Shown in pieces: positions 1 through 40,983 of a stretch of 40,983 nt of DNA. The DNA is from Bacilli bacterium. GTDB taxonomy: Bacteria; Bacillota_I; Bacilli_A; RF39; UBA660. The DNA is taken from NCBI GenBank assembly GCA_017432665.1, contig JAFRIS010000007.1, positions 1 through 40,983 on the forward strand, written 5' to 3'. Position numbers and translations under genes: made by a program. The notes below the pieces were generated by a model that was not told the DNA's origin, did not search any database, and worked only from the letters and a program-made list of their open reading frames with translations. Numbering within the stretch: the first letter of the stretch is position 1; every line of letters begins with the position of its first letter.

Positions 1-1
1 A

Positions 2-277
2 AATAAAAAAGAAAAAAAAGTAATTAATGACTATAATATTTTAGGTATTAATATTCAGATTGGGTTAACTATTTTAGTAGTTGTTTTCAGTTTACTTGGA
101 TTAATTGTTAATAAAAAGTTATTTACATATTTATATTTATTTATAGCTTTAGATTTAATGGTTATGGCTTATAATAATAAAAGAATTTATAATAGACCAG
201 GTCTTACTATGCCATATTTGGTTATTGGTATAGTAATGTTAGTATATGCAGTCTTAAAATTCATAGGGGTGATATAG
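2..277 (+). CDS. C-terminal part of a small membrane protein (5' end outside window)
   Basis: An open frame runs from the first bases to a TAG at 275-277, so the gene is cut by the window edge. The visible ~91 residues contain about three hydrophobic stretches (roughly residues 15-35, 39-55 and 70-88) separated by short Lys/Asn-rich loops. It looks like a polytopic membrane protein tail. I do not recognise a family. Its stop abuts the ATG of the next gene, whose GGGGTGAT ribosome-binding site lies inside this frame, so the two genes are probably translationally coupled in one operon. Confidence 0.6.
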   Translation, partial: NKKEKKVINDYNILGINIQIGLTILVVVFSLLGLIVNKKLFTYLYLFIALDLMVMAYNNKRIYNRPGLTMPYLVIGIVMLVYAVLKFIGVI

Positions 278-571
278 ATGGAAGAAGTAATTTATTATAA
301 TAATCTATATGATTTGTATGGGGATTTATTAACTGATAAGCAAAGACAATACTTTGAAGATTATTACTTTAATAATCTTAGTTTTAGTGAGATGGCTGAA
401 AACTATGATGTTAGTAGAAATGCTGTGTTTAAACAAATTCATATTGTTACTGATAAATTAGAAGAATATGAAAAGAAATTAAAATTATTTGAGAAGAAAG
501 AAAAACTACTTCAAATAATTGATTCAGTTAGTGATGAACATTTAAAAGATAAGTTAGAAGGTCTATTGTAG
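278..571 (+). CDS. ylxM: YlxM-family (UPF0122) HTH protein
   Basis: A 97-residue protein with the pattern of the YlxM/UPF0122 family: 'YGDLLTDKQRQYFEDYY', then a helix-turn-helix 'SFSEMAENYDVSRNAVFKQI' (about residues 34-54), then a charged coiled C-terminal half. Family members are sigma-region-4-like, probably nucleic-acid binding, and are usually encoded beside ffh or ftsY as an accessory of the signal recognition particle pathway. Here ffh lies 2.9 kb downstream, separated by a GNAT gene and a HerA-like gene, so the classic ylxM-ffh pair has been split. The ATG directly follows the previous stop; GGGGTGAT at 266-273 serves as ribosome-binding site. Length fits the family. Confidence 0.85.
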   Translation: MEEVIYYNNLYDLYGDLLTDKQRQYFEDYYFNNLSFSEMAENYDVSRNAVFKQIHIVTDKLEEYEKKLKLFEKKEKLLQIIDSVSDEHLKDKLEGLL

Positions 572-1135
572 ATGAAATATGAAATGCCTGTTTTAGAGAC
601 AGAAAGATTAATCTTAAGAAGAGGATTATACGAAGACTATCTCAAAGTCTATGAATACGATTTTTCTAGATTAAGAAATATTGCAGGAGAATTTGAATTC
701 GTTAAAAATGATCCAGAAGTTGTCAAAAAATTTATTGATTATGCAGATGAAGATTACGTATTAGATTATATTCTGTTTTTAAAAGATAACAATGAACCGA
801 TAGGTAATGTTACTATTGATAGATATGATTCAAGTAATAAATCATTAGAAATTGCTTGTAATTTGCATCCTACTTATTGGAAACAAGGTTATATGACTGA
901 AGCATTATTAAGAATAATGCGTTATATTTTTGATAATTTAGATATTGATAATATTAGATATGGGTATGTTGAAGAGAATTTTAGGTCTAAAGCATTAAAT
1001 GATAAGATTGGTTTTAAATACAATGGTTATTCTATTGGTACGTATTTTAGAATTGGTAAAGATATTAAAGCTATTGAGACTATTATGTCTAAAGACGAAT
1101 TTTATGAAAAATATGGTAAGAATAAAAATAAATAA
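572..1135 (+). CDS. GNAT N-acetyltransferase, RimJ/RimL type
   Basis: A 187-residue protein opening with 'LETERLILRRGLYEDY', the hallmark beginning of Acetyltransf_3 (RimJ/RimL-like) GNAT enzymes. It continues with 'EIACNLHPTYWKQGYMTEAL', the acetyl-CoA-binding strand-loop-helix, and 'VEENFRSKALNDKIGFKYNG', the usual late 'N..S...LEK.GF' motif. Such enzymes transfer acetyl groups from acetyl-CoA to protein N-termini or small amines; the substrate cannot be told from sequence. The ATG begins right after the ylxM stop (TAG-ATG), with AGAAGGT at 555-561 as ribosome-binding site, so it is coupled to ylxM. A strong hairpin terminator follows. Confidence 0.85.
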   Translation: MKYEMPVLETERLILRRGLYEDYLKVYEYDFSRLRNIAGEFEFVKNDPEVVKKFIDYADEDYVLDYILFLKDNNEPIGNVTIDRYDSSNKSLEIACNLHPTYWKQGYMTEALLRIMRYIFDNLDIDNIRYGYVEENFRSKALNDKIGFKYNGYSIGTYFRIGKDIKAIETIMSKDEFYEKYGKNKNK

Positions 1136-1145
1136 GCGTATGTTT

Positions 1146-1177
1146 ACAGAGTATTGAAATAATACTCTGTTTTTTTT
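1146..1177 (+). terminator. Intrinsic terminator after the ylxM-GNAT operon
   Basis: ACAGAGTATT pairs with AATACTCTGT across a 5-nt loop, followed by an uninterrupted T run. Confidence 0.9.
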
Positions 1178-1185
1178 ATTTTACC

Positions 1186-1214
1186 TTGAAAAAAGATTTA
1201 AATATTAGTATAAT
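1186..1214 (+). promoter_or_regulatory. Promoter of the HerA-like gene
   Basis: TTGAAA at 1186-1191 and TATAAT at 1209-1214 with a 17-nt spacer. The leader to the ATG at 1253 carries a GAGGGGA ribosome-binding site. Confidence 0.8.
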
Positions 1215-1252
1215 CAATAATATGATAGGTTAATGATAAAGAGGGGATATTA

Positions 1253-3439
1253 ATGTTTGACAGAATAACATATATTAGTGATGATTCTTGTACTGTTAAA
1301 TTAATGGAAAATGCAGAAATTACAATGAATCTAATGAACTTACACTTGGTATTTGAAGATAGTGATAAAAAAATACTAGGTGAAGTAGATGATATGAATG
1401 GAGATACTCTAAACGCTAGATTCTTAGGAGAAATAGTTGGAGATAGACTAGTTGGTGGTACTATTAGAAAACCATCATTAGATGCTAAGATTAGAGTTAT
1501 AGATCAATCTGAAATACCTTTAATTACAGGGGCAGATGTAGCTGGTTATATGAAACTAGGAGTTAGTCCATTCTATAATGATTTTCCAGTATTTTTAGAT
1601 GTAAATAACTTTTTTAGTAATCATTTTGCTATTTTTGGTAATACTGGTTCTGGTAAATCTTGTGGTACAACTAGATTGTTCCAAAATATGTTTCATGATC
1701 AAAGATTAAATCCATATAAAGCAAATGTCTTTATCTTTGATTCATCTGGTGAGTATTACAGTGCTTTTTCTAATTTGAATAGTATTAATAGTAATTATAA
1801 TTACCGTTATATTAGTACTAACGAAACAGAAGGATTAGGAGAAAAGTTAAGATTACCAATATATTTATTAAACAAAGATGACCTAGCTTTATTATTACAA
1901 TGTACATCTCACTCTCAATTACCTATTATTGAAAGAATGTTAAAATTAGCTTTAGTATTTAGTCAAAATGATATGGATTCTAATGCTTATAAAAATCATT
2001 TGATTGCGAAAGCTATTATGACAATTTTATATACTAATGAAACAGCTCCTAATAAGAGAAATGAAATCTTCTCTATTATAGCTAGTTGTTCTACTCCGGA
2101 ATTTAATTTAGAAGCTCCAGTTCAAGGAGTTGGATATGTTCGTAAGTTTAGAGAATGCTTCTTGATTGATAATTCTGGTAACTTTACTGAAAGTGTATTA
2201 CTTAATGAATACTTAAATTCATTTATTAAAGAAGAATATGATGATTTTGAACCACATACAGGAGTTTATTATACTTTAGATACTTTAGAGAAAGCTCTTA
2301 ACTTTACTTTAATTAGTGAAGGTTGGTTAAGAAATGAACAAACTTATGGTGATTCAGTAACATTAAGAGTTAGATTACACGCTTTAATAGTTGGAGAAAA
2401 TGCTAAATACTTTAATGTTCCTGATTATGTTTCTCTTGAACAATACTTATCTTCATTAGTTGTTTGTGATGGTAAGAAATATCAAATAGTTAATATTAAC
2501 TTAAATGACATAGATGATGATTTTGCTAAAGTATTAACTAAGATTTATTCTAGATTAATATTTGATTTCTGTAAGGGATTAAAAGAAAGAGCTAGTATAC
2601 CTTTCCATATTATTTTGGAAGAAGCTCATAGATATATTCAAAGTGACCATGATAGATTCCTATTTGGTTATAATATCTTTGAAAGAATTGCTAAGGAAGG
2701 TCGTAAATACGGTGTTATTTTAGGTATTATTACACAAAGACCGGTTGAACTTTCTGATAATGTTATTTCTCAATGTACAAACTTCTTAATCTTTAAGATT
2801 AACCACCCTATGGATATTGATTATATCCGTAAGACGATACCACATATTACAGACGATATTATTGAAAAACAAAAAGCATTACAAGCTGGTACTTGTTTAG
2901 GATTTGGTTTAGGATTTAAAATACCATTAATTGTTAGGATGGAAATGCCTGATCCTGCACCTTTATCTGGAAACTGTGATGTTGTTAAGATTTGGAGTGG
3001 TACTTCAAAAGCTATTGCTGATGTGGCACCTAGTCAAGCAACACCTGCACCTGCTCCAGTAGCAGAGCAAACAAATGTTGCTCAAGCAATGACTAACATG
3101 GCTCAAGCAGTACCTGCAGAAGCACCTAAAGAAGAAGTTAGTGAAGTTGCCCAAGCAATGACTAACATGGTTAATCAATCAGTAAATACTGAAAGTGAAC
3201 CCGAGGCACCTAAGTTCGTAAATATGGTACCGGATGTTATTCCTGAATTAAATCAAGCTAGTGCTCCTGCACCACAGCCAGTTGTTCAAGCTGAACCAAT
3301 GATGGCACAACCACAAATGACACAACAACCAACTATGACTCAACCAGCAGTAGCTAATAATGTTGCTCCAATGGGTCAAAGTCCACAAGCTGAGCCATTA
3401 ATGCAGTTAGCTGATGATAGTGCTCCAGGATTAGAATAG
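1253..3439 (+). CDS. HerA-like (DUF87) ATPase with disordered C-terminal tail
   Basis: A 728-residue P-loop ATPase of the HerA/FtsK-like DUF87 class. Residues 1-90 form a beta-rich HAS-barrel-like domain. The Walker A is GNTGSGKS at residues 129-136; the Walker B-like stretch is 'FHIILEEAHRYI'; 'GRKYGVILGIITQRPVEL' is the sensor/arginine-finger region typical of HerA. Relatives are hexameric DNA translocases in end resection or defence. No NurA nuclease gene is adjacent. From about residue 590 the protein becomes a low-complexity Ala/Pro/Gln/Met-rich tail with a repeated VAQAMTNM motif (two copies), unusual for HerA and likely disordered. It has its own promoter and terminator, so it is a single-gene unit. 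The ATPase call is firm; the biological role is not. Confidence 0.85.
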   Translation: MFDRITYISDDSCTVKLMENAEITMNLMNLHLVFEDSDKKILGEVDDMNGDTLNARFLGEIVGDRLVGGTIRKPSLDAKIRVIDQSEIPLITGADVAGYMKLGVSPFYNDFPVFLDVNNFFSNHFAIFGNTGSGKSCGTTRLFQNMFHDQRLNPYKANVFIFDSSGEYYSAFSNLNSINSNYNYRYISTNETEGLGEKLRLPIYLLNKDDLALLLQCTSHSQLPIIERMLKLALVFSQNDMDSNAYKNHLIAKAIMTILYTNETAPNKRNEIFSIIASCSTPEFNLEAPVQGVGYVRKFRECFLIDNSGNFTESVLLNEYLNSFIKEEYDDFEPHTGVYYTLDTLEKALNFTLISEGWLRNEQTYGDSVTLRVRLHALIVGENAKYFNVPDYVSLEQYLSSLVVCDGKKYQIVNINLNDIDDDFAKVLTKIYSRLIFDFCKGLKERASIPFHIILEEAHRYIQSDHDRFLFGYNIFERIAKEGRKYGVILGIITQRPVELSDNVISQCTNFLIFKINHPMDIDYIRKTIPHITDDIIEKQKALQAGTCLGFGLGFKIPLIVRMEMPDPAPLSGNCDVVKIWSGTSKAIADVAPSQATPAPAPVAEQTNVAQAMTNMAQAVPAEAPKEEVSEVAQAMTNMVNQSVNTESEPEAPKFVNMVPDVIPELNQASAPAPQPVVQAEPMMAQPQMTQQPTMTQPAVANNVAPMGQSPQAEPLMQLADDSAPGLE

Positions 3440-3445
3440 TAATTA

Positions 3446-3470
3446 AAAATAGTGTTAAACACTATTTTTT
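3446..3470 (+). terminator. Terminator after the HerA-like gene
   Basis: AAATAGTGT and ACACTATTT pair around a short loop, followed by a T run. Confidence 0.85.
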
Positions 3471-3472
3471 CT

Positions 3473-3500
3473 TTGTATTAAAATCTATATTTGTTATAAT
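3473..3500 (+). promoter_or_regulatory. ffh promoter
   Basis: TTGTAT at 3473-3478 and TATAAT at 3495-3500, spacer 16 nt. The predicted transcript starts almost at the AGGTGA ribosome-binding site (3507-3512), giving a leader of about 10 nt. Confidence 0.8.
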
Positions 3501-3516
3501 GTTTATAGGTGATTTT

Positions 3517-4824
3517 ATGTTTGAAAGTTTAGGAGACAGATTACAAAATGCATTGCATAAAATAAAAGGATATGGCAAAATTACTGAAGATAATATCTCA
3601 GATATGATGCGTGAAATTAGATTGGCTTTATTGGAAGCAGATGTTAACTATCAAGTAGTTAAAGAGTTTACTAGTAAAGTTAAAGAAAAAGCTCTTGGAG
3701 AAGAAGTTGCTTCTAGTATTAATCCAGGAGATTTATTTGTTAAAATAGTTAAAGATGAACTTACTGAGTTACTTGGTGGAGAAAGTGAACCTTTAAATTT
3801 AAAAGGAAATCCTGCTACTTTGATGTTAGTAGGTCTACAAGGCTCTGGTAAAACTACTACTATTGCTAAGTTGGCTAATTTCTTAAGAAAGAAGCACAAT
3901 AAAAAACCATTATTAGTAGCTTGCGATGTCTATAGACCTGCAGCTATTGATCAATTGGTACAATTGGGTAAACAACTTAATATGGAAGTTTACGAAGAAG
4001 GTAAAAAAGATCCTGTTGAGATAGCTAAGAATGCTATTAATTATGCTAAAGAAAATAAATATGACTATGTTTTAATAGATACTGCCGGTAGATTACATAT
4101 TGATGAAGAATTAATGCAAGAATTAGAGAATATAAATAAAGAAGTTAATCCTGATGAAATACTATTAGTAATTGATTCTATGATGGGTCAAGATGCTATT
4201 AATGTCATCACTGGGTTTAATGATCAATTACCTCTTACAGGAGTAATACTAACTAAATTAGATGGTGATACTAGAGGCGGTGTAGCTTTATCTGTTAGAC
4301 ATTTAACTAATGTACCAATTAAATTTATTGGTGTATCTGAAAAGTTAGATGGATTAGATTCTTTTGACCCTGAAAGAATGGCTGGTAGAATCTTAGGTAT
4401 GGGAGATATAGTTTCTTTAGTTGAGAAGGCTACTGAAAGTATTGATGAAAAAGAAGCCGAAAAGACAGCTAAAAGAATGCAAGAAGGTAAATTTGATTTA
4501 GAAGATTTCTTATCAACACTAAAGCAAATGAAGAAACTAGGGCCATTAGAAAACTTAATTAAATTAATTCCTGGAGCTAAAAAGATGGGAATTAGTAATG
4601 TTCAAATAGATCCTAAGCAAATGGCTCATATAGAAGCAATAGTCTTATCAATGACACCTAAAGAAAGAAGACATCCTGAAATTATTAAAGCTAGTCGTAA
4701 AACTAGAATAGCTAAAGGATGTGGCTTATCAGTACAGGAAGTAAATAAATTACTTCAACAATTTGATCAAATGAAAAAGATGATGAAACAAATGAGCAAT
4801 GGGAATATGAAATTACCATTCTAA
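3517..4824 (+). CDS. ffh: Signal recognition particle GTPase Ffh (SRP54)
   Basis: The SRP protein that binds 4.5S/scRNA and signal sequences and delivers ribosomes to FtsY at the membrane. N-domain (residues 1-90), then the G domain with G1 GLQGSGKTTT (106-115), 'DVYRPAAIDQL', 'DTAGRLHIDEEL', 'TKLDGDTRGG', and a Met-rich M domain ending in KKMMKQMSNG. The open frame extends upstream to an ATG at 3499, but that ATG overlaps the -10 box. The ATG at 3517 (MFESLGDRL, typical Ffh start) follows AGGTGATTTT at proper spacing, so I chose it; the protein is then 435 residues, normal for Ffh. A terminator follows directly. ftsY and rpsP are not adjacent. Confidence 0.97.
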   Translation: MFESLGDRLQNALHKIKGYGKITEDNISDMMREIRLALLEADVNYQVVKEFTSKVKEKALGEEVASSINPGDLFVKIVKDELTELLGGESEPLNLKGNPATLMLVGLQGSGKTTTIAKLANFLRKKHNKKPLLVACDVYRPAAIDQLVQLGKQLNMEVYEEGKKDPVEIAKNAINYAKENKYDYVLIDTAGRLHIDEELMQELENINKEVNPDEILLVIDSMMGQDAINVITGFNDQLPLTGVILTKLDGDTRGGVALSVRHLTNVPIKFIGVSEKLDGLDSFDPERMAGRILGMGDIVSLVEKATESIDEKEAEKTAKRMQEGKFDLEDFLSTLKQMKKLGPLENLIKLIPGAKKMGISNVQIDPKQMAHIEAIVLSMTPKERRHPEIIKASRKTRIAKGCGLSVQEVNKLLQQFDQMKKMMKQMSNGNMKLPF

Positions 4825-4827
4825 TAG

Positions 4828-4854
4828 AAGAACTAATGAAAATTAGTTCTTTTT
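4828..4854 (+). terminator. ffh terminator
   Basis: AGAACTAAT and ATTAGTTCT around a GAAA loop, followed by T residues. Confidence 0.85.
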
Positions 4855-4947
4855 GTACATAATATGTAAATATATTTGTCTAATTGTGTCCATTTACTTG
4901 CTATTTTACATATAGAGGTTTAATGTAAAGATAGGGAGTGTGATACG

Positions 4948-5148
4948 ATGATATATCCTTCAATTGACAAGTTATTAAATTTAGTCGATTCCAAATATGA
5001 ACTAGTACATATTGCCGCAAGAAGAAGTAAACAGATTGCCAAAGATGGATATTTACAAATGCCTGAATCCGAATACAAGTGCAAAAAGAATATTGGAAGG
5101 GCCCTAGAAGAGATTTCAGAAGGACTTATTGAATTAAAGAAACAATAG
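4948..5148 (+). CDS. rpoZ: RNA polymerase omega subunit
   Basis: A 66-residue protein with the omega pattern: 'YPSIDKLLNLVDSKYELVHIAARRSKQI' at the N-terminus and 'KNIGRALEEISEGLIEL' near the end. Omega binds the beta-prime subunit and helps RNA polymerase assembly. Length is typical of Firmicutes. The ATG follows a GGGAGTG ribosome-binding site. An overlapping frame on the other strand covers this gene but lacks codon support. In Bacillus rpoZ sits near gmk/priA; here it stands alone between ffh and recX. Confidence 0.92.
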   Translation: MIYPSIDKLLNLVDSKYELVHIAARRSKQIAKDGYLQMPESEYKCKKNIGRALEEISEGLIELKKQ

Positions 5149-5177
5149 ATTTCATAAGTCAACTGAAATCTTTTTTT
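5148..5177 (+). terminator. rpoZ terminator
   Basis: GATTTCA (5148-5154) pairs with TGAAATC (5164-5170), followed by seven T. Confidence 0.85.
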
Positions 5178-5181
5178 ATGG

Positions 5182-5199
5182 TATACTAGTTATAGGTGG
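5182..5199 (+). promoter_or_regulatory. -10 box and ribosome-binding site that set the recX start
   Basis: TATACT at 5182-5187 directly follows the rpoZ terminator. AGGTGG at 5194-5199 lies 5 nt before a TTG codon. No good -35 box is visible. Confidence 0.55.
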
Positions 5200-5204
5200 T
5201 TTAT

Positions 5205-5954
5205 TTGAAGATTATTAAATATAAAAAAGGAACTAAAGGTAGATATAAAATTCTTTTAGATAATGATAATGAAATAGTTTTATATGAAGATGTTATCTTA
5301 AAATATAATTTATTATTAACTAAAGAAATAGATGAAAAGACTTTAATAGAGATAGATAAGTATAATCAAGAGTGTGATGTTTACTATACAGCTTTAAATA
5401 GTATTAATGCTCGCTTTAAGAGTGTTTATGAATTAAAACAATCTTTACTAAAGAAAGAATATCCTAGTGACTTAGTCGATAAAGCAATTAATAAATTATT
5501 AGATCAAGGATATTTAAATGACCGTATGTTTACTAGAAGTTATATTAATAATCAAATAATTACTACTAATAAAGGACCATATAAGATTATGAAGGAATTA
5601 AATGAGAAAAAGATTGATTCTGACACAATTAATGAAGAAATAAGGATATTTACTGATGAAGAACAAATTACTAGAATAAAGAAACTTATTGAAAAAGGTA
5701 TTAAAACTAATCATAATCGTGGAGGAGTAGTTTTAAAGCAAAAAATTTATAATGATTTAAAACTTAATGGATATGATATTGGTTTAATTAATAGTGTTAT
5801 TGCTGAATATACTTTTGGTAATGATAAAGAGATAGCTAAGAAAGAGTATGATAAGTTATATCGTAAATATAGTAAGAAGTATAGTGGTTATGAATTAGAG
5901 AATAAGATAAGGGAAAAACTATATCAAAAAGGACTAAAATATGAAGAAGAATAA
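5205..5954 (+). CDS. recX: Recombination regulator RecX
   Basis: RecX binds RecA filaments and limits RecA activity. The protein consists of three-helix RecX repeats: 'ALNSINARFKSVYELKQSLLKKEYPSDLVDKAINKLLDQGYLND' (about residues 60-104) is the diagnostic module, with further repeats to the C-terminus ending in 'REKLYQKGLKY'. A GTG at 5196 is in frame but sits inside the ribosome-binding site AGGTGG, so the TTG at 5205 is the better start (249 residues). It overlaps the next gene by 14 nt, suggesting coupling with the membrane protein downstream, an unusual partner for recX. Confidence 0.88.
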   Translation: MKIIKYKKGTKGRYKILLDNDNEIVLYEDVILKYNLLLTKEIDEKTLIEIDKYNQECDVYYTALNSINARFKSVYELKQSLLKKEYPSDLVDKAINKLLDQGYLNDRMFTRSYINNQIITTNKGPYKIMKELNEKKIDSDTINEEIRIFTDEEQITRIKKLIEKGIKTNHNRGGVVLKQKIYNDLKLNGYDIGLINSVIAEYTFGNDKEIAKKEYDKLYRKYSKKYSGYELENKIREKLYQKGLKYEEE

Positions 5955-7362
5955 GAAAATTGATAAAAAATTAGTTATTACATTTACTATTTTTGTAATA
6001 AGCATAGTTGTATTCTTAGTAATGTTTATGAAAAGTGAAAGTGATTATTACTGGCATATCAAAGCAGGAGAATACATGTTTCATAATGGAATTTTAAAAA
6101 GAGATGTCTTTTCTTGGTATTTATCTGGTACATATTGGATGAGTCATGAATGGTTATCAGAAATAATCCTTTATAGTTTTAAATGTATTTTTCCTACTTA
6201 TCATTTGTTAGTATATGGCTTTGTTTTTATGAGTAGTTTATTATTAATCTTATTTTTTGCTAATAAAGATAGTTATTTAAAAAATATTCATTTTAGTATG
6301 ATTTGGGTAACTTTCTCAGCTTTATTTATTTCTTTTATGCAAGGAAGACCTCATTTAATTAGTTTTAATCTATTAGCATTAACTCTTTGGTTTTTATATG
6401 ATACTTATCGGAATGAAGATTCTAAATTAATTTATTTTCTTCCACTAGTTACTATTATTTGGGCTAATGTTCATGGAGGTTCTAGTAATTTAAGTTATTT
6501 ACTATGCTTTATTTTCTTAATAGTAGGGCTATTTAATTTTGAAAGATCTAAAGTAGTAATGCATAGAATAAGTAAAAAGCAAATTATTAAGTATTTAGTT
6601 GTTGCTTTAGTATGTATGCTTTGTATTAATATAAATATTCATGGTTTTAAAATGTTTATTTATCCATATCAAAATATGATGGATAAAACTATGTTGAGTA
6701 ATGTTACTGAATGGTTCCCAACTAATTTAAACAATCCTGATAATTGGCCTTATTTATGTTTGGTAGTATTTATATTCTTTGTTCTATTACTTAGTAAGAA
6801 AAAAATTGATTTCATGGATTTAGCTCTATTTGGTATAGCAGTTGTTCTTGGTTTTAAAAGTATTCGTTTCTGGAGCTATACTTATATATTTATGAGTTTT
6901 GTAGTTTGTAATTATGTAGAAAAGAAAAAAATACCGGATGGTATTTATGGTGTGTTGATTATTGTCTCAATTGCTTTTATAGGTTTATTTGTTTCTAATT
7001 GGAATCTAGTCAATAAACAATTAAATGAAAAGTACTTAGATGATGGAGTAATTACTAAGATAAAGGAAGAAAAACCAGAAAGATTATTTAATATGTATAA
7101 TTATGGTGGAGAATTAATCTATAATGATATACCTGTCTTTATAGATGGTAGAGCTGATTTATATTCTAAATATAATTATCAAAATTATTTAAGGATATCC
7201 ATTTCTAAACCTGATTATGTATCTTTAATTAAATTATATAAATTTGACTATTTTTTAGTTGATAAAGATTTTCCAATTAGTACATACCTACAATATAATC
7301 CTGATTATATTAATATATATGATACTCAAGAATTTGCATTGTATAAAAAAACAGTTAATTAA
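5941..7362 (+). CDS. Polytopic membrane protein, GT-C glycosyltransferase-like
   Basis: A 473-residue integral membrane protein with about ten hydrophobic segments from residue 10 to about 360, then a soluble C-terminal domain. The first extracytoplasmic loop has the motif 'SDYYWHIKAGEYMFHNG' followed by RDVFSWYLSG and 'MSHEWLSEIILYSF'. This D..WH..tGe...G..p..DpFS....G..w..HEWL signature occurs in uncharacterised bacterial membrane proteins that resemble lipid-linked-sugar (GT-C, PMT-like) transferases, with the acidic residue early in loop 1. Function as a glycosyltransferase is inferred from this architecture only. It overlaps recX by 14 nt and shares a bidirectional terminator with the convergent prsA-like gene. 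Confidence 0.65.
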   Translation: MKKNKKIDKKLVITFTIFVISIVVFLVMFMKSESDYYWHIKAGEYMFHNGILKRDVFSWYLSGTYWMSHEWLSEIILYSFKCIFPTYHLLVYGFVFMSSLLLILFFANKDSYLKNIHFSMIWVTFSALFISFMQGRPHLISFNLLALTLWFLYDTYRNEDSKLIYFLPLVTIIWANVHGGSSNLSYLLCFIFLIVGLFNFERSKVVMHRISKKQIIKYLVVALVCMLCININIHGFKMFIYPYQNMMDKTMLSNVTEWFPTNLNNPDNWPYLCLVVFIFFVLLLSKKKIDFMDLALFGIAVVLGFKSIRFWSYTYIFMSFVVCNYVEKKKIPDGIYGVLIIVSIAFIGLFVSNWNLVNKQLNEKYLDDGVITKIKEEKPERLFNMYNYGGELIYNDIPVFIDGRADLYSKYNYQNYLRISISKPDYVSLIKLYKFDYFLVDKDFPISTYLQYNPDYINIYDTQEFALYKKTVN

Positions 7363-7376
7363 TATTAACTGTTTTG
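7350..7376. terminator. Bidirectional terminator between convergent genes
   Basis: A perfect 10-bp stem (AACAGTTAAT / ATTAACTGTT) with a TAAT loop, an A run on the left and T-rich sequence on the right. The stop codons of both flanking genes lie within it. Confidence 0.85.
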
Positions 7377-8372
7377 TTGTGCGTTACTTCTAGCAGTGCT
7401 AATTAGATTATCAACATAATCATTATAAGCTTTCTTTAATGAATCATCATTCCATTTGATTTTATTTTCTTCTCTGAATCCTTTTAAAGCGCTATAATAT
7501 AATCCTGGATCATCATTAAGTTTTTGTTTTTGAATCTTTTCAATAATATCACTTTTAACATCTTTTAATTTAGCTTTATTCTTTTCTCCGGTCTTCATAA
7601 TAATATGATAACCATATTCAGTTTTTACTGGTTCTTTGGTGTATTCATTTTTCTTTAGTGCTTTGACTGCATCTGAGAATTCAGTAACCATTTCATCTAA
7701 ATTAAAATATCCTAAGTCTCCTCCGTTAATTGCAGTAGTTTCATCATCTGAATACTTTTTAGCTAAACTAGAGAATTTCTTACCACTGTTTAATTTATCA
7801 ATAATTTTATTAGCTTTCTTTAAAGCTTTTTCTTCAGCAGCAGTTTTTTCTTCATCAGTAGCATCACTCTTAATATTAACAGATACTAAGATGTGGCTAG
7901 CTTTTACTTCTCCAAAAATCTTTTCTTCATAATATTTTTTAATTTCACTATCTTTTATACTCTTTTTTACATAATCTTCTACAGCTAAGTTTCTTTTATA
8001 TTCTAATGATAATTTCTCACGTAATTGTTTTTCATTATCTACACCAAAATACTGTTTTAACATACTTTGATAATTACTTTCATCACTACCATAATATGAT
8101 TTTACTTGTTCTATTTGATTATCAATAGACTCAGTTTCTTTCTTGTCTGTTTTGTATTTCTTTTCAAGTAAATCTTTATCAAGCATATCAACTAATTTAG
8201 AAATATTATCTTTCTTTATTTCATTGTAGTATTCTGTAGCAGTATACTTATTATTCTTAGTTGATACAGCTACTTTAGATCCATTCTTAACATCTATTTC
8301 CTTTCCACATCCAGTTACTAAAACTGCGATTAATAAAATACTTATTGTGTAAACTATTATTTTCTTATTCAT
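7365..8372 (-). CDS. prsA: PrsA-like foldase lipoprotein (parvulin PPIase)
   Basis: A lipoprotein with signal peptide and lipobox VTGC, so Cys22 would be lipidated and the protein anchored on the outer face of the membrane. The central parvulin/PpiC domain runs from 'GEVKASHILVSVN' (about residue 155) through 'FSSLAKKYSDDETTAINGGDLGYF' to 'VKTEYGYHIIMKT'. The flanking helical N- and C-terminal regions fit PrsA/SurA-type foldases, which assist folding of secreted proteins. The frame extends seven codons further, but an AGGAGG site precedes the internal ATG, so the start is at 8372 (335 residues). The symbol is by family; orthology to Bacillus PrsA is likely but not proven. Confidence 0.85.
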   Translation of the reverse strand: MNKKIIVYTISILLIAVLVTGCGKEIDVKNGSKVAVSTKNNKYTATEYYNEIKKDNISKLVDMLDKDLLEKKYKTDKKETESIDNQIEQVKSYYGSDESNYQSMLKQYFGVDNEKQLREKLSLEYKRNLAVEDYVKKSIKDSEIKKYYEEKIFGEVKASHILVSVNIKSDATDEEKTAAEEKALKKANKIIDKLNSGKKFSSLAKKYSDDETTAINGGDLGYFNLDEMVTEFSDAVKALKKNEYTKEPVKTEYGYHIIMKTGEKNKAKLKDVKSDIIEKIQKQKLNDDPGLYYSALKGFREENKIKWNDDSLKKAYNDYVDNLISTARSNAQQNS

Positions 8373-8433
8373 ATTTCTTCCTCCTGTACACATTTAATAT
8401 AATAACAAAAAATTATTGTTCTTGCAATAAAAT

Positions 8434-8458
8434 AAAATGGTAATTAAATTACCATTTA
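8434..8458 (-). terminator. Terminator of the HIT gene operon (minus strand)
   Basis: AAATGGTAAT and ATTACCATTT form a stem overlapping the HIT stop. An A-rich stretch to the left gives a U-rich tail on the minus transcript. Confidence 0.7.
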
Positions 8459-8851
8459 TTTACTGAGTTTTTCAAATACTTCATCTAATTCATGTAGTTT
8501 AGATTTATCATAATTAAAATCAGCATTATCATCTGGATATCTAGGTATTAAATGTATGTGAAAATGTTTAATCTCTTGACCTAATTCGTTATTTTCCGCA
8601 ATAGTTAATCCTTCGCAACCTAAAGCTTCTTTAACTTTTGGATATATTTTTTCTCTAATAGTAGTAATACTATGCATTAATACTTTATCATCGACATCTA
8701 AAATGTTAGTATAGTGTTTTTTTGGTAATACTAATAGATGACCATCAGTAGCTGGATTAATATTCATAATTACTTTGATTAATTCATCTTCATATACTGT
8801 TTTGGATGGTAATTCTCCTTTAATTATTTTACAAAAAATACAATCATTCAT
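8456..8851 (-). CDS. HIT-family nucleotide hydrolase/transferase
   Basis: A 131-residue HIT protein. It begins MNDCIFCKIIKGELPSK, with the zinc-type CxxC of the Hint branch, and ends with the histidine triad motif HFHIHLIPRY. Hint-type proteins hydrolyse adenosine 5'-phosphoramidates and related nucleotides in the cytosol. The frame opens five codons upstream (MRRNK), but those codons are the AGGAGG ribosome-binding site itself, so the start is the ATG at 8851. That site lies in the last codons of the upstream gene, so translation of the pair is coupled. Confidence 0.93.
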   Translation of the reverse strand: MNDCIFCKIIKGELPSKTVYEDELIKVIMNINPATDGHLLVLPKKHYTNILDVDDKVLMHSITTIREKIYPKVKEALGCEGLTIAENNELGQEIKHFHIHLIPRYPDDNADFNYDKSKLHELDEVFEKLSK

Positions 8852-8852
8852 T

Positions 8853-9617
8853 TTATTCCTCCTCATTCAAAAACTTGTATTTTATTTTATTAGTTTTAAC
8901 TAATTTAGAATTATTATCACTCATAATATCTTCTATTATTTGTCTGTTGTCTTTATTATCAATAAACTCTTCTGTAATATTACTAATTTCTATTGATTCT
9001 GATATATCTTCTTTATTAGTAATAATAAAAGTATAGTTCTTAGGAGTAATATTTTTATCAATAAACTTATTCATTGTTTCAATGATCTCCGTAGTTATAG
9101 TTTTAGCAGTCCAATCATTTATAGGTAATTCTTTTTTTATAGTATAAAACTTTAATTCTAATAAGTTATCTTCTTTAATAATTCTATCTTTAACTATTTC
9201 AGTAAAATTATCTAAAGTTGAGATTACTTCTACCGTGACACTTTGATTAGTCTTACTTCTAATAGATTTTTCTAAGTTTTTAGTAATCTTTTTAAATAAT
9301 TGTTTACCTTCTAAATAATCTTCTTTGTAAGTATCAGTCATCTTTTTTTCTGAATAACAAATATAGAAGAAATGATCTTTATTTTTATCGTTTGTTACTT
9401 TCATTTTATAAATAGTTTTATCATAAGTAACAGTGTCTGTTTTTAACGTGTCTTGTATTTCGGCATAATTTGAACTTAAATAGTCTTCCATCTTTGTTTT
9501 TACTCGGGGTATTAATAGTCCGGATGCTTTTTCAGTTACTATTATTACACCAAAACAGACGAATATTATGAATAAAAATACATTTCTTGCGAATAATAAT
9601 CTTCTTTGTTTTTGCAT
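8853..9617 (-). CDS. Membrane-anchored protein of unknown function
   Basis: A 254-residue protein with a basic N-terminus and one transmembrane helix (about residues 10-30), followed by a charged extracytoplasmic domain rich in Lys, Asp, Thr and Ile with predicted alternating strands and helices. There is no Cys lipobox and no motif I recognise. The ATG has a GGTGAT ribosome-binding site four bases upstream. It is the first gene of a two-gene unit with the HIT protein, and divergent from the coiled-coil protein gene at 9752. A role at the cell surface is only inferred from the topology. Confidence 0.7.
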   Translation of the reverse strand: MQKQRRLLFARNVFLFIIFVCFGVIIVTEKASGLLIPRVKTKMEDYLSSNYAEIQDTLKTDTVTYDKTIYKMKVTNDKNKDHFFYICYSEKKMTDTYKEDYLEGKQLFKKITKNLEKSIRSKTNQSVTVEVISTLDNFTEIVKDRIIKEDNLLELKFYTIKKELPINDWTAKTITTEIIETMNKFIDKNITPKNYTFIITNKEDISESIEISNITEEFIDNKDNRQIIEDIMSDNNSKLVKTNKIKYKFLNEEE

Positions 9618-9685
9618 TTTATCACCAAATTTATTTTATCTCATAATTTAAGATAATGCAATTTTGTTTATTTTTATAAAAAAGG

Positions 9686-9714
9686 TTGTTTTGAATTTTG
9701 ATTTGTGATATATT
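9686..9714 (+). promoter_or_regulatory. Promoter of the acidic coiled-coil gene
   Basis: TTGTTT at 9686-9691 and TATATT at 9709-9714, spacer 17 nt, in the divergent intergenic region. Confidence 0.6.
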
Positions 9715-9751
9715 TAGTAGTAGATTAAAGTATTGCATTGGTGGTGTTTCT

Positions 9752-11125
9752 ATGGCATTAGAAGAAAAGATGAATAACGTTAAATATCAAGGAAGAGACG
9801 ACTATAGAGTTGTTTATTTTGATGTTGACAAAGAAACTGGAAATGTTAAATATTTCTTTTTAAATGAAGGTAAAGAAAGACTTAACAATGGTAATATTAT
9901 AGCCACAACTAATTTAAAAGTTGCGATTAATGCGAATAGTCCAGAAGATGAAGCTATGATTGGTGTGGTAGATCAAGAAGGACAAGAAATAATACCATTC
10001 AATAATAGAAGAATTAAAAACATTACTGAAGATCTTCTTTTAGTTGAACCAGATAAACCAGTTAGCGAAAATGTTATAAATGCCATTAACGATAGAAGTC
10101 AACCACAAGAAGCTACTAGATTAGTTTCTGCAGCTAATACTATTAAAGAAAAAGTAAACAGTAGTATGGGAGCTGGAGGTAGATTCATATTTAATGATTT
10201 ATTCTCAGAAGCTACTATTTATGATATAAATGGTAATAATATGGTAAATGGAGAATACTATAGTTTTATTGGAATGAACGATAATAAATTATTTTTAAGC
10301 AAGAATAATCCTGAAATGGAAGTTGTTACATTACCAGTAAAAGAACAAGAAGTGGTTGAAGAAACACAAGAAGAGGTTGTATCTGAAGAAACTACTGAAC
10401 CTGTTGATGTTAGTGAAGTTAAAGTAGAAGAAAATGTTGTAGAAGATGCCTTTAATAATGAGGTTAATAACTTAGTTAACTTTACTCCAGAAGAGAGTAT
10501 TAATGAAGAAACTCCTGCAGAAGAAACATCTGAAACTGTAGGGGAAGCTGTTCAAAGTGATGAAGTACAAGAAGAAGTTGTATCTGAAGAAGTTCCTGCA
10601 GAAGAAGCAGTAGAAGAGGCACAACAAGAAGTGGATTTAAATATTCCGCAAGATGAAGAGGAAGAGTCTTATAGTCTTAATCAAGTAAAAGTTGATTCTA
10701 TTGATGATTATGAGAATTTTGATAATTTGACTGAAGAAAATCATTTCAATGATAGTGATATTGCTGAAGGAACAGTTATTTTAGAAGAACTAATTAATGG
10801 TATAAGAGATCGTGATAGAGAAATATCTAAATTAAAGAGTCAAGTTGCTGATCAAAGAGATCTTAATAAAGTTATTGTTAAGAAATCTAAAGACCTAGAA
10901 GATAAAGTAACTGATCTTAGTAGAGATAATACTAGATTGGAAGAAGTAAGTAGTTATTATAAAAGAGCTGCTACTACTTTAGCTGAAGAAAATCATAATT
11001 TGAAATCTCAATTAGAAGATAAAGATAAATTATTAGATATGTTAAAAGAAGCTAAGAGATTATTAAATGGTGATGAACCAAAATATGACTTCGATGATGA
11101 AAATAATTTTAGAATGATAGCTTAG
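9752..11125 (+). CDS. Acidic protein with WG-like N-terminus and coiled coil
   Basis: I do not recognise the full protein. Residues 1-200 are beta-rich, with two stretches resembling WG (KWG-like) repeats: 'MIGVVDQEGQEIIPF' and 'ATIYDINGNNMVNG'. Residues about 205-320 are extremely acidic (Glu/Val repeats of the EEVVSEE type), likely disordered. Residues about 345-440 form a heptad coiled coil ('ILEELINGIRDRDREISKLK' onward). No signal peptide or membrane segment, so cytosolic. The frame is open from 9698, but GGTGGT precedes the ATG at 9752 (MALEEKM), which I prefer (457 residues). It has its own promoter and terminator. A scaffold role is possible but unsupported. Confidence 0.75.
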   Translation: MALEEKMNNVKYQGRDDYRVVYFDVDKETGNVKYFFLNEGKERLNNGNIIATTNLKVAINANSPEDEAMIGVVDQEGQEIIPFNNRRIKNITEDLLLVEPDKPVSENVINAINDRSQPQEATRLVSAANTIKEKVNSSMGAGGRFIFNDLFSEATIYDINGNNMVNGEYYSFIGMNDNKLFLSKNNPEMEVVTLPVKEQEVVEETQEEVVSEETTEPVDVSEVKVEENVVEDAFNNEVNNLVNFTPEESINEETPAEETSETVGEAVQSDEVQEEVVSEEVPAEEAVEEAQQEVDLNIPQDEEEESYSLNQVKVDSIDDYENFDNLTEENHFNDSDIAEGTVILEELINGIRDRDREISKLKSQVADQRDLNKVIVKKSKDLEDKVTDLSRDNTRLEEVSSYYKRAATTLAEENHNLKSQLEDKDKLLDMLKEAKRLLNGDEPKYDFDDENNFRMIA

Positions 11126-11130
11126 TAATT

Positions 11131-11158
11131 AAAACCAACTAAAATAGTTGGTTTTTTT
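11131..11158 (+). terminator. Terminator after the coiled-coil gene
   Basis: AACCAACT pairs with AGTTGGTT, followed by seven T. The end of its T run supplies the start of the suf -35 box. Confidence 0.9.
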
Positions 11159-11185
11159 GTATTATAATGAAATTTGTGGTAAAAT
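11157..11185 (+). promoter_or_regulatory. suf operon promoter
   Basis: TTGTAT at 11157-11162 and TAAAAT at 11180-11185 with a 17-nt spacer. No operator or riboswitch is seen in the ~20-nt leader. Confidence 0.7.
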
Positions 11186-11215
11186 AAGAGTGGTTTTTGA
11201 CGAAGAGGTGGTAAT

Positions 11216-11968
11216 GTGCTAGAAATTAAAAATATTTATTGTTCAATTACTGATAGTGATTTAGATATATTAAATGGTTTATCTCTTAAAATTAAAGAGG
11301 GAGAAACTCATGTAATTATGGGACCTAATGGAACTGGAAAAAGTTCTTTAGCTAAAGCAATTATGGGTCATTATAAATATCAAATTACTAAAGGTGATAT
11401 TTTAATAGATAAAAAGAGTATTTTAGATTTGTCTGTAGATGAAAGAGCTAAACAAGGATTATTTCTATGTATGCAAGATCCTACTGTAATAGAAGGAGTA
11501 AGTAATAGTGAATTCTTAAGGACAGCTCTTATGTCTAAAACAGGTGAAAAAGTTAATTTATATAGTTTTATTACTGAAGTAGAGAAATCTATGAAAGAAG
11601 TAAAATTAGACACTAATATGTTACATAGATCTCTTAATATGGGTTTTAGTGGAGGAGAAAAGAAAAAGAATGAAGTTCTTCAGTTAAAAGTCTTAAAACC
11701 AAAATATATTATCTTAGATGAAATAGATTCTGGACTAGATGTAGATAGTTTAAGAATAGTCTGTGATAATATTAGAGATTATATGAAAGAGAATAAAGAT
11801 GCTTCTTTATTAATAATTACTCATTATCCTAGAATATTAGAGTATTTAAAACCTGATTATGTTCATATCCTAAAAGATGGAAAAATCAGAAAAAGTGGTG
11901 ATATCAGTTTAGCTTTAGAAATAGAAAAAGAAGGTTATACTGGTATTAAGGATGGACAAGATGAGTAA
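11216..11968 (+). CDS. sufC: Fe-S assembly ATPase SufC
   Basis: The ABC-type ATPase of the SUF iron-sulfur scaffold SufBCD. Walker A GPNGTGKS (residues 36-43), Q-loop region 'LCMQDPTVIEGVSNSEFLR', signature FSGGEKKKNE (144-153, the SufC form of the ABC signature), Walker B YIILDEIDSGLD (164-175) and the switch His203 in 'IITHYPRIL'. Length 250 is standard. It starts with GTG at 11216, six bases after AGGTGG; an ATG two bases earlier is out of frame and quickly stops. It is the first gene of the suf operon and overlaps sufD. Confidence 0.97.
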   Translation: MLEIKNIYCSITDSDLDILNGLSLKIKEGETHVIMGPNGTGKSSLAKAIMGHYKYQITKGDILIDKKSILDLSVDERAKQGLFLCMQDPTVIEGVSNSEFLRTALMSKTGEKVNLYSFITEVEKSMKEVKLDTNMLHRSLNMGFSGGEKKKNEVLQLKVLKPKYIILDEIDSGLDVDSLRIVCDNIRDYMKENKDASLLIITHYPRILEYLKPDYVHILKDGKIRKSGDISLALEIEKEGYTGIKDGQDE

Positions 11969-12536
11969 AGTATTATATGTAATAGATACTAAAAATAAAG
12001 ATTATAAATATAAGATAGATGAAGATACTATTATTTATCATTTTTCTATTAATAGTAGTTCTAAAGTAACTATTGATTTAATTACTGAAGGAGTTAACTT
12101 ATATTATTACTATAATAATATTAATTATGATGATAATGAGTTTAATATTAAAGTTAATCATAAAGTAGGTAATACTCATAGTGAATTATATAATCATGGA
12201 GTTAATGTTAAAAATAATAAATTAACTTACTATGTAGATGGTATTATACCTAAGAAGAGTGCCAAATGTATTTGTAATCAAGATAATCAAATTATTAATA
12301 TAAGAGATGGTAAAAGTACTATTTGGCCTAATCTATTAATAGATAATTATGATGTAGATAGTAATCATAGTGCTTATATTGGTAAGTTTAGTGAAGAAAA
12401 GATATTTTATTTAATGAGTAGAGGCATTAATAGAGAAGATGCGACTAGACTATTATTAGAGAGTTTCTTAATTAATAGCGATAGTATTGATCTTAATAAA
12501 ATAGATGAGTTTGTAAAAGAAATAGACAAGATATAG
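11961..12536 (+). CDS. sufD: Short SufD-like scaffold protein
   Basis: Identified by position between sufC and sufS and by the C-terminal helix-rich SufB/SufD signature 'EEKIFYLMSRGINREDATRL', followed by LLESFL. At 191 residues it is less than half of an ordinary SufD (about 400-450). The N-terminal helical domain and much of the beta-helix core are missing, leaving a shortened beta region and the C-terminal domain that contacts SufC. No frameshift or stop relic is evident; the frame is clean and starts within the end of sufC, so it looks like a functional minimal form. Two ATGs are possible (11952, 11961); the second has better spacing from AAGGA. Confidence 0.85.
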   Translation: MSKVLYVIDTKNKDYKYKIDEDTIIYHFSINSSSKVTIDLITEGVNLYYYYNNINYDDNEFNIKVNHKVGNTHSELYNHGVNVKNNKLTYYVDGIIPKKSAKCICNQDNQIINIRDGKSTIWPNLLIDNYDVDSNHSAYIGKFSEEKIFYLMSRGINREDATRLLLESFLINSDSIDLNKIDEFVKEIDKI

Positions 12537-12546
12537 GGGTGATTAA

Positions 12547-13740
12547 ATGAATCGTGAAGATTTTCCTCTGTTAAAGAAAGATATAGTTTATTTAGATAAT
12601 GGAGCTACTACTTTAAAACCTAAAGTAGTAATAGATAAGATGAATAAGTATTACTTAGAACATACTGCGAATATTCATCGAGGAGACTATGATTTAGCTA
12701 CTAAGACTAATGAACTATATGACAATGTAAGAGAAATTGTAAGAGAATTTGTTAATTGTGATTACCATGAAGTTATTTATACTAGTGGAACTACTATGTC
12801 ACTTAACATGGTTGTATTTGGTTATATGAGAAAGCATCTAAAGAAAGGTGATGAAGTATTACTAAATAAAGGAGAACATGCATCTAATGTTCTTCCATGG
12901 ATTAAGTTAAGTGAAGAAATAGGAATAGTAATTAAATATGTTCCATTGGATAAGAATTATGAATTAACGCTTGATAATATAAGGAAATGCGTTACTAAGA
13001 AAACTAAAGTAATAAGTCTTGCTCATGTAAGTAATGTTATTGGTGATGTAAGAGATATTAAAAGTATTGGTAAATTCTGTAAGGAAAAGAATATTTTATT
13101 TAATGTTGATGGAGCACAAAGTGTTCCTCATATGAAAGTAGATTTTAAAGATAGTAATATTGATTTCTTAAGTTTTTCTGGTCATAAGATGTGTGGACCT
13201 ACTGGAATAGGTATACTTGTTGGTAGGAAAGAACTATTAGAAGATATGGATCCAATATTCTTAGGAGGAGGAATGAATAATTACTTCGAAGAAGATGGTT
13301 CATATGAATTAAAAGAAGTTCCAACTAAGTTTGAAGCAGGGACACCACCAATTGCTGAAGTAATTGGTTTAGGAGAAACTATTAAGTATTTAATGAATCT
13401 TGGAATTGATAAAATTCATAAATATGAAGTTGAACTAAAGAAATATTTGCTTGAACAAGTTAAAGCTATAGATAATTTAATTATTTATAATAAGAATAGT
13501 AACAGTGGAATCCTAGCTTTTAATATTGATGGAGTATTTGCTCAAGATACAGCTGTTTATTTAAATCATTATAATATTGCTGTTAGAGCAGGTAATCATT
13601 GTACTAAGTTATTAAAAGATGAGATAGGTGTTAAGAATACTGTAAGAGTAAGTATCTACTTCTATAATAATAAAGAAGATATTGATATATTAGTAAAAGC
13701 ATTAAAGAATAATAAAGATATCTTTAAGGTAATTATATAG
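12547..13740 (+). CDS. sufS: Cysteine desulfurase SufS
   Basis: A PLP-dependent class V aminotransferase-fold enzyme that takes sulfur from cysteine and gives it to SufU. 'YLDNGATTLKPK' at the N-terminus, 'NVDGAQSVPHMKVDF', the PLP lysine K214 in 'SFSGHKMCGPTGIG', and the catalytic Cys352 in 'AVRAGNHCTKL' are all present. At 397 residues it is of normal length for the type-II SufS group. The ribosome-binding site GGGGTGAT overlaps the sufD stop, indicating coupled translation. Confidence 0.97.
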   Translation: MNREDFPLLKKDIVYLDNGATTLKPKVVIDKMNKYYLEHTANIHRGDYDLATKTNELYDNVREIVREFVNCDYHEVIYTSGTTMSLNMVVFGYMRKHLKKGDEVLLNKGEHASNVLPWIKLSEEIGIVIKYVPLDKNYELTLDNIRKCVTKKTKVISLAHVSNVIGDVRDIKSIGKFCKEKNILFNVDGAQSVPHMKVDFKDSNIDFLSFSGHKMCGPTGIGILVGRKELLEDMDPIFLGGGMNNYFEEDGSYELKEVPTKFEAGTPPIAEVIGLGETIKYLMNLGIDKIHKYEVELKKYLLEQVKAIDNLIIYNKNSNSGILAFNIDGVFAQDTAVYLNHYNIAVRAGNHCTKLLKDEIGVKNTVRVSIYFYNNKEDIDILVKALKNNKDIFKVII

Positions 13741-13748
13741 GTGATCAT

Positions 13749-14165
13749 ATGGATGAGAATTTTAGAAGAGAAATAATACTAGATAATTATAATGATCCTA
13801 TGAATAGAGGATTAATAGAAGATGATAGTTATTTAAAGACTCGTACTAATAGTGAGAGTTGCATTGATGACTTGAACTTTATGATGAAAATAGAAGATGA
13901 TACTATTAAAGATATTAGATTTGATGGAGAAGCTTGTGCAATTAGCACCAGTGCTACTTCAATAATGATTAGATCATTAATTGGTAAAAAGATAGATGAA
14001 GTAAGAAAGATACTTCTTAATTATCAAAACATGATTAATGAAAAAGAATATGATAAAGAACTATTAGGGGAATTAAATGTATATGATAATATACAACCTA
14101 ATCGTAAAAACTGTGCATTAATACCTAGTGTTGCAGTAGATAAAATGTTAGAAGAGTTAAAATAA
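13749..14165 (+). CDS. sufU: Sulfur-transfer protein SufU
   Basis: The zinc-dependent sulfur acceptor of SufS in Gram-positive bacteria. The zinc/sulfur ligands are in the expected places: C38-x-D40 in 'SESCIDD' (the family usually has CGD), C63 in 'FDGEACAISTSATSIM' and C122 in 'PNRKNCALIPSVAVDKML'. Length 138 is typical. The Gly between the first Cys and Asp is Ile here. It starts 8 nt after sufS with an AGGTGAT ribosome-binding site running from the sufS stop. Confidence 0.95.
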   Translation: MDENFRREIILDNYNDPMNRGLIEDDSYLKTRTNSESCIDDLNFMMKIEDDTIKDIRFDGEACAISTSATSIMIRSLIGKKIDEVRKILLNYQNMINEKEYDKELLGELNVYDNIQPNRKNCALIPSVAVDKMLEELK

Positions 14166-14189
14166 CTGTATTTGTTGGGGGGAATTTAA

Positions 14190-14705
14190 ATGAAAAATAC
14201 AGAAATTAGTGTTAAAAATTTATATATAGGAGAAATAAGATGTTTTAATACAGCATTGAATTTGACATATATACCAGAGAAAGATCAGAAAGGTTATGCT
14301 TTTTTAGTGGATGTTAATGGAGTTTATATAAATCCATTTAATCCACTAGAAGGGTTACCAGTGTATAGTAGAACATGCTATTCGAGTTACACCATTAATG
14401 GTGAACCGCATGGAAATAAAATAGAAATTGCATATGGAGAAGTAAAAGATGGTAAATGTTATGTAATTGACTATGAAAAACCAGAAGATATCTTTGATAA
14501 AGATACAGTTACTATAAAAGATTTAGAAGACTATATGTTTAAGGCTGATAAGTTCTTTGTTGATAGAATAACTATTGGTAAAGAAGGATGTAAGCCTAGA
14601 GATTTATTATATAGATATGTACAAATGGAAAAAGACTGTGCTAAAAAAATGAAATTAGATATGTTTTTAGAGGAAGAAGAAAAAACTTTAGTAAAGGCTA
14701 AATAG
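14190..14705 (+). CDS. Unknown protein inside the suf operon
   Basis: A 171-residue soluble protein, no signal peptide and no membrane helix. It has five cysteines (about positions 18, 63, 90, 134 and 150) in contexts such as 'YSRTCYSSYTINGEP', 'VKDGKCYVIDYEKPEDIF' and 'IGKEGCKPRDLLYRY', not arranged as a recognisable metal motif. The N-terminal half looks beta-rich and the C-terminal half helical and charged. It sits between sufU and sufB with small gaps (24 and 15 nt) and a GGGGGGAA ribosome-binding site, and base use does not differ from the suf genes, so it appears to be a regular operon member. I cannot name a family; a link with Fe-S assembly is contextual only. Confidence 0.75.
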   Translation: MKNTEISVKNLYIGEIRCFNTALNLTYIPEKDQKGYAFLVDVNGVYINPFNPLEGLPVYSRTCYSSYTINGEPHGNKIEIAYGEVKDGKCYVIDYEKPEDIFDKDTVTIKDLEDYMFKADKFFVDRITIGKEGCKPRDLLYRYVQMEKDCAKKMKLDMFLEEEEKTLVKAK

Positions 14706-14720
14706 ACTAGAGGTGGTTAA

Positions 14721-16034
14721 ATGGAAGTAATTGGATTAAGTAATGATAAAATTAAGACAATTTCTTCTATAAAAGGTGAAGAAGAATGGGTAAAGAAATA
14801 TCGACTTGATAGTTACAAGAAGTTTATAGATCTTGAAATGCCTAAATTTGGACCTAAAATAGACTTAGATTTTGAAAAGATTATTTATTATAAGAATAAT
14901 CTTCAAGATGATAAGATTATGAGTGATTGGAATAATGTTTTAAAACCAATTGTCGATGATTTAGATTCAGTAGGCGTTAGAGAAGCAGAGATTCATATGG
15001 GAGGTATGGGTGTCCAATATGAAAGTGAGGTAATCTATCATTCGATGTTAAAAGAAATTGAAGATAAGAAAGTAATCTTTACTTCAATTGAAGATGCGAT
15101 GAGAAAATACCCAGAGCTTGTTAAAAAGTATTTTGGAAAGATAGTAAGTAATGCTGATAACAAGTTTGCTGCTTTAAATGGTGCAGTATTCTCAGGAGGA
15201 AGTTTTATCTATATACCACCTAATACTAAATTAGATAGACCTCTTCAAAGTTACTTTAGAATTAATAGTCGTAATATGGGACAATTTGAAAGAACTTTGA
15301 TAATAGTTGATGATAATAGTGATTTACACTATATAGAAGGATGTACTGCTCCTACTTATAGTGAATCTAGTCTACATGCTGCTGTAGTAGAAATATATGT
15401 TGGTAAGAATAGTAAATGTCGTTATTCAACAGTACAAAACTGGGCTAATAATGTTTATAATCTAGTTACTAAAAGAGCTTTAGTAGATGAGAATGGTACT
15501 ATGGAATGGATTGATGGTAATATTGGATCTAAAGTTACTATGAAGTATCCGGCATGTATCTTAAAAGGGAATAATTCTACTGGTACTTGTATTACTATTA
15601 GTGTTGCTGGTAGTGGTCAAATACAAGATACAGGGGCTAGAATGATACATTTAGGTAAGAATACTAAAAGTAATATTATTTCTAAGAGTATTGCTCGAAA
15701 TGGTGGTAATGCTACTTATCGAGGTAAAGTATTAATTAATCCTAAATCAGAAAATAGTGAAGCAAGCGTTAAATGTGATACTTTAATTCTAGATAAATTA
15801 TCTAAGAGTGATACTATTCCTACTAATTGCTGCTTTAATAAGAATAGTACTTTAGAACATGAAGCTACTGTATCTAAGATAAATGAAGATAATTTATTCT
15901 ACTTAATGAGTAGAGGTATTTCTCATGAAAGAGCAATGGATTTAATAATATTAGGATTTATTGAGAAATTTAGAGAAGAATTACCAATGGAATATGCAGT
16001 AGAATTAAATCAATTAATAAAAAGAAATTTATAA
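14721..16034 (+). CDS. sufB: Fe-S scaffold protein SufB
   Basis: The core scaffold subunit on which Fe-S clusters are built with SufC and SufD. Recognised by 'HMGGMGVQYESEVIYHSM', 'YIPPNTKLDRPLQSYFRIN', 'LHYIEGCTAPTYSESSLHAA', 'YRGKVLINPKSENSEASVKC', and the C-terminal 'NLFYLMSRGISHERAMDLII'. The conserved Cys in 'VKCDTLILD' matches the C-terminal active-site cysteine of SufB. Length 437 is slightly below the usual 465-470 but all conserved blocks are there. It is the last gene of the operon; a terminator whose loop carries a -35 box follows. Confidence 0.96.
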   Translation: MEVIGLSNDKIKTISSIKGEEEWVKKYRLDSYKKFIDLEMPKFGPKIDLDFEKIIYYKNNLQDDKIMSDWNNVLKPIVDDLDSVGVREAEIHMGGMGVQYESEVIYHSMLKEIEDKKVIFTSIEDAMRKYPELVKKYFGKIVSNADNKFAALNGAVFSGGSFIYIPPNTKLDRPLQSYFRINSRNMGQFERTLIIVDDNSDLHYIEGCTAPTYSESSLHAAVVEIYVGKNSKCRYSTVQNWANNVYNLVTKRALVDENGTMEWIDGNIGSKVTMKYPACILKGNNSTGTCITISVAGSGQIQDTGARMIHLGKNTKSNIISKSIARNGGNATYRGKVLINPKSENSEASVKCDTLILDKLSKSDTIPTNCCFNKNSTLEHEATVSKINEDNLFYLMSRGISHERAMDLIILGFIEKFREELPMEYAVELNQLIKRNL

Positions 16035-16061
16035 GACGATTGAATTGACAATCGTTTTTTT
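16035..16061 (+). terminator. suf operon terminator (module copy 1)
   Basis: ACGATTG (16036-16042) pairs with CAATCGT (16049-16055) around the loop AATTGA, followed by seven T. The same hairpin recurs at 16731-16758. Confidence 0.9.
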
Positions 16062-16073
16062 AAGAATTAGAAT
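16045..16073 (+). promoter_or_regulatory. Promoter embedded in terminator copy 1
   Basis: TTGACA at 16045-16050 spans the hairpin loop and two bases of its 3' arm. TAGAAT at 16068-16073 follows after exactly 17 nt that include the terminator T run. The Shine-Dalgarno GGAGGG starts at 16081, close to the predicted transcription start. Confidence 0.7.
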
Positions 16074-16091
16074 TAATTTAGGAGGGTATAT

Positions 16092-16724
16092 ATGAAATAC
16101 GATATAGCAATGCAGCTATTAAATGCAGGAATTATTAAACAAGAAGAATTCGAATTAGTAAGTAAAGTACTTGAAGGAGTAAAACTTTCAAAAGATGATC
16201 TTGAAAGAGGCGATTTAACAAAGATAAGTGATTATTATAAAGAGTTTTTGGGCTTTACTGATAATGGTACTTTTGAAATAAAAAGAGTTGTTGATGAAAA
16301 GTTTACTTTAATCTATACCAAATTTACTTTGTTTTTATCAATTACAGTAAATAAATTGGGACAAATGAAATTACATATTAATGAATTCATAGCTGATGGA
16401 TTTGATCTTGCAGGAACTTATATACTTGATAAGGACTTTGATGAAGATCAAATTAAAGTTGCTTTTTATGACAAAGAAGCTACTAAAATAATAATTGAAT
16501 CCGTTGATAAAAATGTTTTAGATGATTTAATTAATAATCGTCTTGATACAAAAGACTGTCTACAATGTGGATTATCTCCAGATAGAGAAGGCGTAATTGA
16601 AGAAGAAAATATAATAGATTTAGCTTCTAATCTTATAAGACCAGCTAAAACTAATATTAGTTCTTTTGATGAAGAATTAGATAAAGTGACTAACTTTAAT
16701 AATGGACAATATAGTAATAAGTAA
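16092..16724 (+). CDS. Tandem paralogue 1, unknown, SHOCT-like N-terminus
   Basis: A 210-residue soluble protein. Its first ~40 residues, 'MKYDIAMQLLNAGIIKQEEF' and the following helix, resemble the short helical 'L...G.I..EEfe.....L' pattern of SHOCT-type oligomerisation modules (tentative). The middle is a beta-rich domain and the end is acidic. The next gene (16788) has the same start, length and design, so they are paralogues by tandem duplication. The internal 'CLQCG' is an isolated CxxC. The duplicated upstream module includes terminator, promoter and ribosome-binding site TAGGAGGG. No family recognised. Confidence 0.75.
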   Translation: MKYDIAMQLLNAGIIKQEEFELVSKVLEGVKLSKDDLERGDLTKISDYYKEFLGFTDNGTFEIKRVVDEKFTLIYTKFTLFLSITVNKLGQMKLHINEFIADGFDLAGTYILDKDFDEDQIKVAFYDKEATKIIIESVDKNVLDDLINNRLDTKDCLQCGLSPDREGVIEEENIIDLASNLIRPAKTNISSFDEELDKVTNFNNGQYSNK

Positions 16725-16730
16725 TTATAG

Positions 16731-16758
16731 AACGATTGAATTGACAATCGTTTTTTTT
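16731..16758 (+). terminator. Terminator after paralogue 1 (module copy 2)
   Basis: The same ACGATTG-AATTGA-CAATCGT hairpin as copy 1, with an eight-T tail. Confidence 0.9.
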
Positions 16759-16769
16759 ATGATTAAAAT
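16741..16769 (+). promoter_or_regulatory. Promoter embedded in terminator copy 2
   Basis: TTGACA at 16741-16746 in the hairpin loop/3' arm, and TAAAAT at 16764-16769, spacer 17 nt, as in copy 1. Confidence 0.7.
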
Positions 16770-16787
16770 TAAATTAGGAGGGTATAT

Positions 16788-17411
16788 ATGAAATACGATA
16801 TTGCCATGCATTTATTTGCTAATGGTATGATTGAGAAAGAACAATATGAAATTGTAAGTAAAATTCTTTCAGGAGTTAGAATAGCTCAAGATGATTTAGA
16901 AGAGGAACTTGAACGTAAAAAGGGAGATACATATGTTTTTAGTGGTAAATTACCAGGCATAGATGATACTTTTGACTTGGAAATGTCTAAAGATCCAAAA
17001 GATTTCTTTTTCATCTATAGAGTATCAGGATTATTTTTTGAAGTGACTCAAAATCCAAAAAACCAAGTAGGAATATATGTTATAAGAGAAAGCTCTACTG
17101 ATCAGCAATCTAGAAAAAACAAAGACTATTATTTGATAAATAAGAAAGAAAATGATGATTTCGCTACAATTAGATATTATGATAAAGATGCTTATAACTT
17201 TGTTAGAGACTTGGATTATAATCTTGAATTTTTAGAGTTAGATGATTATGAAAAAGCTGGAATAATTCCTGATGAAGAAGTTATTGTTAAAGATGTTGAT
17301 CCTATTGAATTTGCTAAGAAACTTATCACACCATATACACATGGTGAAGGACAATTTGAAGATATTGTAGGTGAAATAATTCATCCTGCTAAACAAAAAG
17401 TTAAAGAGTAA
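16788..17411 (+). CDS. Tandem paralogue 2, unknown, SHOCT-like N-terminus
   Basis: A 207-residue paralogue of the preceding gene: 'MKYDIAMHLFANGMIEKEQY' followed by 'EIVSKILSGVRIAQDDLEE' matches its partner closely. The beta-rich middle has diverged, and the ends again align loosely (acidic, then an 'IDLASNLIRPA' versus 'IEFAKKLITPY' motif). It lacks the CxxC of copy 1. Soluble, cytosolic, function unknown. It is separated from copy 1 by the duplicated terminator-promoter module, so each copy can be transcribed independently. A terminator follows at 17449. Confidence 0.75.
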   Translation: MKYDIAMHLFANGMIEKEQYEIVSKILSGVRIAQDDLEEELERKKGDTYVFSGKLPGIDDTFDLEMSKDPKDFFFIYRVSGLFFEVTQNPKNQVGIYVIRESSTDQQSRKNKDYYLINKKENDDFATIRYYDKDAYNFVRDLDYNLEFLELDDYEKAGIIPDEEVIVKDVDPIEFAKKLITPYTHGEGQFEDIVGEIIHPAKQKVKE

Positions 17412-17448
17412 TAATGTTAGATATTTAAATAGACTGATTATTAGAAAG

Positions 17449-17479
17449 AGATAATTCGTTAAAGGAATTATCTTTTTTT
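17449..17479 (+). terminator. Terminator after paralogue 2
   Basis: AGATAATTC and GAATTATCT pair around a 7-nt loop, followed by seven T. Confidence 0.9.
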
Positions 17480-17515
17480 GTTTGTCTTTCTATTCGAATT
17501 TTTAAAAAGTGCGAT

Positions 17516-17567
17516 TTGTTTCTTAATAATTATTATCGTAATATACACGCATGAGAGGAGGTGATCC
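17516..17567 (+). promoter_or_regulatory. ssb promoter and extended Shine-Dalgarno
   Basis: TTGTTT at 17516-17521 and TAATAT at 17539-17544 (17-nt spacer). AGGAGGTGATCC at 17556-17567 ends right at the ATG and would pair over 12 bases with the conserved 3' end of bacterial 16S rRNA. Confidence 0.7.
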
Positions 17568-17915
17568 ATGCTTAATCAAATAGTACTTGTTGGTAGATTA
17601 ACTCGTAATATCACAGTAAATAAATCAGACAAAGGTAATAAAGTAGCTACTATACCCCTAGCCATCCCAAGAAGCTTTAAAAATAGTGACGGAACTTATG
17701 ACACAGATTTCATTGATTGTGTAGCCTTTGATCATATTGCGAATAACACCAGTGAGTATTGTGAGAAAGGAGATATAGTAGGAATAAAAGGTAGGATTCA
17801 AACTAGAATCATAGAAGATAAAGAGGGGCAAAAAGAAACAGTGATGGAAATAATTGCTGAAAAAGTAACATTTTTATCTAGCCATACTAAAGAAGAAAAA
17901 GAAGCAGATGAATAA
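17568..17915 (+). CDS. ssb: Single-stranded DNA-binding protein (short form)
   Basis: OB-fold SSB. The start MLNQIVLVGRLTRNI and the later 'YDTDFIDCVAFDHIANNTSEY', 'KGDIVGIKGRIQTR' and 'METAEKVTFLSS'-like end of the fold ('MEIIAEKVTFLSS') are typical. At 115 residues it stops just after the OB fold. The acidic DDIPF-type C-terminal tip that recruits replication and repair proteins in housekeeping SSB is absent; the end is only KEEKEADE. This suggests an accessory SSB, as in ComEA/SsbB-like or phage-type paralogues. It has an unusually long Shine-Dalgarno match. Confidence 0.92.
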   Translation: MLNQIVLVGRLTRNITVNKSDKGNKVATIPLAIPRSFKNSDGTYDTDFIDCVAFDHIANNTSEYCEKGDIVGIKGRIQTRIIEDKEGQKETVMEIIAEKVTFLSSHTKEEKEADE

Positions 17916-17930
17916 TCTGCTTTTCTTTTT
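17902..17930 (+). terminator. ssb terminator
   Basis: AAGCAGA and TCTGCTT pair around the loop that contains the ssb stop; a T-rich tail follows. Confidence 0.85.
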
Positions 17931-17970
17931 GGGAGTTTTATGTTATTATAACCGCCAAGGAGTTGATAGT

Positions 17971-18387
17971 ATGCTTGATACAGAATTTGCTAAAACAGTA
18001 GTAAATGATATTAGAACATATCAAATTATGGAACAAAACAAAAATTATTATGATCGTTTATATGAAGCTTATCTACATATAAAAGAGATGGGAGTAGAAA
18101 GTTTAGAAGATTTTCTTACTAGAAAAGGATTATCAATTGGGGCTTTTAATTATTATGAGGTAACTATTTTTGATAGAATTACTGATAAGGAATATTTAGA
18201 AGTATTAAAACATGCAATGTTTACTATTAATGCTTGTCTTGATGATTATATTAAGAATCCAACTATAGGTGATGACTTGGCTAGTTGGGGTAAATTAGGA
18301 TATACTCCAAAAAGAGATGAATTAATCAGAAGTGGAGACCTAGTTTACGGATTAACAGAAGAAGAAAAGAAGAGACATCATAAATAA
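17971..18387 (+). CDS. Unknown small cytosolic protein
   Basis: A 138-residue mostly helical protein beginning 'MLDTEFAKTVVNDIRTYQIM'. There is no signal, no membrane segment and no catalytic motif that I recognise. The frame is open upstream to 17908, but those codons cover the ssb terminator and a -10-like TATTAT (17944-17949). CCAAGGAG precedes the ATG at 17971, which I take as start. It stands alone between two terminators. It ends with 'YGLTEEEKKRHHK'. Confidence 0.7.
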   Translation: MLDTEFAKTVVNDIRTYQIMEQNKNYYDRLYEAYLHIKEMGVESLEDFLTRKGLSIGAFNYYEVTIFDRITDKEYLEVLKHAMFTINACLDDYIKNPTIGDDLASWGKLGYTPKRDELIRSGDLVYGLTEEEKKRHHK

Positions 18388-18419
18388 AAGTAGAATCATA
18401 CCTACTTTTATTTTTTTTA
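18383..18419 (+). terminator. Terminator after the unknown small gene
   Basis: AAAAGTAG and CTACTTTT pair around an 8-nt loop, followed by a long T run. Confidence 0.9.
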
Positions 18420-18452
18420 TTGTGATATAATCTAATTAGGATAGGTGATAAT

Positions 18453-18860
18453 GTGACTATGACAGTTAGAGATTATCTAGAAACAGATTTAGATGAAGTG
18501 AACGTTATTTTAAAAGAAGCTTTTTCAACAGAAAAAACTAATTTTAATGCGAAAGAATTTCATGAATTAGTAGCTACTGTAGATGATAAAGTGGTTGGTT
18601 ATCTATTAATGACTAAGGTGTTAAATCCAATAAAAAACAAAAATTATTATTTAATAGATTATGTATCAGTATTATCAGATTATAGAGGAATGGGTGTTGG
18701 CAAAAAACTACTTGAAGAAGCTGAAAAAATAGCAAGAGAAGAAGAAACAATGTATCTTCAATTAACTTGTGGATATCAAAGAAAAGCAGCGCATAAATTA
18801 TATGAAAAGAGTGGTTTTATAAAGAGAGAATCTGATCAATTTAGAAAGGAATTAGTATGA
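18453..18860 (+). CDS. GNAT N-acetyltransferase
   Basis: A 135-residue Acetyltransf_1 GNAT protein. The acetyl-CoA-binding motif is 'VSVLSDYRGMGVGKKLLEEA' (consensus R/Q-x-x-G-x-G/A), and the later AAHKLYEKSGFIKRE is the family's C-terminal motif. Start is GTG at 18453, five bases after AGGTG, with TATAAT at 18426-18431 upstream. Its TGA stop is the only TGA used as stop in this window. It overlaps the ATG of the next gene (ATGA), so the two genes are coupled. In-frame TAG follows two codons later. Substrate unknown. Confidence 0.88.
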   Translation: MTMTVRDYLETDLDEVNVILKEAFSTEKTNFNAKEFHELVATVDDKVVGYLLMTKVLNPIKNKNYYLIDYVSVLSDYRGMGVGKKLLEEAEKIAREEETMYLQLTCGYQRKAAHKLYEKSGFIKRESDQFRKELV

Positions 18861-20083
18861 TATTAGATATAATTAATAAAAAGAGATTAGGAAAAGAACT
18901 AAGTTATAAAGAGATTGATTATTTCTTTAATGGTTATTTAGATGGACAGATAACAGATTATCAAATGTCCAGTTTATTAATGGCTATTTGTATTAATGGG
19001 ATGACTGATGAAGAGACATTTTCTCTTACTAAGATTTTCATTGATAGTGGGGATATTCTAGATTTTTCTGATATAGAAGGTATCAAGGTAGATAAACATT
19101 CTACTGGAGGTATTGGGGATAAAACGACTTTAATAATAGCACCAATAGTAGCTTCTTTAGGTATACCAGTTATTAAGATGAGCGGTAGAGGTTTAGGTTA
19201 TACTGGTGGTACTATTGATAAGATAGAAAGTATTCCTGGGTTTAAGATTAATTTAAAAGAAAGTGATATTAGACAACAAGTAATGGATATTGGAATAGTT
19301 TTAACTGGTCAGACTAAGGATTTAGTTCCAATGGATAAAGTTATTTATGCATTGAGAGATGTTACTGCGACGGTATCTTCAATACCATTAATTGCTTCTA
19401 GTATTATGAGTAAAAAGATAGCTAGTGGTGCTGATAAAATATTAATTGATGTTAAATATGGTAGTGGAGCATTACTAAAAACAAAAGAAGAAGCAAAGGA
19501 ACTTAGTAGTTTAATGAAAAAAATAGGGGAAGTTTATGGTAGAGAAGTAAGAACTATTATTAGTGATATGAATGTTCCTCTTGGAAGATGCATTGGTAAT
19601 GCTATAGAAGTAGAAGAAGCTATAGAAGTCTTAAAAGGAAAAGAGGATTCCAACAACTTATATAGTTTATGTATCGATTTAGCTACTGAGATGGTTAGTA
19701 TGGGAAAAGAAATTCCTAACGAAGATGCTAAGAAACTAGTAATTGAAAGTATTGATAATGGAAAAGCTCTGAAGAAATTTAAAGAATTAGTTGAATATCA
19801 AAAAGGAAATATAAAAGGAATTAAAATTAGTGATAAAACTATTAGTATTAAATCAGAAGAAAATGGTGAAATTAAGAAGATTAATGCTTTGGAATTAGGA
19901 AAACTTGCTTTAGCTTTAGGAGCGGGCAAATTAAAGAAGAATGATAGAATAGATCATTCGGTAGGAATAAAACTTAATAAATTAGTAGGGGATTCTGTAA
20001 AAAAAGGAGACATTTTGATGACATTATATGTAAAGAATGACACTCTAGATGTTAATATTGATGATATTTTTACCATTGAGTAA
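18857..20083 (+). CDS. pdp: Pyrimidine-nucleoside phosphorylase
   Basis: Cleaves pyrimidine nucleosides (thymidine, uridine, deoxyuridine) with phosphate to base and (deoxy)ribose-1-phosphate; nucleoside salvage in the cytosol. The class signature 'KVDKHSTGGIGDKTTLIIAP' is intact, followed by 'KMSGRGLGYTGGTIDKIESI', 'KDLVPMDKVIYALRDVTATV' and 'SGADKILIDVKYGSGALLKT'. At 408 residues it is somewhat shorter than Bacillus Pdp (about 433), chiefly in the C-terminal alpha/beta domain. Start ATG overlaps the GNAT stop. The symbol deoA would also be possible; the substrate range cannot be decided here. Confidence 0.93.
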   Translation: MILDIINKKRLGKELSYKEIDYFFNGYLDGQITDYQMSSLLMAICINGMTDEETFSLTKIFIDSGDILDFSDIEGIKVDKHSTGGIGDKTTLIIAPIVASLGIPVIKMSGRGLGYTGGTIDKIESIPGFKINLKESDIRQQVMDIGIVLTGQTKDLVPMDKVIYALRDVTATVSSIPLIASSIMSKKIASGADKILIDVKYGSGALLKTKEEAKELSSLMKKIGEVYGREVRTIISDMNVPLGRCIGNAIEVEEAIEVLKGKEDSNNLYSLCIDLATEMVSMGKEIPNEDAKKLVIESIDNGKALKKFKELVEYQKGNIKGIKISDKTISIKSEENGEIKKINALELGKLALALGAGKLKKNDRIDHSVGIKLNKLVGDSVKKGDILMTLYVKNDTLDVNIDDIFTIE

Positions 20084-20091
20084 AAAAATGT

Positions 20092-20119
20092 TTGATTTTA
20101 GAATAAATGTTGATATAAT
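20092..20119 (+). promoter_or_regulatory. Promoter of the thioester surface protein
   Basis: TTGATT at 20092-20097 and TATAAT at 20114-20119, spacer 16 nt, directly after the pdp stop. No terminator is seen between. Confidence 0.7.
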
Positions 20120-20144
20120 ATAAGTGTAAGGTTAGGTGATTTAA

Positions 20145-21371
20145 ATGGAAAAATTATACATGCAAGATTCACAACAAGAACAAAGTCGTAAACAAAAGAA
20201 AGGATTAAAAGCTAGTGTTGATTTCTCAGTAGCATTAACAGTTATAGTAGCTGCATTTGCATTATTCTCAGTTGCCTCTTTTGGTTTAATGAGTAAGCAA
20301 AAAGAAGCAGTTAGTTATGCTGCACCTACTGATGAATTTACAATGGTATTGAGAGATACAGATGATGATGACTGGGCTGGTGTTTCTGCTACTCGTGCAG
20401 GAAGTTCAGAATTCTTCTATGTACCATTCTATTATGCAAATACTGCAAGTGATGCAAATAGAATATTCTGTATTCAAAAATCTGTTAGTGCAGATAATGC
20501 AATTCGTTATACTAGAGAAAGTGTATTGAATGATGCTGGATTAGTTTATATCTTAGAACATAGTTATCCAAGTGGTGTAAAAATTGTTGGTGGAGGTGCT
20601 CCTGATTTCGTAGAAATTTGGGCTACACAAGCAGCTATTTGGTTATATGCAAGTAAACATTATGATCAAGCACATAACGCTATTCCTGCAACTGGAAATG
20701 ATTCATTATCAGCATTAAAAAATGCAGATACATTTGCTCTTACAGGAGGAGCTCAATATACAGGTACTTCAGATGATGTTGACCCTGTTCAAATTTCAGG
20801 AGTTTATTCAAAAATTGAAAGTTTAGTTACTGCTGCTGAAGGTGCTTCTAGTTCAACTCCTTCATACACAGTAACTGTTGATTCTAAAGATGCTGTATCA
20901 AAATCATCAGATGGTAAATATTTCCGTACAGAAGCTATTACAGTCACTGGACATCCAACTAATGTAAAAAGATTTGATATTACTGGTGTTACTGGTATTG
21001 ATGGTGTAAAAGTTGTTGATGCAAGTGGAAATGAAATGTCACTTACTAATATTCCAGCAGGTACAAAATTCTTCCTAAGCATTCCTGCTAATAAAGTAAC
21101 TGAAAAAGTTCAAAAGGTAAATGTTAGTGTAAAAGGATATTTCCCAAAAACACAAATAGCTTTATATGCCGCTGAAGATGATCATCAAAAAGTTATTTCA
21201 TTAGAACAAGGAGAGCATGAAGCTACTAGTGGAAGACCATTTGAAATAGTAGGATCTCCTGATACAGGAATGAATGCTGCACAGACAATTTACTTTATTG
21301 GTTTAATAGTATTGCTTTGTGGTGTTGGTATCGTTTATGCGAATACAAAACCTGTTACAAGTAAACAGTAA
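20145..21371 (+). CDS. Thioester (TQXA) domain surface protein with sorting signal
   Basis: A 408-residue cell-surface protein. Basic N-terminus plus a hydrophobic segment (about 27-48) act as signal or anchor. Residues about 65-230 form a TQXA/thioester domain: Cys109 in 'NRIFCIQKS' and Gln162 in 'IWATQAAIWLYAS' are the pair that forms the internal thioester by which such adhesins bind host amines covalently. The C-terminus has PDTG (372-375), a hydrophobic stretch (378-397) and a short tail TKPVTSKQ: a sorting signal with an unusual motif and weak positive tail. Sortase is encoded immediately after. Codons are more balanced than neighbours, as in highly expressed genes. The thioester function is known for the family, not shown here. 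Confidence 0.88.
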   Translation: MEKLYMQDSQQEQSRKQKKGLKASVDFSVALTVIVAAFALFSVASFGLMSKQKEAVSYAAPTDEFTMVLRDTDDDDWAGVSATRAGSSEFFYVPFYYANTASDANRIFCIQKSVSADNAIRYTRESVLNDAGLVYILEHSYPSGVKIVGGGAPDFVEIWATQAAIWLYASKHYDQAHNAIPATGNDSLSALKNADTFALTGGAQYTGTSDDVDPVQISGVYSKIESLVTAAEGASSSTPSYTVTVDSKDAVSKSSDGKYFRTEAITVTGHPTNVKRFDITGVTGIDGVKVVDASGNEMSLTNIPAGTKFFLSIPANKVTEKVQKVNVSVKGYFPKTQIALYAAEDDHQKVISLEQGEHEATSGRPFEIVGSPDTGMNAAQTIYFIGLIVLLCGVGIVYANTKPVTSKQ

Positions 21372-22017
21372 GATTAAAAAGAGCCATACTTTACTAGTTG
21401 GCTCTTTATTTATTTTTATAGGAGTAGTTGCCTTATTTTGGAATTACTTAGAGAAAATGCGAGATGAAGTATATTCTGAAATGAAGATATCAATGATGGA
21501 TAAAGATCTTCCTAAAAACATTACAGAAGATGAAGTCACTAATAATACTCCTGGTGCAAACACAGAAAACAAAAAGGGACAAAAGCAAGCAGCAAAACAA
21601 AACTATGTAGTAGATTATAGTAAGTATCTTGGTGTATTAGAAATACCTAAGATAAGCTTAAAGAGGGGTTTTTATAACGTAGGAAATCGATATAATAATA
21701 TTGAGTATAATGTAACAATGGTAAGCGGATCTACGTTACCAGATGTTGTCAATGGTAATTTAATATTAATGGCTCATTCAGGTGATGCATATATTTCATA
21801 TTTTGCTTATCTGCATCGCTTAAATGTAGGAGATACTGCTTATGTTACTTATAAAGGAAGAAAGTATCAGTATAAATTAGTAAACATTTATAAGGTAAAG
21901 AAAAATGGTGTTGTTACTATACGAAGAAATAAAAATAAGACATCATTAACGATGATTACTTGTACTAAAAATGATCCTAATACTCAATCTGTTTATATTG
22001 CAGAACTTGTTGGCTAG
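21337..22017 (+). CDS. Sortase with one N-terminal transmembrane helix
   Basis: A sortase transpeptidase that would join the preceding PDTG protein to the cell envelope. An N-terminal membrane helix (about residues 16-36), a linker rich in Lys/Gln/Asn, then the beta-barrel domain with His147 in 'NLILMAHSGD' and Cys209 in 'LTMITCTKNDPNTQSVYIAE'. The catalytic Arg usually 8-13 residues after Cys is not evident; Gln217 occupies that area. The start is uncertain: the frame is open back to GTG 21319, and I chose the ATG at 21337, which overlaps the upstream gene by 35 nt. A terminator-like hairpin lies within codons 14-25. Confidence 0.88.
   Translation: MRIQNLLQVNSKIKKSHTLLVGSLFIFIGVVALFWNYLEKMRDEVYSEMKISMMDKDLPKNITEDEVTNNTPGANTENKKGQKQAAKQNYVVDYSKYLGVLEIPKISLKRGFYNVGNRYNNIEYNVTMVSGSTLPDVVNGNLILMAHSGDAYISYFAYLHRLNVGDTAYVTYKGRKYQYKLVNIYKVKKNGVVTIRRNKNKTSLTMITCTKNDPNTQSVYIAELVG
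21377..21416 (+). terminator. Terminator-like hairpin inside the start of the sortase gene
   Basis: AAAGAGCC and GGCTCTTT form an 8-bp stem with a 14-nt loop, followed by ATTTATTTTT. It begins about 6 nt after the stop of the surface-protein gene and lies inside the sortase frame, so it may attenuate sortase transcription. Confidence 0.6.
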
Positions 22018-22031
22018 AAGAAGGTGATTAT

Positions 22032-22604
22032 ATGAACTTATCGTTGATTGGGAAATTAGGAATAATATTTAAGTATATTTTTTCTTCTTTTCTTTCTATT
22101 GAGATGTTCATATTAAGTCTTCTTTTATTTGTGATTTTGATTGTTAATTTAAGAAAAGACAATGAACTTGTTCAAATGATTGCAATAGGGGTTTATATAG
22201 GTTTTATTGTTGGTATAGTAATAAGTTATAGTACTTATGTTAAAACTTGTGTTAATTCCTTTGTAAAAGCCATTATGAATTATGTATATTTCCCATCAAC
22301 AATAGTTTATTTCTTTATAATAGTATTTGTAACAGTAATGATATTATATACGCTGTTTAGTAAGAAACTAACACATTTTAAGAAGATAGTTAATTATTCA
22401 TTCTTTAGTTTATTATACTTCTTCTTTATGGCTTTCATAGCTTTAGCTACTTATGATGCAGTAGACTTAGTAAATGTAGCGGTACTATATCAGAATGAAA
22501 TAATTCTTTCATTAGTACAAATAAGTAATTTGATATTGTTGATATGGGCTTTATTCACGGGCTTTTATCACTTATATAAGTTTTTTAAAAAGAGATACGA
22601 TTAG
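22032..22604 (+). CDS. Polytopic membrane protein of the sortase locus
   Basis: A 190-residue hydrophobic protein with about five transmembrane helices (around residues 18-40, 45-66, 84-110, 120-145 and 160-182) and a basic tail KKRYD. No motif known to me. It follows sortase by 14 nt with a GGTGATT ribosome-binding site, so it belongs to the surface-protein/sortase unit and may assist secretion or anchoring. A bidirectional hairpin separates it from the convergent vanY-like gene. Confidence 0.7.
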   Translation: MNLSLIGKLGIIFKYIFSSFLSIEMFILSLLLFVILIVNLRKDNELVQMIAIGVYIGFIVGIVISYSTYVKTCVNSFVKAIMNYVYFPSTIVYFFIIVFVTVMILYTLFSKKLTHFKKIVNYSFFSLLYFFFMAFIALATYDAVDLVNVAVLYQNEIILSLVQISNLILLIWALFTGFYHLYKFFKKRYD

Positions 22605-22614
22605 TATCTCTTTT
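22587..22614. terminator. Bidirectional terminator
   Basis: AAAGAGATAC and GTATCTCTTT pair around GATTA, with A-rich and T-rich flanks, between convergent genes. Confidence 0.85.
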
Positions 22615-23542
22615 AATGTGTCGCGATGTATTCTTCTAAACTTATGTCATGTTCATGAATGTATTTAGCTATTTTCTTACCTACATAACGGTAATGCCAT
22701 GATTCATAGATATATCCTGTTTCATGTTCTTTATCTTTTGGGAATCTTAATATAAAACCATATTTATAAGCATTTTCTTGCATCCAGCTAAATTCTTCAG
22801 TTTCTTCAAAGTCAGTATAGTTTTCTATTTCATTGTAGACGTCAACCGCTAAACCAGTTTGATGCTCAGAGTGCCCTGGTCTACCTGAATAAGAATCAGC
22901 TGCCTCCATACCATCTTGATTTTTATATCTATTATAGAGATTTATTTGATAGTCATAACTTCTATAAGCGGACATGGCTACAATGTTTAAGTCTTCCTTT
23001 TGAGCATCACTAGCTAAATCTTCAAAAGCATTTTTAGCATAACTTACCATTCTCGCACCAGATAAAGCGTATCTAACACTAATTTTTTCTAAGTTTGCTG
23101 GTATATAATCTTCTGCTAGATAATAGTATTTATTAACTAATACATTAGGTTTTTCCAGGTATAAGGCTTTAAAAGTATCTTCATATGGAGTTAAATCCAA
23201 GTTCATATTAACATTCTTAACTATTTGGATATCATCCATCTTTTTATTTTTTTCTTTATACTTTATATATCTATCTATATTTTCTGGCCAAAAGTAAGAT
23301 ACTTTTTGATTGACATTATTTAATTTCTTTAATTTTTTATCATACTCAGGTATTTCTTCTTTAACAGTGTTTTTCTTAGGCTTTCTAACTTCTATTTCTG
23401 GCTCTCTAGGAGTGGTCGTTATTACTTTATAAATAACAAAGCCTATTTCATATAGAGAAAAAGCAAAGAACATGATAAAAGCAAGAAAAACTGCGAAATT
23501 TTTCTTTTTGATACGTACTTTTCTTTTTACTCTAGTAGCCAT
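22613..23542 (-). CDS. VanY-type D-alanyl-D-alanine carboxypeptidase
   Basis: A 309-residue membrane-anchored peptidase M15B that trims the terminal D-Ala of peptidoglycan stem peptides. One transmembrane helix (about 15-38) then a charged linker. The catalytic domain has 'SAYRSYDYQINLYNRY', the zinc-binding 'GHSEHQTGLAVDVYNE' (His and Asp ligands), 'YGFILRFPKDKEHETGY' and the third ligand/catalytic region 'ESWHYRYVG'. All key residues of the VanY/DdcY group are present. Start ATG has an AGGTGATTAT ribosome-binding site. It lies next to a VanW-domain gene on the other side of a degenerate SGNH gene, a cell-wall cluster without vanR/S/H/A/X partners. Confidence 0.93.
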   Translation of the reverse strand: MATRVKRKVRIKKKNFAVFLAFIMFFAFSLYEIGFVIYKVITTTPREPEIEVRKPKKNTVKEEIPEYDKKLKKLNNVNQKVSYFWPENIDRYIKYKEKNKKMDDIQIVKNVNMNLDLTPYEDTFKALYLEKPNVLVNKYYYLAEDYIPANLEKISVRYALSGARMVSYAKNAFEDLASDAQKEDLNIVAMSAYRSYDYQINLYNRYKNQDGMEAADSYSGRPGHSEHQTGLAVDVYNEIENYTDFEETEEFSWMQENAYKYGFILRFPKDKEHETGYIYESWHYRYVGKKIAKYIHEHDISLEEYIATH

Positions 23543-23676
23543 ATAATCACCTAACTATATCATAGCATTAAAAACCTTCTTTTTACTTATAAAAGTAATT
23601 TACTTTACATATCTAAGTGTCAGGAAATAATTAAAATATTTTCTGTTATGGTCTTTTTAAACAAAGGTATTTTTGA

Positions 23677-23682
23677 TATAAT
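23677..23682 (+). promoter_or_regulatory. -10 box of the SGNH-like/VanW unit
   Basis: TATAAT at 23677-23682; no clear -35. It falls inside the longest open frame, which argues against the far-upstream start of the next gene. Confidence 0.55.
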
Positions 23683-23710
23683 ACTTTTGTATATGAAAGA
23701 AGATGATGAT

Positions 23711-24628
23711 ATGGCTAAGAAACCTTATAATATATCTAGCAAGGCTCCAACTAAATCTACAAAGAAAGCAAAAAGGACAACTAGAACAGAGAAGCTTGAG
23801 AGTACTACTAGAATAAGAATAGATAAAGAAAGACTAGAAGATACTTCTTCATTAGATACTAGTTTTTTAGAAGGAAGAGTAGATGCTCAAAGCAGAAAGA
23901 AAATTCTTAATAGTAAACCAGTTAAAAAGAAAAGTATAGATTTATCAATTCTTCGTAATGTTATATTAATGGTAGCTTTTATAGTACTATTAGTATTCGC
24001 TGTTTTAGGGCTTATGAAACATAGTACTAATAATACTAAACCTAAAACAAAGACGGTTACTGAAGAAAAGATTATTAAAGTAGCTGATGATAATTATTTA
24101 TTTGTAGGTGATTATCATACTAATAATCTTAATTTTGATGAATTGGATTTTCATTATACTAAAATTTCAGATAATGGTTATATTACTAGAGATGTTTTAG
24201 ATAGTATTGATAATATTTATCGTCATAATCCTTCAAAAGTATTTATTGAACTAGGAATGAACGATTTGAATAGAGGTTTAGAGAATACAGAAATTATCAC
24301 AAATCTTAGTGAAATTATAGATGGAATTAAAAAGAATAGAACTTCTGCGAAAATATATGTTGAATCATTGTATCCGATTAGTACTGATAATCCAGATTTA
24401 GTTAGTGAAGGTATTAATAATGAAAGAATCATTGAATTAAATGGAATGATAAAAGAACTAGCTAATGATAAAAAGGTTGGATATATCGATGTATTTAGAG
24501 AACTTGCGGTTGATGATAAACTAAATGATGAATATACTGAAAATGGTTTAGATTTAAATATGCATGGTAATGAAGCATTGTGGAATTTATTAAGTAAAGT
24601 AGTTGATAAGGATGTTGAAAAGGATTAG
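23711..24628 (+). CDS. SGNH/GDSL-fold protein with degenerate catalytic residues
   Basis: A 305-residue protein: basic Lys/Thr-rich cytosolic head (1-80), one membrane helix (83-102), then an extracellular SGNH-hydrolase-like domain. 'YLFVGDYHTNN' (129-139) aligns with block I (GDS), but the nucleophile Ser is Tyr135. Block III 'ELGMNDLNRGL' (GxND) is intact. Block V, normally D-G-x-H-L-N, reads NGLDLN (278-283), so catalytic Asp and His are Asn and Asp. It is thus probably a non-catalytic or altered relative of peptidoglycan/carbohydrate O-acyl esterases. I chose the ATG at 23711 (MAKKP) because earlier ATGs overlap the -10 box. Its end overlaps the VanW gene by 17 nt. Confidence 0.75.
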   Translation: MAKKPYNISSKAPTKSTKKAKRTTRTEKLESTTRIRIDKERLEDTSSLDTSFLEGRVDAQSRKKILNSKPVKKKSIDLSILRNVILMVAFIVLLVFAVLGLMKHSTNNTKPKTKTVTEEKIIKVADDNYLFVGDYHTNNLNFDELDFHYTKISDNGYITRDVLDSIDNIYRHNPSKVFIELGMNDLNRGLENTEIITNLSEIIDGIKKNRTSAKIYVESLYPISTDNPDLVSEGINNERIIELNGMIKELANDKKVGYIDVFRELAVDDKLNDEYTENGLDLNMHGNEALWNLLSKVVDKDVEKD

Positions 24629-25844
24629 TAATAAAGAAAAGCTAATTATTTTAGTTTTAATATTAGTTGTTCTTATAGTATCTTATATATCTCTGGTAGT
24701 TTTAAATATTCAAACTATTAGGCAATATAATAATAAGATATTACCTAATATATATGTAGAAGACTTAGAATTATCAGATTATACATATAAACAAGCTAAA
24801 GAAAGAATAAAGTATTATAACGATAATGACTTAACTAAAGTAGTTAAATTTAAAGTTAATGATAGTGAATATGAATATCTTATTAGAGATATTGGTTTAA
24901 GTATTGATCCTGATAAAACTCTTGATCAAATTAAGCAATATCAAGATGGGTTGGGTTATAGTGGTAAACTAATGGCTATTCATCGTAATAGAAAAATGAA
25001 CTTTAAATATATTTATAATTCTGATGTTGGTAAATTAACAGAGGCTATTAATTCTTTAAAAGCAAAAGTTGATAGAAATCCTGTTAATGGACATTTTGAA
25101 ACTGTTGGAAAAGTGTCCTATGTTAAAGGCGTTGATGGTTATAAACTAGATGTAAATAAGAGTATTGAAGAAATAAATAAGAATATTAATACTGAATATC
25201 GTGATGGTATAGTAGTTAATTTAGTAGGTGAAACTACTAAAGCTTATGGTAATGATAGTTATGCTACTATTGATACTATGACTTCTGCTTTTGTAACAGA
25301 ATTTATGCCTAATACTTATTTAAGAAATATAAATCTTGCTACCGCTTTAGGTTATATTAATGGAACTGTAGTGGAGCCAGGACAAGTATTTTCTTACTGT
25401 GATAAGGCAGGACCATTTAATAAATCTGGATATGTATTCTATTATGAATTTGTTGGTAACGGAGTATGTCAGATAGCTACCACAACTTATAATGCTGCTT
25501 TATTAGGAGGATTAGAAATAGTTAAGAGATATCCTCATGATAAGAAGAGTTTATATGTCGCAGGTGGTTTAGATGCTACTGTGGCTAGTTATTCTAGTGG
25601 TTGGTGTGTTGATATGCAATTTAAGAATACTTATAAGTATCCTATCTATATAAAAGCATATCCTATGAATGGAGAAGCTCATGTAGAATTCTGGTCTAAT
25701 AGTAATGCTAAAGAAGGTAAGGAATATCGTACTTCTTCAACTCAAATAGGTAGAAGAGGATATAAGTCATATCTTCATACATATAAAGATGGTAAAGAAA
25801 TAGATGTACATGAGATTGCTACTACTTGGTATTTAAAAGATTAA
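24612..25844 (+). CDS. VanW-domain protein with peptidoglycan-binding-like region
   Basis: A membrane-anchored YoaR/VanW-type protein of about 410 residues. N-terminal transmembrane helix (about 10-32), a PG_binding_4-like region with 'VEDLELSDYTYKQAKERI', then the VanW domain: 'GTVVEPGQVFSYCDKAGPFN', 'VGNGVCQIATTTYNAALLGG', 'YVAGGLDATVASYSSGWCVD' and 'FKNTYKYPIYIKAY'. VanW domains are widespread in cell-wall loci, molecular function unsettled. The start is ambiguous among TTG 24603, ATG 24612 and TTG 24615, all inside the end of the SGNH-like gene, with which it is probably translated together. Confidence 0.9.
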   Translation: MLKRISNKEKLIILVLILVVLIVSYISLVVLNIQTIRQYNNKILPNIYVEDLELSDYTYKQAKERIKYYNDNDLTKVVKFKVNDSEYEYLIRDIGLSIDPDKTLDQIKQYQDGLGYSGKLMAIHRNRKMNFKYIYNSDVGKLTEAINSLKAKVDRNPVNGHFETVGKVSYVKGVDGYKLDVNKSIEEINKNINTEYRDGIVVNLVGETTKAYGNDSYATIDTMTSAFVTEFMPNTYLRNINLATALGYINGTVVEPGQVFSYCDKAGPFNKSGYVFYYEFVGNGVCQIATTTYNAALLGGLEIVKRYPHDKKSLYVAGGLDATVASYSSGWCVDMQFKNTYKYPIYIKAYPMNGEAHVEFWSNSNAKEGKEYRTSSTQIGRRGYKSYLHTYKDGKEIDVHEIATTWYLKD

Positions 25845-25870
25845 AAAAAGTTCTAGAAATAGAACTTTTA
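25845..25870. terminator. Bidirectional terminator
   Basis: AAAAGTTCT and AGAACTTTT pair around AGAAAT, between the VanW gene and the convergent lipoprotein gene. Confidence 0.85.
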
Positions 25871-26530
25871 ATTTGTATTAATAATTAATTTAGAAAAAGA
25901 ATTACCACGGTATTCATTATCTAAGAAATCATCTTCTGAATCATACGTAAATGCCATTAATTCAATTTTTTTAATTTCATTACACTTGTAGGCTGCTTGT
26001 ATCTTAATGGCTGTAAATAAAGACTTATCGTTATAATCAGAAGATTCTAAATGAGAATAAAAAGATTTTCCTCGGTTGATATAATCATCATATAAGTAAT
26101 TCATTAAATATTCCCAATGATCAAAAGTTTCTTTTGGAGAAAGAATATTATATGAAGTAGTTTCTCCGTTTTTTAGAGTATACTTTATATTAAAACCTTG
26201 TTTAATATCCTTATATTTATTCCATTCATTATAAAATGCTTCTCCAAAGTTACCATTTAAAGTAATACTATTCTGATTAGAAAGGAATATTTGAAAAGTA
26301 TCAATATCTTCTTCAACATTCAAGTGTTTAGTTATTTCAGTTAACTTAGTTAGCTTATTACCTTCTAATTTATAAATTCCAATAGGAGTAGTATTTAAAT
26401 CTTCATAAGTATCTTTTACTTCTATTTCCTCAATTTCCTTTTTTGGTGCTTTTTTAACAATTTCTTCTTTTTTTTGGACACAACCTGTTAACACTAGTAA
26501 AGACAATAAAAGTATTAATATTTTTTTCAT
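25868..26530 (-). CDS. Lipoprotein of unknown function
   Basis: A 220-residue protein with a classic lipoprotein signal: KK-start, hydrophobic core, lipobox LTGC with Cys17. The mature part begins with a Lys/Glu-rich linker and continues as a mixed alpha/beta domain ('TPIGIYKLEGNKLTKLTEI' near residue 50). No family recognised. The ATG follows GGTGATAAT. It forms a single-gene unit near the VanW gene; a surface role in the envelope is likely from the anchor only. Confidence 0.75.
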   Translation of the reverse strand: MKKILILLLSLLVLTGCVQKKEEIVKKAPKKEIEEIEVKDTYEDLNTTPIGIYKLEGNKLTKLTEITKHLNVEEDIDTFQIFLSNQNSITLNGNFGEAFYNEWNKYKDIKQGFNIKYTLKNGETTSYNILSPKETFDHWEYLMNYLYDDYINRGKSFYSHLESSDYNDKSLFTAIKIQAAYKCNEIKKIELMAFTYDSEDDFLDNEYRGNSFSKLIINTN

Positions 26531-26627
26531 ATTATCACCACTACTTATATTATATATTTTATACTTTCAAAATAAAATAATTTTCTTTTTTATTGAAATG
26601 TGTTAGAATAAGGGTGAGGATGATAAT

Positions 26628-27788
26628 ATGGAACAAAGAAAGCCTAAAATACCATGTCCTAAATGTGGGGAATTGATGTATGCGGATGCGAGATACTGTA
26701 TGCGTTGTGGTACTATTAATACAGCTAATGAATCAAATAAAGCCTTAAAGAAAGCTGTTCAACAATCTATTAATAGTTACAAAGCAGGAAAAACGCCACT
26801 TATTAATGAAGGTAATACCCAAACTGCTATTGCAAGTAATACTGGTAATAGAAAGTTTGCTTTCATGGTTACTTATTTCTTATATTTAGGTATTATTTTG
26901 CTTACTGGTATTGCTACATATTTAACTGGTATTAATTCGTTTGATTTATTGATTATTTCAACATATCCTATGACAGTATTATTATTATCAGTATTCTTCA
27001 TATATATTTATTCAATTGAATTGATTTTTATGAAATGTAATAAGCCATGGTGGGCTGGACTAGTTCCTATTTATAATGTTATGGAATTAGGAGACATTGC
27101 TTTTCATAATAAATATGTTGGATTAATCACCCTTATACCTGGTGTTGGAATCTTATTTCTTTTAGCTATGTTTTATAAAATAGGAGATAGATTTAATTAT
27201 AATGCTTTCATAACTATGATACTATCATTGATTTATATTCCAGTTATTGGTTTCTCTGACCATTTATATGAAGGAAAAGCATATGTTAGTTCGAATGATG
27301 ATCGTTCTTTAGAAAAAGATTATCGTAATAAGAAGATTTTCTTTACTACTGCAGTATTATTATTACTAGGCGCAGCTATTTTACTTGTAATGGGTAATAT
27401 GGGTAAACTTAGAAAAACTCATCAATCAATTAGTGATGTTTACTTTGTACTTGCTAGTCAAAGAACTATAAAAGCAGTAAAGAAAGCGGTAGAAGAAGAT
27501 AGAATTGAATGTGACAATGTTAAATATAATAGTACAGAGGGAATATATTATCTTAGATATAATGATGTAAGTGATATTGTTCATTTACCGTTCTATATGT
27601 TAAGAGATCCTATTGGAGCATATATTAAGATTGATAATACTCAAAAACCAAGAGTATACTATATAAGTATGAGTGATGGTAGTTATGGATTTAAAGAAAC
27701 TATTGAAGGAGAAGTAACAAAAGATATAGTTACTGAGTATCCTACTTTAGATATTATTTCAAATAAGAATGTTTGTATTATTAAATAA
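26628..27788 (+). CDS. Zinc-ribbon membrane protein, DUF5684-like
   Basis: A 386-residue protein beginning with a zinc ribbon 'CPKCGELMYADARYCMRCG' (residues 10-28). A Ser/Asn-rich linker follows, then a membrane domain of about five helices containing 'KPWWAGLVPIYNVMELGDIA' and 'PGVGILFLLAMFYKIGDRF', the W-x-x-l-i-P-i-y-N pattern of DUF5684-type proteins. After another helix near residue 245 a C-terminal extracytoplasmic domain (260-386) resembles type-IV-pilin-like globular folds only loosely. Function unknown. ATG at 26628, preceded by GGTGAGG and a TAGAAT -10-like box at 26604-26609. Confidence 0.75.
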   Translation: MEQRKPKIPCPKCGELMYADARYCMRCGTINTANESNKALKKAVQQSINSYKAGKTPLINEGNTQTAIASNTGNRKFAFMVTYFLYLGIILLTGIATYLTGINSFDLLIISTYPMTVLLLSVFFIYIYSIELIFMKCNKPWWAGLVPIYNVMELGDIAFHNKYVGLITLIPGVGILFLLAMFYKIGDRFNYNAFITMILSLIYIPVIGFSDHLYEGKAYVSSNDDRSLEKDYRNKKIFFTTAVLLLLGAAILLVMGNMGKLRKTHQSISDVYFVLASQRTIKAVKKAVEEDRIECDNVKYNSTEGIYYLRYNDVSDIVHLPFYMLRDPIGAYIKIDNTQKPRVYYISMSDGSYGFKETIEGEVTKDIVTEYPTLDIISNKNVCIIK

Positions 27789-27792
27789 TAAC

Positions 27793-27821
27793 TTGAAAAT
27801 ATAACGATTATTTACTATAAT
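27793..27821 (+). promoter_or_regulatory. Promoter of the serS T-box operon
   Basis: TTGAAA at 27793-27798 and TATAAT at 27816-27821 with a 17-nt spacer, just upstream of the T-box leader. Confidence 0.8.
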
Positions 27822-27827
27822 TAAATA

Positions 27828-28015
27828 AATCAGTGATTAGAACTAATAATAAGTTCTTTCTAGCAAAGAGAATTCGTGTTTGGTGGAAACGATGTAGAAG
27901 ACTTATTTATCTACTCTATAGAGGGTTTAATAAACCACGGCAACGCCGTTATCTAAATGAAGTTAATAAAAGGATGGTACCGTGCTTAGGCACTCCTTGG
28001 ACCATTCTTTTTTGT
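27828..28015 (+). ncRNA. T-box riboswitch (serine, by downstream gene)
   Basis: The leader has the T-box hallmarks. The conserved T-box TGGTACCGTG is at 27975-27984. GGTGGAAACGATG of the apical stem I lies near 27880-27893. A terminator helix (AGGATGGT with ACCATTCT) ends in a T run at about 28008-28013. Uncharged tRNA would stabilise the antiterminator and let the operon be transcribed. A UCU at 27910-27912 is a candidate serine specifier codon, but I could not fold stem I reliably; the amino acid is assigned mainly from serS. A short open frame across this region is spurious. Confidence 0.92.
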
Positions 28016-28029
28016 TTGGAGGAAGAATT

Positions 28030-28248
28030 ATGAGAAAGATAAAAATAGGTGCTAAATACAAACATTTTAAAGGTAAAATAGTAAAAGTACTTATGATAGC
28101 TAAAGACTCTGAAAATCTAAAAGAAGTAGTTGTTTATAAACATGATAATGATACTTGGGTTAGACCAAAGGATGAATTTCTCTCGGAGGTCGATCGCAAT
28201 AAATATCCAGATGTTAAACAAAAATATCGCTTTGAAGAGGTGGAATAA
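28030..28248 (+). CDS. DUF1653 protein
   Basis: A 72-residue protein with the DUF1653 pattern: 'GAKYKHFKGKIVKVLMIAKD', 'LKEVVVYKHDNDTWVRPKDE' and a closing RFEEVE. This small beta-rich (SH3-like) cytosolic family has no known function. The ATG at 28030 follows TTGGAGGAAGAATT; the frame is open upstream but only through the T-box terminator. It is the first gene of the serine T-box operon and overlaps the next by one base (TAATG). Confidence 0.85.
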   Translation: MRKIKIGAKYKHFKGKIVKVLMIAKDSENLKEVVVYKHDNDTWVRPKDEFLSEVDRNKYPDVKQKYRFEEVE

Positions 28249-28649
28249 TGAGATCTGGTAAAATAATTAGTTTAGTAGTAAGTCTTATAATCTTTATAGG
28301 AGCTCTTACTTTATTTACATCTTCGATGGATGAAACTACAGATATTAATTATAAAGAAAGTGTTTCATTTAATGAATCATTTATAATACCTAAAGGTAAA
28401 GCAGTCACAGTAGACGATGAATTAAAAGTAAAACTATTATCAACTGGAGATAGTAGATGTCCAGAAAATATGCAATGTATTTGGCAGGGAGAATTAACAT
28501 ATAAAATAGAAATTAATAATCCAGATGGTTCCGAAGAGATAGAATTAGGTACTGTTAAAACTCCAGAAGGTGTTTTTAAGAATTATAAAATTACTTTGGA
28601 CAGTAATGATAGTGTTGAATATGTAAGATTAACAATAACGAAAAATTAG
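28248..28649 (+). CDS. Membrane-anchored 'DSRCP' motif protein
   Basis: A 133-residue protein with an N-terminal membrane helix or signal (about 5-25) and an extracytoplasmic beta-sandwich-like domain holding 'LLSTGDSRCPENMQCIWQGE'. This DSRCP..v.CiW.G pattern is shared by a widespread group of uncharacterised secreted proteins. Its two Cys residues are spaced to form a disulfide. GAGGTGG precedes the ATG. Located between DUF1653 and serS and under the same T-box, which is unexpected for a secreted protein. Confidence 0.75.
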   Translation: MRSGKIISLVVSLIIFIGALTLFTSSMDETTDINYKESVSFNESFIIPKGKAVTVDDELKVKLLSTGDSRCPENMQCIWQGELTYKIEINNPDGSEEIELGTVKTPEGVFKNYKITLDSNDSVEYVRLTITKN

Positions 28650-28658
28650 GAGGTTTAT

Positions 28659-29942
28659 ATGATAGATATTAAATTAATAAGAGAGAATAGTGATTTAGTA
28701 AAAGAAAATATTAAGAAGAAATTTCAAGATGAAAAATTACCATTAGTAGATGAAGTAAAAGAATTAGATGAAAAAGCTAGATCTCTACAAACTGAAGGAG
28801 ATAATTTAAAAGCTGAGAAAAACAAGCTTAGTAAATCAATTGGTTTACTTATGAGAGATGGTAAAAAAGAAGAAGCAGAAGATGTTAAAAAGAAAATTGC
28901 AGAGATGGATACTAGAATTAAAGAAATAGATGAAGAATTACCTGAAATTCAAAAGTCTGTTAGAGAAAAGATGTTAGTTATACCACAAATAATGGATTCA
29001 TCAGTACCAATAGGAAAAGATGATAGTGAAAATGTTGAAGTAGAAAAGTTTGGAGAACCAGTGGTACCTAGTTATGAAATACCATATCATGCAGACATTA
29101 TCCTTAAAGTTAAAGGAATGGATAAAGAAGCAGCAGGTAGAACTAGCGGAGAAGGCTTTTATTATCTATTAGGAGATATTGCTAGACTTCATGAAGCTAT
29201 GATTGCCTATGCTAGAGATTTTATGATTGATCATGGTTTTACTTACGCAATTCCACCATTTATGATTCATGCTGATGTAGTCACAGGAGTTATGTCTTTT
29301 CCTGAAATGGAAGCTATGATGTATAAAATTGAAGGAGAAGACTTATTCTTAATTGGTACTTCTGAACATAGTATGATTGGTAAATTTAAAGATCAAATTT
29401 TAAAGAGAGAAGAATTACCAGTTAATATGACTAGTTATTCACCTTGCTTTAGAAAAGAAGGTGGATCTCATGGTTTAGAAGAAAGAGGATTATATCGTGT
29501 TCATCAATTTGAAAAGCAAGAAATGATTGTTATCTGTGAGCCAGAAGAATCAATGAATTGGTATGAAAAAATGTGGAAACTTACTGTTGAAATATTCCGT
29601 AATTGGGATATACCGGTAAGACAATTAGAATGCTGTAGTGGGGACTTAGCTGATTTAAAAGTTAAATCATGTGATATAGAAGCATGGAGTCCAAGACAAC
29701 AAAAATACTTTGAAGTAGCTAGTTGTTCTAATTTAGGAGATGCTCAGGCTAGACGTTTAGGTATTAGAACTAAAGGAGATAAAGGAACATATTATCTTCA
29801 TACGTTAAATAATACAGTAGTAGCTACTCCAAGGGGGTTAATTGCCTTAATAGAAAATAATTACCAAGAAGATGGATCAATTAAGATACCAAAGGTATTA
29901 CAACCATATATGGGCGGAAAAGAAAAAATAGAAGTTAAATAA
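28659..29942 (+). CDS. serS: Seryl-tRNA synthetase
   Basis: Charges tRNA-Ser. N-terminal long coiled-coil arm (about residues 30-110) for the tRNA long variable arm, then the class II core with motif 2 'CFRKEGGSHGLEERGLYRVH' and 'QFEKQEM', 'LECCSGDLADLK', 'EVASCSNLGDAQARRLGIRT', and motif 3 'HTLNNTVVATPRGLIALIEN'. Motif 3 has N-T-x-x-A-T-x-R rather than the G-S-G-L-A-x-G-R of common bacterial SerRS, so it is of the form closer to archaeal/eukaryal enzymes. Length 427 is normal. Controlled by the upstream T-box. Confidence 0.97.
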   Translation: MIDIKLIRENSDLVKENIKKKFQDEKLPLVDEVKELDEKARSLQTEGDNLKAEKNKLSKSIGLLMRDGKKEEAEDVKKKIAEMDTRIKEIDEELPEIQKSVREKMLVIPQIMDSSVPIGKDDSENVEVEKFGEPVVPSYEIPYHADIILKVKGMDKEAAGRTSGEGFYYLLGDIARLHEAMIAYARDFMIDHGFTYAIPPFMIHADVVTGVMSFPEMEAMMYKIEGEDLFLIGTSEHSMIGKFKDQILKREELPVNMTSYSPCFRKEGGSHGLEERGLYRVHQFEKQEMIVICEPEESMNWYEKMWKLTVEIFRNWDIPVRQLECCSGDLADLKVKSCDIEAWSPRQQKYFEVASCSNLGDAQARRLGIRTKGDKGTYYLHTLNNTVVATPRGLIALIENNYQEDGSIKIPKVLQPYMGGKEKIEVK

Positions 29943-29955
29943 CTTCTATTTTTTT
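29927..29955. terminator. serS terminator
   Basis: AATAGAAGTT and AACTTCTATT pair around AAAT, followed by a T run. It also faces the convergent minus-strand gene. Confidence 0.85.
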
Positions 29956-31093
29956 AATGATATCTTCTAGGTTCAAATCTAATTGTTTGATTATTAATAT
30001 AAGCAATATAAGTAGCTAAATCAATATCTTGTAGTTTTTCTAAGAGAGCAGATCTAAAATTAGATATTTCTAGTCTATCTCTTAGATTTTGATCTCTAGT
30101 AATTAAAGATTTTCTACCAGTATATATATAACCTTCAATATTTCTAATCGCAGCACCATAATCGCCAAATTTATTAGTCATAATTTCTACTGCGCTTAAT
30201 AATAACTCATTAGCATTTTCTTTATAATCAGAACACTTTCTATAATACTTAATAAAGTTATCAAAATCAAAAGTTGATTCTTGACTAAGTAATATTAAAT
30301 TAATTATTTGTTCAATATTTTCTACTTTATTTTTAGAACTTAAATCAAATATTGTTTGTAAGTCATTAAGATTATGTTTAATAAATGCTGTGTCATATAA
30401 ATAAGCTACAAAGTTAAAGAAATCTTGATAACTAACTAAGTTTAGACTATTTTCATTCCTACAAGTTAGAAGATATTTAGTTATTAATTTAGATAATATA
30501 GTATTATAAGACTCTTTTCCATCACAAACTACAGCAATATTATCTTTTTGAACAGCAAATGGACTAGGTTCTATTAATCCTTCTTGCAGGTATTTATTAT
30601 GTTTTACAAAATTAATTAATTTAAGTGCATCACTAGGTTCAGTTAATCTTATTACAATATCATCAAATCTAATTCTTTTACCTATTTTAGATGCATGAGG
30701 CATATCATTAGCAGCAATATATTCAAAGATCATTTTAGCTCCATCTTCAATATGTTCACCATCTAAAGGTATATATACTTTAATATGGTTTTTATTCATA
30801 GTAACATCATAATTGCTTGAAACAAATTGACAGAAGTACATATGATCAGGAGTTCTAAATACATCAATATTAGGATTATCTTGAAAACTATGTCTCCAAT
30901 TAGTAAAAACACTATCTTCATTATATTTAGAAGAACCTTTATCACTTAAATCTATTGATTTATCACTACTATTAACACCACTAAATATTAGATAATGATA
31001 GATAGTTTTAGAAGTAAGTTCATAATCTGGATGTTGTTCTAGAAGACTTTTAAAGAGATTTAGAAATTGATTTATTTTTTCTTCTCTAGTCAT
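29954..31093 (-). CDS. Unknown 379-residue cytosolic protein
   Basis: A soluble protein without signal or membrane segments. Residues 1-75 look like a winged-helix-like domain ('TSKTIYHYLIFSGVNSSD', 'VFTNWRHSF'). Residues about 90-190 alternate strands and helices ('IKVYIPLDGEHIEDGAKMIF' ... 'GKRIRFDDIVIRL' ... 'ALKLINFVKHNKYLQEGLIE'), vaguely like the HopA1 fold, which I cannot confirm. The C-terminal half is all helical and ends in a basic FEPRRYH tail. It overlaps the 53-residue gene before it by 8 nt, so they form a unit. Confidence 0.7.
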   Translation of the reverse strand: MTREEKINQFLNLFKSLLEQHPDYELTSKTIYHYLIFSGVNSSDKSIDLSDKGSSKYNEDSVFTNWRHSFQDNPNIDVFRTPDHMYFCQFVSSNYDVTMNKNHIKVYIPLDGEHIEDGAKMIFEYIAANDMPHASKIGKRIRFDDIVIRLTEPSDALKLINFVKHNKYLQEGLIEPSPFAVQKDNIAVVCDGKESYNTILSKLITKYLLTCRNENSLNLVSYQDFFNFVAYLYDTAFIKHNLNDLQTIFDLSSKNKVENIEQIINLILLSQESTFDFDNFIKYYRKCSDYKENANELLLSAVEIMTNKFGDYGAAIRNIEGYIYTGRKSLITRDQNLRDRLEISNFRSALLEKLQDIDLATYIAYINNQTIRFEPRRYH

Positions 31094-31247
31094 TCTTTAA
31101 ATCTTCCATTTCTTCTGTAGAAAACTCTATAGTATCTTCTAAATCTATTTTATTTACTTCAGCATATTCATTATTATCAAAATCCAATTCTCCTTCTTCA
31201 ATCTCAGCAGTAATATCTATCTCGTTTTCATCTACAATTACTTTCAT
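31086..31247 (-). CDS. Small acidic protein
   Basis: A 53-residue very acidic protein starting MKVIVDENEIDITAEI. The frame is open 15 codons further upstream, but ATGGAGGTAGTT is an ideal ribosome-binding site for the ATG at 31247. No family recognised. The tight overlap with the 379-residue gene downstream suggests that the two products act together, for example as partner and regulator, though this is only inference. Confidence 0.65.
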   Translation of the reverse strand: MKVIVDENEIDITAEIEEGELDFDNNEYAEVNKIDLEDTIEFSTEEMEDLKND

Positions 31248-31364
31248 AACTACCTCCATAATTATTATATATCTTTTTAATATGATAGACAATCAATAAA
31301 AAAATAGTCTTTAAAAAAATAGATAAGTATTATATAATGTAATTATAGAAGAAGGAGAGATAAT

Positions 31365-32477
31365 ATGGGTTTAATTAAAGCTGCTGTACAAGCAACAGCA
31401 AGTACTCTTCATGATCAATGGAAAGAGTATATTAGATGCGAAGATTTAGGTAATGATATTTTAATGAAAAAAGTATCTACACCTAATGGTATCATTTCAA
31501 AAGATAGTGCTATTCAAGTTGCTCCTGGGCAAATTGCAATTATCTTTGAAAATGGTAAAGTTTTAGATGCGACTGCTGAAGAAGGAATTTATACTTTTGA
31601 TCAATCGCAATCACCATCTTTCTTTGCTGGACAATTTGGACCAGTATTTAAAGAAATGTGGACTCGTTTCACTTATAATGGTGGAGTTGCAAAAGAACAA
31701 GCTGTATTCTATATCAATGCAAAAGAGATTATTGATAATAAGTTTGGAACACCTGCACCAGTACCATTTCAAGATTGGTCACATCCAATTCCAAATCAAA
31801 TGACTAAAGAATTGACTCCGTTAAGAGTAAATGTCAAGTGTTTTGGTAAATATACTTTTAAAATCAGTGATCCATCTACATTTATGAGTAAAATTGCTGG
31901 TACTGCTGAAGAGTATAAAAAAGATGAAATTTTGGAACAAATGAGAAGTGAAGTAGTAGGAGCTTTCCAAAATGTACTTAATGAATTGGGTACTGCTGCA
32001 CATAAGACTCCAGTACTTGAATTACCAAGTGCTACTGATGAAATTAAAAAAGCAATGGATGAAAAAGTATTCGATCAACCAATTCGTGATCGTGGAATTA
32101 GTCTAGTAGGATTTGTAATCGAAAGTGTTACTCTTGATGATGAATCTAATAAGAAAATCGATCAATACGAGCTTTCTTCAAATGCATACATGCAACAAGG
32201 AAAACTTACTGGAAGCTTTGGAGATGCTGTTGTTGATGCCGCAAACAATGAAAATGGTGCTATGAATGGCATGATGGGAGTTGGTATGGTAGGAATGGCT
32301 AGTGGAGGCATGATGCAAGGTGCTGTAGCTGGTGCATTTAACAATCAAGGAACAAGTGTTGATCAACTACAAGGAGCACAACCAGCACAAGCCGGAGGAG
32401 CTTTCTGTCCTAAATGTGGAGCTGCTGTTGGAGCAGATGATGAATTCTGCAGTAAATGTGGAGCTAAATTAAAATAA
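31365..32477 (+). CDS. ydjI: SPFH-domain protein with C-terminal zinc ribbon (YdjI-like)
   Basis: A 370-residue protein of the YdjI group: 'YIRCEDLGNDILMKKVSTPN', 'SAIQVAPGQIAIIFENGKVL', 'EEGIYTFDQSQSPSFFAGQF' and 'PLRVNVKCFGKYTFKI' are the SPFH/Band-7-like core. A Gly/Met-rich linker (about 285-345) leads to a double-CxxC zinc ribbon 'FCPKCGAAVGADDEFCSKCG' (349-368). In Bacillus, YdjI helps recruit the phage-shock protein PspA homologue to membranes. No pspA homologue is adjacent here. Own promoter region (TATAAT 31333-31338) and terminator. Confidence 0.88.
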   Translation: MGLIKAAVQATASTLHDQWKEYIRCEDLGNDILMKKVSTPNGIISKDSAIQVAPGQIAIIFENGKVLDATAEEGIYTFDQSQSPSFFAGQFGPVFKEMWTRFTYNGGVAKEQAVFYINAKEIIDNKFGTPAPVPFQDWSHPIPNQMTKELTPLRVNVKCFGKYTFKISDPSTFMSKIAGTAEEYKKDEILEQMRSEVVGAFQNVLNELGTAAHKTPVLELPSATDEIKKAMDEKVFDQPIRDRGISLVGFVIESVTLDDESNKKIDQYELSSNAYMQQGKLTGSFGDAVVDAANNENGAMNGMMGVGMVGMASGGMMQGAVAGAFNNQGTSVDQLQGAQPAQAGGAFCPKCGAAVGADDEFCSKCGAKLK

Positions 32478-32479
32478 AT

Positions 32480-32509
32480 AAAAGAGCCATAGTGCTCTTT
32501 CTTTTTTTA
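32480..32509 (+). terminator. Terminator after the YdjI-like gene
   Basis: AAAGAGC and GCTCTTT pair around CATAGT, followed by a T run; a TATAAT -10 box for the next gene follows at 32513-32518. Confidence 0.9.
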
Positions 32510-32535
32510 TGGTATAATTAGCACGGAGGCAATTT

Positions 32536-34002
32536 ATGAATAGAAACAGTTTAATTAAATACATTTTAACTTATATATTTGTTTTCTTGTTAAGTTTAGC
32601 TGTTACTTCAACTAGTTGGGCTATTAATAAGTTTGCTTTTATAACATTTGATGAAACATTATTTCAATTAACAACACCAATTAAAAGTGCTGAAAGTTCA
32701 ATTATAACTACTTACTTAACAGATAGTTTTCTTGTAGCTTTATTAGTTTCAATTGTTATTTTCGTAATTATTGTGTTTATAACTAAGAAATTAAAAAAGA
32801 AACATAGTTCTAAGAAGATTAATACAATTACAGTAACTATCTTAGTAATAATAGCTACTATTATAATTTATGTGTGTCTAGATAAGATTGGATTTGTTAA
32901 GTATACTAAGAATCAGTTTAGAGAATCTAATTTCATTAAAGAGAATTATGTAGATCCAAATAAAGTTAAAGTAACTTTCCCAGAACAAAAGAGAAATTTA
33001 ATATATATTTATGTGGAATCACTAGAAAGCACTTATTTTTCTAAAGATTTAGGTGGGGAGTCAAAAGATAACTTATTAAAACCGATCACTGATATTACTA
33101 AAAATAATATTAACTTTTCTGATACTAATAAATTTGGAGGAGCAATGACCATTACAGGTACTACCTGGACTACAGGAGCAATGATTGCGCAGACTGCTGG
33201 CCTACCATTAAAATTAAATTCATTTAAAGTTAATACAGAAGAGTCATCAATGATGAGTGGAGCTGTAACTCTTGGAGATATTTTAAAAGAAAATGGTTAT
33301 AAACAAATGTATATGATTGGTTCTGATAAGAACTTTGGTCATCGTGGACCATACTTTGAAAAACATGGTAATTATGAAATATTTGATTATAATACAGCTA
33401 AAGAACAGGGAAAAATAGATGAAGATTACTATGTATGGTGGGGTTATGAAGATTCTAAATTATTTGAATATGCTAAAGAAGAAATAACTAATTTAGCTAG
33501 TAGTGATCAACCATTTAACTTTACTATGCTTACTGCTAATACACATTTTACTGATGGTTATTTAGAAAAAGATTGTCCTAAGAAATATAAAAGTGCTTAT
33601 TATAACTCAGTTTATTGTAGTGCGAATCAGATAAAAGATTTTATAAAATGGATTGAAAAACAACCTTTCTATGAGAATACAACAATTATAATTGCCGGAG
33701 ATCATGTTAGTATGCAAGCAGGGGCTTATCCGGGTAAAGCTAAACGTAGAATTTATAATTTATTTATTAATTCAGCTGTTACAGAAGGTAGAATTAAAAA
33801 TAGAGATTTTTGTACAATGGATATGTATCCAACGACATTAGCTAGTTTAGGTGCAAAAATAGAAGGTGACAGATTAGCTTTAGGTACTAATTTGTTTAGT
33901 AATAGAAAAACTTTAATAGAAGAAAAGGGTTATAAGACATTTGAAAGAGAAGTGTCTAAACATAGTAATTTCTATATAAATAACATTTCTAAAAAGAAGT
34001 AA
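32536..34002 (+). CDS. Phosphoglycerol transferase-like (MdoB/LtaS superfamily) enzyme
   Basis: A 488-residue membrane enzyme of the alkaline phosphatase/sulfatase superfamily. N-terminal hydrophobic helices at about 8-30, 62-83 and 97-114. The extracellular catalytic domain has 'NLIYIYVESLESTYFS' with metal-ligand Glu161, the nucleophile Thr212 in 'TGTTWTTGAMIAQTAGLPLK', 'YMIGSDKNFGHRGPYFEKHG' and 'TIIIAGDHVSMQ' (Asp-His ligands). Such enzymes move glycerol phosphate from phosphatidylglycerol to glycans or lipoteichoic acid. The membrane part has fewer helices (three) than LtaS (five), and motif wording is nearer OpgB/MdoB. The exact acceptor is unknown. Confidence 0.85.
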   Translation: MNRNSLIKYILTYIFVFLLSLAVTSTSWAINKFAFITFDETLFQLTTPIKSAESSIITTYLTDSFLVALLVSIVIFVIIVFITKKLKKKHSSKKINTITVTILVIIATIIIYVCLDKIGFVKYTKNQFRESNFIKENYVDPNKVKVTFPEQKRNLIYIYVESLESTYFSKDLGGESKDNLLKPITDITKNNINFSDTNKFGGAMTITGTTWTTGAMIAQTAGLPLKLNSFKVNTEESSMMSGAVTLGDILKENGYKQMYMIGSDKNFGHRGPYFEKHGNYEIFDYNTAKEQGKIDEDYYVWWGYEDSKLFEYAKEEITNLASSDQPFNFTMLTANTHFTDGYLEKDCPKKYKSAYYNSVYCSANQIKDFIKWIEKQPFYENTTIIIAGDHVSMQAGAYPGKAKRRIYNLFINSAVTEGRIKNRDFCTMDMYPTTLASLGAKIEGDRLALGTNLFSNRKTLIEEKGYKTFEREVSKHSNFYINNISKKK

Positions 34003-34074
34003 ACTACTATAAAAAATATTTATGAAGGCTGTTTAAGTATTGAAAAATGGTTAAATTGAAATATTAAATATTAA

Positions 34075-34105
34075 GAAATACAAAGGAAATTTTTGTATTT
34101 CTTTT
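34075..34105 (+). terminator. Terminator after the phosphoglycerol transferase gene
   Basis: AAGAAATACAAA and TTTGTATTTCTT pair around a 7-nt loop with T residues after it, about 75 nt downstream of the stop. Confidence 0.8.
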
Positions 34106-34175
34106 GTTTATATCCAGTAATATCAACAAATATTTAAGAATAAGAATTTTTTATAGCTAATAATTTAGTGTTAGT

Positions 34176-34204
34176 TTGACACTATATAGGTCCTTTGATA
34201 GAAT
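34176..34204 (+). promoter_or_regulatory. Strong promoter of the ankyrin-like gene
   Basis: Consensus TTGACA at 34176-34181 and TAGAAT at 34199-34204, spacer 17 nt. GTGT and ACAC (34169-34172, 34180-34183) flank the -35 box as a short inverted repeat. Confidence 0.75.
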
Positions 34205-34238
34205 AAGTAACTGTCACGGAAAAAAGAGGTGTTTTTAA

Positions 34239-34925
34239 ATGTTAAATGAAAAACAACGATTAGTTGATGCTTGTAAGGAAGATCCATCCCTGATTTTTAC
34301 ATACATTAAACAGGGGCAATATAGTGATGTAGAATATATTTTATTAAATAATATTGTTAGTATTAATCAACTTGATGTAGTAGGTAATGATGTAATGACT
34401 AGATTACTTAAGGCTAAACAGTATGATTTAGTAATAGAATTAATGAAGAAAAAGAATTGGAATGTTAATAATCAAAATATTGAAGGTAATACATTTGCTC
34501 ATGTCTTATCTTGTGATAACTCAGTTATGGCTGTTAAAGTAGCAGAACATCTAACTAAGAAAAGTAATTATATACCTAATATTAAGAATAATAATGGCGA
34601 TACTGCTTTGGATTTAGCTCTTCGTAATAATTACCCTTGCTTAGCATTCAAGATTCTAGAAGATAAAAGATTTAATAATATAAGTATGTTTTCTTTTAAA
34701 AATCTATTTAATATAACTGTTAGTAATAAACTATATGGTAAATATTCTAAGATTAGTAATTTAGAAATAATAGTTGATAGTTTAGAAAAGAAAGATTTAG
34801 ATAAAGAACTTAGAGATTTAATTAAATATATTAGAAATAATATGGAAGCTATTAAGAATACCATTCTAAATAATAGAGCAGTTATTCTTGATAATATTAT
34901 TAATAATAGTTTAGTAGAGGCATAA
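34239..34925 (+). CDS. Ankyrin-repeat-like protein
   Basis: A 228-residue soluble protein with degenerate ankyrin repeats between about residues 25 and 150: 'QYSDVEYILLNNIVSINQLD', 'GNDVMTRLLKAKQYDLVIEL', 'EGNTFAHVLSCDNSVMAVKV' and 'NGDTALDLALRNNYPCLAFK'. The last two fit the G-x-T-x-l-x-x-A pattern best. The C-terminal 70 residues are helical and Asn/Lys-rich. Ankyrin repeats mediate protein contacts; the partner is unknown. No secretion signal. Start ATG with AAGAGGTG upstream. Confidence 0.8.
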   Translation: MLNEKQRLVDACKEDPSLIFTYIKQGQYSDVEYILLNNIVSINQLDVVGNDVMTRLLKAKQYDLVIELMKKKNWNVNNQNIEGNTFAHVLSCDNSVMAVKVAEHLTKKSNYIPNIKNNNGDTALDLALRNNYPCLAFKILEDKRFNNISMFSFKNLFNITVSNKLYGKYSKISNLEIIVDSLEKKDLDKELRDLIKYIRNNMEAIKNTILNNRAVILDNIINNSLVEA

Positions 34926-34936
34926 GCCTCTTTTTC
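34915..34936 (+). terminator. Terminator after the ankyrin-like gene
   Basis: AGAGGC and GCCTCT pair around the stop-codon loop, followed by a T run. Confidence 0.8.
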
Positions 34937-34937
34937 A

Positions 34938-34966
34938 TTGAATAAAAAGTTAACTTATTATATACT
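34938..34966 (+). promoter_or_regulatory. Promoter of the DUF6273-type gene
   Basis: TTGAAT at 34938-34943 and TATACT at 34961-34966, spacer 17 nt; AGGAGGATAGGT precedes the ATG. Confidence 0.7.
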
Positions 34967-34984
34967 TAGCATAGGAGGATAGGT

Positions 34985-36256
34985 ATGATAATAGATAAAG
35001 ATAACATAAAAATTCTTTTATTTATTTTAATACTGGGACTAGGTCTAGGATATGCTTATATTAATAGTGACTTAAATATTAATGGTACAGCTCAAATAAA
35101 TAGTGCTAACTGGGATGTACATTGGGCAAATATCCAGGTAAAAAATGGTAGTGTAAGTGCATCTACCCCAACGATAAGCAATCAGACTACGGTTAACTAT
35201 TCTGTAACATTAAATACACCAGGAGATTATTATGAATTTACTGTAGATGCAATTAACGGTGGTAATATAGATGCCATGATAGATACAATAGATTCTAAGT
35301 TGAATGGAGCGACTATTACTGTACTGCCAGATTATTTAAACTATATAGTAACATATAGTGATGGAGCAATATTACAACCAAACCATCAACTGTTACACAA
35401 TACAACCGAAAAATACAAGATCAGAATAGAATATAGAACTGATATAAGTGCTAGTCAATTACCTGCAACTAATCAAACATTAACATTACAGTTCACAGTA
35501 ACATATAGACAAGCAACAGAAGATGCAGTTGCAGTACCACATCCAGTATCATTTGCAGATGATTCATGGTCAACAATAGTAGCAGCAATACAATCAGGAA
35601 ATACAAGTAATTATGATGTAGGAGATACAAAGACAGTAGATATGGGAACATTAGGAACACATACTATAAGAATAGCAAACAAATCAACTCCATCTGAATG
35701 CTCTACAACAGGATTCTCACAAACAGCTTGTGGATTTGTGTTGGAATTTGCAGATGCAATCACAACACACAATATGAATTTTACAAATACAAATGTAGGA
35801 GGATGGCCAGCAAGTGAAATGAGAACATATGTAAATAGTGATATATATAATGCGTTACCATCCGAATTAAAAGACGGAATAATAAATACATCAGTAGTAT
35901 CAGGACATGGATCAACAAGTGGAGAGACAAATTTCACATCAACAGATAAACTATATTTATTATCAGGTCATGAGGTATGGCAAGATGTAGATGGAAATAC
36001 AAATAGTGGAATAGATTATTATGATACAACTTATAATAATACAAGACAATTAGATTATTATAGTTCCCAAAATGTAACAACAAGTAATTATGCAGGAGCA
36101 ATTAAGCGAAGAAACGGCTCAAATTCTTCTTGGTGGTTGCGCTGGGCCAATTACAATAGTACTAAATATTTCTTCATTGTTCAGTATTATGGAGATAATT
36201 TTAGCTACAATGCAAATTCTGCTGGAGGAGTTTCGCCAGCTTTCCGAATTGGATAA
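34985..36256 (+). CDS. Secreted DUF6273-type surface protein with variable-looking tail
   Basis: A 423-residue exported protein. An N-terminal hydrophobic helix (9-27) is followed by a beta domain (about 30-175, 'GTAQINSANWDVHWANIQV'). Then comes a DUF6273-like domain: 'VDMGTLGTHTIRIANKSTP', 'NTNVGGWPASEMRTYVNSDI', 'YNALPSELKDGI', 'STDKLYLLSGHEVW', and the closing block 'SWWLRWANYN' to 'GVSPAFRIG'. Codon choice is mosaic: the N-terminus resembles host genes, residues about 180-370 use mostly A-ending codons, and the last ~50 codons switch to C/T-ending ones. This suggests assembly from exchanged parts; see the separate entry for the 3' end. DUF6273 function is unknown. Confidence 0.8.
   Translation: MIIDKDNIKILLFILILGLGLGYAYINSDLNINGTAQINSANWDVHWANIQVKNGSVSASTPTISNQTTVNYSVTLNTPGDYYEFTVDAINGGNIDAMIDTIDSKLNGATITVLPDYLNYIVTYSDGAILQPNHQLLHNTTEKYKIRIEYRTDISASQLPATNQTLTLQFTVTYRQATEDAVAVPHPVSFADDSWSTIVAAIQSGNTSNYDVGDTKTVDMGTLGTHTIRIANKSTPSECSTTGFSQTACGFVLEFADAITTHNMNFTNTNVGGWPASEMRTYVNSDIYNALPSELKDGIINTSVVSGHGSTSGETNFTSTDKLYLLSGHEVWQDVDGNTNSGIDYYDTTYNNTRQLDYYSSQNVTTSNYAGAIKRRNGSNSSWWLRWANYNSTKYFFIVQYYGDNFSYNANSAGGVSPAFRIG
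36104..36253 (+). repeat. Candidate DGR variable repeat or exchanged cassette
   Basis: The final 50 codons of the DUF6273-type gene. In 36143-36217, 20 of 25 codons end in C or T, and many are of the kind reached from AAY by changing the first two bases (TAC, AGT, ACT, TAT, TTC, ATT, GTT, GAT, TTT, AGC). Preceding codons mostly end in A. The stretch is rich in Y, N, S, F and W and is flanked by constant SSWWLR and GVSPAFRIG blocks. No template repeat or reverse transcriptase is in the window, so the diversity-generating interpretation is a hypothesis. Confidence 0.4.
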
Positions 36257-36257
36257 A

Positions 36258-36283
36258 TAAGCAGAGCAATCTGCTTTTTTAAT
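36258..36283 (+). terminator. Hairpin after the variable tail, terminator
   Basis: AAGCAGA and TCTGCTT pair around GCAA, followed by a T run. It begins about 5 nt after the coding end. Confidence 0.85.
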
Positions 36284-36335
36284 TTACTAATTCTTATTAA
36301 TTTGATATTATATGTATGTTGGATGGGGTGATATT

Positions 36336-37748
36336 ATGCATTTGCCAGATTTTTTAGAAGCTAAGACTCGTGATAAAAGAGATTTAAAAAGATTTGATTA
36401 TAAATTAGATAAGAGTATTAAAAATAAATATAAGGGTAAAACATACTTTATTAAGACTTATGGTTGTCAGATGAATGAACATGATAGTGAAAATATAGGA
36501 GCTTTATTAGAAAGCATTGGTTTTAAAAAAGTAGATGATTATCTAGATGCAGACTTAGTACTTTTAAATACTTGTAGTATACGTGAAAATGCCCATAATA
36601 AAGCTTTTGGTATGTTAGGTAGACTAAAACACTTTAAAGCTGAAAAGAAAGACTTAATAATTGGTCTTTGTGGTTGTATGGCTCAAGAAGTTAGTGTAGT
36701 AGAAGAGATTATGAAAGATTATAAGTTTGTTAATTTTGTACTTGGTACTCATAATCTACATCAATTACCTGAAATAATAGATAAAGCTATCGAAGAGAAC
36801 AAGCAACAAATAGAAGTATATTCTCGTGAAGGTGATCTATATGAAGGATTACCAGTAGTAAGAGCTAACAGTTATAAAGCTTATGTTAATATTATTTATG
36901 GCTGTGATAAGTTCTGTACTTATTGTATAGTTCCTTATACTAGAGGGCGTGAGAGAAGTCGTAAGAAAGAAGATATCTTAAAAGAAATAGATGAATTAAT
37001 AAAAGATGGTTATAAAGAAGTAACTCTTTTAGGACAAAATGTTAATGCTTATGGTAAGGACTTATATGATGACTATAACTTAGGAGATCTATTAGAAGAA
37101 ATAGCTAAGAAAGATATACCTAGAATTAGATTTATGACTAGTCATCCATGGGACTTTAACGATAAGATGATTGAAGTTATTGGAAAGTATCCTAATATCA
37201 TGCCTAGTATTCATTTACCAGTACAAAGTGGATCAAGTAAAGTATTAAAACTTATGGGTAGAAGGTATACTAGAGAGAGTTATTTAGAACTATTTAACAA
37301 AATAAAAGAAACAGTTCCAGGTGTAGCTATTTCTACAGATATAATAGTAGGATTCCCAGGAGAGACTGAAGAAGACTTTGAAGAGACTATGAGTCTAGTA
37401 GAATATTGTAAATATGATAATGCTTTTACTTTTATCTTTAGTGAAAGAAAAGGGACACCTGCTTGTAAGTTAAAAGATAATACTACTCTAAAGGAAAAAG
37501 AAGAGAGACTATATCGTTTAAATGAAGTAGTTAATAAATACTTCTTGGAGAATAATAAAAAACTAGAAGGAAAAGTATTAAAAGTACTTGTAGAAGGTAT
37601 TAGTGATAAGAAAAATATGTATTATGGATATAGTGAAACTAATAAATTAATTAATTTTACTAGTGATAGTGAATTAAACCTTGGAGATATCGTAGATGTT
37701 AAAATAGAATCTGCGAAGACATGGAGTTTAGATGGAAAAGCTATATAA
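36336..37748 (+). CDS. miaB: tRNA-2-methylthio-N6-dimethylallyladenosine synthase MiaB
   Basis: A radical-SAM methylthiotransferase that adds the 2-methylthio group to i6A37 of tRNAs. The MTTase N-domain cluster cysteines are C44 ('KTYGCQMNEHDSE'), C80 ('NTCSIRENA') and C114 ('GCMAQE'); the radical-SAM motif CxxxCxxC is C190, C194 and C197 in 'GCDKFCTYCIVPYTRGRERS'. A C-terminal TRAM domain follows from about residue 400. The frame opens at ATG 36312, but GGGGTG precedes ATG 36336 (MHLPDFLEAK), which I chose (470 residues). It needs two 4Fe-4S clusters, supplied presumably by the suf system. It overlaps ymcA by 17 nt. Confidence 0.96.
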   Translation: MHLPDFLEAKTRDKRDLKRFDYKLDKSIKNKYKGKTYFIKTYGCQMNEHDSENIGALLESIGFKKVDDYLDADLVLLNTCSIRENAHNKAFGMLGRLKHFKAEKKDLIIGLCGCMAQEVSVVEEIMKDYKFVNFVLGTHNLHQLPEIIDKAIEENKQQIEVYSREGDLYEGLPVVRANSYKAYVNIIYGCDKFCTYCIVPYTRGRERSRKKEDILKEIDELIKDGYKEVTLLGQNVNAYGKDLYDDYNLGDLLEEIAKKDIPRIRFMTSHPWDFNDKMIEVIGKYPNIMPSIHLPVQSGSSKVLKLMGRRYTRESYLELFNKIKETVPGVAISTDIIVGFPGETEEDFEETMSLVEYCKYDNAFTFIFSERKGTPACKLKDNTTLKEKEERLYRLNEVVNKYFLENNKKLEGKVLKVLVEGISDKKNMYYGYSETNKLINFTSDSELNLGDIVDVKIESAKTWSLDGKAI

Positions 37749-38064
37749 GAGTTTAGACGAAGTAATTGAATGTATTAAAGAATCTTCTGAATATAAAGAC
37801 TGTTTAAAAATAAAGAAACAAATGGATTCTAATAAAGAATTAGTAGAATTAATTAACAAAGTAAAAGAATTACAAAAAAAATATATTAGAAGTAATTATG
37901 ATTCTAATATAAAAGAAGAATTAGATAAGTATGAATCAGAATTAAAAGATATACCTATTTATAATATATATTTAGAAAAATTAGATAAAGTAAATCAAAT
38001 GATTGATTATGTAAAAGATAGCTTGAATGATTATTTTGATAGTTTATTAAATAAAAAATACTAG
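37732..38064 (+). CDS. ymcA: YlbF/YmcA-family protein (RicA-like)
   Basis: A 110-residue all-helical protein of the Com_YlbF family: 'LDEVIECIKESSEYKDCLKI', 'NKELVELINKVKELQKKYIR' and 'YNIYLEKLDKVNQMIDYVKD'. In Bacillus, YmcA forms the RicA-RicF-RicT complex, which carries Fe-S clusters and modulates RNase Y processing, and its gene lies beside miaB (ymcB). The same order and a 17-nt overlap with miaB here support YmcA rather than YlbF. Confidence 0.88.
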   Translation: MEKLYKSLDEVIECIKESSEYKDCLKIKKQMDSNKELVELINKVKELQKKYIRSNYDSNIKEELDKYESELKDIPIYNIYLEKLDKVNQMIDYVKDSLNDYFDSLLNKKY

Positions 38065-38081
38065 TTAACTAGTATTTTTTT
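38053..38081. terminator. Bidirectional palindromic terminator
   Basis: AAAAATACTAG and CTAGTATTTTT pair around TTAA; A and T flanks serve both convergent genes, and both stop codons lie within it. Confidence 0.85.
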
Positions 38082-38692
38082 AATTCTTCAATTATTTCTT
38101 TGGAAACTCTATCTATATAGTCGTTAATTAGATACATATCTAAAGTATAAGTCTTTTCCTTTTTAGAATTTTCTAGTAGAATTCCCATCTTATTAATTAG
38201 AATATCTAATTTATCCACTGGTATTTCAGTTATATTCGTTTCAGGCACTTGAAATTCTTCATAGAATAAAGACAAATCTAAATCATAAGTTTCAATTACT
38301 CTAATATTTAAATTAGTATAGTCATTATAGATCATTTGAGTTATATCACCAGGAGGCATATTAACAATAGTACCATCTAATAGTTTTAAAGAACTATTTT
38401 GAATAAAATTAGGTAGGAATTCATCAAACCAAATTTTATCAGCATATAAATGGGTATAATAACCTAAATCAAAAGAATTATATTTGAAGTAGGGATATCT
38501 TCTAATAAAGATATTTACGTTAGGAACATCTTCTTTAGAATTGATTACAAAGTGAGATATATCTCTATTTAGTCCTATTTGTTTAGCTATATCAGGAGCA
38601 ATTGCACCTAGAAAATAATCTTTTCGATTATCTACTTCAACCTTTTCTAGAACTTTTTTCGCTATAGCTATATGGATAATAGATGATGCCAT
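38069..38692 (-). CDS. Zinc-dependent phospholipase C-like protein
   Basis: A 207-residue protein of the Zn_dep_PLPC superfamily. 'MASSIIHIAIAKKVLEKVEV', 'YFLGAIAPDIAKQIGLNRDI' and SHFV carry the conserved H, D (in APD) and H ligands; 'DLGYYTHLYADKIWFDEFLP' gives the later HxxxD pair. There is no signal peptide, so activity on phospholipids outside the cell is doubtful; many family members are cytosolic and unassigned. Start ATG with AGGAGGGATTGTA. Divergent from rpsP with a palindrome between. Confidence 0.85.
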   Translation of the reverse strand: MASSIIHIAIAKKVLEKVEVDNRKDYFLGAIAPDIAKQIGLNRDISHFVINSKEDVPNVNIFIRRYPYFKYNSFDLGYYTHLYADKIWFDEFLPNFIQNSSLKLLDGTIVNMPPGDITQMIYNDYTNLNIRVIETYDLDLSLFYEEFQVPETNITEIPVDKLDILINKMGILLENSKKEKTYTLDMYLINDYIDRVSKEIIEELKKY

Positions 38693-38753
38693 TACAATCC
38701 CTCCTATTCTTATACTATTATATCATTTTTTAGAAGTTTTAAAACAGTTTTTT

Positions 38754-38779
38754 GTTGTCAACAAAAAAATGTTGACAAC
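38754..38779. repeat. Perfect inverted repeat at the rpsP promoter
   Basis: GTTGTCAACA (38754-38763), six A, TGTTGACAAC (38770-38779). Each half contains the palindrome GTTGWCAAC. The right half contains the rpsP -35 box TTGACA, so a protein bound here would cover the promoter. Confidence 0.75.
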
Positions 38780-38800
38780 ACTATTTAAATTTATTATAAT
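38772..38800 (+). promoter_or_regulatory. rpsP promoter
   Basis: Consensus TTGACA at 38772-38777 and TATAAT at 38795-38800, spacer 17 nt. Confidence 0.85.
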
Positions 38801-38829
38801 ATCTATGTTATTAGAAATGGAGGGATAAT

Positions 38830-39099
38830 ATGGCAGTAAAATTAAGATTAACAAGAATGGGTGCTAAAAAGAGACCTACTTATAGAATCGTTGCTACTGA
38901 TTCACGTCGTCCAAGAGATGGACAATATCTAGAATTAATTGGAACATATCAACCACTTGATGAACAAGTAAAAATCAATGAGGAAGTTGCTTTAAAATGG
39001 TTAAATACAGGAGCAGTTCCAACTGATACTGTAAGAAATTTACTAAGCAAAGAAGGAATCATGAAGAAATTTGCTGATTCTAAAAAGAAAGGTAATTAA
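38830..39099 (+). CDS. rpsP: 30S ribosomal protein S16
   Basis: An 89-residue S16 with the standard beginning '[20 protein letters not shown]', then '[20 protein letters not shown]' and '[20 protein letters not shown]'. S16 binds 16S rRNA early in 30S assembly. AATGGAGGGATAAT provides the ribosome-binding site. In Bacillus it follows ffh; here it is 34 kb away and led by its own consensus promoter with a palindrome. It is followed 2 nt later by khpA, the conserved pair. Confidence 0.97.
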
Positions 39100-39101
39100 T
39101 T

Positions 39102-39350
39102 ATGAATGTAATAGAATTAACAGAAGAAATAGTTAAGTCTTTAGTAATTAATACTGATGCTGTTAGTGTTAAAGAATTTCCTACAGATGATGAAGGAGTA
39201 ATACTTATTCAAGTAATGGTAGATGAAAGTGATATGGGTAGAGTTATTGGTAGAGAAGGAAGAACTGCTAATGCTATTCGCACCCTAGTTCAAGCTAGTA
39301 GTGCATTGCATGATAATAAGTATATTAAAATTGACATTGATAAATTCTAG
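39102..39350 (+). CDS. khpA: KH-domain RNA-binding protein KhpA (YlqC)
   Basis: An 82-residue KH-domain protein. The GxxG loop and surroundings 'DMGRVIGREGRTANAIRTLV' are diagnostic of KhpA/YlqC, which binds RNA, often with KhpB/Jag, in control of cell division and mRNA. Location directly after rpsP is conserved in Firmicutes. ylqD, rimM and trmD do not follow. Confidence 0.95.
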   Translation: MNVIELTEEIVKSLVINTDAVSVKEFPTDDEGVILIQVMVDESDMGRVIGREGRTANAIRTLVQASSALHDNKYIKIDIDKF

Positions 39351-39377
39351 AGAGTTATAAAGACTTTCTTTTTTTTG
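39349..39377 (+). terminator. Weak terminator after khpA
   Basis: GAGAGT and ACTTTC pair with one G-U around a short loop, with a T run after it. Confidence 0.55.
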
Positions 39378-39402
39378 TTTTTAGATGTATATGTGATATA
39401 CT
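39375..39402 (+). promoter_or_regulatory. Promoter of the secreted single-pass protein
   Basis: TTGTTT at 39375-39380 and TATACT at 39397-39402, spacer 16 nt; AGGTGAT precedes the ATG at 39422. Confidence 0.65.
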
Positions 39403-39421
39403 TGCTATAGTAGGTGATATT

Positions 39422-40738
39422 ATGAAGAAGTTTTTAGGTTTTGTAATAGTAGTACTTTTAATTTCTCCAATTATAGTTAATGCTGATATTGAAGATAATC
39501 ACTTATTAGATGTAAAAAAAGCAGATTCAACTGCTATAACTGTTGATAAAATTAAAAGTATAGAAAAAACTGAAGGTGCATATGGTCCACAGGGCTTTGA
39601 AGTTACGGATAAGTATTTTATTATTGCTCAAGTAATATTAGATGGGGAAGGAACTGTTGATAATCCTATCTTAGTATATGATAAGAATACTTTAGAATAT
39701 GTAAAAACTATTCATTATAATATTGGACATGGCGATGACATTTGTTATAACAGTGACACTCATGAATTATTATTTGTAAAATCTCATGATTCACAAACAA
39801 CACTAGTAGTGTTTGATTCTGATAAGTTAACTTTTAAAAAGAATATTGAAATTGATCCTGATGTACTTACAGCAGGTAGAGGATTAACTTATAATCCTGA
39901 AGAAAAACAATATATTATGACTAGTGGTACTTGGGGATATATATTTAATCAAGATTTCGAATTACAATCTAAGTTTGATTTGAGAATTCGTCAAATTGCT
40001 CAAAGTTTGGAGTTTTCAGATGAAAATATTTACTATAGTACTTATAGTTATATAAGTGGAGAAGTTACTTATCAAGTTGAATTTGAATCTTTTTATGCAG
40101 TTATTTATGTTTTTGATAAAACAGGTAAATATTTGCATACAGTTTATATTCCACAAATAGGTACTGACAAAGTTGAAATAGAAGGAACAGCTATTGATGA
40201 TAATGGAGATACTTATTTTGTATATAATAACTATACTACTGGTAAAATAGAAATATACAAGGCTGCATATGATAGAAGAAATAAAATTAGTTTTGATATA
40301 CCAATTAGTATAGATAATAAGCAAGTAAATAACACAATAACATTTAATGGCTATTATAAAAAAGAAAATAGTACCGATACTAAAAAACTAGTTTCAAAAG
40401 ATAGTAAGTTTAGCATTGACATTGACTTATATTTTATAGGAAATGAAAAGTATGAAATATACCAAACAAATGCTTCTGATAATGATGTTGAATTAGATAA
40501 GGAAGCAATAGTTGTTACTGTTACTAATAAATATGTTTTGGCAAAGAATAAAACGATTTCTACTTATGAACTTAGTAGAAAACAATTTAATAATAGTACA
40601 AAAGACATTTCTACTATAACAAATGTTCCTGATACCTTTAAAGGTAGAGGTATAATTGGATTAATAATTGGCATTATTTGTATTGTTTCAGCTAGTATAG
40701 TATGTTTTCCTATTTATAAGAAAAGAAAAGTAAACTAG
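39422..40738 (+). CDS. Secreted single-pass surface protein, propeller-like, unknown
   Basis: A 438-residue protein with a cleavable signal peptide (1-21, 'FVIVVLLISPIIVNAD'), a large extracellular domain and a C-terminal membrane helix (about 409-431) followed by KKRKVN. Residues 50-290 look like a beta-propeller or related repeat: strands with 'GPQGFEVTDKYFIIAQVIL', 'DICYNSDTHELLFVKSH', 'GLTYNPEEKQYIMTSGTWG', 'VEIEGTAIDDNGDTYFVYNN'. The C-terminal region (300-390) resembles a small Ig-like/DUF domain. The tail has no LPXTG-type motif. Related folds bind glycans or act as hydrolases, but I see no catalytic motif. Confidence 0.75.
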   Translation: MKKFLGFVIVVLLISPIIVNADIEDNHLLDVKKADSTAITVDKIKSIEKTEGAYGPQGFEVTDKYFIIAQVILDGEGTVDNPILVYDKNTLEYVKTIHYNIGHGDDICYNSDTHELLFVKSHDSQTTLVVFDSDKLTFKKNIEIDPDVLTAGRGLTYNPEEKQYIMTSGTWGYIFNQDFELQSKFDLRIRQIAQSLEFSDENIYYSTYSYISGEVTYQVEFESFYAVIYVFDKTGKYLHTVYIPQIGTDKVEIEGTAIDDNGDTYFVYNNYTTGKIEIYKAAYDRRNKISFDIPISIDNKQVNNTITFNGYYKKENSTDTKKLVSKDSKFSIDIDLYFIGNEKYEIYQTNASDNDVELDKEAIVVTVTNKYVLAKNKTISTYELSRKQFNNSTKDISTITNVPDTFKGRGIIGLIIGIICIVSASIVCFPIYKKRKVN

Positions 40739-40763
40739 GATAATAATTTACATTGTAAGAATT

Positions 40764-40793
40764 AGAAGGTCTACAAAGACTTTCTTTTTTTTT
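40764..40793 (+). terminator. Terminator after the secreted protein gene
   Basis: AGAAGGTCT and AGACTTTCT pair (one G-U) around ACAA, then a T run. A TATAAT -10-like box for uppS follows at 40804-40809. Confidence 0.85.
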
Positions 40794-40827
40794 GCCTTTG
40801 TTATATAATTTTAGTTGAGGTAACATT

Positions 40828-40983
40828 ATGGAAGAAAAGTTGATTATACCTAATCATGTTGGAATAATTATGGATGGAAATGGTAGATGGGCAGTAGAAA
40901 GAGGTAAGACTAGAACTTATGGTCATAAGACTGCTGTTTCTACTTTAAAAGATCTATGTGTTCATATGGTAGATGTAGGAGTA
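40828..40983 (+). CDS. uppS: Isoprenyl (undecaprenyl diphosphate) synthase, 5' part
   Basis: The first 52 codons of a cis-prenyltransferase, cut by the window end. 'IPNHVGIIMDGNGRWAVERG' and RTYGHKTAVSTL are the N-terminal signature, including the catalytic Asp and the phosphate-binding GNGRW. The enzyme makes undecaprenyl diphosphate, the lipid carrier for peptidoglycan and other wall polymers. ATG at 40828 follows GAGGTAAC. Confidence 0.93.
   Translation, partial: MEEKLIIPNHVGIIMDGNGRWAVERGKTRTYGHKTAVSTLKDLCVHMVDVGV

Follow-up and report, generated by a model that had tools for sequence, protein, structure and literature searches.

The gene at positions 34985 to 36256 of the window (the entire 40,983-nucleotide stretch of contig analyzed here) raises the question of whether its 3' end is a variable repeat (VR), that is, a segment rewritten by a diversity-generating retroelement (DGR), as a sequence-only reading had proposed. 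DGRs are among the few known means by which prokaryotes purposely mutate chosen genes. Our answer is that the gene very probably comes from a family of C-type-lectin-like proteins, anchored at the surface and encoded at dispersed loci, in which DGRs target the 3' ends of the genes; the VR of the window copy would be old or have been written from a different template. The family, the A-specific pairs of template repeat (TR) and VR in relatives, the core genes, and the single-template signature in three paralogues appear in the sequences themselves; mutagenic homing, action in trans, and a binding function are the presumed activities behind them.

A Lectin-Like Protein with a Biased 3' End

The gene and its parts are laid out as follows.

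34985..36256, plus strand: target-family gene (423 amino acids) with an N-terminal membrane helix, a TasA-like beta stalk, and a C-terminal DUF6273 / C-type-lectin-like domain
34997..35071, plus strand: N-terminal hydrophobic helix (residues 5-29) in the AF2 model, a putative signal anchor
35102..35542, plus strand: beta-sandwich stalk (residues 40-186), faintly similar to TasA fibre and pilin-like subunits
35774..36250, plus strand: PF19789 (DUF6273) domain, residues 264-422, from Pfam (E 5e-17) and the domain model
36137..36239, plus strand: VR region, TTGCGC ... CCAG, by homology (alignment with paralogues and with the real templates TR60, TR06, and the L214 TR)
36143-36226, plus strand: hypervariable core of the window VR
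36227..36239, plus strand: presumed IMH-like 3' end, GGAGTTTCGCCAG, with a role suggested by BPP-1
36260..36275, plus strand: hairpin AGCAGA-GCAA-TCTGCT right after the stop codon, followed by a T run (sequence and fold)

DUF6273 was the sole Pfam match in the protein. An AlphaFold2 model of the whole protein consisted of the N-terminal helix, the beta-sandwich stalk, and the C-terminal domain. In structure comparisons the stalk resembled TasA fibre and pilin-like subunits only weakly, at Z about 5-6, which such a widespread arrangement can give and which is no proof; the same stalk is found in paralogues whose C-terminal ends are of other kinds. Modeled alone, the C-terminal domain reached a pLDDT of 88.9 and a pTM of 0.89, and its best solved match was 9qa6, the DUF6273 domain of the Thomasclavelia ramosa IgA peptidase (Z 16.0), followed mostly by C-type lectins and related folds at Z 5-7. 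(A sequence-profile search of solved structures gave no match.) The domain is accordingly modeled as a C-type-lectin-like scaffold that holds the VR, the Z scores of 5-7 being weak by themselves. A C-type-lectin-like fold was likewise concluded for phage DUF6273 proteins (PMC10743442). The window protein is presumably displayed on the surface, where it would bind a ligand.

The sequence-only reading had started from codon usage, and its counts proved accurate. Exactly 20 of the 25 codons from 387 to 411 (36143-36217) end in C or T (Y), as compared with 18 in the best upstream 25-codon stretch of the gene and an upstream mean of 10.8, and A-ending codons drop from 104 of 187 (codons 187-373) to 11 of 50 after 36104, about where the switch had been placed. 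The SSWWLR and GVSPAFRIG blocks that it had reported at the C-terminus are both present, in a protein with an N-terminal hydrophobic helix. With the residues held fixed and the gene's own codon use, 16.7 Y-ending codons would be expected as against the 20 seen (P = 0.011), or 15.6 if codons 181-373 serve as the reference (P = 0.0004); the excess is modest because N, Y, F, and D residues force much of the Y-ending. Thus, the window by itself is suggestive, not convincing, and the convincing evidence sits in paralogues and relatives. A further argument, that most of these codons are derivable from AAT or AAC, carries no weight alone, being true of any NNY codon; five codons in the stretch (TGG, AAA, CAG, GGA, and GCA) are not NNY.

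Three Paralogues Bear the Trace of One Template

The genome from which the window comes (G000; 1.19 Mb in 47 contigs, 71% complete) holds at least nine related copies of the lectin family: among 18 matches to the window protein, nine were at least 68% identical, and others were confined to the stalk. The 3' end is included in five of the nine, and a contig end truncates six. Genus-wide, the 3' end was found in 20 of 39 genomes, each time with a distinct variable stretch between WWLRSA and GVSPAFRIG.

Three copies in the window's own genome (C1a, C1b, and C27) were compared over their last 28 codons. Among the 20 codons at which the amino acid varies, 18 keep one third base; when C and T were shuffled within each copy in 5,000 trials, the mean was 5 and the maximum 13. 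Moreover, 28 of the 30 variable first and second positions have A in some copy. Between C1a and C1b, the 28 VR codons differ 12, 11, and 0 times at codon positions 1, 2, and 3, whereas the 130 codons upstream of the VR differ 9, 7, and 13 times. Pooled within genomes, differences per codon at the three positions were 0.49, 0.49, and 0.25 in the VR and 0.20, 0.16, and 0.31 upstream, and the third-base pattern is common to nine VRs from four species. As judged from these alignments, the pattern in C1a, C1b, and C27 is the mark left when a single AAY-rich template is copied again and again and the errors fall at A.

A template inferred from the three copies differs from C1a and from C1b at 20 of 39 A and 0 of 42 other positions in each case, figures that are partly circular since the template was derived from those very VRs; the third-base test is not circular. 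Cross-genus templates gave p values of only 0.003-0.05 against C1a, C1b, and C27, as the signal is drowned by silent divergence from one template lineage to another, and the within-genome third-base test was therefore used in their place. A template of the genome's own type would be about 105 bp long, noncoding, and AAY-rich, and would end in GTTTCGCCAG.

Templates and Writers in Relatives

In the mechanism that we propose, the core would consist of Avd, TR, and reverse transcriptase (RT); the RT would reverse-transcribe the template RNA and make its errors at A. The resulting cDNA would then take the place of a target's 3' end (the VR) as far as a conserved CCAG, whether the target adjoins the core or lies elsewhere, and a hairpin downstream of the VR would aid the replacement, as in BPP-1 (PMC3240598). 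Rewriting would alter surface residues of the lectin domain and hence, presumably, what the cell binds.

Relatives supply the parts. In UBA7476 (locus L214) the order is target, Avd-position gene, noncoding template, RT. Over residues 18-422 the target has 49% identity to the window protein, and template and target differ at 19 of 41 A and at none of 62 other bases (p 1e-9). The template carries GGGGTTTCGCCAG and then parts from the target sequence; here and in G006, a genome of the window's own genus, template homology stops at CCAG. The UBA7476 RT is truncated before YMDD. In G006 the end of a contig carries an Avd-position gene, a template, and a full-length RT. Its template differs from G060:C40, a gene of a third species, at 23 of 37 A and 0 of 68 other positions (p 7e-14), and from its own G006:C37 at 24 of 37 A and 4 of 68 others. 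G060 has a template of its own after a target, behind an Avd scrap; it differs from that of G006, and no RT was found in the G060 assembly.

Across the wider family, 34 of 385 genomes gave a match to the RT query (57-66% identity in seven), and the same core arrangement with DUF6273-type targets was seen in G382, G132, and G410. Within a 70-nt window, all 19 mismatches in G132 and all 13 in G410 fall at A. RTs of the DGR branch lie near the TR in G006, UBA7476 (truncated, without YMDD), G132, G410, and others. The RT has the motifs GVEIAQ and YMDD and falls within the DGR RTs of the tree, its closest company (support 0.99) being RTs from faecal phages and from Faecalibacterium phage Pioen. The Avd-position gene is conserved (180-190 amino acids) and flanks the TR; it had no Pfam, NCBIfam, or named PHROG match to Avd and is a candidate Avd by its position. 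With A-only TR/VR pairs and cores of Avd-position gene, template, and RT in genomes of the same genus and family, the proposal that a DGR is the kind of system at work is largely borne out.

The genus also has four further types of RT, group II intron and retron-like ones among them, which were set aside for want of the DGR motif G...xQ and a TR. Scans of IMG/VR with the G006-type RT, two template-like patterns, the conserved TR-RT spacer, and the start of the own-type template returned no relative and no exact match.

No Writer Found in the Window's Own Assembly

The sequence-only reading had placed the RT and the template elsewhere in the genome. Searches of the window's own assembly for an RT_1 match, a DGR-type RT, the Avd-position gene, a template, and the template-RT spacer all came back empty. 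The absence is not decisive: completeness is only 71%, and contigs break where members of the family lie. Writers are absent as well from most target-bearing assemblies, and no RT was found in G001, which is 96% complete and carries targets. Fragments of Avd occur at G018:C3 and G006:C2, and the start of one follows the G031:C128 target; such core relics in relatives indicate that cores are often lost.

Might the DGR be extinct in this species, its core lost and its VRs frozen or decaying relics? We give this somewhat less than an even chance. The missing core, the three Avd relics, the G060 template accompanied by an Avd scrap only, and the UBA7476 RT that lacks YMDD are all in keeping with extinction. 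Arguing for recent activity, on the other hand, is the complete absence of third-base differences between the VRs of C1a and C1b, on the scale of which writing was recent; and a 2-kb core would be lost at just those contig breaks where the family lies.

A more elaborate scheme, which we regard as unlikely, would have most species of the genus maintain a scattered set of targets, with the writer (Avd-TR-RT) an uncommon and possibly mobile cassette that is lost and gained anew time after time and rewrites targets in trans, those of other species included. Writing across species is suggested by the fit of the G006 template to the G060 gene with no non-A mismatch, even though the G060 assembly has only a different template and no RT.

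Was the Window Copy Written by a DGR?

Compared with the template inferred from its paralogues, the window VR differs at 19 of 39 A and also at 17 of 42 other positions, so that its changes are not confined to A, and it showed no significant A bias against four real templates of relatives (p 0.09-0.3). Its third bases differ from those of the other own-genome copies at 13-15 of 28 VR codons. What stands of the suggestion that this is a variable repeat in a DUF6273-type scaffold is the scaffold (from Pfam), the C-type-lectin-like fold (from the model), a family diversified from a template at the A of AAY codons, and DGR cores in genomes of the same genus and family; what is not supported is a clean DGR VR in the window copy. 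Indeed, this individual copy is not special and is the poorest example of the family.

In the placement of its VR, in its scaffold, and in its 3' boundary block the window copy agrees with proven VRs: the VR limits and the 3' block, GTTTCGCCAGCTTTCCGAATTGGATAA, are exactly as in C1b, and its scaffold is that of the written copies. The locus, with the same neighbors, is present in G028, G001, and L211 (synteny in sister species), and the G028 orthologue differs from the inferred template at 23 of 39 A and 3 of 42 other positions. A comparison of the syntenic locus in four species showed an excess of VR change at all three codon positions, which supports fast change of the VR but not A-specificity. 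We infer that the window copy was once written by a DGR, and the simplest reading is that it is an old VR, or one from another template, that now lies far from the template of its paralogues.

It is improbable, though well within consideration, that the window copy was never written, being an ordinary DUF6273 lectin under plain diversifying selection beside DGR-written paralogues. Such a gene would look much as this one does: none of the templates reveals an A bias in its VR, five codons are not NNY, the third positions are unlike those of the paralogues, and the residue composition largely accounts for the Y-ending. Against this are the boundaries and GTTTCGCCAGCTTTCCGAATTGGATAA block held in common with C1b, the near-clean template signature of the G028 orthologue at the same locus, and the break in codon use at the VR.

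Finally, the many copies per genome and the lack of writers in most assemblies that have targets might suggest that, with no RT involved, gene conversion between dispersed copies and silent cassettes made the paralogue VRs differ, but this is very improbable, since block shuffling would not fix third bases while nearly all first and second bases at A sites vary, nor give 0 of 62 and 0 of 68 non-A changes against a noncoding template beside an RT; as the sole cause, recombination among paralogues was rejected on the third-base test (18 of 20).

A Hairpin-Like Element behind Targets

A hairpin-like element with the motif CCGAAC-N-GTGAGG / CCGAAC-GNAA-GTGAGG lies behind one target in each of seven genomes (L040:9831-10030, which is C19 of the window's own genome, and L128, L214, L131, L136, L144, and L145). 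Its stems differ in sequence, and pairing holds in several loci. It had no Rfam match where tested; on five loci, Rfam returned nothing for the region after the target genes. In UBA7476, G018, G031, and G060 the element sits between the target and a core or core relic. In the window's own genome its neighbors are the C19 target on one side and an mscL-like gene on the other; it is absent at the counterpart locus of G028. The C19 element would be a remnant of a former cassette, and elements of this kind may be cassette leaders or target-recognition structures. A terminator-like hairpin directly follows the stop codon in all own copies except C19; the one behind the window gene (36260..36275) is probably a terminator and possibly also a post-VR hairpin of the sort described for BPP-1 (PMC3240598).

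The start of mscL is identical over 194 nt in two species (L132 1-194 and L040 10091-10284), the other flanks being about 82-88% identical.

Other DGRs

Several further DGRs were met in passing. A second type in the genus (L081 8600-11850, G018:C21) has a target that shares the stalk of the window protein and has another variable end, and its RT is split over two frames. A third type (L079 and L080; G002:C114 and G018:C25) has a target, very large or of 760 amino acids, that ends in a YYWLASP...GVRPAVSL domain, and a 498-amino-acid RT with a C-terminal match to MutS domain I. At L082 7400-9300 (G031:C7), a DGR RT frame with three in-frame TAG codons accompanies a TR/VR pair with A-only change; this is possibly a stop-recoded prophage. 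At L085 5115-5400 (G029:C14), a prophage-like tail protein has a TR/VR pair with A-only change, and the RT is of yet another branch (GSYFCQ, YMDD).

One contig of 7.7 kb (G382:C32) carries an exact 1923-nt direct repeat, containing a target and an Avd-position gene, at both ends (L303 83-2005 and 5708-7630), with a 576-amino-acid transposase-like ORF between the repeats. The arrangement could be a duplication, a circular element, or an assembly effect.

Implications and Comparison with Known Systems

A gut Bacilli genome of 1.2 Mb thus gives at least nine genes to one lectin scaffold, and writers and relics are scattered over its genus and family. Large DGR surveys depend on RT-adjacent targets, and remote ones are admittedly missed (PMC8144416). 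In such a setting, target families without a visible writer should be recognizable from the fixed third base of AAY-derived codons alone. The family offers a test case for the diversification of surface lectins in uncultured ruminant-gut bacteria and for DGR loss.

The nearest known systems are those of the Faecalibacterium phages Pioen and Roos (PMC11792537), whose RT is about 42% identical to that of G006 and its nearest neighbor in the tree, and whose target VR lies at a DUF6273 C-terminus; DUF6273 is the reported target domain in phages of the Pioen RT group (PMC11792537). In Pioen we computed an A-only TR/VR difference. The targets of these phages are of the tail type, however, one or two per phage, whereas the window family consists of an anchored cellular protein in many dispersed copies, with chromosomal cores. 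Tentaclins and other DUF6273 DGR targets of phages nd4 and nd12 (PMC10743442) similarly carry the VR on a surface hairpin of a C-type-lectin-like DUF6273 domain, but they are phage receptor-binding proteins and belong with another RT branch.

More distant is Bordetella phage BPP-1 (mtd/avd/TR/brt; PMC3240598), which has the order target, Avd, TR, RT, as in L214, and a hairpin after the VR, but a single tail-fibre target and a distantly related RT and Avd. Treponema denticola TvpA (2y3c) is a DGR variable protein with a C-type lectin fold; its match to our domain model (Z 6.5) is weak, and the likeness is a structural one.

A parallel in organization is found in cyanobacterial DGRs (PMC7517822), in which one DGR serves many dispersed lectin paralogues, some of them written in trans at their 3' ends. 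These differ in phylum and in their N-terminal domains, which are kinases and others rather than a surface stalk, and their writers are present, whereas those of the window family are mostly missing. Thus, DGRs, their use of DUF6273 lectins as targets, and, in cyanobacteria, lectin targets dispersed far from the writer (PMC7517822) were known already. What appears to be new, no description having been found in the part of the literature that we covered, is a cellular, multi-target lectin family in gut Bacilli with scattered, decaying writers.
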